Positions 1-64,000 of a stretch of 64,000 nucleotides of DNA are shown piece after piece (the stretch's first letter is position 1; each line of letters opens with the position of its first letter). The notes below the pieces were generated by a model. The model was given only the letters and a program-made list of their open reading frames with translations, had not been told where the DNA came from and searched no databases. The stretch comes from Nevskia sp. (lineage in GTDB: Bacteria; Pseudomonadota; Gammaproteobacteria; Nevskiales; Nevskiaceae). Position numbers and translations under genes: made by a program. The DNA lies in assembly GCA_031291075.1 (NCBI GenBank), contig JARLJS010000210.1, positions 1 through 64,000 of the forward strand. Direction: 5' to 3'.

Positions 1-75
1 CCCGGCCCTGCGGGCCACCCTCTCCCGCAAGCGGGAGAGGGGAAAGAATGTGTGCACGTAAAGAGAAAATGCTCT
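1..75. repeat. Palindromic repeat, copy A (partial)
   Basis: A hairpin of the form CTCTCCCGC-AA-GCGGGAGAG is followed by a tail containing GTGTGCACGTAAAGAG and ending AAAATGCTCTA. The tail is the reverse complement of the left half of the longer palindrome at 19261-19356. The far-left part does not match, so the copy is truncated or diverged. It lies 34 bases past the stop codon of the M20 gene and could also act as its terminator. Confidence 0.8.
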
Positions 76-108
76 ATCCGATGGCGGGACATCGCCCGCC
101 GCGCCCGG

Positions 109-1458
109 CTATTCCGAAGACCCGCCCAGATAATCGACGGTCTCCTGCGCCAGGGTGCGCACGGCGAGCTTGAGGGCGCTTTCGTCGATCCGGAAGCGGG
201 GCGAGTGATTGGCGGCGTATTCGTCCATCGACGCGCCCGGCTTGCGCACGCCGATGAAGACATACAGCCCCGGGACCTTCTCCGCGAAATAGGCGAAATC
301 CTCGGCGCCCATCTGCGGCGCCACTTCCGTCAGACCGGCGCCGGCGACGCGGCGCAGGGTGGGCAGCATGCGGGCGGTGAGCCGGGGATCGTTGACCGTG
401 ACGGGATAAGCCGTTTCGGCGCCGATGTCGACGTCCGCGGTGGCGCCGGCGCTGTCGGCGATATCCCGCGCGGTGCGGATGATGCGCGCATGCAGGTCCT
501 TGCGCATGGACTCGTCGAGCGCGCGGATCGTTCCTTTCATCGTCACCGAGTCGGGAATGATGTTCTGGCGGGTGCCGCCTTCGATGCGGCCGACGGTGAT
601 GACGGTGGGCGCCTTGGTCAGGTCCATCTGGCGGCTGGTGATGGTCTGCAGGCCCAGCACGATCTGCGATGCCACCACGATGGGATCGATGCCGCGCCAG
701 GGCATCGCACCGTGCCCGCCCTTTCCGTGCACCACGATGCTGAAGTCATCGGCGCTGGCCCAGATCGGCCCGGCGCGATAGCCCAGCTGGCCGGTCTCGA
801 ATTGCGTCAGCACGTGCAGGCCGAAGATGACATCCGGCTTGGGATCCGAGCTGAGCACGCCCTCTTTGACCATGAGCTGCGCACCGCCTTCCTCCCCACG
901 CGGCGCGCCCTCCTCGGCCGGCTGGAAGATCAGCTTCACGGTGCCGGGCAGCTGCGGCTTGAGCTGCGCGAGGATGCGCGCCACACCGAGCAGGATGCCC
1001 ATGTGCGCGTCGTGCCCGCAGGCGTGCATGACGCCGACCTCCTGTCCATCGTAGGTCGAGCGCACCGTGGATTTGAACGGCAGGTCGACCTCCTCGGTGA
1101 CCGGCAGGGCATCCATGTCGGAGCGCAGGGCCACCACCGGCCCGGGCCTGCCGCCGCGCAGCACGGCTACCACCCCGGTCCTGGCGACACCGGGCTGCAC
1201 CTCGTACCCCAGCGACTGCAGGTGGCTGACCAGGTACTTTGCCGTCTCGAACTCGCGGTTCGAGAGCTCCGGGTGCTGATGCAGCCAGCGCCGGTTCGCG
1301 ATGACCTCCGGCTCGACCGTATCCGCAAGGCGATCCACCTCCGCCCGCAGCGCGGCGATGTCCACGGGTGCCGGCGACGCGGCCGGTGCGGCGAACGCGG
1401 CGTTCACGACCGCGGCCAGCGCCGCTACCAGGATTGCCGCCGGGATCTTCGCTGTCAC
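109..1458 (-). CDS. M20-family metallo-amidohydrolase, exported
   Basis: This 449-residue protein is a zinc-dependent amidohydrolase of peptidase family M20 (aminoacylase/hippurate hydrolase type), which hydrolyses N-acyl amino acids or related amides. An N-terminal hydrophobic stretch at residues 5-24 ending in AFA-AP looks like a signal peptide, so it probably works in the periplasm. The family motifs are present: RSDMDALP near 112-119, MHACGHDAH at 144-152 with the metal-binding Cys and His, and QPAEEG near 179-184, then GAEDFAYF near the C-terminus. The start is a GTG with a weak Shine-Dalgarno (GGAG about 11 bases upstream). The gene is monocistronic and lies between two copies of the same palindromic repeat. 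Family assignment is firm; the substrate is unknown. Confidence 0.92.
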   Translation of the reverse strand: MTAKIPAAILVAALAAVVNAAFAAPAASPAPVDIAALRAEVDRLADTVEPEVIANRRWLHQHPELSNREFETAKYLVSHLQSLGYEVQPGVARTGVVAVLRGGRPGPVVALRSDMDALPVTEEVDLPFKSTVRSTYDGQEVGVMHACGHDAHMGILLGVARILAQLKPQLPGTVKLIFQPAEEGAPRGEEGGAQLMVKEGVLSSDPKPDVIFGLHVLTQFETGQLGYRAGPIWASADDFSIVVHGKGGHGAMPWRGIDPIVVASQIVLGLQTITSRQMDLTKAPTVITVGRIEGGTRQNIIPDSVTMKGTIRALDESMRKDLHARIIRTARDIADSAGATADVDIGAETAYPVTVNDPRLTARMLPTLRRVAGAGLTEVAPQMGAEDFAYFAEKVPGLYVFIGVRKPGASMDEYAANHSPRFRIDESALKLAVRTLAQETVDYLGGSSE

Positions 1459-1487
1459 TTGCTTTGCGCTCCGTGGCTATACGTGAA

Positions 1488-1562
1488 CACTTTCTTTTCC
1501 CTCTCCCGCTTGTTGTGGGAGAGGGCAACACCATTCCTGCATCCGATCCAAAGATACCCAAT
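1488..1562. repeat. Palindromic repeat, copy B (diverged)
   Basis: The core CCCTCTCCCGC-TTGTT-GTGGGAGAGGG is flanked on the left by ACACTTTCTTTT and on the right by GCATCCGATCCAAAGATACCC. Both flanks match the arms of the intact copy at 19261-19356 with several substitutions. It sits 30 bases upstream of the M20 start codon, between that gene and the end of the beta-propeller gene. Confidence 0.7.
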
Positions 1563-1583
1563 AGGTCGGGGACAGGTGGGAAT

Positions 1584-2630
1584 TCAGAGTGACATTGGTC
1601 GAGCAGCGCCATAGGCATAGACCCTGATCCCCATCTGCGGGCTGCAGACGGCGATCTCGCGGGCGGATACCGCCACGCCCTTGGGCCCGCCTTCCTGTTC
1701 ATTGGCGCTATTGATCGGCTCGAACACGCTCGGCGGAACGAACGGGATCGTTGCCGCGCAGGCCTGGGACCAGTCCGCTTGCGGCGTAGTCCCGGTGGCG
1801 GCATAGACGTTGACGTAAGGGCTGCCGGAGTTGGTGACCGCGAGGTGGTTGGTCTCCGGGCAGAACGCCACCGAGTGCGGGTACCGCAGGGTGGAATCCC
1901 GGATGACGGCGATTGGCATGGGATCGTAGATGGGAGCGGCGCAGGCGGCCACGCCGTGGACCTGCCGGAAGATGCTGAGCGTGTCGGTGGAGTGGTTGGC
2001 GGTGGCCAGCATCCCGCAGGCCGAAAAGGCGATGCCGTCGGGGCCGCGCAGGTAGGGGCTGGTGAAGATCACCTGGGGCTGTACGGCAAAGTGGGAAGCC
2101 GCACCCGGGTTCAGGCGATAGAAGTTGATGGTGTCGCTGGAGTAGTTGCAGACGGCCAGGAAGTCCGGGTACGACGGAACGAACGCGATGCCGTCCGCAT
2201 GGGCCATGGCGGCGAAGGGCCCGTGAAGGCGCGCGACGGGCTCGTCGGCGTATCCGCCATCGGCGTGTTGCGCCCAGATGGATATGACGCCGCGCCGCTC
2301 GACGGCGGCGAGAAGCTCGCGGTTTCCGATCGTGCCGAACGCCACGCCGTGGGGGAATTCCAGGCCGTGGCGGCCTCCGGCCAGGCGGCGAAAGGGCGCC
2401 TTTTCGAAGCGCCCGTCCCGTCCGCGGCGGAACAGCAATATGGCGTTGGCACCGGCCGCGGCCACGGCGATGAGATTCCCGGACTTCGCGAAAGCCACGC
2501 CTTCGTACTGGTCGGCAGGATCCGCGGGCCCCAGGCATTGCACGTACTCGTCGTCCAGGTGGATATCGAATCCGCCGGGTTGCCCTGGTGCCGGTTGCCG
2601 CGGACATGCGGCCGCAGTGGCGGAACTCAT
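1584..2630 (-). CDS. YncE/NHL-like beta-propeller protein
   Basis: This 348-residue protein has repeated blades of the form (P)HGVAF.....LAV.N (for example around LEFPHGVAFG, HADGIAFVPS, GPDGIAFSAC, YPHSVAFCPE), which is typical of six- or seven-bladed propellers of the YncE/lactonase/NHL type. No signal peptide is visible. The start chosen is the ATG at 2630, with GGGGAG upstream at acceptable spacing; the frame stays open much further upstream but only over the rhomboid-like gene. The last residues (ARPMSL) run into sequence adjoining repeat copy B, so the native C-terminus may have been replaced. Biochemical role unknown. Confidence 0.75.
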   Translation of the reverse strand: MSSATAAACPRQPAPGQPGGFDIHLDDEYVQCLGPADPADQYEGVAFAKSGNLIAVAAAGANAILLFRRGRDGRFEKAPFRRLAGGRHGLEFPHGVAFGTIGNRELLAAVERRGVISIWAQHADGGYADEPVARLHGPFAAMAHADGIAFVPSYPDFLAVCNYSSDTINFYRLNPGAASHFAVQPQVIFTSPYLRGPDGIAFSACGMLATANHSTDTLSIFRQVHGVAACAAPIYDPMPIAVIRDSTLRYPHSVAFCPETNHLAVTNSGSPYVNVYAATGTTPQADWSQACAATIPFVPPSVFEPINSANEQEGGPKGVAVSAREIAVCSPQMGIRVYAYGAARPMSL

Positions 2631-2773
2631 GCCTGATCTACTCTCCCCGGTACGCCGCGCCGGCGCAAATTCACTATACACCCGGCGGCGCACGCGGTTC
2701 CTGGGCGGGCCGGTTTGCGTGACGCGGTTCGCAACAGGCGGCCGGTTTTCACGAGGAGAACCATCAGCTCTTG

Positions 2774-3562
2774 CTAGGGCTCCCGCACGTGCTCGTGGCT
2801 GAACAGATGCTCGCTGCAATACGCCCGCGGCGGGTCGCACTTGGTGCAGTAGCGGAAATCCATGGTGGGATGCGTCTTGTCGGTGATGCCGCAGACGGTG
2901 CAGGTGTGGATCGGCTTGTCGCGCTTGGAGATGGCGCCGGCCTGCCGCTTCATCTGGCGGTGGCCGTAGCGCGCCTTGTAGTAGAGATCCTGGCCGAAGA
3001 AGACCAGGAAGTTGGTGATGGCCGCCAGGATCAGCAGGCGGGTCGCCCAGTCGCCGGTGAGAAAGTCGTAGGCGTAGAACAGCCAGGTGATCAGGGCCAG
3101 CCACTTGATGCGCACCGGCAGGATGAAGAACAGCAGGATCTGGTAGTCCGGGAACAGGTAGGCGAAGGCCAGGAAGATGGAGCCGGTGATGTAGGCGTTG
3201 CTGGCGCCGTGGTAGGGGAAGACGAAGGCGGCGGCGATCGTCATGAGGTAGCCGATCAGCACGAACACGTTGTAGCGGAAGGTGCCCCAGTGAGCCTCCA
3301 GCGAGCCGCCCATGAAGTAGAGCAGGTAGAGGGCGAAGATGGCGAAGAAGGGATTGCCGAACGGCGGGGTGAAGACGAAGGTCAGCAGCCGCCACCATTG
3401 GCCGGTCATGACGTCCGCCGGGAAGAGCTGAATGGCGCCCAGGAAGCCGGGCATGCCTAGGCCGAGCAGCAGGGCTATGCCCTGGCCTCCCACCAGGTAG
3501 AGCGTGAGGTTGTGGATGGCGAAACGGCTGAGCTTGCGTTCGGTCTGCTTGGAGAGCTTCAT
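2774..3562 (-). CDS. Rhomboid-like membrane protein with C-terminal zinc ribbon
   Basis: This 262-residue protein has about six hydrophobic segments arranged as in rhomboid proteases, including the WWRLLTFVFTP region of the L1 loop and a helix with AFAYLFPDYQILLFFILPVRIKW, which resembles rhomboid TM4-TM5. The canonical GxSG catalytic motif is not clear: the nearest candidates are GASNAY and ITGSIF. I also see no convincing catalytic His in the last membrane segment, so it may be a pseudoprotease. The C-terminal 50 residues carry paired cysteines (CTVCG, YCTKCDPP, YCSEH), a likely cytosolic zinc ribbon. A TATAAA-like -10 lies about 30 bases upstream of the start. Its stop is in CTAG. Confidence 0.75.
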   Translation of the reverse strand: MKLSKQTERKLSRFAIHNLTLYLVGGQGIALLLGLGMPGFLGAIQLFPADVMTGQWWRLLTFVFTPPFGNPFFAIFALYLLYFMGGSLEAHWGTFRYNVFVLIGYLMTIAAAFVFPYHGASNAYITGSIFLAFAYLFPDYQILLFFILPVRIKWLALITWLFYAYDFLTGDWATRLLILAAITNFLVFFGQDLYYKARYGHRQMKRQAGAISKRDKPIHTCTVCGITDKTHPTMDFRYCTKCDPPRAYCSEHLFSHEHVREP

Positions 3563-3883
3563 GTCCGGGAGATATCGGGGAATACGCCTAGTTTATAGGG
3601 GCGAGGGCCCGGGCATCGGCTTCCCCGAGGCTCCACGGACTGCCGCCGTGGGCGTGACGCAGTTCGCATACCGCTGTAGACCGGACGCGGGCGCGGGGCG
3701 CATGATGGGGCCGTATTGCCGGTGGAGGGAGACCTTGATCGCGGGGGCGATTGACGACGAGGCGGTGCCGGCCGGAACTTGGGCCGGGGCGTCAAAGAGG
3801 CGGCGGACACCAGCTCTTTCCGTGGATGCGCCGGCCGCGGCGCGAACCACCTCCGCGCCGAACATGTCGCTGACAGTAACGTC
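3563..3883. other. Divergent intergenic region
   Basis: These 321 bases separate the rhomboid-like gene (minus) from the GGDEF-EAL gene (plus) and probably hold both promoters. A TATAAA on the minus strand near 3592-3597, inside CTATAAACTAG, is a plausible -10 for the rhomboid-like gene. No gene or recognised RNA motif is seen. Confidence 0.4.
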
Positions 3884-5962
3884 ATGACCCACCTGCCGCC
3901 CTCCCCGCTCGACGCCATCCTCAACCCCCGGATCAAGGAGATCGTCGACGCGATCCCGGTGGCGCTGTTCGTGAAGGACAGCCACAGTCGGTTCGTGCTG
4001 ATGAACCGGGCCTGCGAGGAGCAGTTCGGGCTGTCCTTTGCCGACCTCCGCGGCAGCGACGGCAGCGGTTTCTTCCCCGCCGAGCAGGTGGAGGCTTTCC
4101 TGGCCAAGGACCGGGAAGTGTTCGCCGGCAGGCGGCCGGTGGACTACCAGGAGACGATCCGGAACGCCGCGCTGAAGCAGAATCGTGTCGGCCACACCAT
4201 CAAGCACCCGGTGTACGACGCGGACGGCAGCCCGCTGTACCTGGTGGGCGTGACGGTGGACGTGACCGAGCGGGTGGGCGCCGAAGCGGAGCCGCGCATC
4301 AGCGACGACAAGCTGCGCCGCCTGTTCGAGGTGTCGCCGATGGGGATCGCGCTCACCGACATGGCCGGGCGCTACCTGGACTTCAACCAGGCCTTCGAGC
4401 GCATCTGCGGCTACAGCCGCGAGGAGCTGAACCGGCTCGACTACTGGGCACTCACGCCGAAGGAATACGCGGAGCAGGAGGAGGAGCAGCTTGCCTCGCT
4501 GTCCGCCCGCGGCAGCTATGGCCCCTACGAGAAGGAATACATCCGCAAGGACGGCGGCCGGGTGCCGCTGCGTCTCAACGGGGTGCTGATCCATGACAGC
4601 GAAGGACGGCCGTATATCTGGTCGATCGTCGAGGACATCACCGAGCGGAAGAAGAAGGACGAGTTGATCTGGCTGCAGGCGAACTTCGACATGGTCACCA
4701 ACCTGCCCAACCGGCGCCTGTTCCGCGACCGGCTGGAGCAGGAGATCAAGAAGGCGCAGCGGCATGGCCTGCAGGTGGCGCTGCTGTACATCGACCTGGA
4801 CCACTTCAAGGACATCAACGACACCTTCGGCCACGACAAGGGCGACCTGCTGCTGGCGGAGGCGGCGCGGCGCATCAGTTCATGCGTGCGGACGTCCGAC
4901 ACGGTGGCGCGCCCGGGCGGCGACGAGTTCGTGGTGATCCTGCCGCAGTTCGGCGGCCTGGCCACGGTGGAGCGCCTGGCGCGGGGCATCCTGGAGGCGC
5001 TGCACGCGCCGTTCGACCTCAATGGCGATCACGGCTATGTCTCCGCGAGCATCGGCATCACCATCTACCCCGACGATGCGCGCAACCTGGAAGGGCTGCT
5101 GATCCACGTGGACCAGGCGATGTACCTGGCCAAGAGCCAGGGGCGCGACCGCTTCGCCTATTTCACGGAATCCATGCAGCGCGAAGCGGAGCAGAAGCGC
5201 GCGCTCACCAACGACCTGCGCCAGGCGCTGGCGCGCAACGAGCTGGAGCTGTACTACCAGCCGATCATCGACTCCGCCAGTGGCCGTATCGTCAAGGCGG
5301 AGGCGCTGCTGCGCTGGAAGCACCCGCAGCGGGGCATGGTGAGCCCGGCGGAATTCATCCCGCTGGCGGAGGGATCGTGGCTGATCTTCGACATTGGCCG
5401 CTGGGCGCTGGAGCAGGCGATCGCGGTGGCGGAGCGGTTCCGCCGCCAGGGGCGCGCCATCGAAATCAGCGTGAACATGTCGGCGCTGCAGTTGTCCGAT
5501 CCCTCCCACAACGGCTGGCTGGAGGAGCTGCGCGGCCTGCCGCCGAACAGCCTGGCGATCGAGATCACCGAGAGCACGCTGCTGCGGGACTCGATCACGG
5601 TGAAGCAGCGGCTGCTGGAGCTGCGCAACCTGGGCATCCAGGTGTCGATCGACGATTTCGGCATGGGTTTCTCGGCCTTGTCCTCGCTCAAGAAGTTCCA
5701 CATCGATTATTTGAAGATCGACCGTGCCTTCACCAGCGGCCTGCTGGAGGACGAAAGCGACCGCGCGCTCACCGAGGCGATCATCGTGATGGCGCACAAG
5801 CTGGGCATCAAGACCATCGCCGAGGGCGTTGAGACCGAGGCGCAGCGCGAGGTGCTGCTGCGGCTGGGGTCGGACTACCTGCAGGGCTTCCTGTTCTCTC
5901 CCGGGCTGCCGGTGGCGGAATTCGAACGGATGCTGCGCGATGATGGCGGCACAAACGGCTGA
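3884..5962 (+). CDS. PAS-PAS-GGDEF-EAL cyclic-di-GMP turnover protein
   Basis: This 692-residue cytoplasmic protein has two PAS domains (about residues 15-130 and 145-265, the second followed by DITERKKKDE), a diguanylate cyclase domain with an intact GGDEF at 345-349, and a phosphodiesterase domain with an intact EAL at 473-475. The EAL domain also has EITES, DDFGMGFSAL, the lysine-containing DYLKIDRAF and TIAEGVET, so it looks catalytically competent. An inhibitory-site RxxD upstream of GGDEF is not obvious. The frame is open upstream to 3779, but the ATG at 3884 is preferred because the PAS homology starts just after it; no strong ribosome-binding site is visible. The two activities may be switched by a ligand on the PAS domains. 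Confidence 0.93.
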   Translation: MTHLPPSPLDAILNPRIKEIVDAIPVALFVKDSHSRFVLMNRACEEQFGLSFADLRGSDGSGFFPAEQVEAFLAKDREVFAGRRPVDYQETIRNAALKQNRVGHTIKHPVYDADGSPLYLVGVTVDVTERVGAEAEPRISDDKLRRLFEVSPMGIALTDMAGRYLDFNQAFERICGYSREELNRLDYWALTPKEYAEQEEEQLASLSARGSYGPYEKEYIRKDGGRVPLRLNGVLIHDSEGRPYIWSIVEDITERKKKDELIWLQANFDMVTNLPNRRLFRDRLEQEIKKAQRHGLQVALLYIDLDHFKDINDTFGHDKGDLLLAEAARRISSCVRTSDTVARPGGDEFVVILPQFGGLATVERLARGILEALHAPFDLNGDHGYVSASIGITIYPDDARNLEGLLIHVDQAMYLAKSQGRDRFAYFTESMQREAEQKRALTNDLRQALARNELELYYQPIIDSASGRIVKAEALLRWKHPQRGMVSPAEFIPLAEGSWLIFDIGRWALEQAIAVAERFRRQGRAIEISVNMSALQLSDPSHNGWLEELRGLPPNSLAIEITESTLLRDSITVKQRLLELRNLGIQVSIDDFGMGFSALSSLKKFHIDYLKIDRAFTSGLLEDESDRALTEAIIVMAHKLGIKTIAEGVETEAQREVLLRLGSDYLQGFLFSPGLPVAEFERMLRDDGGTNG

Positions 5963-5970
5963 GCGATACG

Positions 5971-6387
5971 CTAAGCCTTGTTTTGCCGCGTCTCGATCTG
6001 CGCCCGCATGGTCTCGAAGTCGAAGTTGTTCCAGGCCTCGACGATCCTGCCGTTGCGCACGCGCATGAAGGCCATGCCGGTGAAGTCGACGTGCCTCCCG
6101 CTCGGCGGAACGCCGAGTCCGTCGCCGAGATGGGTGCCCTTGACCCGGCAGCGCGCGGCGATCATGTCGCCCTCGGTGACGGCGTCCGCGACTTCGACGT
6201 GGATGTCCGGAAAGGCGCGGCAGAAGCTGCGGTGAAACGGTTTGAAGCTGGCCGGCCCGCGCACGGGGCCGCCAGTGGGATTGGTGAGGCCGTGGGCGAT
6301 CGCATCCGGCGCGAACAGCCGGTCGATGGCATCGGCATTGCCCTTGTTCCAGACCTCGTCGAACCAATGGTGCGCGAACGTCTTCAT
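5971..6387 (-). CDS. SnoaL-like polyketide-cyclase-fold protein
   Basis: This 138-residue protein of the NTF2/SnoaL fold has the typical opening (HHWFDEVWNKGNADAIDRLF), the central PDIHVEVADAVTEGDMIAARC and the closing GRIVEAWNNFDF. Such proteins bind or cyclise small hydrophobic molecules or act as ester cyclases; the substrate cannot be inferred. The start at 6387 is favoured over the upstream in-frame ATG because GGGGAAG sits directly before it and the family begins there. It converges on the GGDEF-EAL gene with an 8-base gap and no terminator between them. Confidence 0.8.
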   Translation of the reverse strand: MKTFAHHWFDEVWNKGNADAIDRLFAPDAIAHGLTNPTGGPVRGPASFKPFHRSFCRAFPDIHVEVADAVTEGDMIAARCRVKGTHLGDGLGVPPSGRHVDFTGMAFMRVRNGRIVEAWNNFDFETMRAQIETRQNKA

Positions 6388-6507
6388 CTTCCCCTTTCCC
6401 CTGAGCACGCTGCGTTGGCGTGCCTTGTAACTATACCTGCGCCGGCCAGACTTCGTGACCTCATTCACAAAAAGCGGCGCCGCATGCGCAATTCGCGGCA
6501 CAAATTC

Positions 6508-7065
6508 CTAGGCGCCATCCACCGGGACCAGCACCTCGAGCCTGAGCGCCGGACGCCGGGTCGGCAGGCGCCCGGGCGGGCAAACGGGGTCCTGCAGTTC
6601 CTGCACGTTGCGGGTGGCGAACGCCGGCAGGATCTGGCGCTTGACCTGCACCGCCAGCTCGCAATCCGGGACGTCCAGCAAGCCGGGGAACTGGTCGGTG
6701 TCCACCGCTTTCCAGTGCGCCACGACGGGGCTCGAAGGCGGCGCGGCGGCCGCTTGGCCGGCGGGCTGCAAAGTGGCCATCCTGAGCTGCACGCCGGCGA
6801 ACAGGCGCGGCTGGGCGCAACTGGCCTCGTCGGCGTGCAGGCCGCTGCGGCGTGCACCGAGGACGAGCACCAGCGCCTTGATCTTGTCGCGCAGGGTTTC
6901 GCAGGAGTAGTGCGTGGTGATGCCGCTGTAGCTGAACAGGATTTCTCTGGATACCCACACGGCGGGCTGGGTGTCCGCAGGCGGAACCGCGGGATCGGCG
7001 ATGGAGGAGCCGGCGGTCAGGACAGCCGCCAGCGACAGCGCGGCCCGGACGACATGCTTGATCAT
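6508..7065 (-). CDS. Secreted protein of unknown function
   Basis: This 185-residue protein has a clear signal peptide (MIKHVVRAALSLAAVLTAGSSIA, cleavage near residue 23). The mature part has four or five cysteines (SYSCETL, EASCAQ, PDCELAV, DPVCPP) that may pair in the periplasm. The start at 7065 is fixed by AGGAG nine bases upstream and by the signal peptide; the frame continues upstream without signal. I do not recognise a family. It is followed by the SnoaL-like gene in the same direction after a 120-base gap. Confidence 0.7.
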   Translation of the reverse strand: MIKHVVRAALSLAAVLTAGSSIADPAVPPADTQPAVWVSREILFSYSGITTHYSCETLRDKIKALVLVLGARRSGLHADEASCAQPRLFAGVQLRMATLQPAGQAAAAPPSSPVVAHWKAVDTDQFPGLLDVPDCELAVQVKRQILPAFATRNVQELQDPVCPPGRLPTRRPALRLEVLVPVDGA

Positions 7066-7657
7066 GGGGATGTGCTCCTGGCTCCTGCCGGATGCCGTTC
7101 CACGTATCAGGAACCATGCCGGGTTGGCGTTTTCTCCTGGTGCGTTACTGGTACGTTTATCTGGATTGTTCCGGTGGCTCGGTGTCACGTAAAATCTCCA
7201 TTGCCGGGAATCCGTCCGGGGTCGTCGCAGAGTTGGCGAATCCTGTGTCATGTCTCGGCCAGTGCTTGGTTTTGCTTGCGGGTGGGACGCCGGGATGGTT
7301 TTGTGGGTCCACATCGCGACAAGGATGTAACAATCTGTAAATGCGGCCTGTTTGGCCGTGTCAATGCCTTGTGTCAACGTTAGCCTGGAGCAGAAGCGGT
7401 ATCTAAGAGGTTGTTTTGCCACCAAGGAGGGTGGGTTGGCGATCGTGTTTCCGATACGTTCGTCGGCGCTGGTCTTCAGGCAACAGGGAAGTTGCAACTT
7501 TTGTAACTTTGATGACCAGCACCATTCCGGTATGTGAACGAATCCGCCGTGAGCGGTCTTACGTATCGGCAGGTGAACTCAGAGGAGCCCCTTTTCAAGC
7601 CGATGGGGGTACCTGCAGGTTCAAATAACCAAAAACGATTCGTAAAGGAATCAGATC
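7066..7657. other. 592-base divergent intergenic region
   Basis: This lower-GC region lies between two divergent genes for exported proteins. Two things stand out: a perfect 12-base palindrome AAGTTGCAACTT at 7489-7500, and a possible stem in the leader of the plus-strand lipoprotein gene, where ATCGGC near 7564 can pair with GCCGAT near 7600, followed by the palindrome ACCTGCAGGT near 7611-7620. I compared it with the GEMM cyclic-di-GMP riboswitch core and saw no match. Confidence 0.4.
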
Positions 7658-9298
7658 ATGAAGAAGAATGGCTCATTGGGAATTCCGGCGCGGTTTGCCG
7701 GCTCGTTCATGTTGTCCGGCATTGCCTTGGCGCTGGCCGCGTGTTCCGCCAACGGTCCGGGTACGCAGACCTCCTCACCCTCCTCCGGCATAGTGGTGAC
7801 GATGGTGACTTTGCCCAACGGCTCGGTCACCTCAGGCAGCCCGCTGTCGCTGGGATGGTCCGTGTCCGATCCGAGCGCCATGTGCAGCGCGTCAGGCGGC
7901 GACGCGGCGGACAGTGACGGTTGGAACGGCTCGACCAACCTGCCGGCGAGCTTCGCCGGTGAATGGATCCTGGTCACGCCCGGGACCTACACCTACACGC
8001 TGACCTGCACGGACAACGGCGTGACCGGCACCGGCTCGGTGATGATCACGGTGACATCCAGCGGCAGCAGTTCGTCGTCGAGCTCCAGCGGCGGCTCCAG
8101 CTCTTCCAGCAGCTCTTCGGGCAGCAGCAGCTCGAGCTCGTCCAGCAGTTCGAGTTCTTCCAGCAGTTCGTCATCGAGTGGCAGCAGCAGCTCCAGTTCC
8201 AGCTCCTCCAGCAGCTCGTCCTCCAGCGGCAGCAGCAGTTCCAGCTCGAGCTCCGGCGGCCCGGCCAAGGACATCTACTCGCTCAACGTCAGCCCGTCGC
8301 CGGCAACCGGCCATGCCGACGCTTATGACGCGCTGCTCGCCACACTGGTGCAGAGCTTCGACACCGGCATGCAGGCTTCCGCCATCGCCGTCCACAACCC
8401 GGGCTTCTTCGGCCTGAAGGATGCGGGCGGTACGCTGTTCGCGGTGGGTCTGCTCAACGGTTCGGCGACGATGTTCCAGTTCACCAACATCGGCACCCGC
8501 ACCACCACCAGCGTGAACACCAGCACCGATCACGAGCTGAGCCTGACCGACGTGGTGGCTCCCACCGGGCTGATCCTGGCGGGCACCAACGGCTACGTGC
8601 CGGTGGTGGCCGACGCGGCGCCGGGCAGTACGCCGGCGTCGCAGCCGGCGCTGCACTTCTACACCGAACTGTTCGGGCTGCTGAACAGTTCGATCCCGTT
8701 CGTGACGCCCTACTCCAGCAAGGAGATCATGCAGTCGGTAGCGGGCGGCCCGGTGTATGGCCTGAACTACCAGATCTACAACCTGGTCAAGGGCGGCGAC
8801 CGGCTGTACGTGACGCATGGCGGCGCCACGGTCTCGGTGTTCGACCGCATCATCTGGAACATGGTGTTCGGCAAGCTGACGAGCATCACCAGCGCCAACC
8901 GCACGATCACCGTGCAGAACGCCACCAACCTGCGGGGCGTGTGGTATGACGCGGCCAGCGACAAGCTGATCGTGTCGGATGCCGGCGTGCTGGGCAACGG
9001 CACCGACGGGGCGATCTACGTGATCAACAAGGGCAGCACGGCCTCCGGCACGGTCAGCCCGGCGATCACCATCTCGGGCGCCAACACCCTGCTGGGCGAT
9101 CCGCTCGACGTGCTGCTGCGCGCGAACGGCAGCCTGTACGTGGCCGAGGCGGCGAACGGCGGCGGCCAGATCCTGGTGTTCGACAACATCCTGTCGAGCA
9201 GCGGCGGCAATGTGGCGCCGAGCGTGGCGGTACCGGTGGGCACCCTGGGAAGCTCGGGTGCGCCGAGCTGGCTGACCCTGGCGCCCGGAGCACAGTAG
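7658..9298 (+). CDS. Serine-rich-linker lipoprotein with propeller-like domain
   Basis: This 546-residue protein has an N-terminal signal with lipobox LAAC near residue 29, so it is a likely outer-membrane lipoprotein. A small Ig/PKD-like N-terminal region (about residues 40-130) is joined by a nearly pure serine/glycine linker at about 134-202 to a C-terminal domain with strand repeats resembling NHL/TIGR03118-type propellers (FSFDTG..ASAI, VWYDAASDKLIVSDAG, LYVAEAANGGGQILVFDN). Serine linkers of this kind are used in surface proteins of several gammaproteobacteria. AAAGGA precedes the ATG and a strong terminator follows the gene. The ligand is unknown. Confidence 0.8.
   Translation: MKKNGSLGIPARFAGSFMLSGIALALAACSANGPGTQTSSPSSGIVVTMVTLPNGSVTSGSPLSLGWSVSDPSAMCSASGGDAADSDGWNGSTNLPASFAGEWILVTPGTYTYTLTCTDNGVTGTGSVMITVTSSGSSSSSSSSGGSSSSSSSSGSSSSSSSSSSSSSSSSSSSGSSSSSSSSSSSSSSSGSSSSSSSSGGPAKDIYSLNVSPSPATGHADAYDALLATLVQSFDTGMQASAIAVHNPGFFGLKDAGGTLFAVGLLNGSATMFQFTNIGTRTTTSVNTSTDHELSLTDVVAPTGLILAGTNGYVPVVADAAPGSTPASQPALHFYTELFGLLNSSIPFVTPYSSKEIMQSVAGGPVYGLNYQIYNLVKGGDRLYVTHGGATVSVFDRIIWNMVFGKLTSITSANRTITVQNATNLRGVWYDAASDKLIVSDAGVLGNGTDGAIYVINKGSTASGTVSPAITISGANTLLGDPLDVLLRANGSLYVAEAANGGGQILVFDNILSSSGGNVAPSVAVPVGTLGSSGAPSWLTLAPGAQ
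8058..8262 (+). repeat. Low-complexity serine-codon tract
   Basis: About 205 bases of mostly AGC/TCC/TCG/AGT codons encode the poly-serine linker of the lipoprotein. The codons are mixed, so this is selection for a serine linker more than recent DNA slippage, but the tract remains prone to length change. Confidence 0.85.
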
Positions 9299-9307
9299 GC
9301 AAACACA

Positions 9308-9358
9308 AGGGCCCGCCGGCCCGGCAATCGTTGGCCGGGCGGGGGGGCCTTCTCTTTT
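9308..9358 (+). terminator. Rho-independent terminator
   Basis: A long GC-rich stem (GGGCCCGCCGGCCCGGC, loop AATCGTT, then GGCCGGGC and a G run ending in CCT) is followed by TTCTCTTTT. It lies 10 bases after the lipoprotein stop and before the convergent nuclease gene. Confidence 0.8.
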
Positions 9359-9401
9359 GTGCGCGGCTGCTTCCCCCAACACTGCAGGGGAAGGGGATAT
9401 A

Positions 9402-10310
9402 TCAGGCGGCTGCCGCGTCCGCTTCCAGGGACCTGACCTGGAGCACGTGGTGGCATCTGGGATAGTTCCGGCAACCCCAGAACTTCGCACCATCCGATTT
9501 GCGGCTGCGCTTCACCATCTTTTCGCCGCAGCTCGGGCAGGTGGGCGAGAGGTAGTCGTCGCGTGTGATCTCCTGCAGCAGCGCCTTGCCGGCTTCGTCC
9601 GGCAGCGCCTCGATCTGCGCCAGCAGCGCCTCGCCGCCGATGAGCTGGATCCGCTTGCCCTGGGCGAACTGGCGCGCGGCCGGATGGAAGTCGGAGGACG
9701 TGACGAGGATCCCCATCGGCGCATTGACGTGGTGCATCACACCGAACAGCTCGCGCACGGTCGAGACCCCCACGTTTTCGCTGGAGCGCGACTTGCACTG
9801 GATGACGGCAAGCAGGCGCGAAGGTTCCGAGGGACTGTACAGCTTGATGTCAATGCCGCCATCGGCACCGTCGCCGGTGGGCTCGGCGCGATACCCCTTG
9901 GCTTTCCAGAACCGCTCGCAGAGCTCCTCGAAACGCTTCCACTCCAGCGCCCGGATCAGGTCGAGCGACCAGTCGGTCACGGACGGTGCGGGCTGCCGCA
10001 GCCGCGGCTGTTCGATGCCCAGGCGATCGAGCAGATCGGGCGTGCGCCCGGCGTCCGCCGTCAGCGGGCGCGGCGGCAGGCTGGGCGGCTGGCGCGCGAG
10101 GCGGTCGACGGGAGAAGTGCGCGAGCCGCCCCGCAGAACCCTGGCGATCCCGCCCAGGATGGCGAAGAACAGCAGCCACAGCAGGAAGCGCTCCACGCTC
10201 AGCGGCCTCGGCTGTCCCGGCGTGAGGCTGAGCATCAGGGACAACATCAGGCAGACCGGAACGATCAGCCTTCCCGCCTGGACGTCTTCGGAACCGTGTC
10301 TGTTTGCCAT
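9402..10310 (-). CDS. Membrane-anchored Mrr-like restriction endonuclease with zinc ribbon
   Basis: This 302-residue protein has two hydrophobic N-terminal segments (about residues 15-30 and 42-58) and a disordered Pro/Arg linker. A restriction-endonuclease Mrr-cat domain follows at about 118-230: LEWKRFEELCERFWKAKGY, then the catalytic pattern GADGGID...IQCK. It ends in a topoisomerase-type zinc ribbon (CPSCG ... CRNYPRC, about 258-288). Proteins with this plan occur widely and are thought to be membrane-tethered DNases; their targets are not established. No methyltransferase gene is nearby, so a classical modification-paired system is unlikely. The gene stands alone. Confidence 0.85.
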   Translation of the reverse strand: MANRHGSEDVQAGRLIVPVCLMLSLMLSLTPGQPRPLSVERFLLWLLFFAILGGIARVLRGGSRTSPVDRLARQPPSLPPRPLTADAGRTPDLLDRLGIEQPRLRQPAPSVTDWSLDLIRALEWKRFEELCERFWKAKGYRAEPTGDGADGGIDIKLYSPSEPSRLLAVIQCKSRSSENVGVSTVRELFGVMHHVNAPMGILVTSSDFHPAARQFAQGKRIQLIGGEALLAQIEALPDEAGKALLQEITRDDYLSPTCPSCGEKMVKRSRKSDGAKFWGCRNYPRCHHVLQVRSLEADAAAA

Positions 10311-10485
10311 GCACGGAAGCTAAAGGTGCACGGCCCTGCGGCGCAATGGCGGACTGAGCAGCCGATCACAGTCCGTGTCCCCCGTTGTGCAGCACTCGCG
10401 CGGAAATGACCACCGAATGGAGGACAATTCCTCGCGCCGGCCCCGCCGCAGCCTTGCGCCGACAAGCCTGCTCCGCCGGCCGGCA

Positions 10486-11364
10486 TCAGCCGGTGGGAGC
10501 GGTGCCCTGGCCGAGCAACGCGTGCACCGCACGGCGGTGCGCCGCGGTGGAGAAGCAGTTGGGTTCGGCAAACTCCTCCATCGCCAGGGCCTGGTCCCAG
10601 GTCAGGTCGGCGGCGTGACGCAGCAGCGGTTTCATCATCTGCATGGCGTGGCGCGGCTGGCGGGCGATGCGCTCGCACCAGCGTTCGGCGGCGATCGTCA
10701 GCTCGGCGTGGGGCACCAGCTCGTTGACCAGGCCGAGTTGCAGCGCCTCGGCCGCGCCGATGATGCGGCCGTGGGCGAACAGTTCGAAGGTACGCTGGTA
10801 ACCCAGGCGACGGGTCAGGGCCCAGCTGGTTCCCACCTCGGGCAGCAGGCCGATGCGCAGGAAGGCCGGCACGATGCGCGCCTGCTCCGAGGCGACGACC
10901 AGATCGCAGGACAAGGCGAAGGCCAGGCCGACGCCGGCGGCGGCGCCGTTGAGCGCGGCGATGAACGGCGTGTCCGAGCGCATGATGAGGCGCACGATGC
11001 CGCCGAACTGGTGACGGATCCAGCGCCACAGGTCGGCCGCGCCCTCGCCGCCATGGTCGAGCATGGGATGGGCGGCGTCCGCCATCAGGTTGAGGTCGCC
11101 GCCGGCGGAAAAGCCGGGATCACTGCCGGTGAGCACGATGGCGCGCAGCTTCGGATCGGCCACCAACTCGCGCAGCGCGTCGTGCAGCTGCACGGTGAGC
11201 ACAGCGGACAGGGCGTTGAGGGACGGCGGGTCGTCCATGGTGACCACCGCGTGGTCGCCGCGCCGCTCCACCTGCACCAGCCGCCGCGGCTCACCGCGTG
11301 AACGCTCCACCAGCTGCTCGTAGCCTTGCGGCGTGAAATCGCCGGCTTCCTCCTGGTGTCTCAT
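10486..11364 (-). CDS. Enoyl-CoA hydratase/isomerase family protein
   Basis: This 292-residue crotonase-fold protein has the oxyanion-hole segments GFSAGGDLN (about 103-111) and ALNGAAAGVGLAFALSCD (about 148-165), and LRIGLLPEVGTSWALTR with the conserved Glu of this family. An N-terminal extension of about 30 residues precedes the fold. Its ATG overlaps the stop of the upstream TetR gene by four bases (ATGA), so the two are translationally coupled and the regulator probably controls this gene as well as itself. Likely role is in beta-oxidation or in a branched or aromatic acyl-CoA pathway; the exact substrate is unknown. Confidence 0.88.
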   Translation of the reverse strand: MRHQEEAGDFTPQGYEQLVERSRGEPRRLVQVERRGDHAVVTMDDPPSLNALSAVLTVQLHDALRELVADPKLRAIVLTGSDPGFSAGGDLNLMADAAHPMLDHGGEGAADLWRWIRHQFGGIVRLIMRSDTPFIAALNGAAAGVGLAFALSCDLVVASEQARIVPAFLRIGLLPEVGTSWALTRRLGYQRTFELFAHGRIIGAAEALQLGLVNELVPHAELTIAAERWCERIARQPRHAMQMMKPLLRHAADLTWDQALAMEEFAEPNCFSTAAHRRAVHALLGQGTAPTG

Positions 11365-11975
11365 GGTCCGCTCCTTCGACGCAGCGCCGCCCAGGCGGCC
11401 TCGCCCAGCTCGCGCTGCGCCAGCTTGATGTCGATCCGCATGCGCCCGGCCAGCCAGTGGCGCGACAGCTCCTGGCAGGGACCGATGACGATGACATGAA
11501 ACAGCTCGCGCGGCAGCGGCCGGATCGCGCCCGCCTCCACTTGCACGTCCAGCCAGTCCTGCACGCGACGGAAGAAGTGGCGGTTCATCTCGCGCAGCTC
11601 CGCCGCGGCGGCCTGCTCCACTTCCGGCGGCCGCTCCTGGAACAGGAAGCGCGCTTGGTCCGCGTGATCGCGCACCCAGCCGAGGTGATAGACGGACATG
11701 CCGCGCACGCCGCTCTCCGCGTCGCGCGCCTGCTCGAGCGCCGCCAGGAACCCGTGCTGGTAGTCACGCAACGCCTCCACGTACAGCTCCGCCGCGATCC
11801 GCTCCTTCGACCCGAAATGGTGGTACACCGAGCCGACGCTGGCGCCGCTGCCGCGCAGCACGTCGTCGATAGTGGTCACCGCGTAGCCGCGGCGGACGAA
11901 GCATTGCAGCGCGGCCTCGAGGATGGCGCGGCGGCGGTCGGGGCTGCGCGGCGCGGTAATAGTGGCCGGTTTCAT
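11361..11975 (-). CDS. TetR/AcrR family transcriptional regulator
   Basis: This 204-residue repressor has an N-terminal helix-turn-helix (about residues 14-60: RRRAILEAALQCFVRRGYAV, then VGSVYHHFGSKERIAAEL) and a ligand-binding C-terminal half. It is the first gene of a two-gene operon with an enoyl-CoA hydratase, so its ligand is plausibly an acyl-CoA or fatty acid. Two overlapping palindromes begin three bases upstream of its start codon and cover its promoter, which implies autorepression. With the -10 box only seven bases before ATG, the mRNA is probably leaderless; no Shine-Dalgarno is present. Confidence 0.92.
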   Translation of the reverse strand: MKPATITAPRSPDRRRAILEAALQCFVRRGYAVTTIDDVLRGSGASVGSVYHHFGSKERIAAELYVEALRDYQHGFLAALEQARDAESGVRGMSVYHLGWVRDHADQARFLFQERPPEVEQAAAAELREMNRHFFRRVQDWLDVQVEAGAIRPLPRELFHVIVIGPCQELSRHWLAGRMRIDIKLAQRELGEAAWAALRRRSGP

Positions 11976-11978
11976 GGC

Positions 11979-12012
11979 TAGAATTATATTCTAGAATTAA
12001 ATTCTATAACAA
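11979..12012 (-). promoter_or_regulatory. Leaderless tetR promoter with twin operators
   Basis: Two 15-base palindromes, TAGAATTATATTCTA (11979-11993) and TAGAATTAAATTCTA (11992-12006), overlap by two bases in an AT-rich island. On the minus strand a -35 TTGTTA (12007-12012) and a -10 TATAAT (11983-11988) are separated by 18 bases. The ATG begins eight bases after the -10, so the transcript should start at or next to it. A TetR dimer pair bound here would block RNA polymerase completely. Confidence 0.75.
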
Positions 12013-12183
12013 GGGGCGGCGGCCGCGGCGGGGTTGCACGCCAGCCGGCATGTCGCCGTGTGAGCTGCGTCTCATAACGGTGACGGCGCTACCCGCACCC
12101 GCTTACTGCCGGCAGGTCGGCGTTGCTAGACTGGCGCGGGCCGGCGGCACCGCACTACGTCATCGGGGGGATGATCGGATCGC

Positions 12184-14787
12184 ATGAGCCATACCGCGTG
12201 GTATCTGCTGCTGCTCGCCGCCGCATATCTCGGCTTTCGCCTGCTCATCGGCCTGGTAGTGCTGGTGCAGGTGCTGCGCCTGTCGTTGTGGCCGGCACGT
12301 CTGCGCCGGCTGGACCGGGTGCCGGAGCTGCCGGAGGATCAGGCGGCGGCGGCGGCCGAGCTGTCTTCCCTCGGCTTCGTGCAGGTGCGGGCGGCGCAGG
12401 TGGACTCCGGTCCGGCCACCTATACCGCGCTACTGTTCCGTCACCCGACGCTGCCGGCCTTCGCCTGGCTGAGCCTGTGCCCGGCCGGCAATGTCGGCTA
12501 CCCGGTGGGATTCCACACCTTCGGCGCGGACGGCGTGCAGCTCAGCACCGGCAACCGGCTGGGATGGGTGACCTTCGCCGTGCCGCCGCAGGTGCACAGC
12601 GTCGATGCCGGCGCCGACTCGCTGGCGGCACACTGGCAGGCGCACCAGGCACGCCTGGCGGGCATCACGGCCGCGCACCGATCGGACGACGAAGTACTGG
12701 AGTGCATGCGCGGCCTGGTGGAGGATTACCTCCCCCTGCTGCAGGATCGTGGGCTCTGCACCGGCGGCGGCGGTGTGCGCCACCCCACGCTGCGGGCAGC
12801 GGTGAAGGCCACGCTGAACTGGCTGAAAGTGCGCAGGACGCTGGCGCGGCGCTACGTTTCGCCCGCGACCAGCGGCGATCACCAGGTGGCGTATTTCACC
12901 CGCTGCTACGCCGCCCAGGAAGCGCAGTTGGCCAGCCGGCCGCCGCGGCACAACGTCAAGGCCTCGGTGCTGGTGCTGTCGATCCTGGCCGCGCTGCTGC
13001 TGTGGGGCCTTGCCTTCGACTGGACCATGGCGGCGATGCTGGTGACGATCGTGCTGGTGCACGAGTCCGGCCATGCGCTGGCGATGCGCTTGTTCGGCTA
13101 CCGCGACATGAGCATGTTCTTCATCCCCTTCGTCGGCGCACTGGTCACCGGCAAGCCGAAGGAGCTGCCGGCTTGGAAACAGGCGGTGATCCTGTTTGCC
13201 GGACCCGTTCCGGGCTTGTTGGCCGGTTTGGCGCTCCTCGTCTACGGTGCAGCGGGCCATGCGCTGCCATGGGTGTTCAACTGGCAGCAACTGGCCGTGA
13301 TGGCGGTTGCGGTGAACTTGTTCAACCTGCTGCCAATCGCGCCGCTCGACGGCGGGCAGCTCGTCGATCTCTCGCTGTTCAGCCGCTGGCCGCGCAGCCG
13401 GCTCTCCTTCAGCCTGGCGGGAGCCGCCGCCATCGTCGCGCTCGCCGTGCAGCTGAAGAGCACGGCGATGACCTTCGCCGCCGTGGCGATCGCCGCGGGA
13501 ATGCGCTCGCAATTCCGCATCATGCGCCTGCAACGCGCCTGGCGCGACGGCCTGGATCACGAAACGCAAATCCGCAACCTGTTTGAAACGGCGAAGCGGA
13601 GCTTTCGCGTGCAGACTTATGCGCAGCAGGCGATGCTGGTCAAGGTGGTGTTGACCCGGCGCCTGCTACGCGGCGCCCGTGCCTGGGAGAGCGCGCTGGT
13701 GCTATCGGTGCTGTTGCTGCTGTGGGGTGGCGCGGGAGCGGCCGCGCTGACCGTATGGGGTCCGGCGGAAATACGATCGTGGGCGCTGGGCGTGCGCAGC
13801 GTCTCGGACCACCGCAGCCCGGCGCAACGGGCATTCGACACCGCCTACGACGGCGAAGATTCGGACGATGGCCCGGACATCGCCGCGCTGGACCAGCTGG
13901 CGCCACGCCTGACCAAGAACGATCCGCGCCGGGTTGACCTCGCCTATCTGCACGGCATGCGGTTACAGGAGCCTGAACGGGCCACTGCGCTGGAAGCGCT
14001 GCTCGCGACACGGCGCGACGGCCACTTCAACCAGCTCGACACGATGGAGGAGCAGTGGCTGGACAACGCCTACGAAGGTTCGACCGGCGCCGCTCCGGAG
14101 GCCCGCGCCGCGGCGCTGACAGCGACGATCGAGCGAGCCATGAAGCTGGTGCCGGACGGATTTCCAGGCACGGTGGATGCCCGCCTGAAATTGGCGGAGC
14201 TGGTAGACCGGGCGGGCGACGCAGGCAAGGCGGAGACAATGCTGCTGGAGCTGCGCCGGCGGGCGACGAACGCCGACAACTGCCGTTGCGCGCTTCGGCA
14301 CGTGGTGGCTGCGCAAGCCCGCTTCGACGAGAGCAGGCATCGGGCGCCGGAAGCGCTGACGGCCATCGAGTCCTCGCCCTTCACCGGCGAGTTGAAACGC
14401 TACGGCGGCGACCTGCCGCTGGAATACGCCTGGGCGCTGCTCGAAAGCGGTCGCCTCCAGGAAGGGGCGGAGCAGATGCGGGTCGCTACCGTGTGGCAGC
14501 CCCGGACGAGCCTGCTGCAGCGCATGATGCCCGATCGGGATACCAGGCTGAGATCGGTGCACGCGCTGGAGATGGCCTACGCCTGGCATCTCGCCGGCAG
14601 GGACAGCGAGATCGAAACACTCGAACCGTTCAGCCTGCGCGCCGCCTGCGCAATGCAGCAAGGCCCGCGCGCACCCGGGGAGGACCGGGGCCCGTGGCTG
14701 CAGGCGCGCGAGACGACCCTGGGCGATTTCGCCCGGTCGATCTGTCCGCGGTTCGAGAACGTGCGCGAACACGACGCCAACACCTGA
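12184..14787 (+). CDS. Large site-2-protease-like (M50) membrane protein with C-terminal helical-repeat region
   Basis: This 867-residue protein has an N-terminal membrane helix, a soluble region to about 255, and a multi-helix membrane core with HESGH at 293-297 and the second metal motif LLPIAPLDGGQ (Asp 389). These are the zinc ligands of M50 intramembrane proteases. A further membrane helix near 500-525 leads to a soluble C-terminal third of about 330 residues with helical-repeat character (KLAELVDRAGDAGKAETMLLEL, EYAWALLESGRLQEGAEQM), resembling TPR units. Substrates of S2P enzymes are usually membrane-bound anti-sigma factors, but none is encoded nearby. It diverges from the TetR operon; a second HEXXH membrane protein follows after 89 bases. 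Confidence 0.82.
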   Translation: MSHTAWYLLLLAAAYLGFRLLIGLVVLVQVLRLSLWPARLRRLDRVPELPEDQAAAAAELSSLGFVQVRAAQVDSGPATYTALLFRHPTLPAFAWLSLCPAGNVGYPVGFHTFGADGVQLSTGNRLGWVTFAVPPQVHSVDAGADSLAAHWQAHQARLAGITAAHRSDDEVLECMRGLVEDYLPLLQDRGLCTGGGGVRHPTLRAAVKATLNWLKVRRTLARRYVSPATSGDHQVAYFTRCYAAQEAQLASRPPRHNVKASVLVLSILAALLLWGLAFDWTMAAMLVTIVLVHESGHALAMRLFGYRDMSMFFIPFVGALVTGKPKELPAWKQAVILFAGPVPGLLAGLALLVYGAAGHALPWVFNWQQLAVMAVAVNLFNLLPIAPLDGGQLVDLSLFSRWPRSRLSFSLAGAAAIVALAVQLKSTAMTFAAVAIAAGMRSQFRIMRLQRAWRDGLDHETQIRNLFETAKRSFRVQTYAQQAMLVKVVLTRRLLRGARAWESALVLSVLLLLWGGAGAAALTVWGPAEIRSWALGVRSVSDHRSPAQRAFDTAYDGEDSDDGPDIAALDQLAPRLTKNDPRRVDLAYLHGMRLQEPERATALEALLATRRDGHFNQLDTMEEQWLDNAYEGSTGAAPEARAAALTATIERAMKLVPDGFPGTVDARLKLAELVDRAGDAGKAETMLLELRRRATNADNCRCALRHVVAAQARFDESRHRAPEALTAIESSPFTGELKRYGGDLPLEYAWALLESGRLQEGAEQMRVATVWQPRTSLLQRMMPDRDTRLRSVHALEMAYAWHLAGRDSEIETLEPFSLRAACAMQQGPRAPGEDRGPWLQARETTLGDFARSICPRFENVREHDANT

Positions 14788-14876
14788 CCAGACCTGGCGC
14801 ACTGCGCATCGCGCTCGTTGCGAGCGGACAGCCCCGGGCGCATCATGCCGAATCGGCTTATCCGTTCGAGGACCCC

Positions 14877-15344
14877 ATGCCGGCGTTGGCGATCCGCGTC
14901 GTCCGCGATGTTGCACTGGTGAGCGCGAGCGCCGCGCTGCTGCGCTACGCCGACCAGGGGCACACGGGCGTGGAGGGCGTACCCGCGATCGTCTCGGCTT
15001 TGGCCGCCGCCTTGATGGTCGTGCTGGCGGCCTTCCTCCTGCACGAATGGGGCCATCTGGCCGGCGCCTGGGCCAGCGGCGCCGAGGTGGAGGTATTGCC
15101 TCACCCGCTGGCGCTGTTCCTGTTCCGCTTCGACGAAGGCCGCAACAGCCGGCGGCAGTATCAGGCGATGTCCTGTGGCGGGTTCGCGGCAAGCGGGCTG
15201 ACGGTGGCGTTCCTGCTGGCCACGTTGTCGTTCCACGCCCTGGCGGACACGATCGCGCTGGCGCTCACCGCCATCGGCGTAGCCGCCACCCTGGTCCTGG
15301 AAGTGCCGCCGGTATGGCGTTCGTTCCGCGGCAGCCCTACTTGA
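14877..15344 (+). CDS. Small HEXXH membrane protein, M50-like
   Basis: This 155-residue protein has about four membrane segments and LLHEWGHLAGAW, with HEWGH at residues 56-60, as in the first catalytic helix of M50 proteases. The second M50 motif (an Asp in NxxPxxxxDG) is not seen, so it is either an inactive relative or a different family. The start at 14877 follows GAGGACCCC, a weak ribosome-binding site; the frame is open far upstream over the preceding gene. It follows the large S2P-like gene and could be cotranscribed. Its last 8 bases overlap the convergent cytochrome gene. Confidence 0.7.
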   Translation: MPALAIRVVRDVALVSASAALLRYADQGHTGVEGVPAIVSALAAALMVVLAAFLLHEWGHLAGAWASGAEVEVLPHPLALFLFRFDEGRNSRRQYQAMSCGGFAASGLTVAFLLATLSFHALADTIALALTAIGVAATLVLEVPPVWRSFRGSPT

Positions 15345-15681
15345 GGCTCAGGATGTAGTCGACCAGCTGCTCGGCCTCGGCCTGGCTCACCGGCACGCGC
15401 ACCTCGCCCGGTGGCATGGTCGAAGCGCCCCAGTGATAAACGACCGCCTGCGAGTCAGTGCCGTTTTGCACCATGCGCACCAGCATGGTCTTGGCGTTGT
15501 TCAGTCCGCGGAAGCGGCGGCTGATGTCGCGGAACGCCGGGCCGACCTTCCCGGATTTGTCGCCGTGACAGTCGTAACAGTGCTTGGCCTTGATCAGGTC
15601 CTTCACGTCGTCGGCGCGGACCGGGCCGGCGCAAACGGCGGCGAGCAGGCACAGGCTTACCAGGTGTTTATTCTTCATCAT
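15337..15681 (-). CDS. Small periplasmic cytochrome c
   Basis: This 114-residue class I cytochrome c has a signal peptide (residues 1-23, ending VRA), a single haem-binding CYDCH at 35-39 and a probable axial methionine in STMPPGEV (Met 89). The protein ends with the usual C-terminal helix AEQLVDYILSLK. It would carry electrons in the periplasm; no partner oxidoreductase is adjacent. A good Shine-Dalgarno (GGAGGAG) lies upstream. There are two adjacent ATG codons at the start; either may be used. Confidence 0.9.
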   Translation of the reverse strand: MMKNKHLVSLCLLAAVCAGPVRADDVKDLIKAKHCYDCHGDKSGKVGPAFRDISRRFRGLNNAKTMLVRMVQNGTDSQAVVYHWGASTMPPGEVRVPVSQAEAEQLVDYILSLK

Positions 15682-15784
15682 CTCCTCCTGAGTCCCCGGC
15701 GCAGTTTAAAACATTGCGAACGGTATGTAATCCTCGCGGCCGGCATCATGCGACAATCACCGCACCGTCGCCCGCAGGCACAGC

Positions 15785-16606
15785 ATGCTCCAAAAAGCAC
15801 TCCGCTGGGGAATCGTACCGCTGATCCTGGTCTATCTGGCGGCATCCACCGTGCTGTATTTCGAGCAGCGCCGCCTCCTCTACTTTCCGCAGCACACCAG
15901 GACCACGGCTGACCACACCGATTTCGCCCTGGACCGCGACGGGGTGGTGCTGCGCGGCTGGGTGGTGAACCCCGGCCAGGACCACGCGCTGCTTTACTTC
16001 GGCGGCAACGGCGACGCGATCCAGACCATGCGCGACAACTTCCGCCGCTGGGCGCCGGGATGGACGGTATACCTTGTAGCCTACCGGGGTTATGGCGCCA
16101 GCGAGGGCGAGCCGACGGAGCGGGCGCTGTTCGGCGATGCGGTGGCGCTCTACGACGACGTGCGTACCCGCCACGCCGGGATCGGCGCGATGGGGCGCAG
16201 TCTTGGCAGCGGGGTGGCGACGTATCTGGCCTCGGTGCGGCCGATCGACCGGCTCGCGCTGGTCACGCCCTACGACAGCATCGCCCACCTGGCGCAGGCG
16301 AGGTTCCCGCTGTTCCCGGCGGAACTGACACTCAAGGACAAGTACGAATCCTGGCGCTACGCCCCAAAGGTGCGGTGCCCGGTGCTGGTGCTGGAAGCCG
16401 AGCAGGACCTGACCGTTCCCGCCTGGAGCACACAGCGCCTGCTGGGCTTCTTCTCGCCACCGCCGCGGGTGATCCGCATTCCGCACAGCGGCCACGGCTC
16501 GATCGTCGACAGCGCGGACTACGCCGCGGCCGTGACGGCGTTCTGGCAACTAGGGCCTGTTGACCATTACTTTGGCGCTGCCAAAGTAATGGTCAACAGG
16601 CCCTAG
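15785..16606 (+). CDS. Membrane-anchored alpha/beta hydrolase (BEM46/YfhR type)
   Basis: This 273-residue protein has an N-terminal anchor (about 8-24), an oxyanion segment LLYFGGNGDA, and a nucleophile elbow GAMGRSLGSG with the catalytic Ser. The acid and His are likely in LEAEQDLTVP and PHSGHGSI. It belongs to the serine hydrolases related to BEM46/ABHD13/YfhR, whose physiological substrate is unsettled. The final 18 codons and the TAG stop are made entirely of a perfect 27-base inverted repeat, so the tail LGPVDHYFGAAKVMVNRP is probably acquired from an inserted repeat and not native. Confidence 0.85.
   Translation: MLQKALRWGIVPLILVYLAASTVLYFEQRRLLYFPQHTRTTADHTDFALDRDGVVLRGWVVNPGQDHALLYFGGNGDAIQTMRDNFRRWAPGWTVYLVAYRGYGASEGEPTERALFGDAVALYDDVRTRHAGIGAMGRSLGSGVATYLASVRPIDRLALVTPYDSIAHLAQARFPLFPAELTLKDKYESWRYAPKVRCPVLVLEAEQDLTVPAWSTQRLLGFFSPPPRVIRIPHSGHGSIVDSADYAAAVTAFWQLGPVDHYFGAAKVMVNRP
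16550..16606. repeat. Perfect 27-bp inverted repeat, CTAG-bounded
   Basis: Left arm 16550-16576 and right arm 16580-16606 are exact reverse complements around a GCT loop. The outer ends read CTAGGGCCTGTT and AACAGGCCCTAG, identical to the ends of the 24-bp palindrome at 19241-19264. The right CTAG gives the stop of the upstream hydrolase. The stem could terminate transcription from both convergent genes. It resembles a minimal MITE with CTAG target duplication. Confidence 0.9.
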
Positions 16607-16610
16607 CGTC

Positions 16611-17570
16611 TCAGCCTCCGGCGAAGTAGTTCCACTGCGTGCTGGTGGCGTCGATGTTGCCAGAGGTCCTGCCGTCCAGGAGGGTGGCGGGAGTCACCTC
16701 GGCGCCCGGCCAGTCGTGGCCGCCGTTGACGATCTCGTAGAGGATGGCATTGCAGCCCGGGATCTGGTGCTGGATCACGCTGGTGCCGTCCTTGACCACG
16801 GTGGGCAGCGTGGTGGCGGCTTCCTGGCCGGAACAGCCGTTGATCTTCTCCCATATCCCCAGGGTCGCGGGGGCGGATTCGACTTCCCCCAGCCCGTTGT
16901 ATGGGACATAAACGTCGCTGGTGCCGTGGAAGGACATCATCTTCAGCGACGTACCGGTCTCGCATACGGTGGGCTGGAGTTGCTCGGCGCCGACCATGCC
17001 GAAGCCGGCGAGCAGATCGGGCCTGGTGCAGGCGAACAGGTTGGCCATGAAGCCGCCCTCGGAGTAGCCGGTCATGAAGATCCGCGAGCCGTCCACCGGC
17101 AGGTTGGCGGTGGCGTCGTCGATGACATCGGTCAGGAAGTCGATGTCCACCTTGGTATTGGTATTGCTGGGCAGTCCGTTGTTCCAGGAGCCGCTCTCGT
17201 GGGCCGGGAAGGCCAGCACTTCCCCCGCGGCGGCGTGCTTGCCGGCCTCGATCAGGTCGGCCATGAAAGTCGGGTTGCCGCCGAGATAGTCCAGCACGAT
17301 CATCAGCGGCATGGAGGGACTGGGCGCCGGGTCGGGTACGACATAGACCACTTGGCGTCCGTCGACGGTGCGCACGAAACCCTTGGCGCCGGTGCTCAGC
17401 CTGAGGTTGTCCGGCGGCACGCTGCCATGGAACGTGCGAGGCGACCCGCCCGCGGCCTGGGCCGGATCGGTGGACGACGCGCCGCCGCCGGAACCACCGC
17501 AGGCCGAAAGTGCGAAGGCAAGAACCAGCCCGCAGACAGCGGCTGCCTGGATACGGTGTTTCGATATCAT
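16611..17570 (-). CDS. Polyhydroxybutyrate-depolymerase/feruloyl-esterase-like lipoprotein
   Basis: This 319-residue protein has a lipobox LSAC near residue 24 followed by a Gly/Ser-rich spacer. The alpha/beta-hydrolase domain resembles the LpqC/PHB depolymerase/CE1 group: LMIVLDYLGGNP, IDFLTDVIDDATA, nucleophile GYSEGG with the catalytic Ser, MSFHGTSDVYVPYNG with the likely Asp, and NGGHDWPGAE with the likely His. It should hydrolyse an extracellular ester; the substrate is unknown. The gene ends five bases from the palindrome that closes the convergent hydrolase gene. Confidence 0.82.
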   Translation of the reverse strand: MISKHRIQAAAVCGLVLAFALSACGGSGGGASSTDPAQAAGGSPRTFHGSVPPDNLRLSTGAKGFVRTVDGRQVVYVVPDPAPSPSMPLMIVLDYLGGNPTFMADLIEAGKHAAAGEVLAFPAHESGSWNNGLPSNTNTKVDIDFLTDVIDDATANLPVDGSRIFMTGYSEGGFMANLFACTRPDLLAGFGMVGAEQLQPTVCETGTSLKMMSFHGTSDVYVPYNGLGEVESAPATLGIWEKINGCSGQEAATTLPTVVKDGTSVIQHQIPGCNAILYEIVNGGHDWPGAEVTPATLLDGRTSGNIDATSTQWNYFAGG

Positions 17571-17911
17571 GCTTGACGATCCCTGTCAGCGCGAACGCTG
17601 GGGCCGATGTAAACACACAGGCGCCCACCCGCATTGGATGCCGGGCATGCGCCGCCTATGACCGTGGCGCGCCTGCAGGATTACGGCATACCCCCCGTCC
17701 GGCCAGCCGGTGCCGCTTGTTTTCAAGGCGCTACGGAAAGTGTGCATCAATGCCGGCTTCTGCGGGAACCGCTATACTCGTCAGTCTCCACTGGTGAATC
17801 AGGATTCGGCTCACTGTCCCAGCGCGGCAACGCGACTGATTCCTGAGTCCTCTATCCTCTCCCCCCGTTTCCGTGCACCTGGTGCGGAACCGTCCCGGCG
17901 CGGGGACGTAC
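17571..17911. other. Intergenic region with a possible structured transcript
   Basis: These 341 bases lie upstream of the esterase gene and downstream of the next minus-strand gene. On the plus strand TATACT (17773-17778) could be a -10 box. Downstream, GAATCAG (17796-17802) can pair with CTGATTC (17836-17842), enclosing a small GCG/CGC stem. No -35 or terminator is convincing and no gene is seen. Confidence 0.3.
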
Positions 17912-18661
17912 TCAGGGCGCGGGAGGATCCGTGACGGTGTTCCCAGGCAAGCCCACAGAGGCGGTGCCGCGGCGGAGACCGTTGACCGAGTTGTCGACGA
18001 TGTTCTCGAAGGCTTCGGGAATGGCGGGGTAGTGTTTGAGCCCTTCCAGGCCCTCTTCGCTGCGGCCGAACGTCTTGGACCCGGTGGCGAACACCATGTC
18101 CTGGGCGCTGCGGTAGACGCGCTCCTCGCCGCTGCCGCCGCGATAGCGGATGGTGACGTCGTAGCGGTCGGTGACATGTTGCACGCTGTCCGCGCCGTAC
18201 GTCATGCCGGACACGAAATAGCTGAGCCAGGTGCCGAAGCTGAGGTCCGGCGAGTTCTCCACCAGCACCAGCAGCCGCTGCGGCGCCGTTGCGACCGCGG
18301 GGTCCTGCGGCGGGTCCGCCGCGCCCGCTGCCGGCAGTGCGGCGGCAACCGCCGTGGTGAAGTCGTCGCCGGCGCCGCCGAGCCGCTGCACGTTCCAGCG
18401 GCCTTTTTCGGTGATACCCTTGCGCACTGCCTCGTAGAGCGCGTCCGAGGCGGACGCGGACACCTTGCCGTCGGACTTGAAGGTGACTCCCAGCTCCAGG
18501 GGCACTGGCCCGCTCTGGGACGGATGCAGCTCGGCGACGCCGGCCTGCAGATCGGGAGAATCGTGGGGCCGCACATAGTAGCGGTTGTCCATGCTGCATC
18601 CGCACATCATTGCCGCCACGGCCGCACAGGCCATGGCACGAACCGCCACCGCACTTCCCAT
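17912..18661 (-). CDS. Putative lipoprotein of unknown function
   Basis: This 249-residue protein has a short signal with lipobox MCGC near residue 22. The mature region has a beta-rich start (PVPLELGVTFKSDGKVSAS), a central alanine/proline linker (about 108-122) and a second half containing LLVLVENSPDLSFGTWLSYF and YDVTIRYRGGSGEERVYRSAQDMVF. No motif identifies a family, though the layout resembles small envelope assembly lipoproteins. It stands alone; there is no obvious partner. Confidence 0.7.
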   Translation of the reverse strand: MGSAVAVRAMACAAVAAMMCGCSMDNRYYVRPHDSPDLQAGVAELHPSQSGPVPLELGVTFKSDGKVSASASDALYEAVRKGITEKGRWNVQRLGGAGDDFTTAVAAALPAAGAADPPQDPAVATAPQRLLVLVENSPDLSFGTWLSYFVSGMTYGADSVQHVTDRYDVTIRYRGGSGEERVYRSAQDMVFATGSKTFGRSEEGLEGLKHYPAIPEAFENIVDNSVNGLRRGTASVGLPGNTVTDPPAP

Positions 18662-18860
18662 ACTCCCCCTCCGTTCCGCTGCGCTGGTTATCTAGTTCCC
18701 CCGCCAGGATTCGCCGCCACCCGCGGACATCGGTGACGGGGCGCTTGTTTACCGTATCGAGGCTAGTGCGTCTTGTCTACTTTCGCCGCTAGGGAATGTG
18801 CGGAAAATGGCGACCAGGGGACCAAGCGGCGCGCATGCCTGCTTCGTGCGTGAGAGCCTT

Positions 18861-19244
18861 ATGCTGATCTCGTCCAATACCCTGCGACTTGCATTGTTGC
18901 GCATCTTCGAGAATGCCGGCGCGCGCGCCGGCGACAACCTGCTGTTCCGCGATATCGCCACCGCCTGGACCCGTACCGGGCTGCGCAATTCCGACCTGCG
19001 CGACGCGGTGAACGAGATGATCGAGAGCGGCGGCCTCTGCAGCGGCGACTGCGACGGCGCGCTGGGATTCTCCCTGACCCCCAAAGCCGACCGGCTGCTG
19101 ACCGAGCCCGACGAGGATATGCGGGCGACGCGGGCGGAGGACGAAACCACCCTGTTTCAGGTGCAGTTGCGCGTGCGCGGCGACCTGGACCCGGGCCTGC
19201 GGCGGCGCAACGCCGACCGGCCGCACGTGTCGCCGGTTTCCTAG
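18861..19244 (+). CDS. Hypothetical protein, possible winged-helix fold
   Basis: This 127-residue protein begins with MLISSNTLRLALLRIFENAG and continues with LLFRDIATAWTRTGLRNSDLRDAVNEMIESGGL, which has the helix-turn-helix-wing look of a small winged-helix protein. No DNA-binding family can be named. In-frame GTG (18798) and ATG (18807) starts would add about 20 residues; the ATG at 18861 is chosen because the ordered sequence begins there, but no start has a good ribosome-binding site. The stop TAG is the left CTAG end of the palindrome at 19241, so the tail may be changed by insertion. Confidence 0.6.
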   Translation: MLISSNTLRLALLRIFENAGARAGDNLLFRDIATAWTRTGLRNSDLRDAVNEMIESGGLCSGDCDGALGFSLTPKADRLLTEPDEDMRATRAEDETTLFQVQLRVRGDLDPGLRRRNADRPHVSPVS

Positions 19245-19264
19245 GGCCTGTTAACAGGCCCTAG
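19241..19264. repeat. 24-bp perfect palindrome, CTAG-bounded
   Basis: The sequence is CTAGGGCCTGTT followed by its exact reverse complement AACAGGCCCTAG. It equals the two ends of the inverted repeat at 16550-16606 joined without the interior. The left CTAG holds the stop of the upstream gene, and the right CTAG is shared with the next palindromic element. Confidence 0.9.
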
Positions 19265-19356
19265 AGCATTTTCTCTTTACGTGCACACATTCTTTCCCCT
19301 CTCCCGCACGCGGGAGAGGGGAACAACATGTATGCATCTGAACTAAAGATGCCCTA
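19261..19356. repeat. 96-bp imperfect palindrome, copy C, CTAG-bounded
   Basis: The element begins CTAGAGCATTTTCTCTTTAC and ends CTAAAGATGCCCTAG, with a central hairpin CCCCTCTCCCGC-AC-GCGGGAGAGGGG. The outer arms pair imperfectly over most of their length. Related partial copies lie at 1-75 and 1488-1562. The right CTAG contains the stop of the minus-strand PpnN gene. This copy appears to be the most complete of the family in the window. Confidence 0.88.
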
Positions 19357-20724
19357 GCTGACAACCCGGTAACAGGGCACGTAGTTCGACCCCGCCAGCT
19401 TCATGCGGCGCTGGGCCACGAACGACTTCAACAATGCGTCCATCGGCCGCATGATGGAGACGTCGCCGTGGATCTCGAACAGGCCGTGCTCCTCGACCGC
19501 CCGGATGCCGGCTTCCTTGACGTTGCCTGAGACAATGCCCGAAAAGGCGCGCCGCAGGCCGGCGGCCAGCAGGTGTGGCGGCTGGTCCTTGTGCAGCTCC
19601 AGCGAGCGCATGTTCTCGTGGGTGGGTGCAAACGGCTGCTGGAACTCGGGCGCGATGCGCAGCAGCCAGTTGAAGTAGTAGGCGTCATCCCGCTCCTTGC
19701 GGAACTGGCGCACCTGCCGGATGCCTTCCACCGCCTCCCGTGCGACCTGCTCGGGATCACCGACGACGATGCGGTAGAGGGCCTGGGCATGCTCGCCCAG
19801 CGTATCGCCGACGAACTGATGGATCTGCCGGAAGTATTCGGCCGAATCGCGTGGCCCGGTGAAGATCAGCGGGAAAGGAATGCCGGCGTTGTCGGGGTGC
19901 AGCAGGATGCCGAGCAGGTAGAGGATTTCCTCCGCCGTACCCGCGCCGCCGGGAAACACCACGATCGCATGCGCGGTGCGGACGAACGCCTCCAGGCGCT
20001 TTTCGATGTCCGGCATGATGACCAGGTCGTTGACGATCGGGTTGGGTGACTCGGCGGCGATGATGCCCGGCTCGGAGATGCCCAGGTAACGTCCTCCGCT
20101 CACCCGCTGCTTGGCGTGGCCGATGGCGGCCCCCTTCATCGGCCCCTTCATCGCGCCGGGGCCGCAGCCGGTGCAGATGTCGAGCCCACGCAGCCCCATC
20201 TCGTAGCCCACCACCTTGGTGTAGTCGTACTCCTCACGCGGGATCGAGTGCCCGCCCCAGCACACCACCAGGTTGGGCTGGGTGATCGGCCGCAGGATGT
20301 TGGCGTTGCGCAGGATGTGGAACACCGCGTCGGTGACGCCTTCGGACGATTGCAGATCGAAGCGCGAGGCGCTGCTGAGCTCGTAGCTGACGTAGACGAT
20401 GTCGCGCAGTACGGCGAACAGGTGCTCGCTGATGCCCTTGATGATCCTGCCGTCGACGAAGGCGATGGCAGGCGCGTTCTTCAGCTCCAGCTTGATGCCG
20501 CGCTCGTTCTGCGCAACGCTGATCTCGAACGACTTGTAGCGCTCGAACAGCTGCTTACCGTCGTCCAGGAAGCCGCCGCTGTTGAGCACCGCCAGCGAGC
20601 AGCGGCGCAGCACCTGATAGAGGCCACCCTGGCTGGTATCGAGCAGCTTGTTGACCTCGGACTTGGACAGGATGTCCAGCCGTCCGCTGGGGGAGATGCT
20701 GGCGTCGACGACGTCGTAGTTCAT
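19354..20724 (-). CDS. ppnN: Nucleotide 5'-monophosphate nucleosidase PpnN (LOG family)
   Basis: This 456-residue protein matches the length and layout of E. coli PpnN (YgdH), which cleaves purine and pyrimidine nucleoside monophosphates to a free base and ribose 5-phosphate and is regulated by (p)ppGpp. The LOG core carries VVCWGGHSI, GCGPGAMKGPMKGAAIGHAK and the signature VFPGGAGTAEEILYLLG. Both flanking domains of the long form are present (start MNYDVVDASISPSGRLDIL; end PMDALLKSFVAQRRMKLAGS). The start at 20724 matches the family. The frame is open much further upstream only as a shadow of the divergent gene. The stop lies in the CTAG of repeat copy C. Confidence 0.93.
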   Translation of the reverse strand: MNYDVVDASISPSGRLDILSKSEVNKLLDTSQGGLYQVLRRCSLAVLNSGGFLDDGKQLFERYKSFEISVAQNERGIKLELKNAPAIAFVDGRIIKGISEHLFAVLRDIVYVSYELSSASRFDLQSSEGVTDAVFHILRNANILRPITQPNLVVCWGGHSIPREEYDYTKVVGYEMGLRGLDICTGCGPGAMKGPMKGAAIGHAKQRVSGGRYLGISEPGIIAAESPNPIVNDLVIMPDIEKRLEAFVRTAHAIVVFPGGAGTAEEILYLLGILLHPDNAGIPFPLIFTGPRDSAEYFRQIHQFVGDTLGEHAQALYRIVVGDPEQVAREAVEGIRQVRQFRKERDDAYYFNWLLRIAPEFQQPFAPTHENMRSLELHKDQPPHLLAAGLRRAFSGIVSGNVKEAGIRAVEEHGLFEIHGDVSIMRPMDALLKSFVAQRRMKLAGSNYVPCYRVVS

Positions 20725-20907
20725 GGATCTTGCAGCCGTTCCTCGGCGTGTTTTGAGGCCAACTATAACGCCGGCGGCCCCCGCTCGCGCCAGGGACCGG
20801 CCCGGCGGCGGCGTCTTCCCCGCCATCCGGTGCAAAGTGCCTGTCATGATCGCCCTATAGCCTGCCCCGGCGGCAAGATTTCCAACCAACGAGGCAAGGA
20901 GCAGGTT

Positions 20908-22632
20908 ATGAAGAAAAAGATCCTGGCGCTTTCGGCGCTGGCGTTTTCCATGACGGCCGGAGCCGACGGTATCCGCGTCGATTTTCCGCCCGAACTGCTG
21001 TTCCCGGGCCAGGTTAAGCACGTGCTGCTGATCAGCGTCGACGGCATGCACCAGGTGGACCTGGCGAAGTGGGTGGCGGCGAATCCGAAATCCACCCTGG
21101 CCGGGCTCTCCGGCCACGGCGTCACCTATACCGCGGCGCGCACCACCACGCCGTCCGACTCCTTCCCCGGCATGACTTCCTTCGTCACCGGCGCCAGCCC
21201 CAAGACGACCGGCATCTACTACGACGACAGCTACGACCGCACCTATTACGCCCCCGGCACCAACTGCACCGGCAACCCCGGCATCGAGATGCTGTTCGAC
21301 GAGAGCATCGCCTATGACGACAGCAAGCTGTTCAGCGGCGGCATCAACCCGGCCAACCTGCCCCTGCAGAAGGACGCCAGCGGCGCCTGCAAGCCGGTTT
21401 ACCCGCACGACGCCATCAAGGTCAACACCGCGTTCGAAGTGGTGAAGCAGCACGGCGGCCTCACCGCCTGGTCCGACAAGCACCCGGCCTATGACCTGCT
21501 CAACGGGCCCTCCGGCGAAGGCATCGATGACCTTTACGCGCCGGAGATCAACTCGCTGATCGCCAACGGTGGCACCGCCAACGGCGTCAACCTGGCGGCC
21601 ACGCTGGCGCAATGCGACGGCACCAACTCCCTGCCGGTGGCCAAGGTCAGCGATTACACCACCTGCATCCCGTCGGTGGAAGCCTATGACGATACCCACG
21701 TGCAGGCCGCAATCAACTGGATCGACGGGCTGCGCTCCGACGGCGGTCCGGGCCTGGGCGTGCCGACCCTGTTCGGCTTCAACATGCAGCAGGTCAGCGT
21801 GGCCGAGAAACTGCCGGTGGGCGGCTACACCGACGCTTCCGGTACGCCCAGCGCCAACCTGGCCGGCGTGTTCGCCCACGTCGACCAGTCGCTCGGCCGC
21901 ATCGTGGCGGAGCTGAAGAAGCAGCGTCTGGACGCCTCCACGCTGATCATCATCAGCGCCAAGCACGGCCAGTCGCCGATCGACCGCAGCACCCTGGCGA
22001 TGGAGGCCGGCGGTAGCGGCAACGCCACCGTGCAGGACCCGTCCGGCTTCATCGCCGCGGCCGACCCGACGGTGGATACGCCCTCGTCCTTCACCAACCC
22101 GAACAGCGGCTCCACCCTCTCCACCGACGGTCACCTGCAGACCGATGACGTCGGCCTGGTGTGGCTGCAAAACCAGGCGTCCGGCAACATCACCAACGTC
22201 GTGCAGCAGCTGCGTTCCAACGCCCATCCGATGTTCGCGGACGCGCTGCCGCTGGGCACCATCTTCGCTACCAGCATCAACTCCGGTCCCGGGCTCGCGC
22301 AGGTCTTCGGCGATCCGACCGACAGCACCGATCCGGTGGCCTCCGCCCGCGCGCCCAACGTGTTCATTCAACCGAACGCGGGCGTGATCTACTCGGGCAG
22401 TTCCAAGAAGATCGCCGAGCACGGCGGTGGCTCCCAGAACGACACCGAGGTGGCGCTGCTGGTGTCGATGCCGTCGTTCCGCGCGAACACGGTGTCCGAC
22501 CCGGTGTCCACGCGCCAGGTCGCCCCGACCATCCTCGCCGCGCTGGGGATCAATCCGCAGAAGCTGGACGGCGTGCGCAAGGAGCACACCAGGGTGCTGC
22601 CGGGCCTGTTCCTGGTGTCCCAGGAAGACTGA
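20908..22632 (+). CDS. Exported alkaline-phosphatase-superfamily phosphodiesterase/pyrophosphatase
   Basis: This 574-residue protein has a signal peptide (MKKKILALSALAFSMTAGA). The type I phosphodiesterase/nucleotide pyrophosphatase fold shows VLLISVDGMH (metal Asp), the nucleophile region TTTPSDSFPGMTSFVTG, TLIIISAKHGQSP (metal His) and IAEHGGGSQNDTEVALLV, with the closing QVAPTILAALG. It probably hydrolyses phosphodiester or phosphate esters in the periplasm. AAGGAGCAGG before the ATG is a strong ribosome-binding site that fixes the start, and a strong terminator follows 24 bases after the stop. The gene is monocistronic and divergent from ppnN. Confidence 0.9.
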   Translation: MKKKILALSALAFSMTAGADGIRVDFPPELLFPGQVKHVLLISVDGMHQVDLAKWVAANPKSTLAGLSGHGVTYTAARTTTPSDSFPGMTSFVTGASPKTTGIYYDDSYDRTYYAPGTNCTGNPGIEMLFDESIAYDDSKLFSGGINPANLPLQKDASGACKPVYPHDAIKVNTAFEVVKQHGGLTAWSDKHPAYDLLNGPSGEGIDDLYAPEINSLIANGGTANGVNLAATLAQCDGTNSLPVAKVSDYTTCIPSVEAYDDTHVQAAINWIDGLRSDGGPGLGVPTLFGFNMQQVSVAEKLPVGGYTDASGTPSANLAGVFAHVDQSLGRIVAELKKQRLDASTLIIISAKHGQSPIDRSTLAMEAGGSGNATVQDPSGFIAAADPTVDTPSSFTNPNSGSTLSTDGHLQTDDVGLVWLQNQASGNITNVVQQLRSNAHPMFADALPLGTIFATSINSGPGLAQVFGDPTDSTDPVASARAPNVFIQPNAGVIYSGSSKKIAEHGGGSQNDTEVALLVSMPSFRANTVSDPVSTRQVAPTILAALGINPQKLDGVRKEHTRVLPGLFLVSQED

Positions 22633-22655
22633 AGACCGGAAGTCGAGCGGGAACA

Positions 22656-22684
22656 GGGGCCGTCGCGAGACGGCCCCTTTTTTT
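22656..22684 (+). terminator. Rho-independent terminator
   Basis: The stem GGGGCCGTC/GACGGCCCC with loop GCGA is followed by seven or more T. It ends the phosphodiesterase transcript. Confidence 0.93.
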
Positions 22685-22696
22685 GTCGGGGCTCGC

Positions 22697-22954
22697 CTAC
22701 CGCCTCAGTGCCGCGCTGCGCAGCGCCAGCGGCCAGGCCACGCACAACCCCAGCAGCTGGAACAAGCCGACATCGACCAGGACCGGAGCGCCGGTACGGA
22801 ACATGCGCACCATGCCGTAGAGGACGTAGACCGCGATAAGGATCAGCATCGGGGTCAGCGGCAGCACGAAGCACAGGGCGGCGATGACCAGCGCGGCAGC
22901 CCATCCGGCCAGGACCACCGCATTCAAGGTCCAGTCCCTCAACGGCTTGAACAT
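22697..22954 (-). CDS. Small two-to-three-helix membrane protein
   Basis: This 85-residue hydrophobic protein begins MFKPLRDWTLNAVVLAG. It has segments at about 10-30, 33-50 and 58-75 and a short basic C-terminus, and no catalytic residues. The ATG at 22954 is preferred because the upstream in-frame sequence is Arg/Pro-rich and not membrane-like; the ribosome-binding site is weak. It resembles inner-membrane proteins of unknown role. It converges on the phosphodiesterase terminator. Confidence 0.6.
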   Translation of the reverse strand: MFKPLRDWTLNAVVLAGWAAALVIAALCFVLPLTPMLILIAVYVLYGMVRMFRTGAPVLVDVGLFQLLGLCVAWPLALRSAALRR

Positions 22955-23141
22955 GCGGATTGCAGGAAGTCGATCGATCGATTGAGCCGGGCCCCGGCGC
23001 CGTCCATTTGGCGCCGGGCTGGACACAGGGTAACCGCCCGGCCCGGCGCTGTGAATAGGCCGGGACACATGTGATCCACGCCCGCCATCACGCCGTCAGA
23101 ACAGCTATCCTGGCAGCCGGAGAATTCAGCGGGGGAACGTC

Positions 23142-23564
23142 ATGCACAAGCTGGGGGCCGCGGCTGGTTCGGTCTGTCTACTGGCAGCCTTGAGTACAAG
23201 CGCCGGCGCCGATCTCGCGGTGGTGGAAGGCATATTCGCCAAGGCGCCGCCGGGGGCCGCCGCCGCCGTACCGATCACCTCGGCGTCGATGGACGACCGC
23301 CACATCTGCCTGGTCGTGCGTGGCACCGAGTTGCCGGATGGCGAGCACAGCATCCGCACGACCGCGCTGGACGGCAAGGGGCATGAGGCAAACCATTTGG
23401 AGCTCACGCTCAGGCCGGTGCGAGGGCACTGGCAGGCGCTTTCCTGCTACACCTACAACACGGCGACCGACGCCCCGGGAGACTGGGATTTCACCGTTGA
23501 GGTGGATGGAAAGCAGGTGCTCGAGCGCAGCATCTACGTCGCCGCCGGGACGGCCAAGCCTTAG
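23142..23564 (+). CDS. Small secreted protein of unknown function
   Basis: This 140-residue protein has a signal peptide (MHKLGAAAGSVCLLAALSTSAGA). The mature beta-rich domain has two cysteines (HICLVV and LSCYTY) that could form a disulfide, and ends with an Ig-like pattern GDWDFTVEVDGKQVLERSIYV. GGGGGAAC precedes the ATG. No family is recognised; it may be a small periplasmic or extracellular ligand-binding domain. The TAG stop is the start of the 13-base repeat TAGAACCCATCTC also found at the end of the serine hydrolase gene near 41.4 kb. Confidence 0.72.
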   Translation: MHKLGAAAGSVCLLAALSTSAGADLAVVEGIFAKAPPGAAAAVPITSASMDDRHICLVVRGTELPDGEHSIRTTALDGKGHEANHLELTLRPVRGHWQALSCYTYNTATDAPGDWDFTVEVDGKQVLERSIYVAAGTAKP

Positions 23565-23591
23565 AACCCATCTCAGCTGCGACAGACCCAG

Positions 23592-23622
23592 CCCCTTCTC
23601 CCGCACGCCAGCGGGAGAAGGG
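23592..23622. repeat. REP-like inverted repeat between convergent genes
   Basis: CCCCTTCTCCCGC and GCGGGAGAAGGG pair around a six-base spacer. It is related to the cores of the palindromic repeats at 1-75, 1488-1562 and 19261-19356, but lacks their arms. It lies between convergent genes and may act as a transcript end. Confidence 0.8.
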
Positions 23623-23636
23623 ACCCTTTGCCGTTG

Positions 23637-25313
23637 CTATTTGCCGGCCTGGCAGGCGGCGAACACCGTCGCCGGGGATTCTCCCGCGGCAGTGTAGTGG
23701 GCGAACACGGCAGGCAGGCAGTAGGTCGCCACCGGCGCCTCGTCGCCCATCACGGCGTCGGGCGCCGTGCCCCGCGCCACGCTGCTGATGGAATGCGGCA
23801 GGTAATCGGCCGACGGCAGGATCTGGCGGTAGATCAGCAGGCTGGGATCCTGCGGGCTGTACGGGAGCCAGTTGAAACCGTGTGCGGCGTCGGCGCCGGC
23901 CGGTGCGCTGCTGCCGTCGGACACCACGATGTTGTAGAAGCCCGAGGTGTCGAGCACGCCGTTCGCGTCGGATACGCAGGCGGACACCGAAGTGCTTACC
24001 GCGCTGTTCTGGCAGAACGACCAGAAGCGCACATCGGGCGTGACCCCGCCAGCCAGACTCTGGCCGGTGTGCGTCGGTGCCCTGCCGCGCACCAGGAACA
24101 GGCTGCCCAGGCTGCGGCTGCTGGTGGCCGACATGTAGCTGGCATTGACGTTCAGCGTGAAGCCACCGCCGCTGCTGCTGCCGCCACTGCTGCCGCCGGA
24201 GCTGCTACTGCCCACTCCACTGCTGCTGCCGCCTCCGATACCGCTGCTGCTACCACCACCGATGCCACTGCTGCTGCCACCGCCAATACCGCTGCTGCTG
24301 CCGCCGCCGGAGCTGCCGGAACTGCTGCCGCCGCCCGAGCTGGTGCTGCCATGGCCGCCGGAGCTACCGCAGAAACTGCCGCCGCTGCTGCTGCTGCCGC
24401 CGTGGTGCCACAACGGGCTCACCGCAGAGTTGTTGTTCACCTCGCTCGCGTTGGCAACGGCGGTGCTGGCAACGCTTGCACTGCTGCTCGAAGTGCTTGC
24501 GCCGACGGCGGTGGGAATGATGCCGGCCGGCGTCGAGTAATACACCTCGAACTTCGGCGGATTCTGGGGAGCCTGCGAGTACAGGCCGGCGAAGGTACCG
24601 TCAAGCGTGTTGATGCTGGCCAGCGCCTGCTGCAACGCCAGGGAGGCGGTGTTGTTGCAGGCCGGGGCATTGCCCGAGGGGGGCAGCGGCTGGCTGCCGC
24701 CGCCGGCGGCGACCATGCCGAGCTGCGGCAGGGTCTGGGTAGAGTCCTTCGGCAGGTACACGCGATATAGCAGGTAAAGGGTCTTCGGCAGGTTGATGGT
24801 GAAACCGGCGAAGGAAAAGCCGCTGCTGCCGGCGTAGAGCGTGTTCGGTTCCGGGTTTGCCGGCTTCGGCGCGAACTCGATGTAGGCGGTGTAATGGTTG
24901 ACGTCGGTGGGAACCGAGGCATCGATGGTGGTGAGGCCGGCGATCGTCGACTGGCTGCCGGCGTCCGGCACCAGTTGCGCATCCGACAGACCGTCGATCG
25001 GCTGGTAGTTGCCGTCGTAGAGCTGCAGCGAAAAATAGCGCGCATTGACGTACAGGCCGCTGATCTTCAGGCGCGAACCCGCGGCGGGAAGCACCGGTGG
25101 ACTGGCCTGGTAGTAGACCGCATCCGCATCCGGGAAGGCGAAGTTGTGCTGCGAACCAGGGCCGTAGGCAAGCAACCAGTCGCAGCCGTCGACACCGGGC
25201 GTCAGGCTGGAGCTGGCGGACACCGCGGCGGGGACCGTCGCCGCCGAACTGGCCGCGCCCGCACCGATCAGGCCGAGGACGACCGCGCCGCAGCCGAGCA
25301 AGAGCTTCTTCAT
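23637..25313 (-). CDS. Exported protein with central Ser/Gly repeat region
   Basis: This 558-residue protein has a signal peptide (MKKLLLGCGAVVLGLIGAGAASSA) and an N-terminal domain of about 260 residues with aromatic, beta-rich sequence (YVNARYFSLQLYDGNYQPIDGL) that could bind a ligand. A Ser/Gly-rich low-complexity stretch at about 305-380 contains the unit GGGSSSGI about four times. The C-terminal domain of about 170 residues has several cysteines and NWLPYSPQDPSLLIYRQILPS. The two globular parts joined by a flexible linker suggest a surface or periplasmic protein. It has no recognised family. No strong promoter or structured leader was identified upstream. Confidence 0.75.
   Translation of the reverse strand: MKKLLLGCGAVVLGLIGAGAASSAATVPAAVSASSSLTPGVDGCDWLLAYGPGSQHNFAFPDADAVYYQASPPVLPAAGSRLKISGLYVNARYFSLQLYDGNYQPIDGLSDAQLVPDAGSQSTIAGLTTIDASVPTDVNHYTAYIEFAPKPANPEPNTLYAGSSGFSFAGFTINLPKTLYLLYRVYLPKDSTQTLPQLGMVAAGGGSQPLPPSGNAPACNNTASLALQQALASINTLDGTFAGLYSQAPQNPPKFEVYYSTPAGIIPTAVGASTSSSSASVASTAVANASEVNNNSAVSPLWHHGGSSSSGGSFCGSSGGHGSTSSGGGSSSGSSGGGSSSGIGGGSSSGIGGGSSSGIGGGSSSGVGSSSSGGSSGGSSSGGGFTLNVNASYMSATSSRSLGSLFLVRGRAPTHTGQSLAGGVTPDVRFWSFCQNSAVSTSVSACVSDANGVLDTSGFYNIVVSDGSSAPAGADAAHGFNWLPYSPQDPSLLIYRQILPSADYLPHSISSVARGTAPDAVMGDEAPVATYCLPAVFAHYTAAGESPATVFAACQAGK
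24217..24308 (-). repeat. 24-bp tandem repeat in coding sequence
   Basis: Three complete units and one partial unit of 24 bases encode GGGSSSGI in the exported Ser/Gly protein. Units begin at 24217, 24241, 24265 and 24289 and differ by a few third-position bases. The 24-base length keeps the frame, so copy number can vary without breaking the gene. Confidence 0.88.
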
Positions 25314-25600
25314 AGCTACCCCCTGGAAAATGGTTTTTCTTCGGACAAGAGTCAGTCGAGGCGAGCATCCTTGCCGGCGGGGCCTTCGCTGAACAGTGGA
25401 TTTTTTTTCCCGGCCCGCTTATTCGGGGGACAAACATCGGAAAAACTGGCGGCGGAGGCCGTCGGCCGCCTGGGTTGCAGTTGTGTTACGGCCAGGGCAC
25501 GACCTGCATCGACATCCGATCCTGAACGCTTGAGAAACAAAAAGGACGTAGCCGGCGCAAACCCGCCGGCTGATTCACCCGAAAGGTTGTCCAGGCCGCC

Positions 25601-26260
25601 TCAAGCAGTGGCCGCAGGCTGCGCCCTGCCCGCCGAATGACGCCGCAGGATGGCGCGCAAGTGGTCGATGGAATAGGCCGGATCGGCGCGATGGATCATG
25701 TAGTGGCAATTCGGGCAGATCGGACGCAAATCCTTGACCGGGTCGAGCCGGTAGCCGGCGTGGACCTCGGTGGAGGGCACGATGTGATGCACGTGAATGC
25801 AGGCCCGTCCCAGTTCCCCGTACGCTTCCTCGAAGTCGAACCCGCAGACCAGGCAGCGCAGGCCGTGGAATTCGATGCACTGACGACGCGCAACCCGGTT
25901 GCGTTCGTAGCGGTTGACCTTGATGGTGGTGACCGTGCGTGCCATGTAATAGAGCGCGCTGGTCGGCGGAATTTCGTCGGCTTGCTCGGCCACGTCGCGA
26001 TGCCGCACCGTGCGCCAGAGGTCATTGCCCCGGCTGGCCGGGCGCTCGACCAGGCCATCCAGCATCAATTGCCGCTTGGCCCAGCGCACTTCGCTACGGA
26101 ACAGGCTTTCGCCGCACTTCAGGCGAATCGCCAGATCGCTATCGGAAAGGCCCAGCTTCCCGGCCAGGGCGGCGCAGGTTTCGTCCACCGATGCCCCGGT
26201 GCGCGTCCGCAGGAATTTGAGCAACTCTTCTCTCAGCAACAAGCGCGACGGTAAAGCCAT
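25601..26260 (-). CDS. HNH endonuclease with N-terminal winged-helix-like domain
   Basis: This 219-residue protein has an N-terminal helical domain with EVRWAKRQLMLDGLVERPASRGNDLWRTV (about 57-85), resembling the Mrr-N winged-helix modules that recognise DNA. The C-terminal HNH nuclease has CLVCGFDFEEAYG, the catalytic HVHHIVP, and DLRPICPNCHYMIHR. The two CxxC pairs are structural zinc ligands and the HH/N/H residues form the beta-beta-alpha metal site. It probably cuts DNA, perhaps at modified or foreign sequence, but no partner is nearby. The gene is isolated between two gene-poor stretches. Confidence 0.85.
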   Translation of the reverse strand: MALPSRLLLREELLKFLRTRTGASVDETCAALAGKLGLSDSDLAIRLKCGESLFRSEVRWAKRQLMLDGLVERPASRGNDLWRTVRHRDVAEQADEIPPTSALYYMARTVTTIKVNRYERNRVARRQCIEFHGLRCLVCGFDFEEAYGELGRACIHVHHIVPSTEVHAGYRLDPVKDLRPICPNCHYMIHRADPAYSIDHLRAILRRHSAGRAQPAATA

Positions 26261-26837
26261 TTCTGCCTCTTGGGCCAGGCTCTGAAATCGTTCCCGGTCC
26301 CTGCGACAGGCGGCCGGCTCACGGCGCGCCCCAGGTCCCGCCAGTACGGCGGTAAGCCCTCATGTTGGCCCAGGCCGTGCCGGCGTGCTGTTAAATACTT
26401 CACGGTTGCACGGTGTCGCACGCAATTATTTAAGACCGATTGTCGGTTGCGCGGGGCCTTTGGGCCCGGCCGGGTGCGCCACGCCGCGGGCCCATTCGAC
26501 AATGACCGCCGGTTAACAGGGACGAAGCCGTAAAGCGCAGGGATCAGGCCGTGCCCGGCCTGTAACGCGATCTTGCCAGCCGCAGCAGTTCAGATCCCGT
26601 GCCCGAGACGCCCCGTTCCCCACATACGTTGGGTGTTAAGCGCATCACGGTTACCCGCGAGAGAGAGAGTTAGAGTGACAAAGGCTCAGGTGTGCGGATT
26701 GGCAACGAACGAGCGCCGACAGTAGGGAGCTTACGAGAACAATAGGGAACGCGTTGATATTCCGCGCAGGCTGCGGAGTACAGGCGATATGTCGGCGGCT
26801 CTTCGTCGGATCACGGCGACGTAGCAGGAGAACAGTG
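26261..26837. other. Gene-poor stretch upstream of the HNH gene
   Basis: This 577-base region holds an AT-rich patch at about 26388-26440 (TTAAATACTTCACGG and CAATTATTTAAG) that is likely to contain the promoter of the HNH gene on the minus strand. Weak open frames exist on both strands with no ribosome-binding site or recognisable protein. No RNA gene is seen. Confidence 0.4.
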
Positions 26838-26975
26838 ATGACACCATGCCCAATCGCGCGGGCCAGGGAGGGTGCCGCGCGCACCGTAATCGACTTCCGC
26901 CCCGCTGCGGGGATCAATGAAGAGCGCGGAAAGGATTTTCCGACTCCGTTCCTGTCGTCCACGCAGCGGCGCTGA
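26838..26975 (+). CDS. Possible 45-residue leader ORF
   Basis: An ATG preceded by CAGGAGAACAGTG (strong Shine-Dalgarno) opens a 45-codon frame that ends 9 bases before the GTG of the spore-coat-U-like gene and lies in the same reading frame as it. It could be a leader peptide, or a remnant of a once longer gene split by the TGA at 26973. The sequence has no recognisable domain or signal peptide, so only the ribosome-binding site supports it. Confidence 0.25.
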   Translation: MTPCPIARAREGAARTVIDFRPAAGINEERGKDFPTPFLSSTQRR

Positions 26976-26984
26976 ACGACCGCT

Positions 26985-27299
26985 GTGAACACGAGGCTTT
27001 GTGCCTGGGCGGTCGCCTGGGCCTGCGCACTGGCGCCTGCACTGGCGCCGGCCGGCGGGCCTGCGCGCGTGCTGACAGCGCGCTTCGAGGTGACGCTGAC
27101 CATCGCCTCCAGCTGCCAGGCGGTCACCGATCCGACGGCCGGCGCCAGGCAGGGCGTCACCGTCAGCTGTCAGCCGGCCACGCCCTACGGCATCCTGTGG
27201 GGACGCAATGCCGCACCGGACCGGCGCTACGCATCGCCGGAGGCCGTCGATGATGCACACGCCATCGCCGACGGCGATGTTGTGACGGTGATCTATTGA
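26985..27299 (+). CDS. Short spore-coat-U-like (SCPU) exported protein
   Basis: This 104-residue protein has a GTG start and an alanine-rich signal peptide (residues 1-23, ending PAGGPA). The mature part carries the hallmarks of the SCPU fold used by chaperone-usher pilins: FEVTLTIASSCQAVTD, then GVTVSCQPATPYGILWG with the second Cys and the TPY motif, and a closing strand GDVVTVIY. Typical SCPU domains are 130-150 residues, so about a third of the middle is missing. No usher or chaperone genes are nearby, so this is likely an orphan or remnant. The start has only a weak ribosome-binding site. Confidence 0.5.
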   Translation: MNTRLCAWAVAWACALAPALAPAGGPARVLTARFEVTLTIASSCQAVTDPTAGARQGVTVSCQPATPYGILWGRNAAPDRRYASPEAVDDAHAIADGDVVTVIY

Positions 27300-27423
27300 C
27301 GGTGATTTATGAGGAACGCTCTGCCGCAACGCGTACCCGGATGGTTCTTACTCCGTTCGAGGGACGCTTCGCGACTTGTGACCCGGTAGTTTGAGGCGAT
27401 CAACACCCACGCCCGGACACAGG

Positions 27424-28398
27424 ATGAGTACCGCCGCGCCACCACCGCAACCCCGGCGGAACAGTATCCGCGAAGCACTGATCCGCCCTCCGCACGCGGC
27501 GCGCGTCGATATGACGGGCAAGCACGTTATCGTCACCGGCGCGGCGCCCGGCTCGCTCGGCTTTGAGACCGCGCGCATTCTGACGGACTGGGGCGCCACG
27601 GTGGTCATCACCACGCGCTCGGATCCGCGGGCGGCGGCGGAGGCGTTGCGCCTGGCCGGCCAGAACGGCCGAACACCCGGCCATCACGCGCTCGACCTGT
27701 CGCTGGCCGATTCGGTGACCCGCTTCACGGAATGGTATGCCGCCGATTACGGGCAGCTCGACGTGCTGGTCAATAACGCCGGCGTCCACCTCGACCTGCT
27801 GGCGCAATGGAAGCAGCCACGGCTGACGCCGGACGGCGTGGAAATCCACTGGCGCACCAACTACCTCGGCGCGGCACAGCTGACACACCAGCTGCTGCCC
27901 CTGCTGCAACGGACCGCGCAGAAGTCCGGCGCCGCGCGCGTGGTCAACGTGTCGTCGATGTTGCACAGCCGCGGCTCCAACGCCGGCCTGTTCTCGCCGC
28001 CGCCGCGCTACAACTCCTGGACCGCTTACGGCCTGTCGAAGCTGGCGCTGATCCATTTCAGCTTCGAACTGCAGCGCCGCCACGGCGAGCGCGACGGCGT
28101 GCATGCCTATTGCCTGCATCCCGGCGCGGTGTACACCCACATCGCCGACAAAGGGCTTGCCGGCCATCCCGTCATCCAGTCGATCCGCCGTGCGCTCGCC
28201 CCGGTCGAATCCTTTTTCCTGCTGACGCCGGAAGAAGGGGCGCAAACCCAGATCCATTGCGCCACGCAGGCGGCGGCGAGCGGCGGACTGTACTACGTCA
28301 AGTGCCAGCCAGCGCAGGCCAGTGCGGACGCGCAGGACGCACGAATCTCGGCAGCCCTGTGGGAAAACACCCTGGCCTGGATCGACGGACTGGGCTAG
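27424..28398 (+). CDS. Short-chain dehydrogenase/reductase
   Basis: This 324-residue NAD(P)-dependent oxidoreductase of the SDR superfamily has the cofactor motif GKHVIVTGAAPGSLGFETA (about 32-50, a variant of TGxxxGxG), LDVLVNNAGVH, VVNVSSM with the catalytic Ser and YGLSK with the catalytic Tyr and Lys. The long substrate loop and C-terminal part resemble the retinol dehydrogenase/WWOX-like SDRs. The ATG at 27424 follows ACAGG. The first 30 residues are Pro/Arg-rich and may be disordered; an internal Met at residue 30 is an alternative start. Substrate unknown. Confidence 0.87.
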   Translation: MSTAAPPPQPRRNSIREALIRPPHAARVDMTGKHVIVTGAAPGSLGFETARILTDWGATVVITTRSDPRAAAEALRLAGQNGRTPGHHALDLSLADSVTRFTEWYAADYGQLDVLVNNAGVHLDLLAQWKQPRLTPDGVEIHWRTNYLGAAQLTHQLLPLLQRTAQKSGAARVVNVSSMLHSRGSNAGLFSPPPRYNSWTAYGLSKLALIHFSFELQRRHGERDGVHAYCLHPGAVYTHIADKGLAGHPVIQSIRRALAPVESFFLLTPEEGAQTQIHCATQAAASGGLYYVKCQPAQASADAQDARISAALWENTLAWIDGLG

Positions 28399-28437
28399 CT
28401 TGCGCCGCCGCCCGAAAGCGCCGATGCTGCCACCACC

Positions 28438-28626
28438 ATGGGCGATATCATCAACCTGAACAAGGCACGCAAGCGCAAGACGCGTGAGCAGGCGGAAATC
28501 CAGGCCGCCGCGAACCGCGCGCGGCACGGGCGCACCAAGGCGGAGAAACAGCGCGACGCCGCACTGGCCGAGCTCGAGCGAGAGCGGCTGGACCGTCTCA
28601 AGCGCGACGACGGCGGCGAGGACTGA
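28438..28626 (+). CDS. DUF4169 family protein
   Basis: This 62-residue, highly charged helical protein begins MGDIINLNKARKRKTREQAE and matches the DUF4169 family in length and in its opening. It is probably a single coiled helix; no function is known. It lies 39 bases after the SDR gene in the same direction and may be cotranscribed with it. Confidence 0.82.
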   Translation: MGDIINLNKARKRKTREQAEIQAAANRARHGRTKAEKQRDAALAELERERLDRLKRDDGGED

Positions 28627-28767
28627 AAGCCTCGCGGACGGGCGGCTCGCAACTTTTCGAGCCGCCGGTGTGTCTTATCAATGGCAGCGGCGACGCACTT
28701 GAGTGCCGCCGATCCGCCCTTATGTCCCACACACTGGCTTCGACTACGCAACCGAGATTCGCCCGAC

Positions 28768-29451
28768 ATGACCGAAAATGACCGCGCAGCCGTGCAGGAA
28801 TTCCTGGCCAAGCTCAGAACCGCCCGCCTTCCGGAGAAAAATGCGGAGTTCGAGCGGATGATCGACGAGACCTTTCACGTGCAGCCGGATGCAGCCCAGT
28901 TACTGGTGATCAAATGCCTGCTGCAGCAACGCGCTCTGGACGAGCTGCGCGCCGAGGTCGAATCGCTGCGCAACCAGCTCGCACAGCAGTCCGCGCCGGC
29001 CCAGGATTCGAACCAGGATCGCGGCTGGTTTGCGCGCCTCACCGGCCAGGCGCCGCGCCAGCCGCAACAGCCTGCGCCGCCCTCCTATGCGCAACCCACC
29101 TATGCAGCGCCGCCGGCCGCACCGGCCTACGGGCCCTTGGGCGGCGGCAGCCTGCTCGGCTCCATCGCGACCACTGCCGCCGGCGTGGCCGCGGGCGAGT
29201 TCCTGTTCGATGGCATCGAGCACATGATCCACGGCGGCCGCGGCGGCTACGGGTATGGCTTCGGCGGCCCGGCCGGATTCGCCGAAGCACCGGTGGTCGA
29301 GAACATCACGGTCAACGAGTACGGCAATCAAGCCGCGGGACGTGAGGATCGGTTCTTCGACGACAATCAGGCCGGCGTCCGCAACGCCGATTTCGACGAC
29401 TCGTCCTTCTCGGACGACTCCTCTTTCTCGGACGACGACAGCCTGATCTGA
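28768..29451 (+). CDS. DUF2076 family protein
   Basis: This 227-residue protein has an N-terminal helical pair (FLAKLRTARLPEKNAEFERMIDETF, then a coiled region LRAEVESLRNQLAQQ), a Pro/Gln/Tyr-rich linker (about 90-125), the glycine-rich GGSLLGSIATTAAGVAAGEFLFDGIEHM, and a tail of repeated DDSSFSDD acidic units. This order is that of DUF2076 proteins, described only as a periplasmic-sensor-like family, although no signal peptide is visible here. The ATG at 28768 is chosen by homology; the in-frame upstream extension to 28681 has no family similarity. Confidence 0.8.
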   Translation: MTENDRAAVQEFLAKLRTARLPEKNAEFERMIDETFHVQPDAAQLLVIKCLLQQRALDELRAEVESLRNQLAQQSAPAQDSNQDRGWFARLTGQAPRQPQQPAPPSYAQPTYAAPPAAPAYGPLGGGSLLGSIATTAAGVAAGEFLFDGIEHMIHGGRGGYGYGFGGPAGFAEAPVVENITVNEYGNQAAGREDRFFDDNQAGVRNADFDDSSFSDDSSFSDDDSLI

Positions 29452-29503
29452 GCGGCGGGACGCCGCCATGTTGCGGCAGCCAACCTGGTCGCGTCGCCGC
29501 CCG

Positions 29504-30601
29504 CTACTTCGGCGGCAACACGGCGGAAGCATCCTGATGCCGGTACTCGGCCACCCCGGTGGCCGGAGCCTGCAGCAAGGGACTGGAGATGCCCTGCAGG
29601 TACTTCTGGAAGAAGGCCAGCGCATAGGCGTCGATCACGGCGGCACTGGGATCCTGCTGCACGCACTGGGTCACGCTGCGCCCGTTGCCGCACAGGAAGT
29701 TGGTCCAGGCGAAGTGGGTGCCGCCGTTGAGCTGGACGTAGTACTTGGGCGGCGCGGTCTGATCGTAAAAACCGTTGGGCTTGCTGATCGCCGCGGTCAT
29801 GAACATATCGTACTGCGCGCCCTGGTACATCACCGGCACGTGCAGGCGCGCCAATGCACCCTTGGCGAGGTAGGGATCGGCGTAAGGCGATAGCGCCAGC
29901 ACCGCGCGCACCCTCGGCTCGTACCAGCTCTTCCAGCCGCCGGCCATGCCCAGCACGGTATAGCCGCCGAGCGAGTGCCCGATCAGGCCGATGCGCTGGG
30001 CGTCGATGCGAGGCCCGAACTCCGGGCTGTGCAGCAGATGGTCGAGCAACGCCACCATATCCTCGTGGCGGTCGCCATAGGAATCGTCGGTCCACTGTTC
30101 GGGGTGGAAGAAAGGCGGCGTCGGCCTGGTCGACTGCATCGGCGCCCGCCCCTGCTGATCGCAGGCCGCGTCGAGGTGATCGGGCGCGGCCACGATGAAC
30201 CCGTAGCGGGCCAGCTGCTCGGTGATGAAGATCGACTGGATGGCGCAGCCCTTCCATCCGTGCGAGAACAGGATCAAGGGCATGCGGCCGCAGCCGGCCG
30301 GTGCGCCGTCGAGCGCGACGCTGCTGCTCTGCTTGACCGAGTATGCGAAGCTGGCCGCCGAGGCCGTACTGGGATACCACACCACGGCCTTGCGGCCGGG
30401 GGCGAACTGGACCACGCGGTAGCCCACCGACGCGGCGCCGCCGCAGGCCCTGGCCGCGGGCGATGCCAGTACCGACAGCGCCGCCGGGGAAGGCTGGCCG
30501 GCCGCAGCGCAGCCGCCGCACAGCGACAGCAGCACCGCTGCCGCGGCGGCCAGAACACGCCGCGAAAGCGAGGACATCTGCACGGAGCGGTGGCGCATCA
30601 T
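29504..30601 (-). CDS. Alpha/beta-hydrolase lipoprotein (PAF-acetylhydrolase-like)
   Basis: This 365-residue protein has a signal and lipobox LCGGC near residue 31. The hydrolase domain shows MPLILFSHGWKG (oxyanion), IVAAPDHLDA, the nucleophile GHSLGG (Ser), the probable acid in MYQGAQYDMFM, and GGTHFAWTNF with the likely His. This arrangement is that of the chlorophyllase/platelet-activating-factor acetylhydrolase group, which cleaves short-chain esters. Its start overlaps the stop of the upstream quinone-oxidoreductase gene by four bases (ATGA). Adjacent ATG codons at 30601 and 30598 and one at 30577 are all possible starts. Confidence 0.83.
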   Translation of the reverse strand: MMRHRSVQMSSLSRRVLAAAAAVLLSLCGGCAAAGQPSPAALSVLASPAARACGGAASVGYRVVQFAPGRKAVVWYPSTASAASFAYSVKQSSSVALDGAPAGCGRMPLILFSHGWKGCAIQSIFITEQLARYGFIVAAPDHLDAACDQQGRAPMQSTRPTPPFFHPEQWTDDSYGDRHEDMVALLDHLLHSPEFGPRIDAQRIGLIGHSLGGYTVLGMAGGWKSWYEPRVRAVLALSPYADPYLAKGALARLHVPVMYQGAQYDMFMTAAISKPNGFYDQTAPPKYYVQLNGGTHFAWTNFLCGNGRSVTQCVQQDPSAAVIDAYALAFFQKYLQGISSPLLQAPATGVAEYRHQDASAVLPPK

Positions 30602-31615
30602 ACGGTCAGCACCACCTTGCCGGTGTTGCCGCGCGCCTCGATGTAGGCCTGGGCCTCGCCGGCCTGTGCCAGCGGAAATGCCCGGTCCACGTGCGGCCGC
30701 ACCCAGCCTTCATCGATGCCGCGCAGCAAGACCTCGGTCCAGCCGCTGATCTTGTCGACCTCGTGCCATAGATGGCCGAGGTTGACGCCGAACACCGAAC
30801 GGTTGCTGTTCATCAGGCTCACCGGGTTGTACAGGGGCAGACCCAGCGCCAGCTTGGCGAACGCCAGCGGGCGCACCAGGCCGGACTCGGACAGGGTGGA
30901 CGCACCGTACATGCCGAGCCGGCCGGTATGGCGCAGGGCCCGGTAACTCTTCTTCCAATGGCTGCCGCCGAGCGGGTCGAGGATCAGTTCCACGCCGCGC
31001 CCCCCCGGTAAGCCGTTGCAGCTCGGGGGTCCAGTCGCCACTGCGGTAGTCGATGGCGTGATGCAGGCCGCGCGCTTTCAGGAACCCGTGCTTGCCGGCG
31101 CTGGCGGTGCCGATGATGGTGGCGCCGACGTGGCGCGCGATGTCGATCGCCGCCAGCCCGACGCCGCCGCCGGCGTTGTGGATCAGCACGGTCTCGTCCC
31201 TGGACAAGGAGCCCATCACCACCAGCAGCTGCCAGGCCGTGAGGTAATTGACCGGGATCGCCGCCGCCTGCTCATGGCTCAAGCCGGCAGGCTTGCGGAA
31301 TACCTGCTTCTGGGGCACCACCACCGTGTCGGCGTAGCCGCCGAAACGCGTCAGTGCGAATACCTCCTGGCCTTGCCAGTCGGCCGCCGCACCGGGGCCG
31401 GTCGCATCGACCACGCCGGACACCTCGTAGCCGACCACGCAGGGCAGCCGGGGTGCATCCGGGTAGAGCCCCTTGCGGGCCAGGATGTCGGCGAAATTGA
31501 TGCCGCTGGCGCGCACCCGGATCCGCACTTCGCCTTCCCGCGGCAGCGGATCCGGCGCTTCGCGCAGCTGCAGCCTGTCGGGACCGCCGATACCGGTGAT
31601 GAAGACCTGTTTCAT
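30598..31615 (-). pseudogene. Zinc-independent quinone oxidoreductase, frameshifted
   Basis: The MDR-family NADPH:quinone oxidoreductase reads in one frame from the ATG at 31615 (MKQVFITGIGGPDRLQLREA, with GYEVSGVV and the cofactor motif HNAGGGVGLAAIDIA) to about 31007. It continues in another frame from about 31005 to the stop at 30598 (GRGVELILDPLGG, WKKSYRALRHTGRLGMYGAS, and the usual end GKVVLTV). The break is at a run of seven G on the coding strand (31000-31006); six G would restore one frame of about 338 residues. It could be a sequencing or assembly error in the homopolymer, a phase-variable tract, or a true null. Confidence 0.85.
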
Positions 31616-31650
31616 GATCGATCCTTTGCTGGCCAAATCACAGCCATTGT

Positions 31651-31857
31651 CTAGTAGTGCGGCGGCACCTCGTCGGCGGGGGCGCCGCGCAAGGCCGCTT
31701 CCGCCGCGGTGCGGCCACGTTGCAGCAGCTCGCGGCAGCAGGCTTCGAGCTGCTCGATGCGCCGCTGCTGGCGCGCCACTTCCTGGCTCAGGACCTGCAG
31801 GGTTTCCTCCTGGTAGGCCAGCTTGGTCTCCAGCTCGATCTGGCGTTGCTCGTCCAT
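31651..31857 (-). CDS. slyX: SlyX family protein
   Basis: This 68-residue coiled-coil protein begins MDEQRQIELETKLAYQEETL, continues with LSQEVARQQRRIEQLEACCRELL, and ends EVPPHY, the usual SlyX terminus. The function is unknown. The ATG at 31857 matches the family length; an overlapping upstream frame on the minus strand is a shadow of the divergent arfB gene. It lies 35 bases upstream of the frameshifted oxidoreductase gene in the same direction. Confidence 0.9.
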   Translation of the reverse strand: MDEQRQIELETKLAYQEETLQVLSQEVARQQRRIEQLEACCRELLQRGRTAAEAALRGAPADEVPPHY

Positions 31858-31959
31858 GGAAGTCGCTCGGTGTTGTGCCGACCCGCAGTGTAACGGCTGA
31901 CCGGCGGCCTGCCGACCCTGCACAATAGACGCAAATCCACCTGAATCCTTCCTGAATCG

Positions 31960-32373
31960 ATGCTGCAGATCAACGCCAAACTCGCCGTGCCGCTGGAGCA
32001 GATCGAGCTGACCGCGATGCGGGCGCAGGGTTCCGGCGGCCAGAACGTCAACAAGACCTCCACCGCGATCCATCTGCGCTTCGATATCCGCGCGTCCTCC
32101 CTGCCGGAACCGGTGAAGGCACGCCTGTTGCAGCTGCGTGACCAGCGCATCACGCGCGACGGCGAGGTGGTGATCAAGGCGCAGCAGTACCGCAGCCAGG
32201 AACAGAACCGCGAAGCAGCCCTGCTGAGGCTGGCCGAACTGATCGCCGCCGCCGCGGTGGTGCCGCGCAAGCGCCGGCCGACCAAGCCCACCCAGGGCTC
32301 GAAGCAGCGACGGCTGGACAGCAAGACCCTGCGCAGCCGCACCAAGGCGCTGCGCAAGTCGGTGACGGACTAG
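31960..32373 (+). CDS. arfB: Alternative ribosome-rescue factor ArfB
   Basis: This 137-residue peptidyl-tRNA hydrolase rescues stalled ribosomes. The catalytic GGQ motif lies at 26-28 (QGSGGQNVNKTSTAIHLRFD). The basic C-terminal tail (KRRPTKPTQGSKQRRLDSKTLR), which inserts into the empty mRNA channel, is complete. Length agrees with E. coli ArfB (YaeJ). Its stop and that of the convergent aldo/keto reductase gene share the same CTAG at 32370-32373. Confidence 0.95.
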   Translation: MLQINAKLAVPLEQIELTAMRAQGSGGQNVNKTSTAIHLRFDIRASSLPEPVKARLLQLRDQRITRDGEVVIKAQQYRSQEQNREAALLRLAELIAAAAVVPRKRRPTKPTQGSKQRRLDSKTLRSRTKALRKSVTD

Positions 32374-33299
32374 GCCAGAATCCGATCGATTTCGGCCAGA
32401 TCCTCGGACATCAGATGCCAATGCGCGGCCGCGACGTTGGCCTGCACCTGCTCCGGCGTGCTGGCCCCGGCGATCACGGAGGCCACGACGTGGTGCGCCA
32501 GCAGCCAGCAAATCGCCAGCTCCAGCAGCGAGTGTCCGGATCCAGCGGCGAACTGGCGCAGGGCTTCGACTCGCGCCAGGTTGGCGTCGGTATAGAGCGA
32601 TGCGGCCCAGCCGCCGCTGACGAAACGGCTGCCCTCCGGTGCCGGCTCGCCGCGCCGGAAGCGGCCGGACAGGAGGCCGCTGGCCAGCGGGAAGTACGGC
32701 AGGAAAGCCATGCCGGCGCGTGCGCATTCGGGCAGCACATCGTACTCGGGCTCGCGGTGCAACAGGTTGTAGTGGTTCTGCACACTGACGAAGCAGGCCG
32801 CGCCGGGCCTGACCGCACATTGCGCGGCCCGCAGCTGCTGGGCCGAAAAATTGGAGCAGCCGATCTCGCGCACTTTGCCGGCGCGCACCAGGCCATCCAG
32901 GGCTTCCAGGGTGTCCTCGACCGGCGTATCGGGATCGGGCCGGTGCAGCTGGTACAGGTCGATGTGGTCGGTGCCGAGCCGGCGCAGGCTGTCTTCCACC
33001 GCGCGCCGCAGGTGGTCGGGGCTGGCGCCGCGCCAGCCGGCGGGCTCCACCGGCAGGCCGAACTTGGTGGCGACGATGGCGCGGTCGCGCCGCCCGGCCA
33101 GCGCGCGGCCGAGGAATTCCTCGCTGTGCGAGCCGCCGTAGACGTCGGCGGTATCGAAGAAGTTAACGCCGGCGTCGAGCGCGGCATGGACCACGCGGGC
33201 GCTGGCAGCTTCGTCGATGCGGCGGCCGAAGTTGTTGCAGCCGAGGCCGACCGCCGATACTTCCAGTGCACCGATACGCCGCTTTTCCATAACGCTCAC
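32370..33299 (-). CDS. Aldo/keto reductase
   Basis: This 309-residue NADPH-dependent oxidoreductase of the AKR superfamily has FFDTADVYGGSHSEEFLGRAL (catalytic Asp and Tyr), IVATKFG (Lys), DLYQLHRPDPDTP (His) and the cofactor-binding end VIAGASTPEQVQANVAA. It resembles the YhdN/AKR11-14 group; the carbonyl substrate is unknown. It lies downstream of msrA in the same direction after a 14-base gap, suggesting an operon involved in detoxification or oxidative stress. Confidence 0.9.
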   Translation of the reverse strand: MSVMEKRRIGALEVSAVGLGCNNFGRRIDEAASARVVHAALDAGVNFFDTADVYGGSHSEEFLGRALAGRRDRAIVATKFGLPVEPAGWRGASPDHLRRAVEDSLRRLGTDHIDLYQLHRPDPDTPVEDTLEALDGLVRAGKVREIGCSNFSAQQLRAAQCAVRPGAACFVSVQNHYNLLHREPEYDVLPECARAGMAFLPYFPLASGLLSGRFRRGEPAPEGSRFVSGGWAASLYTDANLARVEALRQFAAGSGHSLLELAICWLLAHHVVASVIAGASTPEQVQANVAAAHWHLMSEDLAEIDRILA

Positions 33300-33313
33300 T
33301 CCCGCCGCGGTGC

Positions 33314-33940
33314 TTAACGCTTGAGGCTGTCCCCGAAGTACTGCCGCAGCTTCTCCACCTTGGGTTGCGCCACCGCGGCGATGTAAGGCTGGCCGGGATG
33401 CAGCGCGGCGTAATTCTGGTGGTAGTCCTCCGCCTCGAAGAACCCGCTCAGCGGTTCCAGCCGCGTGACGATAGCCCGGGAAAACACGCCGGCGCGGTCA
33501 AGCTGGCGGATGTAGGCCTCGGTGACGCGCTTCTGCTCCTCGTCCGCGTAGAACACCGCGGAGCGGTACTGGGTGCCGACATCGTTGCCCTGGCGGTTGA
33601 GCTGGGTGGGGTCGTGCGCCACCGAGAAAAAGATCCGTAACAGGCTGCCGAAGGTGATGCGCGAGGGATCGTAAGCGATCTGCACCACCTCGGCGTGGTC
33701 GGTGCTGCCCGTGCAGACGGTCTTGTAGTCCGCCGTCTCGCGGCTGCCGCCGGAATAGCCGGAAACCACATCGAGCACGCCGTCCAGCTCGCGATACACC
33801 GCCTCCACGCACCAGAAGCAGCCGCCGGCCAGCACCGCCAGCTTGCGGCCCGGCGCCGCTTGCAGTGGGGCATCCTCCGCCGGTGAGGGGAAGTCCCGCG
33901 GGCTGACCTTGAGGCTGCCGCCGAACAATGAACCGATCAT
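33314..33940 (-). CDS. msrA: Peptide methionine sulfoxide reductase MsrA
   Basis: This 208-residue enzyme reduces methionine-S-sulfoxide. It has the catalytic motif GGCFWCVEAVY (nucleophilic Cys 41), GYSGGS and AEVVQIAYDP. The remaining sequence HDPTQLNRQGNDVGTQYRSAVFY and ending PYIAAVAQPKVEKLRQYF are standard. The start at 33940 is set by GGAGG nine bases upstream; the ATG at 33949 would overlap that site. It heads a likely operon with the aldo/keto reductase. A perfect palindrome lies 26 bases upstream. Confidence 0.93.
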   Translation of the reverse strand: MIGSLFGGSLKVSPRDFPSPAEDAPLQAAPGRKLAVLAGGCFWCVEAVYRELDGVLDVVSGYSGGSRETADYKTVCTGSTDHAEVVQIAYDPSRITFGSLLRIFFSVAHDPTQLNRQGNDVGTQYRSAVFYADEEQKRVTEAYIRQLDRAGVFSRAIVTRLEPLSGFFEAEDYHQNYAALHPGQPYIAAVAQPKVEKLRQYFGDSLKR

Positions 33941-33965
33941 GACGCCCATCCTCCGTGGACTGCCG

Positions 33966-33986
33966 TTCCGGGGGGAGCCCCCGGAA
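33966..33986. promoter_or_regulatory. Perfect 9-bp palindrome between msrA and adh
   Basis: TTCCGGGGG and CCCCCGGAA are exact reverse complements around GAG. The site is in the divergent promoter region, 26 bases before the msrA start and 109 before the alcohol dehydrogenase. It could be an operator for a shared regulator or a stem in the msrA leader. Confidence 0.5.
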
Positions 33987-34094
33987 TGTGCGGAACTCAC
34001 CTTGGCAGCGTTACTCTATATTGCACCGTTCCCTCCGCACGCGCCGCTCGCGCGGCGGGCGGACCCGCCAAACCCCGAAAAACAGGAGCACACC

Positions 34095-35138
34095 ATGCCC
34101 ACCGCCCTAGGTTACGCCGCCCACACCTCGAAAGCACCGCTGACGCCATTCCAGTTCGAGCGCCGCGAACCCGGCCCGAACGACGTGCAGATCGAGATCC
34201 AGTACTGCGGCGTGTGTCATTCGGACCTGCACCAGGTGCGCGACGAGTGGAACAACGGCATTTTTCCGATGGTGCCGGGCCACGAGATCGTGGGCCGCGT
34301 CACCAGGACCGGCGCACGCGTGACCGGCTTCAAGCCGGGCGACCTGGCGGGCGTGGGCTGCATGGTCGATTCCTGCCGCAGCTGCCCGAGCTGCGGCGAG
34401 GGGCTGGAGCAGTATTGCGAGAAGGGCTTCGTCGGTACCTACAACTCGCGCCACAAGGACGGCGCCCCGACCTACGGCGGCTACGCCAACAACATCGTGG
34501 TGGATGAAACCTTCGCCCTGCGCATCTCGCCCAAGCTGGACCTGGCCGCGGTGGCGCCGCTGCTCTGCGCCGGCATCACCACCTATTCGCCGCTACGCCA
34601 CTGGAATGTGTCGAACGGCCGCAAGGTCGGCATCGTCGGTCTGGGTGGACTGGGCCACATGGGCGTGAAGTTTGCGCGTTCGTTCGGCGCCCACGTGGTG
34701 CTGTTCACCACCTCGCCGGGCAAGGCCGAGGACGCCCGCCGGCTGGGCGCCCACGAGGTGGTGATCTCCACCAGCAGGGACGAGATGAAGCGCCACGCCC
34801 GCAGCTTCGATTTCATCCTCGACACGGTGGCGGCGCCCCACGACCTCAACGCCTACGTAAGCCTGCTCAAGCGCCAGGGCACCCTGACCCTGGTCGGCAT
34901 GCCGGACAAGGACCCGGTGCTGAAGGCCGGCAACCTGATCTTCCAGCGCCGCCAGATCGCGGGCTCGCTGATCGGCGGCATCAAGGAGACACAGGACATG
35001 CTCGACTACTGCGCCGCCCACAGCATCGTCTCCGACATCGAGTTGATCCCGATGCAGAAGATCAACGAGGCCTACGAGCGCATGCTGAAAAGCGACGTGA
35101 AATACCGCTTTGTCATCGACATGGCGTCGCTGCGGTAG
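34095..35138 (+). CDS. Zinc-dependent NAD(P) alcohol dehydrogenase (YahK/cinnamyl type)
   Basis: This 347-residue medium-chain dehydrogenase has catalytic zinc ligands in CGVCHSDLH and GHEIVG, and the four structural cysteines in CRSCPSCGEGLEQYC. The cofactor motif is VGIVGLGGLGHMGVKFA. Overall it resembles YahK and other broad-range aldehyde reductases that use NADPH. AGGAGCACACC precedes the ATG and sets the start; the open frame upstream is not gene-like. A likely bidirectional terminator separates it from the convergent fabH. Confidence 0.93.
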   Translation: MPTALGYAAHTSKAPLTPFQFERREPGPNDVQIEIQYCGVCHSDLHQVRDEWNNGIFPMVPGHEIVGRVTRTGARVTGFKPGDLAGVGCMVDSCRSCPSCGEGLEQYCEKGFVGTYNSRHKDGAPTYGGYANNIVVDETFALRISPKLDLAAVAPLLCAGITTYSPLRHWNVSNGRKVGIVGLGGLGHMGVKFARSFGAHVVLFTTSPGKAEDARRLGAHEVVISTSRDEMKRHARSFDFILDTVAAPHDLNAYVSLLKRQGTLTLVGMPDKDPVLKAGNLIFQRRQIAGSLIGGIKETQDMLDYCAAHSIVSDIELIPMQKINEAYERMLKSDVKYRFVIDMASLR

Positions 35139-35142
35139 CCAA

Positions 35143-35204
35143 GCGCTTCCAGTCTCGAGAAGCGCGGCGTCCTGCGTGGGCACGGCCTTATGGCCTTTGC
35201 CCAC
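35143..35204. terminator. Tandem hairpins between convergent genes
   Basis: GCGCTTC (35143) pairs with GAAGCGC (35159), and GTGGGCA (35176) pairs with TGCCCAC (35198) with an inner GGCC/GGCC stem. They lie between the alcohol dehydrogenase and fabH stops and may end both transcripts, although no T run is present. Confidence 0.5.
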
Positions 35205-35213
35205 CCTTGCCGC

Positions 35214-36173
35214 TCACCACCTCAGGACCAGGGTTCCCCAGGTCATGCCGCCGCCCACGCCCTGCAGCATGACCAGGTGCCCCGGCTTGATGCGGTGGTC
35301 GCGCACCGCCGCATCCAGCGCCAGCGGCACCGACGCGGCCGAGGTGTTGCCGTGCCGCGCCACCGTGGTCACCACGCGCTCGCGCGGCAGGCCGATCTTG
35401 TCGGCGATGGAGTTGATGATGCGGATATTGGCCTGGTGCGGCACGAACCAGTCGAGCTGCGCCGCGGTGTAGCCGCTCTGCTTCAAGGCTTCCTCGGCGC
35501 TTTCGTCCAGCACGCGCACGGCCGTGCGGTACACGGCCTGCCCGTCCATCTCGAGGAACGGGTTGCCGCGGATCTGGCCATGGCTGATGCCGCCGTCGAC
35601 GCGCAGGATATGCGACAGGCTGCCGTCGGCATGCAGATTGCTGCTCAGGATGCCGGGCTCCTCGGAGCGGCGCAGCACCACCGCGCCGGCACCGTCGCCG
35701 AACAGCACGCAGGTGCGCCGGTCGTTCCAGTCGAGCAGGCGCGAGAAAACCTCCGCGCCCACCACCAGCGCACAACGGTGCTGGCCGCTGGTGATGAACA
35801 GGTTGGCCGTGCTGAGCGCGTACATGAAACCGGTGCAAACCGCCTGCACATCGAAGGCCGCGCCCTGCTTCACACCCAGCTTGGCCTGCAACAGGCAGGC
35901 GGTGGACGGGAAGATCATGTCCGGGGTGGTGGTGGCGACGATGATCAGGTCGATGTCGTCCGCCGTCACGGACGCGGACTCCATCGCCCGCCGCGCCGCC
36001 TGCAGCGCGAGATCGCTGGTCATCTCGCCGTCGGCGGCGACATGGCGCGCCTCGATGCCGGTGCGCGACACGATCCACTCGTCGGTGGTGTCGATGCGCG
36101 CTTCGAGGTCGCGATTGGTGACGACACGTTCGGGCAGATAGCTGCCGGTGCCGAAAATTCTTGCGTAAGTCAT
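35214..36173 (-). CDS. fabH: 3-oxoacyl-ACP synthase III (FabH)
   Basis: This 319-residue KASIII condenses an acyl-CoA, typically acetyl-CoA, with malonyl-ACP to start fatty-acid synthesis. The catalytic triad is complete: Cys 113 in [10 protein letters not shown], His 246 in PHQANIRI and Asn 276 in GNTSAAS. Length and the closing [17 protein letters not shown] are standard. It is not in a fab cluster (no plsX, fabD or acpP beside it), so it may be an additional copy or a relocated one. It diverges from a DUF1993 gene. Confidence 0.94.
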
Positions 36174-36253
36174 AGGGCCGGGAGCTTAACCCACGACCCC
36201 GGCCATACGCTTTAGAATGGCTCGCCCGATCACATCACGATGCGGAGGAATTC

Positions 36254-36757
36254 ATGATTACCATGTACCAGGCTTCGGTGCCGCCGCTGACGCGCGCGCT
36301 GACCAATCTGCGCGCCATCCTGAAAAAAGGCGCTGCCCACGCGGAAAGCCGCAAGTTCGAACCGGCGGTGTTGCTGGGAAGCCGCCTGGCGCCGGACATG
36401 TTTGCGCTGACGCGGCAGGTGCAGATCGCCGCCGACATGGCGAAGGGCTGCGCCGCGCGCCTGGCCGGGGTGGAGGCGCCGAAATACGAGGACAACGAGG
36501 CCACCTTCGCCGAACTCGACGCGCGCCTGGAAAAGACCCTGGCCTTCCTCAAGTCATTCAAGCCCGAGCAGATCGACGGCAGCGAGGAGCGCGCGATCAC
36601 CCTGCCCACGCGCAACGGCACGCTGGAGTTCAAGGGCCAGGACTACCTGCTGTTCTTCGTGCTGCCCAACCTGCACTTCCACAGCACCACCGCCTACGAC
36701 ATCCTGCGCCACAACGGCGTGGAGCTGGGCAAGATGGACTACATCGGCCCGCCCTGA
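36254..36757 (+). CDS. DUF1993 family protein
   Basis: This 167-residue protein begins MITMYQASVPPLTRALTNL and contains SRLAPDMFALTRQVQIAADMAKG, KYEDNEATFAELDARLEKTLAFL and FVLPNLHFHSTTAYDILRHNGV, matching DUF1993 throughout. The family has a DinB-like four-helix shape with possible metal-binding histidines; its role is unknown. It converges on the phosphoesterase gene with a 5-base gap. Confidence 0.88.
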   Translation: MITMYQASVPPLTRALTNLRAILKKGAAHAESRKFEPAVLLGSRLAPDMFALTRQVQIAADMAKGCAARLAGVEAPKYEDNEATFAELDARLEKTLAFLKSFKPEQIDGSEERAITLPTRNGTLEFKGQDYLLFFVLPNLHFHSTTAYDILRHNGVELGKMDYIGPP

Positions 36758-36762
36758 TCGAT

Positions 36763-37245
36763 TCAGCAGGGGAGCAGGTCGAGCAATTCCGCTTCGACCT
36801 GCTCCCCCGCGATACGCAGGCACGCTGCCGCCACCGGCAGACGGAAGCGGCGCGGCCCGGCACTGCCGGGATTGACGTACAACACGCCGTCGCGGCGCTC
36901 CTGCGCCGGCCGATGGGAATGGCCGCTGACCACCACCTGGAAACCGGCCGCCGCGGGATCGAGATCGATCTCGTTGCGATCGTGGATCACGTAGATCAAC
37001 ACCCTGCCCGCCTGCAGCACCTCGCTGGCCGCGATCCCGGCATATGCCGACCCCTTGTCGTTATTGCCGCGCACCGCGGTGACCGGTGCGATGCGCGCGA
37101 GCTGGTCGAGGATGGCCGGATCGCCGATGTCGCCCGCGTGCACGATGTAGTCGCTGCCGCGCAATGCCTGCATCGCCTCGGGGCGCAGCAGCCCGTGTGT
37201 GTCCGAGATCAGGCCGACGCGCAGCCCGGGCGACGTGGCGGCCAT
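36763..37245 (-). CDS. Metallophosphoesterase, YfcE/MJ0936 type
   Basis: This 160-residue calcineurin-like phosphoesterase has the metal motifs VGLISDTHG, VHAGDIGD, RGNNDKG, YVIHD and SGHSHRP in the right order and spacing. The short form is typical of phosphodiesterases of the YfcE type. The start at 37245 overlaps the stop of the upstream SH3-domain gene (TGATG), so translation is coupled. It is the last gene of a three-gene operon with the SH3 protein and an outer-membrane protein. Confidence 0.88.
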   Translation of the reverse strand: MAATSPGLRVGLISDTHGLLRPEAMQALRGSDYIVHAGDIGDPAILDQLARIAPVTAVRGNNDKGSAYAGIAASEVLQAGRVLIYVIHDRNEIDLDPAAAGFQVVVSGHSHRPAQERRDGVLYVNPGSAGPRRFRLPVAAACLRIAGEQVEAELLDLLPC

Positions 37246-37871
37246 CAGAAATCGCTGCGCCGCCGCTTGCGGCCTCCCATCCACGGCAACACCAGGCCAA
37301 GCAGCATGCCGCCGGCCACCAGCGCGGCTCCAGTCACCAGCGTGTCGCGCCGCGCCCTCTCGGCGTCAAACTTTTGTTCGAGCGCGCTGACCTGCCGCTC
37401 ACGTTCGGCGATAGCGCTGCGCAGCTTGTCGTTTTCGCTGGCCATCTCCAGCGCCGGCCGCGCCTGGGCCAGTTGCTGCTGCGCCTGCTGCAGATCGTGC
37501 TGCAGCGACTGCGCCTGCGCGTGCGCCTGGTCGAGCTGCTGGCGCTGCTGGGTGAGCTGGTCCCGCGCCGCCGGCTGCGACGACAGATAACGGGTCGCGA
37601 TCCAGCCTTCGCGGCCGTCCGCGGTGCGGATGCGGGCAAAGCTGTCTGGGCCGAGCGATTCGAGCACGGCCACCGCGGTGCCGCTCCTGAGCGTGGCGAC
37701 GGGCTCGGCGTCGTTGGTCGGACGCTGCCTGACGGTGACGTTGATCTCGTCCGAGATGTATCCCGGCCCGGCCGAGGCCGGCGCCGATAACAGCAGCGCG
37801 GCGGAAAACAGGACCAGGCCCGGCCATCCTCCCAGACCGGTTACGCCGCGCCACGCTCGTGGCCGAATCAC
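37245..37871 (-). CDS. SH3 / coiled-coil / membrane-anchor protein (TIGR04211 type)
   Basis: This 208-residue protein has a signal sequence (about 17-34, ending ASA), a bacterial SH3 domain (about 38-98: VTVRQRPTNDAEPVATLRSG, ARIRTADGREGWIATRYL), a long Gln-rich coiled coil (about 100-175) and a C-terminal membrane helix followed by KRRRSDF. This is the layout of TIGR04211 and of E. coli YgiM, thought to anchor in the inner membrane and bind the cell wall. The start is GTG, overlapping the upstream stop by four bases. It sits in an operon with an outer-membrane barrel protein and a phosphoesterase. Confidence 0.88.
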   Translation of the reverse strand: MIRPRAWRGVTGLGGWPGLVLFSAALLLSAPASAGPGYISDEINVTVRQRPTNDAEPVATLRSGTAVAVLESLGPDSFARIRTADGREGWIATRYLSSQPAARDQLTQQRQQLDQAHAQAQSLQHDLQQAQQQLAQARPALEMASENDKLRSAIAERERQVSALEQKFDAERARRDTLVTGAALVAGGMLLGLVLPWMGGRKRRRSDF

Positions 37872-38407
37872 CGGCCAGGACCGAACTGGTAGCGCAGACC
37901 AACCTCGTAACGTTGCTCGTCGCCGCCCTGGATCGCGCCCTGCAGATCCAGGTGGGGCGCCAGGGCGACCAGCGCGTTGAGCCGCACCGAGACCTGGTCG
38001 TCACTGAACAAATGGACGTAGCGCAGCTCGGGCGCAAGCTCGAGCGCGCTGTTCGCCTGCCAGCGCAGGCCGCCGCGGAAGCCAACGCCGGTGTCGCTAT
38101 CGTCATGACGGTCCGCGTGCTCCAGGGTGGCGCCGCCAAAAAGGTCCAGCCCGCGCTGGATCGAAGCGTGGAAGATCGCTCCGACGTCGAACTGGTCGAG
38201 ATTGTCGGTGCCCGTGTATTCGCCGACGAGGGCCAACGGCACGCTGTTCAGGTCGAAGGAACCGGCGATGCGGCCGCCGGCACCGCTGCGGCCGTAGTCG
38301 TGCCGGTCGATGAAACCGCCCTCGAGATACGTGTAGTCGGCCGCCGCGGCAACCGCGGGCAGCAGGCCGGCGGCCGCAAGCGCAGCCAATGACGCCTTCG
38401 TCTTCAT
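37868..38407 (-). CDS. Outer-membrane beta-barrel protein (YfaZ-like)
   Basis: This 179-residue protein has a signal peptide (MKTKASLAALAAAGLLPAVAAA) and alternating strands with aromatic ends (YTYLEGGFIDRH, LALVGEYTGTDN, LDLFGGATLEHAD, LELAPELRYVHLF). The C-terminal strand RYEVGLRYQFGPGR fits a small barrel of about eight strands. Length and layout are like YfaZ or OmpA-barrel proteins. GGAGG ten bases before the ATG supports the start; the longer upstream frame has no signal. It is the first gene of the three-gene operon. Confidence 0.75.
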   Translation of the reverse strand: MKTKASLAALAAAGLLPAVAAAADYTYLEGGFIDRHDYGRSGAGGRIAGSFDLNSVPLALVGEYTGTDNLDQFDVGAIFHASIQRGLDLFGGATLEHADRHDDSDTGVGFRGGLRWQANSALELAPELRYVHLFSDDQVSVRLNALVALAPHLDLQGAIQGGDEQRYEVGLRYQFGPGR

Positions 38408-38583
38408 GGTGGTGAAGCCTCCATTGCTTGGAATTTCTTGGATGCACGCGGCGGCAACGGCCACCCGTGAGCCCGCCGCCGGCCACCGCAAGGTTGACCG
38501 CGCGGCCGGCGTGGAGGTTCCGAGGATGGAGGCACGAAGCTGAACGGATTCTGAACGCGACCCGCCGGGATCCGGGTGCGGGC

Positions 38584-39009
38584 TTACTTTTCGAGCTGAC
38601 GATAGCGCTCGTTGATGGTGCGGGTGAGCGCCAGCAGGTCGCTGGCCGAGTGACGGTAGGTCTGCGTCATCTCCTGGGTCGGGTTCAAGGGATTGTTGTC
38701 GAAGCCCGCGAACAGGCCGCCCAGAGCGGCCAGGTAGTTGTCGACAGCGCGTCCGCGGTTGTAGCGCGCCCAGTAGAGATTGATGTCGCGCTCGCATTCG
38801 AACTGCTGCATGCGCTGCCCGATGCTGGCCGCGGAGCATGTGGCCACCGCCTGGCTCAGGAGGTCGAGCTCCGCGTGCGTCGCTGCGCCAACGTCCTTTT
38901 GCACTTTTTTGAACAGCTCGGCATCGTTGAGCGTGGCCAGGGCATCCGCCGCCGCGGCGAAGCTCAGGCTCAGGCAAAGCGCGGCGCAGATGGTCTTCAA
39001 TCCGGACAT
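38584..39009 (-). CDS. Secreted helical protein of unknown function
   Basis: This 141-residue protein has a signal peptide (MSGLKTICAALCLSLSFAAA) and a mostly helical mature part with two cysteines (VATCSAA and QFECERD) and DINLYWARYNRGRAVDNYLAALGGLF. AGGAG six bases before the ATG at 39009 fixes the start over the upstream in-frame ATG at 39039. No family is recognised. It lies upstream of the barrel operon in the same direction with a 176-base gap. Confidence 0.7.
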   Translation of the reverse strand: MSGLKTICAALCLSLSFAAAADALATLNDAELFKKVQKDVGAATHAELDLLSQAVATCSAASIGQRMQQFECERDINLYWARYNRGRAVDNYLAALGGLFAGFDNNPLNPTQEMTQTYRHSASDLLALTRTINERYRQLEK

Positions 39010-39153
39010 GACGGCTCCTGCGATGAACGTGGATGCCATAGCCTAACCCATGGCGCGGCGTCTACAGGCCCGCTCCTCGTTGCGGCCAGGGTGGTCGGTG
39101 GGCGAGAATATTGCGAGGCAAATGCCCCGTATCAACTTCCCGTCGATTCACCG

Positions 39154-39633
39154 ATGTCTCGCTCCCTAGTCGTCCGTCGTTCCCCCATCCACGGCAATGG
39201 CGTCTTTGCGGCCAAGGACATTCCTGCCGGCAAGAGCCTGATCGAATACCGCGGCCGGCTGCTGCGCCACGCCGTGGCCGACCGCCGCTATTGCGACAAC
39301 GTCGAGAGCGGGCACACCTTCCTGTTCGTGCTCAACGACCGCTACGTCATCGACGGCAGCGAGGGCGGCAATTCCGCGCGCTGGATCAACCACAGCTGCG
39401 CCCCGAACTGCGAGCCCGTGCTGCTGGAAAGCAAGGACGGCGATCCGGCCCGCGACCGGCTGTTCATCGAAACACTACGGCCGGTCAAGGCGGGCGAGGA
39501 ACTGACCTACGACTACGGCATCGAGCTGGATGTGCGCCACACCGCGCGCCTGAAGCAGCTCTGGGCCTGCCGCTGCGGCGCACCGAACTGCAGCGGCACC
39601 CTGCTCAAGCCCAAGCGCGGCGGGCCGAAGTAG
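39154..39633 (+). CDS. SET-domain protein-lysine methyltransferase-like protein
   Basis: This 159-residue protein is a bare SET domain. The N-terminal part has HGNGVFAAKDIPAGKSLIEYRG, the core has the SAM- and lysine-channel motifs RWINHSCAPNCEP and ELTYDYGIE, and a post-SET CRCGAPNCSG contributes zinc-binding cysteines. It therefore has the parts needed to methylate a protein lysine. Bacterial homologues are common in Xanthomonadales-type genomes; most have no known target. No histone-like gene is adjacent, though a Lys-rich H1-like gene lies 6.4 kb away. The 3' end overlaps the convergent hydrolase by 29 bases. Confidence 0.9.
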   Translation: MSRSLVVRRSPIHGNGVFAAKDIPAGKSLIEYRGRLLRHAVADRRYCDNVESGHTFLFVLNDRYVIDGSEGGNSARWINHSCAPNCEPVLLESKDGDPARDRLFIETLRPVKAGEELTYDYGIELDVRHTARLKQLWACRCGAPNCSGTLLKPKRGGPK

Positions 39634-40555
39634 CTGCCACATCAGGACGCAGCTGCCCGCCGGCGGCGCGCTCGGCTTCCTGCACATGCTTGACGATGAG
39701 CTTGCCCAGGCGAGGCAGCAACGGCGCGGGCAGATCGTGTCCCATGCCGGAAATCACTTCGAGCACGGCGCCGCGGATGTGCCGGGCCAGCTCGTAAGCC
39801 GCGGCGACCGGGACCAGGGGGTCGGCCGCGCCATGGATCACCAGCACCGGCACCGCGATCCGCTTGAGCAGCGGCACGCGGCTGCGCGCCGCCATCACTG
39901 CCAGCGTCTGACGTGCCAGCCCGCGCGGATGCAGGCAGCGCGCGTGGTCGCGCTCCACCATGGCGCGCAGGGTCGCCTCGTCGGCACGGTAGGCAGGGCT
40001 GCCGATCAGCCGCCAAGTGTCCATGGAATGCCGCACCAGGCTCTCGCGGTCCAGGCGCTTGGGCCGCTGGGTCAGGCGCAGCCGGAGTTTGAGGCTGGGC
40101 TGCGGCAGGCGGCGGTTGCCGCTGGTGGTCATGATGGCGACGAAACTGCGCACCCGCGCCGGGTAGCGCGCGGCCAGGATCTGCCCGATCATGCCGCCCA
40201 TGGACAGGCCGACGATGTGGGTCGAATCGATGCCGAGGGCGTCGAGCAGGCCGAGCGCGTCGGCGGCCATGTCGTCCAGGCTGTAGCCGGACTGCACCGG
40301 CAGCCGCAGCATGTAGCGCAGGCCGGCGCGCTTGAGGTCCGGCTTGCCGGCGCTTTCGATCTTGCTGGAAAGGCCAACGTCGCGGTTGTCGTAGCGGATC
40401 ACGTAGAAACCGGCGGCGGCCAGCATTTCACACAGCGGCGCCGGCCACAGCACAAGCTGGGCGCCGAGCCCCATGATCAGCAGGATGGCGGGACGGGCGG
40501 GATCGCCGAAAGTTTCGTATTCGATCTGGATGCCGTTGGCGCGGGCCTGGGGCAT
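39605..40555 (-). CDS. Alpha/beta hydrolase
   Basis: This 316-residue hydrolase begins [18 protein letters not shown] and has the oxyanion segment [13 protein letters not shown], the nucleophile [25 protein letters not shown] (acid) and ISGMGHDLP (His), so the triad is complete. The opening and MGLGAQL are typical of a group of esterases, some described as heroin-esterase-like or polyketide methyl esterases. GAGGAG upstream supports the start at 40555. It is isolated; its end overlaps the SET gene by 29 bases on the opposite strand. Confidence 0.88.
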
Positions 40556-40656
40556 GGGGATTCTCCTCGACCGGCGGAATCGTGGGTTGCCCGCCTTGCC
40601 CGGGATTGTTGCACAGCCCGGCACATCAACGGAACGCCGATATGCGAGCATGGCGC

Positions 40657-41355
40657 ATGCGGCTGAACAAGTTCATCAGCGAAACCGGCGTCTGCTCGCG
40701 CCGCGAGGCCGACGCCTGGATCGAGCAGGGCCGCGTCAGCGTCAACGGCCAACTCGCCGGCCTGGGCACGCAGGTCGCCGCCGGCGACGACGTGCGGGTC
40801 GACGGCCGCCCGGTGGGGAGCAGGAAAAAAGGGGTCTATATCGCGCTCAACAAGCCGGTGGGGATCACCTGCACCACCGAGCGGCACGTACGCGGCAATA
40901 TCGTCGACTTCGTCAACCATCCGCTGCGGATCTTCCCTATCGGCCGGCTCGACAAGGATTCCGAGGGCCTGATCCTGCTCACCAACGACGGCGACATCGT
41001 CAACGAGATCCTGCGGGTGGAGAACAACCACGAAAAGGAATACCTGGTGACGGTGGACAAGCCGCCGACCGCCGAATTCCTGGCCGGGATGGCGGCCGGA
41101 GTCCACCTGCCGGGGCTGGCGGTGACGACGCGGCCGTGCCGCACCGAGCGGCTCGGCGGCCATCGCTTCCGCATCGTGCTGACCCAGGGCCTGAACCGCC
41201 AGATCCGGCGCATGTGCGAAGCGTTTGGCTACGAGGTGCGACGGCTGCAGCGGGTGCGCGTGGTCAACATCCGGCTGGGCAGCCTCAAGCCGGGCGCCTG
41301 GCGCGAGCTCAGCGCCGACGAGCTGCGCGGGCTGCTGCCGGAGAGGGAGTGGTAG
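40657..41355 (+). CDS. rluF: 23S rRNA pseudouridine synthase RluF
   Basis: This 232-residue enzyme isomerises uridine at position 2604 (E. coli numbering) of 23S rRNA. It has an S4 RNA-binding domain ([31 protein letters not shown]) and a catalytic domain with the signature [17 protein letters not shown], whose Asp is catalytic. The C-terminal [18 protein letters not shown] agrees. The family begins at MRLNKF, so the ATG at 40657 is preferred; ATG at 40642 would add five residues. It is monocistronic. Confidence 0.92.
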
Positions 41356-41410
41356 GCCAGCCGCGTCCCGGCGCGACAAACGCCAGGCGCAGTAGTTTTC
41401 GAGATGGGTT

Positions 41411-42658
41411 CTATTCGCAGCGGCGGGCGATGGTGCCCAGCAGACGCCCCAACGCCACCAGGTGACCACCCAGGATCGCCTTGCCGGTGGTCAGCAGGGC
41501 CGCCGAAATCTCGCGCTGTGGATCGGCCCAGCCCAGGATGTTGATGAAGCCGAGGTGGCCGAAAGCCTGCGCCGTATTCGGCCCATACAACCCGACCGGG
41601 GCGGCGCCCAGCATCATGCCCTCGCTGTAGCGCATCGGCACCATCAGCATGCGGTCCACCGACATGCGGCCACGCGGACGCACGGCACGCGCCACCGTCT
41701 CCGGCTTGAGGACGCGCTTGCCTTGCCACAGGCCGCCGTCGAGCAGCATCTGGAAGAAGCGCGACAGTTCGTCAGCCGTGGCGTAGATGTTGCCGGCGGG
41801 GATCACCGCGCTCATGAAGGTTTCGGAATTGGAGGCGGCGACCACCTCGTCGAACGGCGCCTGCAGGGCACGCTCGATCAGCCTGGAGATCGGAAAGCGC
41901 ACCGGCGGGCCGGCGACGTAGTTGAGCGCCACCTCGCCGCGGTGCTCGGGCGGCAGGCCGTAGGTGAAATGGCGCATGCCCAGCGGCCGGCGGATGTGGC
42001 GGTCGAGGTAGTCGCGGATGGATGCCCCGGTGACGCGCTGCAGGATCTCGGCCAGCACGAAGCCGCCGGTGATGGCGTGATAAGCCAGCTGCCGGCTGTG
42101 GGTCTGCGGTGCGTGGCAGATCAGGTCGATGACCCGGTCCCAATCGTTCAGCAACTCGATCTTGCGTTGCGCCTTGGGCAGGCCGATGGTGGGAAAGCCG
42201 CCGCGGTGCGACAGGGTGTCCGACACGGTGATGTCGGCCTTGCCGTGGCGGGCGAATTCCGGGATGTAGTGGCTGACCCGCTGGTCGAGGTCGACGCCGC
42301 CTTCCTCCGCCAGCTTGTGGATCAGGATGGCCGTCACCGCCTTGGACGCGGAGAACAGGCAGATAGGCAGGCTCGGGGTCAGCAGCACCTTGCGGGCGCC
42401 GGGCGGATCCAGCGGGCCGCCGCCGCGCACGCAGCCGATGCTACGGTCGAAGATCACGCGGCCGCGGCGGCGCAGGCAGAACCCCAGCCCCGGATAAGCC
42501 CCGGAGCTGTACAGTTCCTTCACCCCGTCCCAGATCTCGTGCGCGTCTTCCGCCGCCAGTCCCGCCCTGGGCGGAAAGGTCTCGACATCGTGGTCGATCG
42601 TGATCAGCGCGCGCAGGTCACGCGCATGCACCTGGCTGCGCCGCTGGAACACCGGCAT
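41411..42658 (-). CDS. Class C beta-lactamase-fold serine hydrolase
   Basis: This 415-residue protein of the penicillin-binding-protein-like esterase group has the SxxK motif in FSASKAV, the region around YHAITGG at the YxN position, and FGHLG in place of KTG (the HxG of esterase-like members). It has no signal peptide, so it is probably a cytoplasmic esterase and not a beta-lactamase. The start is uncertain: MPVFQRRS at 42658 is the first ATG after a shadowed region and has no strong ribosome-binding site. The TAG stop is followed by AACCCATCTC, part of a repeat shared with 23562-23576. Confidence 0.82.
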   Translation of the reverse strand: MPVFQRRSQVHARDLRALITIDHDVETFPPRAGLAAEDAHEIWDGVKELYSSGAYPGLGFCLRRRGRVIFDRSIGCVRGGGPLDPPGARKVLLTPSLPICLFSASKAVTAILIHKLAEEGGVDLDQRVSHYIPEFARHGKADITVSDTLSHRGGFPTIGLPKAQRKIELLNDWDRVIDLICHAPQTHSRQLAYHAITGGFVLAEILQRVTGASIRDYLDRHIRRPLGMRHFTYGLPPEHRGEVALNYVAGPPVRFPISRLIERALQAPFDEVVAASNSETFMSAVIPAGNIYATADELSRFFQMLLDGGLWQGKRVLKPETVARAVRPRGRMSVDRMLMVPMRYSEGMMLGAAPVGLYGPNTAQAFGHLGFINILGWADPQREISAALLTTGKAILGGHLVALGRLLGTIARRCE

Positions 42659-42701
42659 GACGAATCGAGCCTTGACCCTGCCGCGCGCCGGTCGGTACGG
42701 C

Positions 42702-43868
42702 TCAGACGGTCTGCAGGCGCAGCAGCCGCACCCGGCGGCGCTGCAGGCGCAACGACTCTTCCAGGGCCCGGAAGCGACGCCGCGCTTCGCTGTTTTCCCA
42801 CTGGCCGGCGATCTGCTTGCGCGCCGCGTCGATGCGCTCGGCCTGCAGGTGCTTCCACTCGTTGAGCGTGACGTAGAACGCTTCCAACTCGTGTTCCAGC
42901 AGCTTCTGCAGCACCGCCAGGCGACCGGAGTGCGCGCAGGCCTTGAGACGGGCCTGGGTCTTCTCGAACTGCCGCTGCAGCATGGCGCGCTGGATCTTGA
43001 ATTCGGGCGTGCGCTTGAGGCCGCGGGTGACGCCGACCGCGGACCAGCCGGCGATCCACCACTTGGTCGGATCGAACTGCCACCAGCGCACACCGTTGCG
43101 GTAGTCCCACTGGAACAGGTGGTGGAAGTTGTGATAGCCCTCGCCGTAGGTGAGCAGCGCGATCAGGTCATTGTCGCGCGCGGTATTTTCCGCGGTGTAG
43201 GGACGCCGGCCCCAGTAGTGGGCCAGGGAGTTGATGAAGAAGGTCAGATGGTGATTCACCACCAGCCGCAGCAGCCCGCCCAGCAGGAGGAAGCCCCAGG
43301 GATCGCCGTACAGGGCGCCCACCAGCAGCGGAAAACCGAAGTTCATGCCCAGGGCCACCGCCAGGTAGTACCGGTGCTGGAACACTACGATGGGATCGCG
43401 CTCCAGGTCCTGGGCGTTGGAAAAATCGAGCTTGGCGCTCGGATAGTTGCGCAGCATCCAGCCCATGTGGGCGAACCAGAAGCCGCGGTTGATCGAGTAG
43501 GGGTCGTGGTCCACGTCGTCCACGTTCTTGTGATGCACGCGGTGCATCGAGCCCCAGATCAGGATGCTGTTCTGGAACGCCATGGCGCCGAACAGCATGT
43601 AGAACACCCGCAGCGACCAATGCGCCTCGTACGCACGGTGCGACCACAGGCGATGGTAGCCGGCGGTGATGGACAAACCGGCGGCGAACATGCAGAAGGC
43701 GAAGAAGCTCCAGGCGCCGGCACCGAGATGGTGCGCCCAGGCGTACCAGGGGAACACCGTCAGCGTGGCCGCGGTCGAAACGGCAAACAGGATGATTGCG
43801 GGCGTATTGAGGGGGGCCCGGGCGGGCTCCACGGCGGGTTCGGTCATGAACGTACTCGGCGGTTCCAT
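42702..43868 (-). CDS. Acyl-CoA delta-9-type fatty-acid desaturase with charged C-terminal extension
   Basis: This 388-residue membrane desaturase introduces a double bond into fatty acyl chains. It has the three histidine boxes in order: HRLWSH, HRVHHK and YHNFHH, with four hydrophobic segments and the WFAHMGWML region. The desaturase fold ends at about residue 270; the remaining 110 residues are a charged, helical extension (FEKTQARLKACAHSGRL, RRFRALEESLRLQRRR), not typical of bacterial desaturases. M1 at 43868 or M8 at 43847 may be used. The adjacent fabH and this gene are both lipid-related but are not in one operon. Confidence 0.9.
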   Translation of the reverse strand: MEPPSTFMTEPAVEPARAPLNTPAIILFAVSTAATLTVFPWYAWAHHLGAGAWSFFAFCMFAAGLSITAGYHRLWSHRAYEAHWSLRVFYMLFGAMAFQNSILIWGSMHRVHHKNVDDVDHDPYSINRGFWFAHMGWMLRNYPSAKLDFSNAQDLERDPIVVFQHRYYLAVALGMNFGFPLLVGALYGDPWGFLLLGGLLRLVVNHHLTFFINSLAHYWGRRPYTAENTARDNDLIALLTYGEGYHNFHHLFQWDYRNGVRWWQFDPTKWWIAGWSAVGVTRGLKRTPEFKIQRAMLQRQFEKTQARLKACAHSGRLAVLQKLLEHELEAFYVTLNEWKHLQAERIDAARKQIAGQWENSEARRRFRALEESLRLQRRRVRLLRLQTV

Positions 43869-44014
43869 GACCGCGTGGGTATTGGGCTATGCCTATATTG
43901 GAGCACGCGCGCAGGGCCTGCGCCAATGGCAAAAACGGTCACACAGCCGCCGGCAACCGCCGGCGGTCGGCGCAAGCTCAGCCGTTTCCCTGGCCGAGGG
44001 ATCCAAAAAAAGAG

Positions 44015-44045
44015 AAAACCGCGGGGATCAGCCGCGGTTTTTATA
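44015..44045. terminator. Bidirectional rho-independent terminator
   Basis: AAAACCGCGG pairs with CCGCGGTTTT around GGATCAG. The T run on each strand makes it usable by the cold-shock gene transcript on the minus strand, which ends here. Confidence 0.88.
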
Positions 44046-44064
44046 AGGCGGTGCTGCTTGGGTT

Positions 44065-44277
44065 TTAGAGCGGGCGAATCTGGGTTGCCTGCATGCCCTT
44101 CGGGCCGCGCTGAGCCTTGTACTCCACGCGCTGACCTTCCTTGAGGGTCTTGAAACCCGTGCCCTGGATCTCCTTGAAGTGGGCGAAGAGGTCCTCACCA
44201 CCGTCCGACGGCGTGATAAAGCCGAAGCCTTTCGCGTCGTTGAACCACTTCACGGTACCAGTTGATGTATCTGCCAT
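44065..44277 (-). CDS. Cold-shock protein (CspA family)
   Basis: This 70-residue single cold-shock domain begins [23 protein letters not shown]-binding motifs RNP1 (KGFGFIT) and RNP2 (DLFAHF) are intact, and the length is standard for CspA. It binds single-stranded nucleic acid and melts RNA structure. AAAGGAATG lies before the start. The 5' leader may be long, as in other csp genes; a TTGCAA/TATCAT pair about 65 and 40 bases upstream is a possible promoter, but with a spacing of 19. A clear terminator ends the gene. Confidence 0.95.
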
Positions 44278-45023
44278 ACGACATTCCTTTAACGATAAAA
44301 CAATGATAGACGGGTGTTACCCCGGGATTGCAAGCGATCAAGGAGGTGCCGGGAGACATTACAAAGCGCCGCTTCGGAAAGCGGGTAAAGGACCGCGGTA
44401 CGGACTGCTTGAAACGACTGCGATGCGAACTCTACCCCGTTCCGGGGCCGCTGTCGAATCATTTTTGTGAACTGGATCAACGCCCGCGACCGCGCCAGCG
44501 GCCGAATTCCGCCGAGTCCGCGGACTGGCTGGTACCGGCCCTGGACAGCGGCCATGGCATCTATCGGGGCCGGACGCGGCCGGCGCGGCACCGCCACCCA
44601 TCGGTTGGACGTGCCCATTCGCGCATCCAGCCTCCCCCGGTCACGGCTCGCAGGACTAGAGTCTGAACCCTGACCGCACTGCACGAATCGACAAGGACGC
44701 GTGCGCCGGAGTAAGGACCACTCGCGTTCGTTCAGCGTCGGAGCTTGAGTCTCCGCAAGGTCTGGGGCCTGTTTCCCGGCGACGGGCACCAATTTTTTCC
44801 CACCATGCTTTCCACCGCTGCGTTTTCCACCGCTGCGGCGGTTTCCGATTTTGTGTCGTGCAAGGCGCGAGCGGCGCGCTGTGCTCATTGCACATAAGCG
44901 ACGAGCACCCTGGCCAAGCCAGATATTCATGCTGTCCCGCTCATGGTCGCTCCTGCAGGAGACGGAGCGGAAGCGCTCCGCTTGCGGCCATAATGCAGCC
45001 GGAAACCACGACGGGGAAAAGCC
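44278..45023. other. 746-base region without a supported gene
   Basis: This is the upstream region of the cold-shock gene and of the plus-strand hydrolase. A 15-base unit ending TTTCCACCGCTGCG occurs twice in tandem at 44808-44837. A 213-codon minus-strand open frame with a basic N-terminus (repeated SGGK) crosses it but has no ribosome-binding site or family match and runs into the csp promoter. No RNA gene is recognised. Confidence 0.4.
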
Positions 45024-45731
45024 GTGAACGACGAATCACAGATACCCGCCATCGAGGCGCCGCCGCTGCGGCTGCTGGCGCTGGAGACGCGCGTGCTGGC
45101 GGAGATGCCCTGGTTCATGCTGCGCGGCACCGACATCGCCGATCTGCCGCGCGGGCGCGGGCAGCCGGTGATGATCGTGCCCGGCTTCGGCGCCGGCGAC
45201 GTGGCGACGCTGCCGCTGCGGCGCGCGCTGAGCAAGCTCGGACACGCCGCGTACGGCTGGGAGCAGGGCACCAACCTCGGCATGCGTCCGGCGGTGAAGA
45301 ACGCGCTCGGCCTGCGTCTGCAGAAGCTGAGCGCGGAACACGGCGGAGCGCCGGTCAGCCTGATCGGCTGGAGCCTCGGTGGAGTGTTCGTGCGCGAAAT
45401 GGCGCGGCACCAGCCGGCGCTGGTACGGCGCGTGCTCACGCTGGGTAGCCCGATCAGCGGGCGTCCGGACGCCAACAACATGCTGGCTCTGTTCCGTCTC
45501 GCCAACCGCGGCAAGCCGGTGAACGTCGACTGGGAGGGATTCCGCAAGCGCATGTCGCCACCGCCGGTTCCCTGCACGGCGATCTACTCCAAGAGCGACG
45601 GCATCGTCGCCTGGCGTTGCTGTCTGGAAAGCGCCGCACCCAACACGGAGTGCGTGGAAGTGCGCGGAAGTCACTTCGGACTGGTGGTCAACCGGCAGGT
45701 GCTGCGCGTGATCGCCGAACGCCTGGCTTGA
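45024..45731 (+). CDS. Lipase-like alpha/beta hydrolase
   Basis: This 235-residue protein has VMIVPGFGAGD (oxyanion), LIGWSLGGVFVREMARHQP (nucleophile Ser in GWSLGG) and, later, TAIYSKSDGIVAWRCCLE (acid) and EVRGSHFGLVVNRQVL (His). No signal peptide is visible. The layout resembles triacylglycerol-lipase-like and PHA-synthase-type hydrolases of Actinobacteria and Proteobacteria. The GTG start follows ACGGGGAAAAGCC. Substrate unknown; the gene appears monocistronic. Confidence 0.82.
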   Translation: MNDESQIPAIEAPPLRLLALETRVLAEMPWFMLRGTDIADLPRGRGQPVMIVPGFGAGDVATLPLRRALSKLGHAAYGWEQGTNLGMRPAVKNALGLRLQKLSAEHGGAPVSLIGWSLGGVFVREMARHQPALVRRVLTLGSPISGRPDANNMLALFRLANRGKPVNVDWEGFRKRMSPPPVPCTAIYSKSDGIVAWRCCLESAAPNTECVEVRGSHFGLVVNRQVLRVIAERLA

Positions 45732-45992
45732 CGGAAACGCCGCGCGGCGCGCACGCGACGCTTTGCATAATCCGCAAAAAACCCTTTATCCAATTGATGT
45801 TTCGAAGACTCGCATCACGATGCGGGGAAAATTTCGCGTGCCTGAAAAAATATCAGCATCGAAGCCTTGACAGTTTTTCCTTTACTAGATCTTGTGTTTT
45901 TTCTCAAGCTTTGCCACTATGGGTCGTGGCCGCACGACTGTCAGCGATGGGCGCAGACAGCACCGGTCATATTTTGAAGTTGGGAGGTTCCC

Positions 45993-46085
45993 ATGCCCGC
46001 TGCGAAGAAGGCTGTAAAAAAGAAGGCCGTTGCCAAGAAAAAGGCTCCGGCGAAAAAGGCTGCCGCCAAGAAAAAGAAGAAGTAA
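45993..46085 (+). CDS. 30-residue histone-H1-like Lys/Ala protein
   Basis: An ATG preceded by GGGAGGTTCCC (strong Shine-Dalgarno) opens a 30-codon frame reading MPAAKKAVKKKAVAKK, then two more AKK-type repeats, and ends in five lysines and TAA. Half of the residues are Lys and most others Ala, like the C-terminal tail of histone H1 and of bacterial AlgP/HctB-type proteins. It probably binds DNA or RNA through charge. A strong terminator follows 20 bases later, so it is a complete small transcription unit. Annotation pipelines that use a 60- or 100-codon cut-off miss such genes. Confidence 0.85.
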   Translation: MPAAKKAVKKKAVAKKKAPAKKAAAKKKKK

Positions 46086-46105
46086 ATCGGCGTTGCCCCG
46101 ATCTT

Positions 46106-46140
46106 AGGCTCGGCGCTCCAGACGCCGAGCCTTTTTTATT
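46106..46140 (+). terminator. Rho-independent terminator
   Basis: AGGCTCGGCG pairs with CGCCGAGCCT around CTCCAGA, followed by TTTTTT. It closes the H1-like gene. Confidence 0.92.
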
Positions 46141-46254
46141 GCCCGCGGGCTTTCGCCAGGGAACCCCTTCAGAGGTCCCTAACTCCTGCACCGCTTCGTC
46201 ACCGCTCACGCCGCGCGCGTATATGATGGAGCCCCGCTCCACCCGCCCCGGCTC

Positions 46255-47280
46255 ATGCAACGCGAACGCTTCGTCCCCGTCGTAGCCAACTCCGATCTGT
46301 TCACCTGGATGCTCGCCGGCGCCGCGCTGATGCTGGTGCTGTGGCTGAAGCTGCTGGCGGCCCTGCTGGCCGGACTGCTGGTGTACGAGCTGGCGCACCT
46401 GCTGGGCGACCGTCTCAAGCTGGGCTCGATCGGCCGCAACAACGCCAGGCTGATGGCGGTGGCGCTGCTCACCACCGCCGTGGTGGTGCTGCTGACGCTG
46501 GGGATCGTGGGGCTCGCCTCGGCGCTGCGCCACGGCAGCGACAGCCTGCCGGCGCTGCTGCAAAAGCTGGCGGAAATCATCGACAGCTCACGCCAGCAGT
46601 TGCCGCAAGGAATGAACGATTACCTGCCGGCGGACGCCGACGAGCTGCGCGACAAGCTCGCCGCCTGGCTGCGCCTGCACTCGGGCGAACTGGGCGGCGC
46701 CGGCGTCATCGCGGGGCGCGTGTTCGCCCACATCCTGATCGGCATGGTGATCGGCGCCCTGCTCGCGCTGCACGAACCCGCCGGGCAGCAACCGCGGCGG
46801 CCGCTGTCGGCCGCCATCGCCACGCATGTGGCGCGGCTGGGCCTGGCGTTCCGTCGCGTGGTGTTCGCCCAGACCTGGATCGCCGCCATCAACGCCGGCG
46901 TCACCGCGCTCTACCTGTTCGTCGCCCTGCCCGTGTTCGGCGTGCACCTGCCGCTGACCAAGACCCTGCTCGCCCTGACCTTCGTCGCCGGCCTGATCCC
47001 GATCATCGGCAACCTGGTCTCGAATGCCGCGATCGTGGTGGTGAGCGTGAGCGCTTCGCTGCACGTGGCGGTGGCCTCGCTGGTGTTCCTGATCGCGGTG
47101 CACAAGCTGCAGTACTTCCTCAACGCCCGCATCATCGGCACCCAGATCCGCGCCGCCGCCTGGGAGCTGCTGCTGGTGATGCTGGCGATGGAGGCCGCCT
47201 TCGGCGTGGCCGGCGTCATCGCCGCACCGATTTATTACGCCTATTTCAAGGAAGAGCTGGCCAGCAAGGGCCTGGTCTGA
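46255..47280 (+). CDS. AI-2E family transporter (PerM/YdiK-like)
   Basis: This 341-residue membrane protein has about seven to eight transmembrane segments: a helical pair at about 17-65, a soluble loop (about 95-150), and a C-terminal bundle with LPLTKTLLALTFVAGLIPIIGNLVSN (the family signature) and LQYFLNARIIGTQI. Members of this group are thought to export or exchange small molecules or ions; the autoinducer-2 link is not general. Its stop is five bases before the next gene, with which it forms an operon. Confidence 0.9.
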   Translation: MQRERFVPVVANSDLFTWMLAGAALMLVLWLKLLAALLAGLLVYELAHLLGDRLKLGSIGRNNARLMAVALLTTAVVVLLTLGIVGLASALRHGSDSLPALLQKLAEIIDSSRQQLPQGMNDYLPADADELRDKLAAWLRLHSGELGGAGVIAGRVFAHILIGMVIGALLALHEPAGQQPRRPLSAAIATHVARLGLAFRRVVFAQTWIAAINAGVTALYLFVALPVFGVHLPLTKTLLALTFVAGLIPIIGNLVSNAAIVVVSVSASLHVAVASLVFLIAVHKLQYFLNARIIGTQIRAAAWELLLVMLAMEAAFGVAGVIAAPIYYAYFKEELASKGLV

Positions 47281-47285
47281 ATCCC

Positions 47286-48278
47286 ATGACGGTATCCCCG
47301 GTTGCGGACGACATGCCGCAGGTACACGACTTCGCCGCGCAACTGATGCGGCAACTGCTGTCGGATCTCGACGGCATCCTGCTCGACGGCGAACATGCGG
47401 TCTTGCACGCCCTGCCGTTCCTGACCGCCGCCGCGGCGCAGGGCCGCCCGCGCGGCGCCGTGCTGCTGCTGTTGGCGCGCGCCGCTGCGGAGGCTTATCC
47501 CGCGCTGCTGCCGGAAGAGGACGCGGCACCGTCCGGAGTGGTTGCCGGCGAAGTGCTGGCGCAACTGGCCGGCGTCGCACCCGCGCAACTGCCGGCGCTA
47601 TCCCAGGCCGCGCATTCGATCGAGCGGGTGGTGGCCATCGCCGAACCCGAGTCGCCGCAGCCGCAGCAGACCCTGGTGTCGGCCATCCTGCGCCTGTACC
47701 AGGGACTGCGCGACGAGGACGAGACCCTGGCCGGGCACGGCCTGGTCGAACTGCGCTCACGGCTGGTCCATCTCGACGCGACGGCGCAGCTGATCGAAGG
47801 CGGACGGGGCGACGCGCCGCCGTTGCGGACCATCCGCCCGGACCGCTTCCATGACTACTTCATGCGCTTCACCAGCCTGGCGCAGAGCCAGGACAGCGCC
47901 GGTGCCGAGCAGGCGGTGGCCGCTCTCGGCCGCGACGGGCGCATCACCGCGCTGATCACCACGGACGCGCCGCATCCGGTGCTCGCCGCGGCGCAACAGG
48001 TGCACCAGGCGGTGGCGGGCGACGAAGTCACCAAGGACCATGTGCTCGCGCGTATCCGCGCACTGCTCGAATTTCTCGCCGCCCTGCGTCGAACGCCGCA
48101 GCCGCTGCTGGGCGATCCGGCGCTGGAGCCCGGCGTGCAGCTGAGCCTGACCGTCGCCGCTGCCACCGCGCCGCTGCAACAGGACACCGGGTTCGAACCG
48201 GGCGTGCTGGGACAGATCGCGCGCTACAACCAGCGCCTGCTGAACGTCGATCGCAGGAACCCCGCGAGCACACACTGA
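47286..48278 (+). CDS. Unknown helical protein coupled to AI-2E transporter
   Basis: This 330-residue, mostly helical, Ala/Leu-rich cytoplasmic protein has no signal peptide or membrane segment. Ordered motifs such as LMRQLLSDLDGILLDGEHAVLHALPFLTAA and LRTIRPDRFHDYFMRFTSLAQ do not point to a known family. The ATG at 47286 is preceded by a weak ribosome-binding site, so it probably depends on coupling to the permease gene, which ends five bases earlier. It may be a soluble partner of the transporter. Confidence 0.7.
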   Translation: MTVSPVADDMPQVHDFAAQLMRQLLSDLDGILLDGEHAVLHALPFLTAAAAQGRPRGAVLLLLARAAAEAYPALLPEEDAAPSGVVAGEVLAQLAGVAPAQLPALSQAAHSIERVVAIAEPESPQPQQTLVSAILRLYQGLRDEDETLAGHGLVELRSRLVHLDATAQLIEGGRGDAPPLRTIRPDRFHDYFMRFTSLAQSQDSAGAEQAVAALGRDGRITALITTDAPHPVLAAAQQVHQAVAGDEVTKDHVLARIRALLEFLAALRRTPQPLLGDPALEPGVQLSLTVAAATAPLQQDTGFEPGVLGQIARYNQRLLNVDRRNPASTH

Positions 48279-48499
48279 AACCAGGTGCCGGGTGGCGGCA
48301 CTCGCCGATTGATGCGCCGCCGCAAATCCACCCGGCGGCGGGCACATTCACCGCTGCGATCAGCTTCCCGCCGCGTCCGGTGCCGGCTGCCGCTCGGCGG
48401 CGGCATGCCGGGCGGCTCTTGCGCCACACCGGTCGCAGTGGTAACTAGGTCGTCCGGCCGTATCCCGAGGGGGCCGGTTTGCACGCCGGAGGATCAAGG

Positions 48500-49420
48500 A
48501 TGAGCGCCAAGACAGCCCTGGTGGTCGACGACTCCAAGTCCGCGCGTTTCGCCATGCGCAAGTTCCTGGAGGGGTTCGGCTACCAGGTCGACACCGCTGA
48601 AAGCGCCGAGGGCGCCTACGCCTGCCTGCGCGACAAGGTGCCCGACGTGATGTTCGTGGATCACATCATGCCCGGCACGGATGGCTTCACCGCGATCAGG
48701 GCGATCAAGCACAACGCCCATACCGCCACGCTGCCGGTGGTGCTGTGCTCCTCCAACGAAGGCGAGGAGTTCCTGCGCCAGGCGCGCGCCTGCGGCGCCA
48801 TCGACGTGCTGCAGAAGCCGCCGAGCAAGGACCAGTTGCGCTCGGTGCTGGATCATTTGAAGGAGCATCGGGAGGTGCCGGCGGCGGCCGCGGTATCCGC
48901 GCCGGTGACGGCGCCTGCGGATGCGGCGGCGGATCCGGCCGCGGCGGCACACCCGCATGAAGCTGCGCCGATCGTGGTGACGCGCACGCCGGCCCGCGAC
49001 GAGACGCCGCCACGCCTGGACGCACTGCGCGAGGAGATGGAGGCGCGCCTGCGCAAGATCACCCAGGACCTGTTCCGGGACATGGCCGAGATCAAGGCAC
49101 AGCTGGCGCATACCGACGCTGCGGCGCACACGCCGCGCGACGACGAGCACCTGCGCGGCCTGGTGCTGCGGGTGGTGGAGCCGCAGATCGACGCGCTGAC
49201 GCGCAACGTCGAGGGGCTGCTGACCGGGCTGCGCGGTGAGGTCGACGAGTTGCTGGCAACCCACGACCGCAGCATGGACCGTCTGCGCCAGGAGATGCTC
49301 GACGAGGTGCGCAGGGCCACCGCCCATACCGCGCAACGCGTGTCCGAGCAGATCGCCGAGGCGCTGCTGCGCGGGCTCAGGCCGGCCGAGGCGGCTTCAG
49401 GATTTGATCACACCCCATAG
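48500..49420 (+). CDS. Single-domain response regulator with coiled-coil tail
   Basis: This 306-residue protein has an N-terminal receiver domain (1-120: VVDDSK, phospho-acceptor Asp 54 in MFVDHIMPG, conserved Lys in LQKPPS), an Ala/Pro-rich linker (about 123-165) and a helical coiled-coil tail (about 175-290) with heptad patterns such as EEMEARLRKITQDLFRDMAEIKAQL. It has no DNA-binding or enzymatic output domain, so output is likely through protein contacts, as in PatA- or FrzZ-type regulators. GGAGGATCAAGG precedes the ATG. No histidine kinase is adjacent. Confidence 0.85.
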   Translation: MSAKTALVVDDSKSARFAMRKFLEGFGYQVDTAESAEGAYACLRDKVPDVMFVDHIMPGTDGFTAIRAIKHNAHTATLPVVLCSSNEGEEFLRQARACGAIDVLQKPPSKDQLRSVLDHLKEHREVPAAAAVSAPVTAPADAAADPAAAAHPHEAAPIVVTRTPARDETPPRLDALREEMEARLRKITQDLFRDMAEIKAQLAHTDAAAHTPRDDEHLRGLVLRVVEPQIDALTRNVEGLLTGLRGEVDELLATHDRSMDRLRQEMLDEVRRATAHTAQRVSEQIAEALLRGLRPAEAASGFDHTP

Positions 49421-49771
49421 CAGCGCCGCCCAGCCCGCCAGGAACAGGATGCCACCGAAGGGTGTAACCAGGCCGACTCCGCGCACACCGGTCAAGGCGA
49501 GGACGTAAAGGCTGCCGGAGAAGAGGAGGATGCCGGCAGCGAAACACCAACCCGCCGCCGACACGGCCGGCATCGGCCGCACGATCCCGAGCACACCTAC
49601 GGCGAGCAGCGCCAGCGCATGGTAGAATTGATACTCGACGCCGGTGCGGTAGGCCGCCAGCAGATCCGGCGCCAGCCGGTCGCGCAGGGCATGCGCGCCG
49701 AAAGCGCCGAAGGCGACGGCGAACAGGCCGTAGCCCGCGCCCCACGCCAGGAACAGGCGGGCGCCGCTCAC
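49397..49771 (-). CDS. DUF423 membrane protein (YgdD-like)
   Basis: This 124-residue protein has four hydrophobic segments and the family core FGAFGAHALRDRLAPDLLAAYRTGVEYQFYHALALL followed by GILLFSGSLYVLALTG and TPFGGILFLAGW. The role is unknown. The start is the GTG at 49771, overlapping the stop of the upstream reductase gene by four bases (GTGA). It overlaps the convergent response-regulator gene by 24 bases. Confidence 0.9.
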   Translation of the reverse strand: MSGARLFLAWGAGYGLFAVAFGAFGAHALRDRLAPDLLAAYRTGVEYQFYHALALLAVGVLGIVRPMPAVSAAGWCFAAGILLFSGSLYVLALTGVRGVGLVTPFGGILFLAGWAALLWGVIKS

Positions 49772-50943
49772 TCCTGCACTACCTCGAACACGATCCCGGC
49801 GCGTTGCAGCCGCGCGATCAGGGCAGCGCCCATGGCAACCGCGGTGGTGAGCTGGCCGCCTTCGGCGGGCAGCTCGTCGTGCGCCAGGCAAAGGCCCGAC
49901 TCGGCCAGCATCTTCGCGGTCTCACCGTAACCGGGGTCACCGCCCTTGACCTCGGTGACCACGCTGCGCCCGCCACCCTCGCCGCGGAAGCGCACCCGGA
50001 ACCAGCCCTTGGCACGCTGCTGCGCCGTCGGCCCCTCGCCGGAGGACTTCTGCGCCAGCAACCAGCGACGTGTTGGCCCCAGCTGCGCCAGGGCGAACAC
50101 GGCGCCGACGCCGCCGAGCAGGCCGGCCACGCTGCCGAGCCGCTTCACCTGTAGATAGTGGCCGTAGCTGAAATCCGGACCGTAGCGGTCCAGCGCGGCG
50201 GCCGAACGGCGCACCACCTGCGGATCGATGCTCGGGAACGGCACCACCCAGCTGCGCAACGCCTTGTCGAAATGGATGGCGAGCGGCGTGGAGCCGATCC
50301 GGCGCCCCGCCGGACGCGGCTCCTGACCGCGGCGCAGCTTCGCCACCTTGGCGTACTTGCGCAGCCGCGCGAAGGCGTTGACGGCGGAGTGATAGGTGCC
50401 GGCGGAGAACTGGCCGCCGGCGCGCACGTAGCCCTCCACCCGCAGCGGCACGCCCTGCGGCAGCTGCTGCACCGTGAAATACGCACCCAGATCGTGCGGA
50501 ATGGAGTCGAAGCCGCAGCAGTGGACGATCTTCGCACCCGATCGCCGCGCCTGCTCGTGGTAGCGCAGCCACATCAGGTCGACGAATTCCGGCTCGCCGG
50601 TGAGGTCGACGTAGTGGGTTCCGGCCTCGGCGCAAGCCGCCACCAGGGGTTCGCCGTAGAGGATATAGGGACCGACGGTGGTGATGACCACCTGCGTCGA
50701 CCGCGCCAGTGAGCCCAACGCCGCGGCGTCGCCGACGTCGGCCTCGATCAGGTCGAGGCCGGCGCAGGCCGGATTGAGTTCCGCCAGGCGCTCGCGCACG
50801 ACCTCCAGCTTGGCGCGGTTGCGCCCCGCCAGCGCCCAGCGCGTCTGCGGCGGCGCGTGCTGTGCCAGGTACTCCGCGGTGAGCCCGCCGGTATAGCCGG
50901 TGGCGCCGAACAGGACCAAGTGATACTTGCGTTGCGTGGCCAT
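49768..50943 (-). CDS. Saccharopine-dehydrogenase-like / trans-acting enoyl reductase family protein
   Basis: This 391-residue protein has a Rossmann N-terminus (LVLFGATGYTGGLTAEYLA), then AGRNRAKLEVV, VVITTVGPYILYGEPLVAACAEAGTHYVDLTGEPEF and KIVHCCGFDSIPHDLGAYF, matching the saccharopine dehydrogenase NADP-binding family that also contains mycobacterial trans-acting enoyl reductase. It could reduce a lipid or polyketide intermediate; the substrate is unknown. It is the first gene of a two-gene operon with the DUF423 protein. Confidence 0.9.
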   Translation of the reverse strand: MATQRKYHLVLFGATGYTGGLTAEYLAQHAPPQTRWALAGRNRAKLEVVRERLAELNPACAGLDLIEADVGDAAALGSLARSTQVVITTVGPYILYGEPLVAACAEAGTHYVDLTGEPEFVDLMWLRYHEQARRSGAKIVHCCGFDSIPHDLGAYFTVQQLPQGVPLRVEGYVRAGGQFSAGTYHSAVNAFARLRKYAKVAKLRRGQEPRPAGRRIGSTPLAIHFDKALRSWVVPFPSIDPQVVRRSAAALDRYGPDFSYGHYLQVKRLGSVAGLLGGVGAVFALAQLGPTRRWLLAQKSSGEGPTAQQRAKGWFRVRFRGEGGGRSVVTEVKGGDPGYGETAKMLAESGLCLAHDELPAEGGQLTTAVAMGAALIARLQRAGIVFEVVQE

Positions 50944-51104
50944 GCGTACTCCGTCAGCAAGAGGATCGGACCAGGCGATTTCAACCCATCAACCGTGACC
51001 GGTGTGCAACCGTCCAACGGGATGTGAACGTATAACCACCGCCATGTACTGTGTCATTGACGGAACGGCCAGCTTGCGGGGCCGGCCGGTCAGCCCCAGG
51101 TTAC

Positions 51105-51656
51105 TTAAACCAGGCCGTCGCGTTGCACCAAGGCGAGGATCCTGCGCACCGCCTCGTCGATCGACAGCTTGCTGGTGTCGATACCGATCTCCGGCTGTTC
51201 GGGGGCCTCGAACGGGTCGTCGACGCCGGTGAAGCCCTTGATCTCGCCGCGGCGTGCCTTCTTGTAGAGCCCCTTGGGGTCGCGGCTTTCGCACACCGCC
51301 AGCGGCGTGGAGACGTAGATCTCGTAGAAGCCGCCGTACTGCGACACGCGCGCCCGCACTTCGGCGCGGGCGCTGCGGAACGGCGCGATGGCGGCACAGA
51401 TGCAGATGCCGCCGTGCTTGGTCACTTCGCCGGCGACATAGCCGATGCGCCGGATGTTGAGCTCGCGGTCGGCACGCGAAAAGGTGAGCCCGCTGGACAG
51501 CATTTCACGCACGATGTCGCCGTCGAGGATAGTCACCGGGCGGCGGTACTGCTCCTGGATGGCGTGCGACAGGCTCTGCGAAAGCGTGGACTTGCCGGCC
51601 CCCGAAAGACCGGTCATGAACAAGGTAAACCCGCGGACCGGGACGGCGGCACTCAT
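51105..51656 (-). CDS. cysC: Adenylyl-sulfate kinase
   Basis: This 183-residue enzyme phosphorylates adenylyl sulfate (APS) to PAPS in sulfate assimilation. It has the P-loop GLSGAGKST at 16-24, LDGDIVREMLSSGLTFS, RRIGYVAGEVTKHGGI and a lid region ending GFTGVDDPFEAPEQPEI. The catalytic-loop Ser of the usual ISPF is Ala here (AAIAPFR), as in many domain-fused forms. GGAGGGAGAG precedes the ATG. It is alone: no cysD, cysN or cysH genes are in the window. Confidence 0.92.
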   Translation of the reverse strand: MSAAVPVRGFTLFMTGLSGAGKSTLSQSLSHAIQEQYRRPVTILDGDIVREMLSSGLTFSRADRELNIRRIGYVAGEVTKHGGICICAAIAPFRSARAEVRARVSQYGGFYEIYVSTPLAVCESRDPKGLYKKARRGEIKGFTGVDDPFEAPEQPEIGIDTSKLSIDEAVRRILALVQRDGLV

Positions 51657-51874
51657 GGCAAGACTCTCCCTCCGACAAGATGGTTGACTCTTATGACGTC
51701 GTTTCCGGCCTGTTCGGACCAGCAGCCCGCTGGACCGCACCATTCGGGCACGATTGCGGCTATTGTAGCGGGCGCCGCTCCGGCCCACGCCGCTCCGCGT
51801 GCCGATGCGGAACCCCGCCAAATGCGGGGGTGTCAATAAACTTTGGACATCAACCAGTCAAACGGCATTCCAAC

Positions 51875-54007
51875 ATGCGTCTGATCTCACTTGTGGGTCC
51901 GCTGTCCGCCCTGCTGATCCTGCTCGCTCCCCCGGCACCGGCTGCGCCGGTGCGCACGGAGCACGTCGAAGCGGAGCTGATCGCCGAGAACCAGAGCCTG
52001 CGCGCCGGCGGCGACAACTGGCTGGCGCTGCGCATCGTTCCCGACGAAGGCTGGCACGTGTACTGGCGCAACCCCGGCGATTCCGGCCTGGCGACCAGCC
52101 TGTCGTGGACCCTGCCGGCGGGCGTCAGCGCCGGCGAACTGCAGTGGCCATACCCGCATCGCAGCACCCTCGGCGACATCGCCAACTACGGCTACGACAA
52201 GGAGACCCTGCTGCCGGTGGCGCTGCAACTGCCCGCCGACTGGGCGGGCGGCCCCACCCTGCCGTTGCACGCCAAGGCCAAATGGCTGGTGTGCAAGGAC
52301 ATCTGCATCCCCGGCAGCGCCGATCTCGCCCTCGAGCTGCCGGTGGTCCCGGCCGGCGCGCCGATTGCGGCCGACCCGCGCTGGCGCGACGCCTTCAGCT
52401 CGGCCCGCACCGAGCTGCCGCAGCCCGCCCCGGCCGACTGGAAGGTGCAGTTCGCCGTCCATGGCGGCGCCGGCGAAGGCGATTTCTCGCTGGCGGTGAA
52501 AGGCGTGCGGCTGTCCGCCGGCGGGGTGATCGAGTTCTTCCCCTACGCCAGCGACCTGGTGAAGCATTCCGCCCCGCAGCGCATCGCCAACAGCGCGGAG
52601 CATGGCCTGCGCATCTCGCAGAAGCTGGGTGAATACTTCGCAAGAGTGCCGGCGCAGGTCGACGGCGTACTGGTGGTGCACGACGGCAGCGCGGTGAAGG
52701 CCTGGGAGATCCATGCGCAGCCGGGTGCCGTGGCAGCGGTGCCGCAGGCCGCGGCGGGCGCTTCCACGCAAGCCGGCGCCGCCGCAAACGGAGCGCCGGT
52801 GAGCCTGCTGCTGGCCCTGCTGTCGGCGCTGCTCGGCGGCCTGATCCTGAACCTGATGCCCTGCGTGTTCCCGGTGCTGTCGATCAAGGCCATCAGCCTG
52901 ATCGAGGCGCGCGGCAAGGTGGCGCGCCATCAGCGCGCCCACGCCGTGATCTACACGCTGGGCGTGCTCACCACCTTCGGCGGCCTGGCCGGGCTGCTGC
53001 TGGCGCTGCGCGGCAGCGGGGCCGCTGTGGGCTGGGGCTTCCAGCTGCAGCAGCCGGTATTCGTCACGCTGCTCGCCTACCTGTTCTTCGCCATGGGCCT
53101 GTCGATGTCCGGGCTGGTGCAGTTCGGCACGCGCTTCATGGGCGTGGGCCAGGGCCTGGCCGCGGACGAGGGCTACCGCGGCTCGTTCTTCACCGGCGTG
53201 CTCGCCGTGGTGGTCGCCAGCCCGTGCGCGGCCCCGTTCATGGGCACCGCGCTGGGGTACGCGCTGAGCCAGCCGCCCGTCATCGCCATCGCGGTGTTCG
53301 TGGCACTGGGCCTGGGCCTGGCCCTGCCGTTCCTGCTGATCGGTTTTTTCCCCCGCCTCGGCGCGCTGTTGCCAAGGCCCGGCGCCTGGATGGAAACCTT
53401 CAAGCAGGTGATGGCCTTTCCGCTGTATTTCAGCGTGGTCTGGCTGGTATGGGTGCTGGGCGGCATCACCGACCGCAACGGCATGGCCATCGCCCTGCTC
53501 GGACTGACTCTGCTGGCCTTTGCGCTGTGGCTGTGGAACCACCCGAGCCGCGTCGCCCAGACCTTCAAGCTGGCCGCGATGCTGGGCGCGCTGGCGCTGC
53601 TCGCCTCACCGCAGATCCGCACCATTCCCGAAGCCGGCGGCAACGGATCCGCCCAGGCATCCGCCCGGCCCTATGAACCCTGGAGCGAACCGCGCGTGAC
53701 GGAGCTGCGCGGCCAGGGCCGCACGGTGTTCGTCGATTTCACCGCCGACTGGTGCATCACCTGCAAGGTCAACGAGCGGGTGGCGCTCAAATCCGGCACG
53801 GTGCAAAAAGCGTTCGGCGAGCAGCAGGTCGCCTGGCTGCAGGGGGACTGGACCCGCGCCGATCCGGCCATCACCGAACTGCTGGCGCACTACGGCCGCT
53901 CCGGCGTGCCGCTGTACCTGCTCTACATCAAGGGCGGCGAGCCGAAAGTGCTGCCGCAGATCCTGACGCCGGCCATCGTGCTGAATTACCTCGGCGGAGG
54001 TTCGTGA
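51875..54007 (+). CDS. Thiol:disulfide interchange protein DsbD (long form)
   Basis: This 710-residue protein has a signal peptide (ending APAAP), an N-terminal periplasmic domain (to about 310) with a cysteine pair in VCKDICIPG (about 138-146), an eight-helix membrane core with the redox Cys in NLMPCVFPVL (about 325-334) and ASPCAAPF (about 447-454), and a C-terminal thioredoxin domain with CITC at 627-630. It passes electrons from cytosolic thioredoxin to periplasmic disulfide isomerases. The N-terminal domain is of the ScsB/DsbD-like kind found in many Proteobacteria. The longer open frame upstream has no signal. A possible 37-codon frame overlaps its stop. Confidence 0.92.
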   Translation: MRLISLVGPLSALLILLAPPAPAAPVRTEHVEAELIAENQSLRAGGDNWLALRIVPDEGWHVYWRNPGDSGLATSLSWTLPAGVSAGELQWPYPHRSTLGDIANYGYDKETLLPVALQLPADWAGGPTLPLHAKAKWLVCKDICIPGSADLALELPVVPAGAPIAADPRWRDAFSSARTELPQPAPADWKVQFAVHGGAGEGDFSLAVKGVRLSAGGVIEFFPYASDLVKHSAPQRIANSAEHGLRISQKLGEYFARVPAQVDGVLVVHDGSAVKAWEIHAQPGAVAAVPQAAAGASTQAGAAANGAPVSLLLALLSALLGGLILNLMPCVFPVLSIKAISLIEARGKVARHQRAHAVIYTLGVLTTFGGLAGLLLALRGSGAAVGWGFQLQQPVFVTLLAYLFFAMGLSMSGLVQFGTRFMGVGQGLAADEGYRGSFFTGVLAVVVASPCAAPFMGTALGYALSQPPVIAIAVFVALGLGLALPFLLIGFFPRLGALLPRPGAWMETFKQVMAFPLYFSVVWLVWVLGGITDRNGMAIALLGLTLLAFALWLWNHPSRVAQTFKLAAMLGALALLASPQIRTIPEAGGNGSAQASARPYEPWSEPRVTELRGQGRTVFVDFTADWCITCKVNERVALKSGTVQKAFGEQQVAWLQGDWTRADPAITELLAHYGRSGVPLYLLYIKGGEPKVLPQILTPAIVLNYLGGGS

Positions 54008-54117
54008 CCCCGCTCCCTGTCGGTGATCTCGTCGGCGCCGGGGACGAGGCACTGGCGGGCAACCCGGTGAGCAAGCCGCTGACGCAGCCCTACGGTCGTT
54101 CCGTCAAGTATCAGTGA
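54004..54117 (+). CDS. Possible 37-residue ORF overlapping dsbD stop
   Basis: A GTG at 54004 overlaps the TGA of the DsbD gene (GTGA) and opens a 37-codon frame (MTPLPVGDLVGAGDEALAGN, ending YGRSVKYQ) that ends 7 bases inside the convergent CsgG gene. The overlap is typical of coupled genes, but there is no family match and the protein is too short to judge. It could equally be an open frame by chance in GC-rich DNA. Confidence 0.25.
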   Translation: MTPLPVGDLVGAGDEALAGNPVSKPLTQPYGRSVKYQ

Positions 54118-54980
54118 GCGGCGGCAGGCCCTGGAGCGGCCGGCCGGTCCGCGGCCGCTGAGGGGCGCGCGGCGGGTTGCGGCTTGGTCGGCTGCTGCGC
54201 CGCGATGGTACCGATCGCCGCGGCCACCATCTTCTGTAGCGCCTCCTGCACGGGAGTGTTCTGGAAATAGCCGACCAGCCCCTTGGGCAGCGGGATGTAG
54301 CCGAAGTTGCCGCCGGCCAGCCCCTGCAGGTTGACGCCGTACTTGGTGTTCTTGCCCTCCACCGCGGTGGAGGCGACGATGCGTCCGCTGGCGACATCGA
54401 TGATGCGCAGGTCCATCGCCACGTAGCCGCGCTTGAAGCTCAGGTTGAACAGGGCGGCGCCGTTGCGGTAGTCGGTGCCCAGCGGCACCGGGATGGGGAT
54501 AGCGAAGCCGCTCGACCCGGCGCCGGCGTCGAACGCGGTCACGGCGCCCACCACCAACAGTTCCGCGCCTTCGAGCTGCCCTGGCGGAATACGGGTGGCG
54601 TCTCCGGCGCGGGCCGAGGCGGAGAATTCCTGCTCCAGCATCGCCTCGTTCAGCGCATCGCGTTCCAGCACGATGAACTGGCCGCTGTTGAACAGCTCCG
54701 TCACCAGCATGTCGCGGATGCCCTGGGTCAGGGCATTGGGGGTGAGCTGCTGGTCCTTGGGCTTGCCAGCATTGAGCAGCGCGATCTGCTTGGCGATCGA
54801 TTGCTCGGAGCTGGGATCGGTCTTGTCGAGGATGCCGCCCACGGCAACGCGGTACTTGGGCCCGTTGGCGGACTCCGCCTGCGCCTGCGCGATGGTCTGG
54901 CCGCCGCCCCTCGTCACGGTGGCGCCGCCGGCGCACGCCGCCAGCAGCAACGCCAGGCCGAACGCCGCCAGCGCACGCAT
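54111..54980 (-). CDS. CsgG/HfaB family lipoprotein, larger paralogue
   Basis: This 289-residue protein has a lipobox LAAC near residue 16 and the CsgG fold: RVAVGGILDKTDPSSEQ, GIRDMLVTELFNSGQFIVLERDALNEAMLEQEFS, LEGAELLVVGAVTAFD, MDLRIIDVASGRIVASTAVEGK and EALQKMVAAAI. A Pro/Ala-rich tail of about 25 residues follows. CsgG forms an outer-membrane channel for curli subunits, but no csgA, csgE or csgF is present, so it probably has another envelope role. A second, shorter paralogue lies 25 bases upstream. Confidence 0.87.
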   Translation of the reverse strand: MRALAAFGLALLLAACAGGATVTRGGGQTIAQAQAESANGPKYRVAVGGILDKTDPSSEQSIAKQIALLNAGKPKDQQLTPNALTQGIRDMLVTELFNSGQFIVLERDALNEAMLEQEFSASARAGDATRIPPGQLEGAELLVVGAVTAFDAGAGSSGFAIPIPVPLGTDYRNGAALFNLSFKRGYVAMDLRIIDVASGRIVASTAVEGKNTKYGVNLQGLAGGNFGYIPLPKGLVGYFQNTPVQEALQKMVAAAIGTIAAQQPTKPQPAARPSAAADRPAAPGPAAAH

Positions 54981-55005
54981 GTCCGCCCGGCCCTGACGCT
55001 TCGCG

Positions 55006-55665
55006 TCAGAGTTTGGTGGCCGCGATATGGTTGACCGCCGCCTCGATGCAGTTGCGGATCGCCTGCTCCATCGGCGTGCGGCTGTACGCGCCCAGGCCGA
55101 TCGGCAGGTCGCCGGTGGCGAAGATCAGGCCCACGCTGTTACTGGCGGAGGTGCCGTCGACGGTGGTGGCGTTGACCACGCGCCCGGTGGCGGCGTCGAT
55201 GATGCGGATGTTGATGCTGACGCAGGCCTGGTTGCCGGAGACGATGATCAGCGAGCCGCCCTTGCAGGATGGTTCGAAGGCGGTGATGGTGCCACGTATC
55301 AACAGCTGCGCGCCTTCGAGCTGACCGATCGGGGCCGCGGTGTCCTTCTTGAAACGGTTGCTGTTGGACAGGTCCTGCTCGCGCGTCACCTCGTCCAGGT
55401 GCTGCCGCTCCAGCACGATGAAGCGGCCGGAGTTGAACAGCGCATTGGACAGCATGTCGGCCATGCCCTCGCCGATGTCGCCGCGCTTGGCGGCCTGGTA
55501 GTCGAAGGCGCTGACCGCCACGCGGTACTGCGTCCCGTTGTAGGGCACCTGCTGCGCCTGGTTGATGGTGGGGCCGCCGGAGCTGACCACCGTGGCGGTG
55601 CTGGTGCAGGCGGCGGCCAGCAGCGTGGCGCAGAGGACGGTCAGGATGGAACGGGCGGTACGCAT
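55006..55665 (-). CDS. CsgG/HfaB family lipoprotein, smaller paralogue
   Basis: This 219-residue protein has a lipobox LAAACT near residue 20 and the same fold as its neighbour: RVAVSAFDYQAAKRGDIGEGMADMLSNALFNSGRFIVLERQHLDEVTREQDLS, LEGAQLLIRGTITAFEPS and INIRIIDAATGRVVNATTVDG. It lacks the Pro/Ala tail. The pair is probably a duplication, forming an operon with 25 bases between genes. The shared fold suggests a mixed oligomer in the outer membrane. Confidence 0.87.
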   Translation of the reverse strand: MRTARSILTVLCATLLAAACTSTATVVSSGGPTINQAQQVPYNGTQYRVAVSAFDYQAAKRGDIGEGMADMLSNALFNSGRFIVLERQHLDEVTREQDLSNSNRFKKDTAAPIGQLEGAQLLIRGTITAFEPSCKGGSLIIVSGNQACVSINIRIIDAATGRVVNATTVDGTSASNSVGLIFATGDLPIGLGAYSRTPMEQAIRNCIEAAVNHIAATKL

Positions 55666-55778
55666 GGGCGGCTCCTGTACTGGGCGGCGATCGACGGCTG
55701 CATAGCTTACTAGGGCCGGGTAACAAATACTCTGGCGCTGCGTCAGAATGAAGCCCGGCAGATCCCGGAGTTGCCGTC

Positions 55779-56744
55779 ATGACCAGTCCGGCTCAGGACC
55801 CGAGCCGCATCCGTTTCGCCCTGCACGGCGGGGCCGGCGACCCGCCGCCGGGAAACGGCGCCCAGCCGGAACGGCGCGACGCCCTGCGCCGCATCGCGAC
55901 GGAGGCGCTGGCCCTGCTGCGTGGTGGCGCCTCTGCGCTCGACGCGGCAACGCGAGCGGTGGAACTGCTGGAGGACTGTCCGCTGTTCAACGCGGGCGTC
56001 GGCGCGGTGCTGAACCGCGACGGCCAGGTCGAGCTCGACGCCGCGGTGATGGACGGCGCCGACCGCCGCTGCGGCGCGGTGACCTGCGTCAGCCGGGTGC
56101 GCAGCCCGGTGCGCCTGGCCCGCGCCGTGATGGAGCGCACGCCGCACGTGTTCTTCGGCGGCGGCGGCGCCGAGCGCCTGGCCGCGGAGCTGGGCCTGGA
56201 GCGGGTGGAGCCGGGCTTCTTCGTCACCGAGGAGCGCCTGCAGCAACTGCGCGCGGCGCAGCGCAGCGGCGCCATCACCCTCGACCACGACGACCACGCG
56301 CCCTGCGACGACGACGCGCCCTTCGGCACCGTCGGCGCGGTGGCGCGCGATGCCTGGGCACATCTCGCCGCCGCCACCTCCACCGGCGGCCTGACCAACA
56401 AACTGCCCGGCCGGGTCGGCGACACGCCGGTGATCGGTGCCGGCACCTTCGCCGACGACCACAGCGCCGCGGTGTCCTGCACCGGCACCGGTGAGGCCTT
56501 CATCCGCAGCGGCTTCGGCCATGCGCTGCATGCCCGCATCGCCTGGTGCGGCTGGGATCTGGAACGCGCCTGCGCCGAGGCGCTGGAAGCAGTGGCGCAC
56601 TATCACGGCCGCGGCGGCTGCATCGCGGTCGACCATCGCGGCAAGGTCGCGCTGCCGTTCAGCTCGCGCAGCATGTACCGGGCCTGGGTCGAAGCCGACG
56701 GCGTGGTGCGGGTCGCGATCGGTCCTGGCGGGGACGGCGGCTAG
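55779..56744 (+). CDS. Isoaspartyl peptidase/L-asparaginase (plant type)
   Basis: This 321-residue Ntn-hydrolase is made as a precursor and cleaves itself before the catalytic Thr 184 in PFGTVGAVARD. The family core is present: FALHGGAGD, PLFNAGVGAVLNRDGQVELDAAVMDG and CTGTGEAFIRSGFG. It hydrolyses isoaspartyl dipeptides and asparagine, recycling damaged proteins. Catalytic residues are intact. It diverges from the CsgG pair; the shared promoter region contains CTAGGGCC, also seen at the ends of the palindromic repeats. Confidence 0.92.
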   Translation: MTSPAQDPSRIRFALHGGAGDPPPGNGAQPERRDALRRIATEALALLRGGASALDAATRAVELLEDCPLFNAGVGAVLNRDGQVELDAAVMDGADRRCGAVTCVSRVRSPVRLARAVMERTPHVFFGGGGAERLAAELGLERVEPGFFVTEERLQQLRAAQRSGAITLDHDDHAPCDDDAPFGTVGAVARDAWAHLAAATSTGGLTNKLPGRVGDTPVIGAGTFADDHSAAVSCTGTGEAFIRSGFGHALHARIAWCGWDLERACAEALEAVAHYHGRGGCIAVDHRGKVALPFSSRSMYRAWVEADGVVRVAIGPGGDGG

Positions 56745-56766
56745 CCGCTGCCGCGCCCCCACGCCC

Positions 56767-58062
56767 TCAAGCGACGATGGGCAGCGCGTACAAAGGCACC
56801 GTCTCGGCAAAGCCCTTCACCGCGATCGGCGCACGCGATTCGAGCTCGACCCCGGCGGCCAGCTCGCGGGTGCGGCCGTCGACCAGGATCTCGCCGTCGG
56901 CCGCCTGCTCGCACAGGCGCGAAGCGAGGTTCACCGCCGGCCCCACCGCAGTGTATTCCAGGCGCGAGGCGGAGCCGATGACGCCGACGGTGACGAAGCC
57001 GGTGGCGACGCCGATGCCGAGGCCCAGGCGGTGCTCCTCGCTGCTCCACCGGCGGGTCACGGCGCCCGCAACCTCGCGCACGCCACGCGCGATGGCGAGT
57101 CCGACCGCGGCGTGGTTGGACATCGGGATTGGCGCACCCACCAGGATCAAAATGCCGTCGCCGGCGAAATCCTTGATAGTGCCGCCATAAGCGGCGACGA
57201 CCTCGCCCACCGCGTCGTAGTAGTCCTGCAGCACCCGGATCACGCGCGAGGACGGGTGCGCCTGGGCGTAGGCGGTGAAGCCGCGCACGTCGCTGACCAC
57301 CGCGGTGATCTCCAGGTAGTTCTGCTGCATGGCGCCGGACAAGCCGCGCTCGCGCACCAGCGACGCCACCTGCGCCGACAGGAAACGCGACAGGAACTGG
57401 CCGCGCTGGCCCTGCAGCACGTGGTATTGCACGCCGCCGATGAGCACCACCATCTCGCCGATCAGCACGCTGATCGAAGCCCACTCCAGGCGCAGCACGA
57501 TCCCCGCGATCAGGAACGGCGCCGACAGGCCCAGGGCCAGGATGCGCACGCGCTCCGACCGTTCCGGGCGGCGCTGCAGCAACAGCGCTCCCGACAGCAG
57601 CCCGGTGCCGGCGGCGAACAGGATCGGCGTGGCGAACAGCCAGAAGCCGCCGCGCCTCAAGGCGCCCGGATTGCTGGCGGCAAACAGGAAGTCGTGCGAG
57701 CGCGTCTGCGGATAGAGCATCGACAGCGCCAGGTAACCCAGCGCCGCAATCTGGCCAAGACGCAGCATGTGATCGCCGAAGCGCACCTCGAGCTCCCCCG
57801 CCGGCACGGTGCGCCGCACCCGCAGCAGCCACTCGAGGACGGCGATCAGCGCCCCCGCCTCGGGTAACGCCATCCAGCCCGGCATCACCCCGCCCTGGGT
57901 GCGGTACAGGAAGCTGACGTTGAGACCGATGGCGCAGCCGATGAAGGCCAACGAGCAGGCCAGGGCCCGCGAGGTGGGTGAGCGGTAGTCGGCCGAGATG
58001 AACGCCAGCGCCATCCCGAGCGCGACAAGGGCGACCATCACGCTGGGGATCAGAGGCGCCAT
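56767..58062 (-). CDS. Membrane-bound class III adenylate/guanylate cyclase
   Basis: This 431-residue protein has six hydrophobic segments in the first 220 residues, a short linker (LSRFLSAQVASLVRERG) and a C-terminal class III catalytic domain. The metal-binding Asp residues are in VSDVRGFTAYAQ and IKDFAGDGILILVG, and the cofactor region reads LEYTAVGPAVNLASRLCEQA. The transmembrane part is a short unclassified sensor. Cyclic AMP is the likely product, but the substrate cannot be fixed. A CATAAT-like -10 lies about 40 bases upstream. Confidence 0.9.
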   Translation of the reverse strand: MAPLIPSVMVALVALGMALAFISADYRSPTSRALACSLAFIGCAIGLNVSFLYRTQGGVMPGWMALPEAGALIAVLEWLLRVRRTVPAGELEVRFGDHMLRLGQIAALGYLALSMLYPQTRSHDFLFAASNPGALRRGGFWLFATPILFAAGTGLLSGALLLQRRPERSERVRILALGLSAPFLIAGIVLRLEWASISVLIGEMVVLIGGVQYHVLQGQRGQFLSRFLSAQVASLVRERGLSGAMQQNYLEITAVVSDVRGFTAYAQAHPSSRVIRVLQDYYDAVGEVVAAYGGTIKDFAGDGILILVGAPIPMSNHAAVGLAIARGVREVAGAVTRRWSSEEHRLGLGIGVATGFVTVGVIGSASRLEYTAVGPAVNLASRLCEQAADGEILVDGRTRELAAGVELESRAPIAVKGFAETVPLYALPIVA

Positions 58063-58395
58063 GTAGGGAACCTGGAACGGCGGTATGAATGCGTCATCAC
58101 ATTATGCAAAAGTGCTGCCGGACCCGCCCTGCGACGGACTTCGGGCAGCCCGCTTGCAGCTATCACCTGAGCGTCAATTTCCGACACTTCGCGTCAGCTT
58201 TTTTGCGCCGGACGACCGCTTGTCCGGCAATTGCTACCGTTTGCGGCCAACCAAGCCCGGTTTTTTTCCGCTCGTCACGTCTCGCTGCGCGCCCATCGGC
58301 ACCGGCGCGGACCGGCCCTCGAATTGCGGTGAGCTAGAGGCCTCCGATTGGCTCGCGCAGGGTCCCCGAGGAAGGCAAGGGAAGGCAACAATAAC
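58063..58395. other. Divergent promoter region between cyclase and MHYT genes
   Basis: These 333 bases hold the promoters of the cyclase (minus) and the MHYT protein (plus). The stretch TTATGCAAAAGTG is AT-rich on the minus strand and contains a CATAAT. No gene or RNA motif is seen. Confidence 0.4.
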
Positions 58396-59688
58396 ATGCA
58401 AGGCACATACGACATCGCTCTGGTCATCGCATCCTATTGCGTCGCGGTCTTCGCGTCTTACGCGGCGCTCGATCTGGGCGGTCGTATCGCGATGTTCGAC
58501 GGCCCGCGTGAACGCTTCTGGCTGTTCGCCGGCGCGCTCGCCATGGGCACCGGCATCTGGTCGACGCATTTCGTCGGCATGAAGGCCTTGAACCTCCCCG
58601 TCGCCGTCACCTACGACCTGCCGCTGACCGTGCTGTCGTGGCTCGCCGCCGTCGGCATCTCGGTTCTGGCGCTGCACACGATCAGCCGCAGCAAGCTCAC
58701 CGTGACCGGCATCGCGACCGGCTCCCTGGTGATGGGCTTTGGCATCTGCGTCATGCACTTCAGCGGCATGTGGGCGATGCGCATGAATCCCGGCATCACC
58801 TACGACCTGGGCCTCGTCGCCGCCTCGGCGGTGATCGCGGTGGTGGCTTCGGCCGGTGCGCTGTTCATCTGCTTCTCGGTGCGTCAGCTGCCGACGGGTC
58901 GCGTCACGCAGGCCAAGATCCTGGCGGCGCTGGTCATGGCCGCGGCCATCTGCGGCGCGCACTACACCGGCACCGCGGCGGCGAACTTCGCCGAAGGCGC
59001 CCGCTGCAACCCCGCCAACGCACTGGCCGGCAACTGGATGGGACTGCCGGTGGCGCTGATCACCGTGGGCCTGCTCATCGCCATCCTGCTGCTGTCGCTG
59101 ATGGACGCCCGCGCGGTGGCCGACCGCCGCCGCGCCGAAACGGCGCGGGTGGAAGCCGAGCGCGTCCGCCGCCTGGCCTACTACGACGCCGTCACCGAAT
59201 TGCCCAACCGCAGCCTGTTCAACGAGACCCTGCTGAAGCAGCTCATCAACGTCAGCGGCAAGGCGCCGCCGCCGTTCGGTGTGGTCTACGGCGAGGTCCG
59301 CGGTTACCGCGCGCTGGTCGAGCGGCTCGGGCAGGAGCGCGTCAACCTGGTCATGAAGGCGCTGGCGAAGCAGCTGTCGCGCGTGCTGCGCGAGGGCGAC
59401 ATGCTGGCGCGGCTGTCCCACGACGGCTTTGTATTCCTGCTGCGCGAGCGCAGCGACCGCAGCATCCAGGCAGCCATAACGCAGACCGGCGCCCTGCTGA
59501 ACGCACCGGTGCATTGCGACAGCGACGTGTTCAAGCTGGTCTGGGGCATGGGCACCAGCCAGTATCCGCAGAGCGGAAATTCGACCCAGGCGCTGATTCG
59601 CGCCGCGATGAAGCTGCAGCGCGAAGTGGGCGGAGAGGCGAAGTCCGCGGCGAAGCAGCAGACGATTTCGGCAGTGGGCGTGGCATAG
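58396..59688 (+). CDS. MHYT-domain membrane sensor with degenerate GGDEF domain
   Basis: This 430-residue protein has seven membrane segments containing three MHYT-type motifs (THFVGMKAL, MHFSGMWAM, AHYTGTAAA), thought to bind a copper ion and sense oxygen, CO or NO. The C-terminal GGDEF domain (about 270-410) begins AYYDAVTELPNRSLFNETLL, but the signature GGDEF is replaced by SHDGF (LSHDGFVFLL), so cyclase activity is unlikely and it probably binds GTP or cyclic-di-GMP as a signal. GGAAGGCAACAATAAC precedes the ATG at 58396. Tandem terminator repeats follow the gene. Confidence 0.85.
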   Translation: MQGTYDIALVIASYCVAVFASYAALDLGGRIAMFDGPRERFWLFAGALAMGTGIWSTHFVGMKALNLPVAVTYDLPLTVLSWLAAVGISVLALHTISRSKLTVTGIATGSLVMGFGICVMHFSGMWAMRMNPGITYDLGLVAASAVIAVVASAGALFICFSVRQLPTGRVTQAKILAALVMAAAICGAHYTGTAAANFAEGARCNPANALAGNWMGLPVALITVGLLIAILLLSLMDARAVADRRRAETARVEAERVRRLAYYDAVTELPNRSLFNETLLKQLINVSGKAPPPFGVVYGEVRGYRALVERLGQERVNLVMKALAKQLSRVLREGDMLARLSHDGFVFLLRERSDRSIQAAITQTGALLNAPVHCDSDVFKLVWGMGTSQYPQSGNSTQALIRAAMKLQREVGGEAKSAAKQQTISAVGVA

Positions 59689-60025
59689 GAGGCGACGCCC
59701 CGCAGGTAGTGTTCCAGTTTCATCCGGCCTGGAAAGGTCCACGCCGGTACGGTCCCTGAGCCTTGGGCCGCCACGAACAACCTTTGTTCCAACGGCCCAT
59801 TTTTTCCGGAACCGCGACACCAGTTTTTACCCGGCCTGGAAAGGTCCACGCCGGTACGGTCCCTGAGCCTTGGGCCGCGACGAACAACCTTTTGTTCCAA
59901 CGGCCCATTTTTTCCGGAACCGCGACACCAGTTTTTTACCCGGCCTGGAAAGGTCCACGCCGGCACAGTCCCTGAGCCTTGGGCCGCGACGAACAACCCT
60001 TGTTCCAACGGCCCATTTTTTTTGC
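59689..60025 (+). repeat. Tandem 107-109 bp repeats carrying terminator hairpins
   Basis: A unit beginning CGGCCTGGAAAGGTCCACGC starts at 59725, 59832 and 59941; the third copy is cut short. Within each unit GGGCCG and CGGCCC enclose an inner GAACA/TGTTC stem and are followed by a T run, giving three successive rho-independent terminators on the plus strand. The repeat boundary adjoins CTAG at 60026, which contains the stop of the antiporter gene. Units differ by about two bases each, so the array is recent. Confidence 0.9.
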
Positions 60026-61813
60026 CTAGCTGTTTCTCACCGCGACCCCATCCTGGCTCGCCAGGTCTTCCTCGAACAGCTGCTCCAGCTCCTTCGATGC
60101 ATCCCGCGCCGTCTGGATCAGTTGCTCCTGGTCACGGTGCACCGCCTGTTGCTTGAGCAGGGTGTCGTGGTCGTACTGGCGGAAACGGGCGATGTCCCGC
60201 TGGATCCTTTCCTCCGATTCACCCAGGGCGCGCAATAGTTCCGCCGTCAGCTCCAGGCTGGAACCATAGGCCCTGCGGATCACGTCGGCGACGCCGAGAT
60301 CCATCAGTTTGAGCGCGTGCGCGCGGTCGCGCGCCGCGGCGAAGATGCGCAGGTGCGGGAAATTGCGCCGTACCATCTCGGCAATGCGCAGGGACTCCTC
60401 CACATCGGAGATCGCCAGCACGAAGAAACGTGCCTTGTCGGCCTTTGCGGCGCGCAGCACCTCCATGCGGCCGGCATCGCTGTAGAACACGGCGGAGCCG
60501 AACATGCGCACGAAGTCGACGTGCTGCCAGTTCTTTTCCAACACCGTGAACGGGATCTTCTTCAGCCGGAGCAGGCGGCCAAAGATCTGGCCGAAGGGAC
60601 CGAAGCCGGCGATGATGACGTCGTTTCCCGGCACGTCGATCGCGTCGTAGGGCCGGGCCTGGTCCTCCTCCTTGCCGCCGAGCCGCGACAGCAGGGCGTA
60701 CAGCGGCGGGGTGGCGATCATCGACAGGGTCACCGACACCACCAGCATGTCCTGCATGCGCTGGTCGAAGATGTCGGCGGCGCGCGCCAGGGCGAACAGC
60801 ACGAAGGCGAATTCGCCGCCCTGGGACAGCGCCACCCCCAGCTTGCGCGCGGCCCCGCCCGGCAGGCCGTAGAGCCGGCCGATCGTGTACAGCAGTACCG
60901 CCTTGACCAGCACCAGCGCGGCGACCACCGTCAGCACACGCAGCGGCTCCTGCAGAATGAACCCCAGGTTGGCAGACATGCCTACGGCGATGAAGAACAG
61001 CCCCAGCAGCAGCCCCTTGAACGGCTCGATGTCGGCCTGCAGTTCGTAGTGGTACTCGGAATCGGCCAGCAGCATGCCGGCGAGGAAGGCACCCAGCGAG
61101 GCTGACAGCCCCACCGCGCTCATGCCCAGGGCGGTACCGCTCACTGTCAGCAGCGCGGCGGCGGTGAAGATCTCGGGCACCTGGGTGGCGGCCAGGACGC
61201 GCAGCACCGGGCGCAGCAGGTAACGGCCGAGGAACACCACCACCCCCAGGGCCAGCGCCGCCTTGGCCGCTCCGATCCAGAAATGCGCACCATCATGCGT
61301 CACGCCCGCCTGGGCCGACAGGAACGGCAGCAGCGCCAGGAACGGGATCACCGAGAGATCCTGGAACAGCAGGATGGCGAAGGCGGCGCGGCCGTGGCGG
61401 TCGGTCAGCTCCTTGCGCTCGCCCAGCATCTGCAACACGAAGGCGGTGGATGACATCGACAGGCCGAAGCCCGCCACCAGCGCCGCCGCCGGCGCCTGCT
61501 GCCGCCACAAAGCCAGCCCGGCGAAAGCCGCGGTGGTGATCACGACCTGCGCCCCGCCCAGCCCGAACACGGCGCTGCGCAACCGCCACAGGCGGCTCGG
61601 CTGCAGCTCCAGCCCGATCACGAACAGCAGCAACACCACCCCGAACTCGGAGAAGTGCAGGATATCCTCGACGTTGGCGATCAGGCCCAGGCCCCAGGGG
61701 CCGATGGCGATACCCGCCGCCAGGTAGCCGAGCACGGAACCGAGGCCCAGGCGCTTGAACAAGGGCACCGCGATCACCGCCGCGGCCAGGAACAGGACAA
61801 TGTCTGCGAGCAT
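60026..61813 (-). CDS. Kef-type (CPA2) monovalent cation/proton antiporter
   Basis: This 595-residue protein has twelve to thirteen membrane segments beginning MLADIVLFLAAAVIAVPLFK, with LGSVLGYLAAGIAIGPWG and LLLFVIGLELQP. The ion-translocation segment ILLFQDLSVIPFLAL carries the conserved acidic residue, and there is a C-terminal RCK/TrkA-N domain with the nucleotide-binding motif VIIAGFGPFGQIFGRLL. A helical tail of about 60 residues follows. It resembles KefB/KefC, which export K+ on electrophile stress, but no glutathione-linked ancillary protein (KefF/KefG) is encoded beside it. The ATG at 61813 is set by the first membrane helix. Confidence 0.93.
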   Translation of the reverse strand: MLADIVLFLAAAVIAVPLFKRLGLGSVLGYLAAGIAIGPWGLGLIANVEDILHFSEFGVVLLLFVIGLELQPSRLWRLRSAVFGLGGAQVVITTAAFAGLALWRQQAPAAALVAGFGLSMSSTAFVLQMLGERKELTDRHGRAAFAILLFQDLSVIPFLALLPFLSAQAGVTHDGAHFWIGAAKAALALGVVVFLGRYLLRPVLRVLAATQVPEIFTAAALLTVSGTALGMSAVGLSASLGAFLAGMLLADSEYHYELQADIEPFKGLLLGLFFIAVGMSANLGFILQEPLRVLTVVAALVLVKAVLLYTIGRLYGLPGGAARKLGVALSQGGEFAFVLFALARAADIFDQRMQDMLVVSVTLSMIATPPLYALLSRLGGKEEDQARPYDAIDVPGNDVIIAGFGPFGQIFGRLLRLKKIPFTVLEKNWQHVDFVRMFGSAVFYSDAGRMEVLRAAKADKARFFVLAISDVEESLRIAEMVRRNFPHLRIFAAARDRAHALKLMDLGVADVIRRAYGSSLELTAELLRALGESEERIQRDIARFRQYDHDTLLKQQAVHRDQEQLIQTARDASKELEQLFEEDLASQDGVAVRNS

Positions 61814-61989
61814 GATGTCAGGGTCGGATCGAGGTAAGCTCTGGCCGCGACAGAACCGCTGTGCCGGGGCGCGGGCGCGCAACAGCCAGCGGAGATTCGA
61901 TGCGCGCCGTCGCACAACATGCGGCATGCCTCGCCGCGTTCAAGCCCGGCGCACGCCGTCCTCCTGCCCCATGTCCCGGAAAGAGTCCT

Positions 61990-62946
61990 ATGCGTACGCT
62001 TTGCATCATAGTTTGCGCCGGAATCGCGGCGCTGTGTGCGGCCTGCGGCACCACCCCGGCCGCGCCGCAGCAGCCCGGGCCGGCGCCCGTCGCGACGGCA
62101 GGCATGACGCCCGCCCAGCCGCGCGACCAGGCCATAGCCAGCGAAGTCCCCGCCGCGACTCCGCCGGCGCAGGCGCAGGCGCCTGCGCACCGATCCTGGT
62201 ACGAGGCGGACCCCGACTCCTACAGCATCGTATCCGCCGGCCGCGGCACCTCCTTGCACAAGCCGATGTACGCGCTGCCTTATACCTGGAGCCCGGCCTA
62301 CGAAGGCCGCGACACCGAAACCATGTTCCAGATCAGCCTCAAGCAAAGGCTGTTCGGCATCCCGTTGTACGCGGCCTACACGCAGAAGTCGTTCTGGCAG
62401 GCCTACAACACCCACGAATCGGCCCCGTTCAAGGAAACCGACTACAACCCGGAACTGTTCTACCGTTACATCCCGCAGGACCGCGAGCGCTGGCACCACC
62501 TCGGCGCCGACCTCGGCTTCGAGCACGAGTCCAACGGCCAGGGCCTGCCCGATTCCCGCAGCTGGAACCGCTTCTATTTCGCCGCCTTCCAGGCCGAAGG
62601 GGAGCACCTGATCTACTGGAAGTGGTGGTACCGCCTGCCCGAAAACGACAGCCTGCCCGCCACCGATCCGCAGCGCGACGACAACCCGCACATCGGCTAC
62701 TACTACGGCTACAGCGAACTGAACTACGAGCAGCAGCTGTTCGGCAAGCAGCTGGCCCACTTCATGGTTCGTTACAACCCGATCACCGGCAAGGGCGCGG
62801 TCCAACTGCAGTACACCGCCCCCAACAACGCCGCCGATCCCGACTTCTTCTGGATGCTCTACCTCTGGCAGGGCTACGGCGAGAGCCTGATCGACTACAA
62901 CCGCTCGATCTTCCGTATCGGCGTCGGCATCGCCCTGGCCCGCTAG
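61990..62946 (+). CDS. pldA: Outer-membrane phospholipase A (OMPLA), lipoprotein form
   Basis: This 318-residue calcium-dependent phospholipase of the outer membrane has a lipobox at 14-19 (ALCAAC), unusual for OMPLA, then an Ala/Pro-rich spacer to about 68. The barrel has the catalytic triad: His 179 and Ser 181 in GFEHESNGQG and Asn 193 in SWNRFYF. The C-terminal strand IFRIGVGIALAR is a typical barrel end. GGAAAGAGTCCT precedes the ATG at 61990. The stop lies in CTAGGGCC. Confidence 0.92.
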   Translation: MRTLCIIVCAGIAALCAACGTTPAAPQQPGPAPVATAGMTPAQPRDQAIASEVPAATPPAQAQAPAHRSWYEADPDSYSIVSAGRGTSLHKPMYALPYTWSPAYEGRDTETMFQISLKQRLFGIPLYAAYTQKSFWQAYNTHESAPFKETDYNPELFYRYIPQDRERWHHLGADLGFEHESNGQGLPDSRSWNRFYFAAFQAEGEHLIYWKWWYRLPENDSLPATDPQRDDNPHIGYYYGYSELNYEQQLFGKQLAHFMVRYNPITGKGAVQLQYTAPNNAADPDFFWMLYLWQGYGESLIDYNRSIFRIGVGIALAR

Positions 62947-63165
62947 GGCCGCAAAAAAACGGCCGCGGCACCCCAGCGCTCGCGACCGCAAGGCGCGTCA
63001 CGGACTGTGCTCCGCGCTGCTGCAGCGGAATTGATCACTGCCGTTCTACCACCGGTGGCGCGGCATATAAATGGGACCCCCCGGTGCCTCCCGCCGCGGA
63101 CACCCTGGCGCCGCCGGCAGGGTCGCGGCTAAGCTGTCGGCGCGCACGGCCTTGAGGAGAGACGC

Positions 63166-63789
63166 ATGCACGGTACGCAGAGACATCCGGAAATGCTCGA
63201 CACGTTGGCACCCTCGGTGAAAAAGAAGCGTGGGCATCACCCGCCGGAATGGGTCATCGGCAAGGAAATGATGGACCATGCCGTGCGTTCGATCCGCGCC
63301 CGGGCCCACCTCGAACGCGACTACGACATCCCCTACGTCGCCGGCTACAGCGTGGATGGCCACATCATCTTCATCGACCGCCACATGCCGAAGAGCTTCG
63401 TCTACCGGCGGCGGCGCGTGCTCACGGACCGCTTCCTGATCGTGCACGAAGCGGTGGAGAAATCCCTGATCCAGTTGCTGGGCATGCACTACCTGCCTGC
63501 ACACCAGATTGCCCTGCGCGCCGAGCAGGCCGCGGTACGGGCGGAGGGGATCGACTGGCACTACTACGACGCCTTCATGCAGGAATACATCAAGGTGATC
63601 GGCGACGAGGAACTGAGCCGGGTGCCGGAAACCCTGGATCTGACTCCCTACCGGGACTTCCACGACACCGAGGAACTGAGGAAAATGCGGGCCAATATGG
63701 CCCCCTGCGACAGGTACGAACCGAAGCACAAGATCCACATCGCCGGGCTGCACCCGGACGAGGGGAACTCGCTGATCAGCGTCACCTGA
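63166..63789 (+). CDS. Unknown conserved-looking protein with HEXXE motif
   Basis: This 207-residue soluble protein has IVHEAVEKSLIQLLG (about 101-115), in which His-Glu-Ala-Val-Glu resembles a metal-binding helix, and a later HYLPAHQIALRAEQAAV that could give further ligands. It also has DYDIPYVAGYSVDGHIIFIDRH, a beta segment typical of small zinc-peptidase-like proteins. No family is recognised and no signal peptide is present. TTGAGGAGAGACGC before the ATG is a strong ribosome-binding site. After it, 211 bases to the window end hold no gene I can see. Confidence 0.72.
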   Translation: MHGTQRHPEMLDTLAPSVKKKRGHHPPEWVIGKEMMDHAVRSIRARAHLERDYDIPYVAGYSVDGHIIFIDRHMPKSFVYRRRRVLTDRFLIVHEAVEKSLIQLLGMHYLPAHQIALRAEQAAVRAEGIDWHYYDAFMQEYIKVIGDEELSRVPETLDLTPYRDFHDTEELRKMRANMAPCDRYEPKHKIHIAGLHPDEGNSLISVT

Positions 63790-64000
63790 GCGGTGCCCAC
63801 CCTCGAATTTCACCGGCGCCCGACGGAAAGGCACGGAATTTATGGGTAAAATCTCTCACGCGACCGCTTCCGCCCGGATTTGCTACCGTCTGCTGCGATG
63901 CGGCAGCTTTTACGTGACGCACGCGGCGCAGGTAAACTTGCGCAGCACTCCGCACATGGATTTGCGTATCGGTGACGTTGCGCCGGTTTGACCCGGCGCA

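Follow-up and report, generated by a model that had tools for sequence, protein, structure and literature searches.

The two palindromes lying end to end between the convergent genes are best explained by non-autonomous miniature transposons of two unrelated families that inserted one after the other, each landing at a preferred C-TA-G site, a reading to which we assign a probability of about 0.87. The left element in the window, the 64,000-nucleotide stretch analysed here, is a perfect 12+12 palindrome with arms CTAGGGCCTGTT/AACAGGCCCTAG. The right element is imperfect and spans 97 bp, one base more than the 96-bp palindrome ending at 19356 that a first-pass annotation had proposed; the CTAG common to both palindromes, and the location of both convergent stops within the outer CTAGs, are seen in the sequence just as that annotation had claimed. 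The arm-to-arm alignment of the 97-bp palindrome scores 21, whereas 97-nt windows placed at 50-base steps across the 64 kb reach 12.5 at most, and either strand folds into a single long hairpin (-47.6 kcal/mol, z -8.98 on the plus strand; -53.3 kcal/mol, z -9.75 on the minus strand), with 0 of 200 shuffles folding as well. CTAG is rare in the window, occurring 28 times in 64 kb versus 272 for CATG and 133 for GTAC.

Table 1. Elements, genes and stop codons in the window.
Feature	Position	Strand	Remarks
Family 2 copy cut by contig start	1..76		End TAGAGCATTTTCTCTTTACGTGCA at 76-53, minus strand
Family 1, 57-bp copy	16550..16606		27-bp perfect arms; supplies last 18 codons and stop of alpha/beta-hydrolase gene 15785-16606
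Small hypothetical gene	18861..19244	+	127 aa from ATG 18861
Family 1, minimal 24-bp copy	19241..19264		CTA plus GGCCTGTT/AACAGGCC ends; the only other copy of this form found in the genome is C69:34915-34938 (L007)
TAG stop of the plus-strand gene	19242..19244	+	Left junction of the 24-bp element
CTAG (TA) common to the 24-bp and 97-bp elements	19261..19264		
Family 2, 97-bp copy	19261..19357		Left end TAGAGCATTTTCTCTT, right end TAGGGCATCTTTAGTT
TAG stop of ppnN	19354..19356	-	Right junction of the 97-bp element
ppnN, pyrimidine/purine nucleotide monophosphate nucleosidase	19354..20724	-	456 aa, full length

Both elements belong to families dispersed through the 5.65-Mb, 302-contig genome. 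Family 1 has the ends TA-GGGCCTGTT and family 2 the ends TA-GRGCATNTT, and neither can be put down to chance, since genome-wide matches far outnumber those to reversed patterns (35 versus 2 for CTAGGGCCTGTT; 93 versus 5 for CTAGRGCATNTTNNNTT with at most one mismatch). The 22-base family-1 end, with up to three mismatches, likewise gives 35 matches and none in the reversed controls. Copies of family 1 in this genome are 24, 55, 57 or 58 bp long or form longer nested hairpins; measured from TA to TA, eight of the nine complete copies span 22-58 bp and the remaining one 271 bp. This last copy (L234:13685-13955, contig C267) has related ends TAGGGTCTGTTAACGC, lies in the T-TA-A stop of a phosphoribulokinase gene and directly precedes the next gene. 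Family 1 has the features of a MITE: its copies are short, carry no transposase gene, have inverted terminal repeats, are numerous and are bordered on both sides by TA with a variable outer base. Joining the outer 12 bp on either side of the 57-bp palindrome at 16550-16606, minus its 33-bp middle, gives the 24-mer, as had been noted before, and the suggestion that the palindromes are deletion derivatives holds to the extent that these two are size variants of one family; it does not extend to the chained pair, which joins two unrelated families. The 24-bp form is probably a deletion remnant, or may be a minimum that is still mobile, and both of its copies have identical breakpoints.

The register of the target site was read from 792 kb of the genome, made up of regions selected around elements and of 20 larger stretches, in which we scored 146 ends (49 of family 1 and 97 of family 2, some of the latter being chance matches) and 35 complete copies (9 and 26, respectively). 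Immediately outside TA, the 70 flanks of complete copies carry C (57), T (10) or G (3); five of the 35 copies have an end that does not read TAG. Because 11 of the 35 carry unlike outer bases left and right, it is TA, and not CTAG, that is duplicated: C-TA-G is the preferred target, and the inner G is part of the element. CTAG, which the first-pass annotation had named as a target of IS5-type elements, is thus the preferred site of insertion and not the duplicated sequence. In the consulted parts of the respective accounts, E. coli IS5 is given a Y-T-A-R target, with CTAG in 15 of 24 listed sites (PMC5493358), while MITEPsy1 inserts at CTAG or YTAA, with duplication (PMC3189936).

The parentage of family 1 is indicated by its relatives, where it takes the form of a 270-284-bp hairpin element whose outer flank bases differ between sides; it is present in 8 of 58 family genomes, the window's genome included. 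Starting from a PF01609 match, we found IS5-family elements of 808-831 bp with identical or near-identical ends in three relatives (G047, G015 and G062), so that the terminal repeats of family 1 are common to autonomous insertion sequences. The end bases of the 831-bp element (L152) are identical to the relatives' MITE form at 18/18 and 16/18 positions, and a piece of it matches the NCBIfam IS5 model NF033580 above cut-off. The 829-bp element (L121) agrees at 16/18 end bases at both ends, its pieces match PF13340, PF01609 and NF033580, and its transposase frame closes inside the IS, while the 808-bp element (L159), assigned solely from its similarity to L121, agrees at 16/18 and 14/18. The family-1 ends of the window's own genome depart from those of the IS5 elements at 2 to 6 of the 18 positions, and no IS5 copy with family-1 ends was found in its 302 contigs. 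As judged from these sequence comparisons, family 1 is in all likelihood a MITE derived from IS5-family insertion sequences. IS630 was rejected as the parent: the DDE_3 matches in the window's genome (L051, L052) have other ends, and family 1 is not classed as an IS630/Tc1 MITE. In one relative (G043), a single TA is common to a 270-bp MITE and an IS5-like copy (L167). A scan of named genomes with the 24-mer of the window's genome returned 0 matches, and a looser family-1 pattern returned 23 stretches, of which 10 are Nevskia MAG sequence, 10 come from Solimonas aquatica and three bear the titles Rhodospirillales, Chromatiales and Bordetella parapertussis MAG, one stretch each; on this basis the window is taken to be Nevskia-like.

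Family 2 is very probably a second, MITE-like family unrelated to the first, with 26 complete copies of 48-319 bp that are short, gene-less and numerous, with inverted ends and a duplicated TA. It was found in 16 of the 58 genomes, where several single matches may be chance (the reversed control gave three), and it reaches many copies in the window's genome, G011, G015 and G001. No parent IS with family-2 terminal repeats was found among the genomes searched. An IS30 parent was considered and rejected: the 1184-bp candidate in G063 (L280:1501-2684) is an IS30-family transposase nested in a family-2-like element, because the 18 related IS30 copies of G060 (L289-L310; 17 aligned to one) show, with ends compared by eye, ends of their own inside CGTC palindromes. 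Such palindromes stand at the edges of most of these 18 copies. A search of Rfam gave only four weak microRNA matches, all below the gathering score.

How two such families could come to share a single TA follows a simple scheme. Family 1 (ends TA-GGGCCTGTTRAC...) would be mobilised in trans by an IS5-type transposase, and both families would insert at TA, duplicate it and favour C-TA-G. Each element begins with G, so entry at the TA of a stop that reads TAG or TAA would leave TAG at the gene border, which would make stop codons harmless landing sites. CTAG, being palindromic, could stop two convergent genes at once, and insertion would keep both stops; one such CTAG in the window, or its duplicate, may then have been hit twice, leaving a chain that shares one TA. 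We infer the order of insertion, the trans-mobilisation and a former single CTAG common to both convergent genes. No other pair among the 146 ends scored in the sampled DNA of the window's genome is joined through a common TA. In essence, this amounts to a testable rule, in which a C-TA-G target and a terminal G mean that every stop-codon hit keeps the stop, permitting harmless spread through a gene-dense genome and explaining palindromes between convergent genes that might be mistaken for terminators.

The coincidence with stop codons extends across the genome. The count, which draws both copies and background sites from the 792 kb described above and relies on gene calls from a home-made codon-usage caller, leaves out six single ends judged to be chance, 12 ends with less than 200 nt of flank and 7 of the 35 complete copies with one short flank. 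Of the 28 complete copies that remain, 15 have a called gene stop at a junction, compared with 39 of 184 element-free CTAG sites (Fisher p 0.0006; the latter comprise 39 stop, 37 coding and 108 intergenic sites), while 214 of 10,613 TA sites overall lie at stops. The excess, for which a genome-wide count had been proposed at the outset, persists when the window's three copies are removed (13 of 25; p 0.002 versus all CTAG). One further element (C38:56689-56781) ends two convergent genes by itself, in parallel to the window. No complete copy (0/35) lies inside a called gene, a weak result in that it sees only genes open across the whole copy and not split ones. CTAG preference and purifying selection account for most of the coincidence, and an approximately threefold odds excess over non-coding CTAGs remains.

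This remainder is what would be expected if the elements or their transposases actively favoured stops or gene ends beyond CTAG preference and purifying selection, for example because DNA is destabilised or transcription ends there, or because the target motif is wider. Against stop-plus-intergenic CTAG sites, the odds ratio is 3.2 (15/28 versus 39/147, p 0.005), or 3.0 without the window's copies (13/25, p 0.012), and counted per end, 48 of 128 lie at stops versus 40 of 294 directions at control CTAGs. However, promoter-side intergenic CTAGs, still present in the control, are probably under selection as well, the gene calls come from the home-made caller, and some element-free CTAGs may be remnants. 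We regard active targeting as unlikely. A broader speculation, to which we would give slightly more room while still doubting it, is that two unrelated MITE families have converged on stops as a niche, in which a G at the element tip makes stop codons, above all the CTAG common to convergent genes, cost-free to land on, and targeting may favour stops beyond CTAG preference, with about half of the complete copies sitting exactly on stops.

Somewhat less likely than active targeting is that the hairpins persist because they terminate transcription in both directions or stabilise the mRNA 3′ ends of convergent genes. The strength of the hairpins and their position at gene ends would suit such a role, and there is one terminator-like match, in which the 24-bp palindrome is followed by AGCATTTTCT, versus 0.3 expected; however, this tail makes a poor U-run, and many copies lie away from gene ends. 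Since the family spreads as mobile copies with target duplication, termination would be a later use.

The first-pass annotation had the elements stopping both genes, which raises the question of whether insertions truncated the genes and created new stops. At ppnN this is contradicted by the relatives. Four congeners carry a full-length ppnN that ends at the same residue with no family end in the locus, so the stop is the gene's own; the congener stops are TAG, TAG, TAG and TGA, and two of the four lie in CTAG without an element, an outcome in favour of the first-pass annotation, which had proposed to compare element-free loci. Elsewhere, 10 of the 18 junction-stop proteins were scanned and five match an NCBIfam model above cut-off and stop no more than four positions short of its end (BioA, PrpB, FadJ, PTS enzyme I and phosphoribulokinase), marking them as full length, while the other five do not decide. 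The base beyond the far TA yields a stop in 18 of 18 complete junctions (TAG in 16, TAA in 2, TAC or TAT in none), though CTAG preference already makes 16 of these expected. The elements thus sit in pre-existing stops and leave them working, and general truncation is very unlikely, even if the 57-bp element does give the hydrolase gene its last 18 codons and stop. Relatives of this hydrolase in G007 and G001 end (TGA and TAA) where the element begins in the window. For the plus-strand gene, a relative in G001 is 52% identical over residues 1-119 and reaches its TAG stop five residues sooner; ppnN of that genome is on a different contig. As the two genes do not adjoin there, the relatives examined offered no intact element-free counterpart of the joint junction; a rearrangement between two elements could have brought them together. 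Least likely of all is that a Y1 (RAYT) transposase moved the palindromes as REP-type elements, a reading that would fit their shortness, the fixed tetranucleotide at their base and the neighbouring hairpin repeats, but not the TA repeated on both sides or family-1 ends equal to those of DDE-type IS5.

Several described elements resemble the present ones in part, and we compare them here from the consulted portions of the published accounts. MITEPsy1 of Pseudomonas syringae is likewise an approximately 100-nt, IS-derived MITE (from ISPsy2) inserting at CTAG or YTAA with duplication, but it has other ends and a 4-nt duplication versus TA here, and no stop-codon pattern appears in those portions (PMC3189936). 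E. coli IS5 belongs to the same transposase family as the parent type of family 1 but, unlike the MITEs here, is autonomous with a 4-bp duplication (PMC5493358). IS870 of Agrobacterium vitis reportedly also requires CTAG, and its junction also makes a stop codon, but that stop serves the element's own ORF1, whereas here it is the host gene's; the MITEs described here are without transposase, and the L121 frame ends inside its IS. The pneumococcal RUP is a MITE that uses a TA target, as here, and is mobilised by an IS transposase, as is proposed for family 1, but with IS630-type ends (PMC2229807). QMITE2 of Coxiella burnetii is a palindromic MITE at gene ends, an in-frame copy of which supplies a C-terminus as at 16550-16606; unlike the elements here, it has 7-11 nt repeats and contains a GTAG REP (PMC5896051). 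Our literature searches, with subscription papers largely outside their coverage, found no account of MITEs that occupy the stop codons of host genes, and the term 'stop codon' is absent from the main text of a MITE review (PMC10969869).

Such elements also show why genomes like this one break up in assembly: the contig ends 76-305 bp inside an element at 14 of the 30 loci of the CTAGGGCCTGTT scan, and many contigs of the assembly end inside hairpins of family 1 or family 2. Not all family-1 copies are harmless, since in G048 (L078) the flanks of one copy read, by eye, as one acyltransferase-like frame. Also by eye, a family-1 copy occupies the same place in two species (L071 and L081; G009 and G015), between an apparent TAG stop and an ATG start, and in the window itself CTAGGGCCGGGTAACAAATACTCTGGCGCTGCGT at 55710-55743 resembles a degenerate family-1 end.
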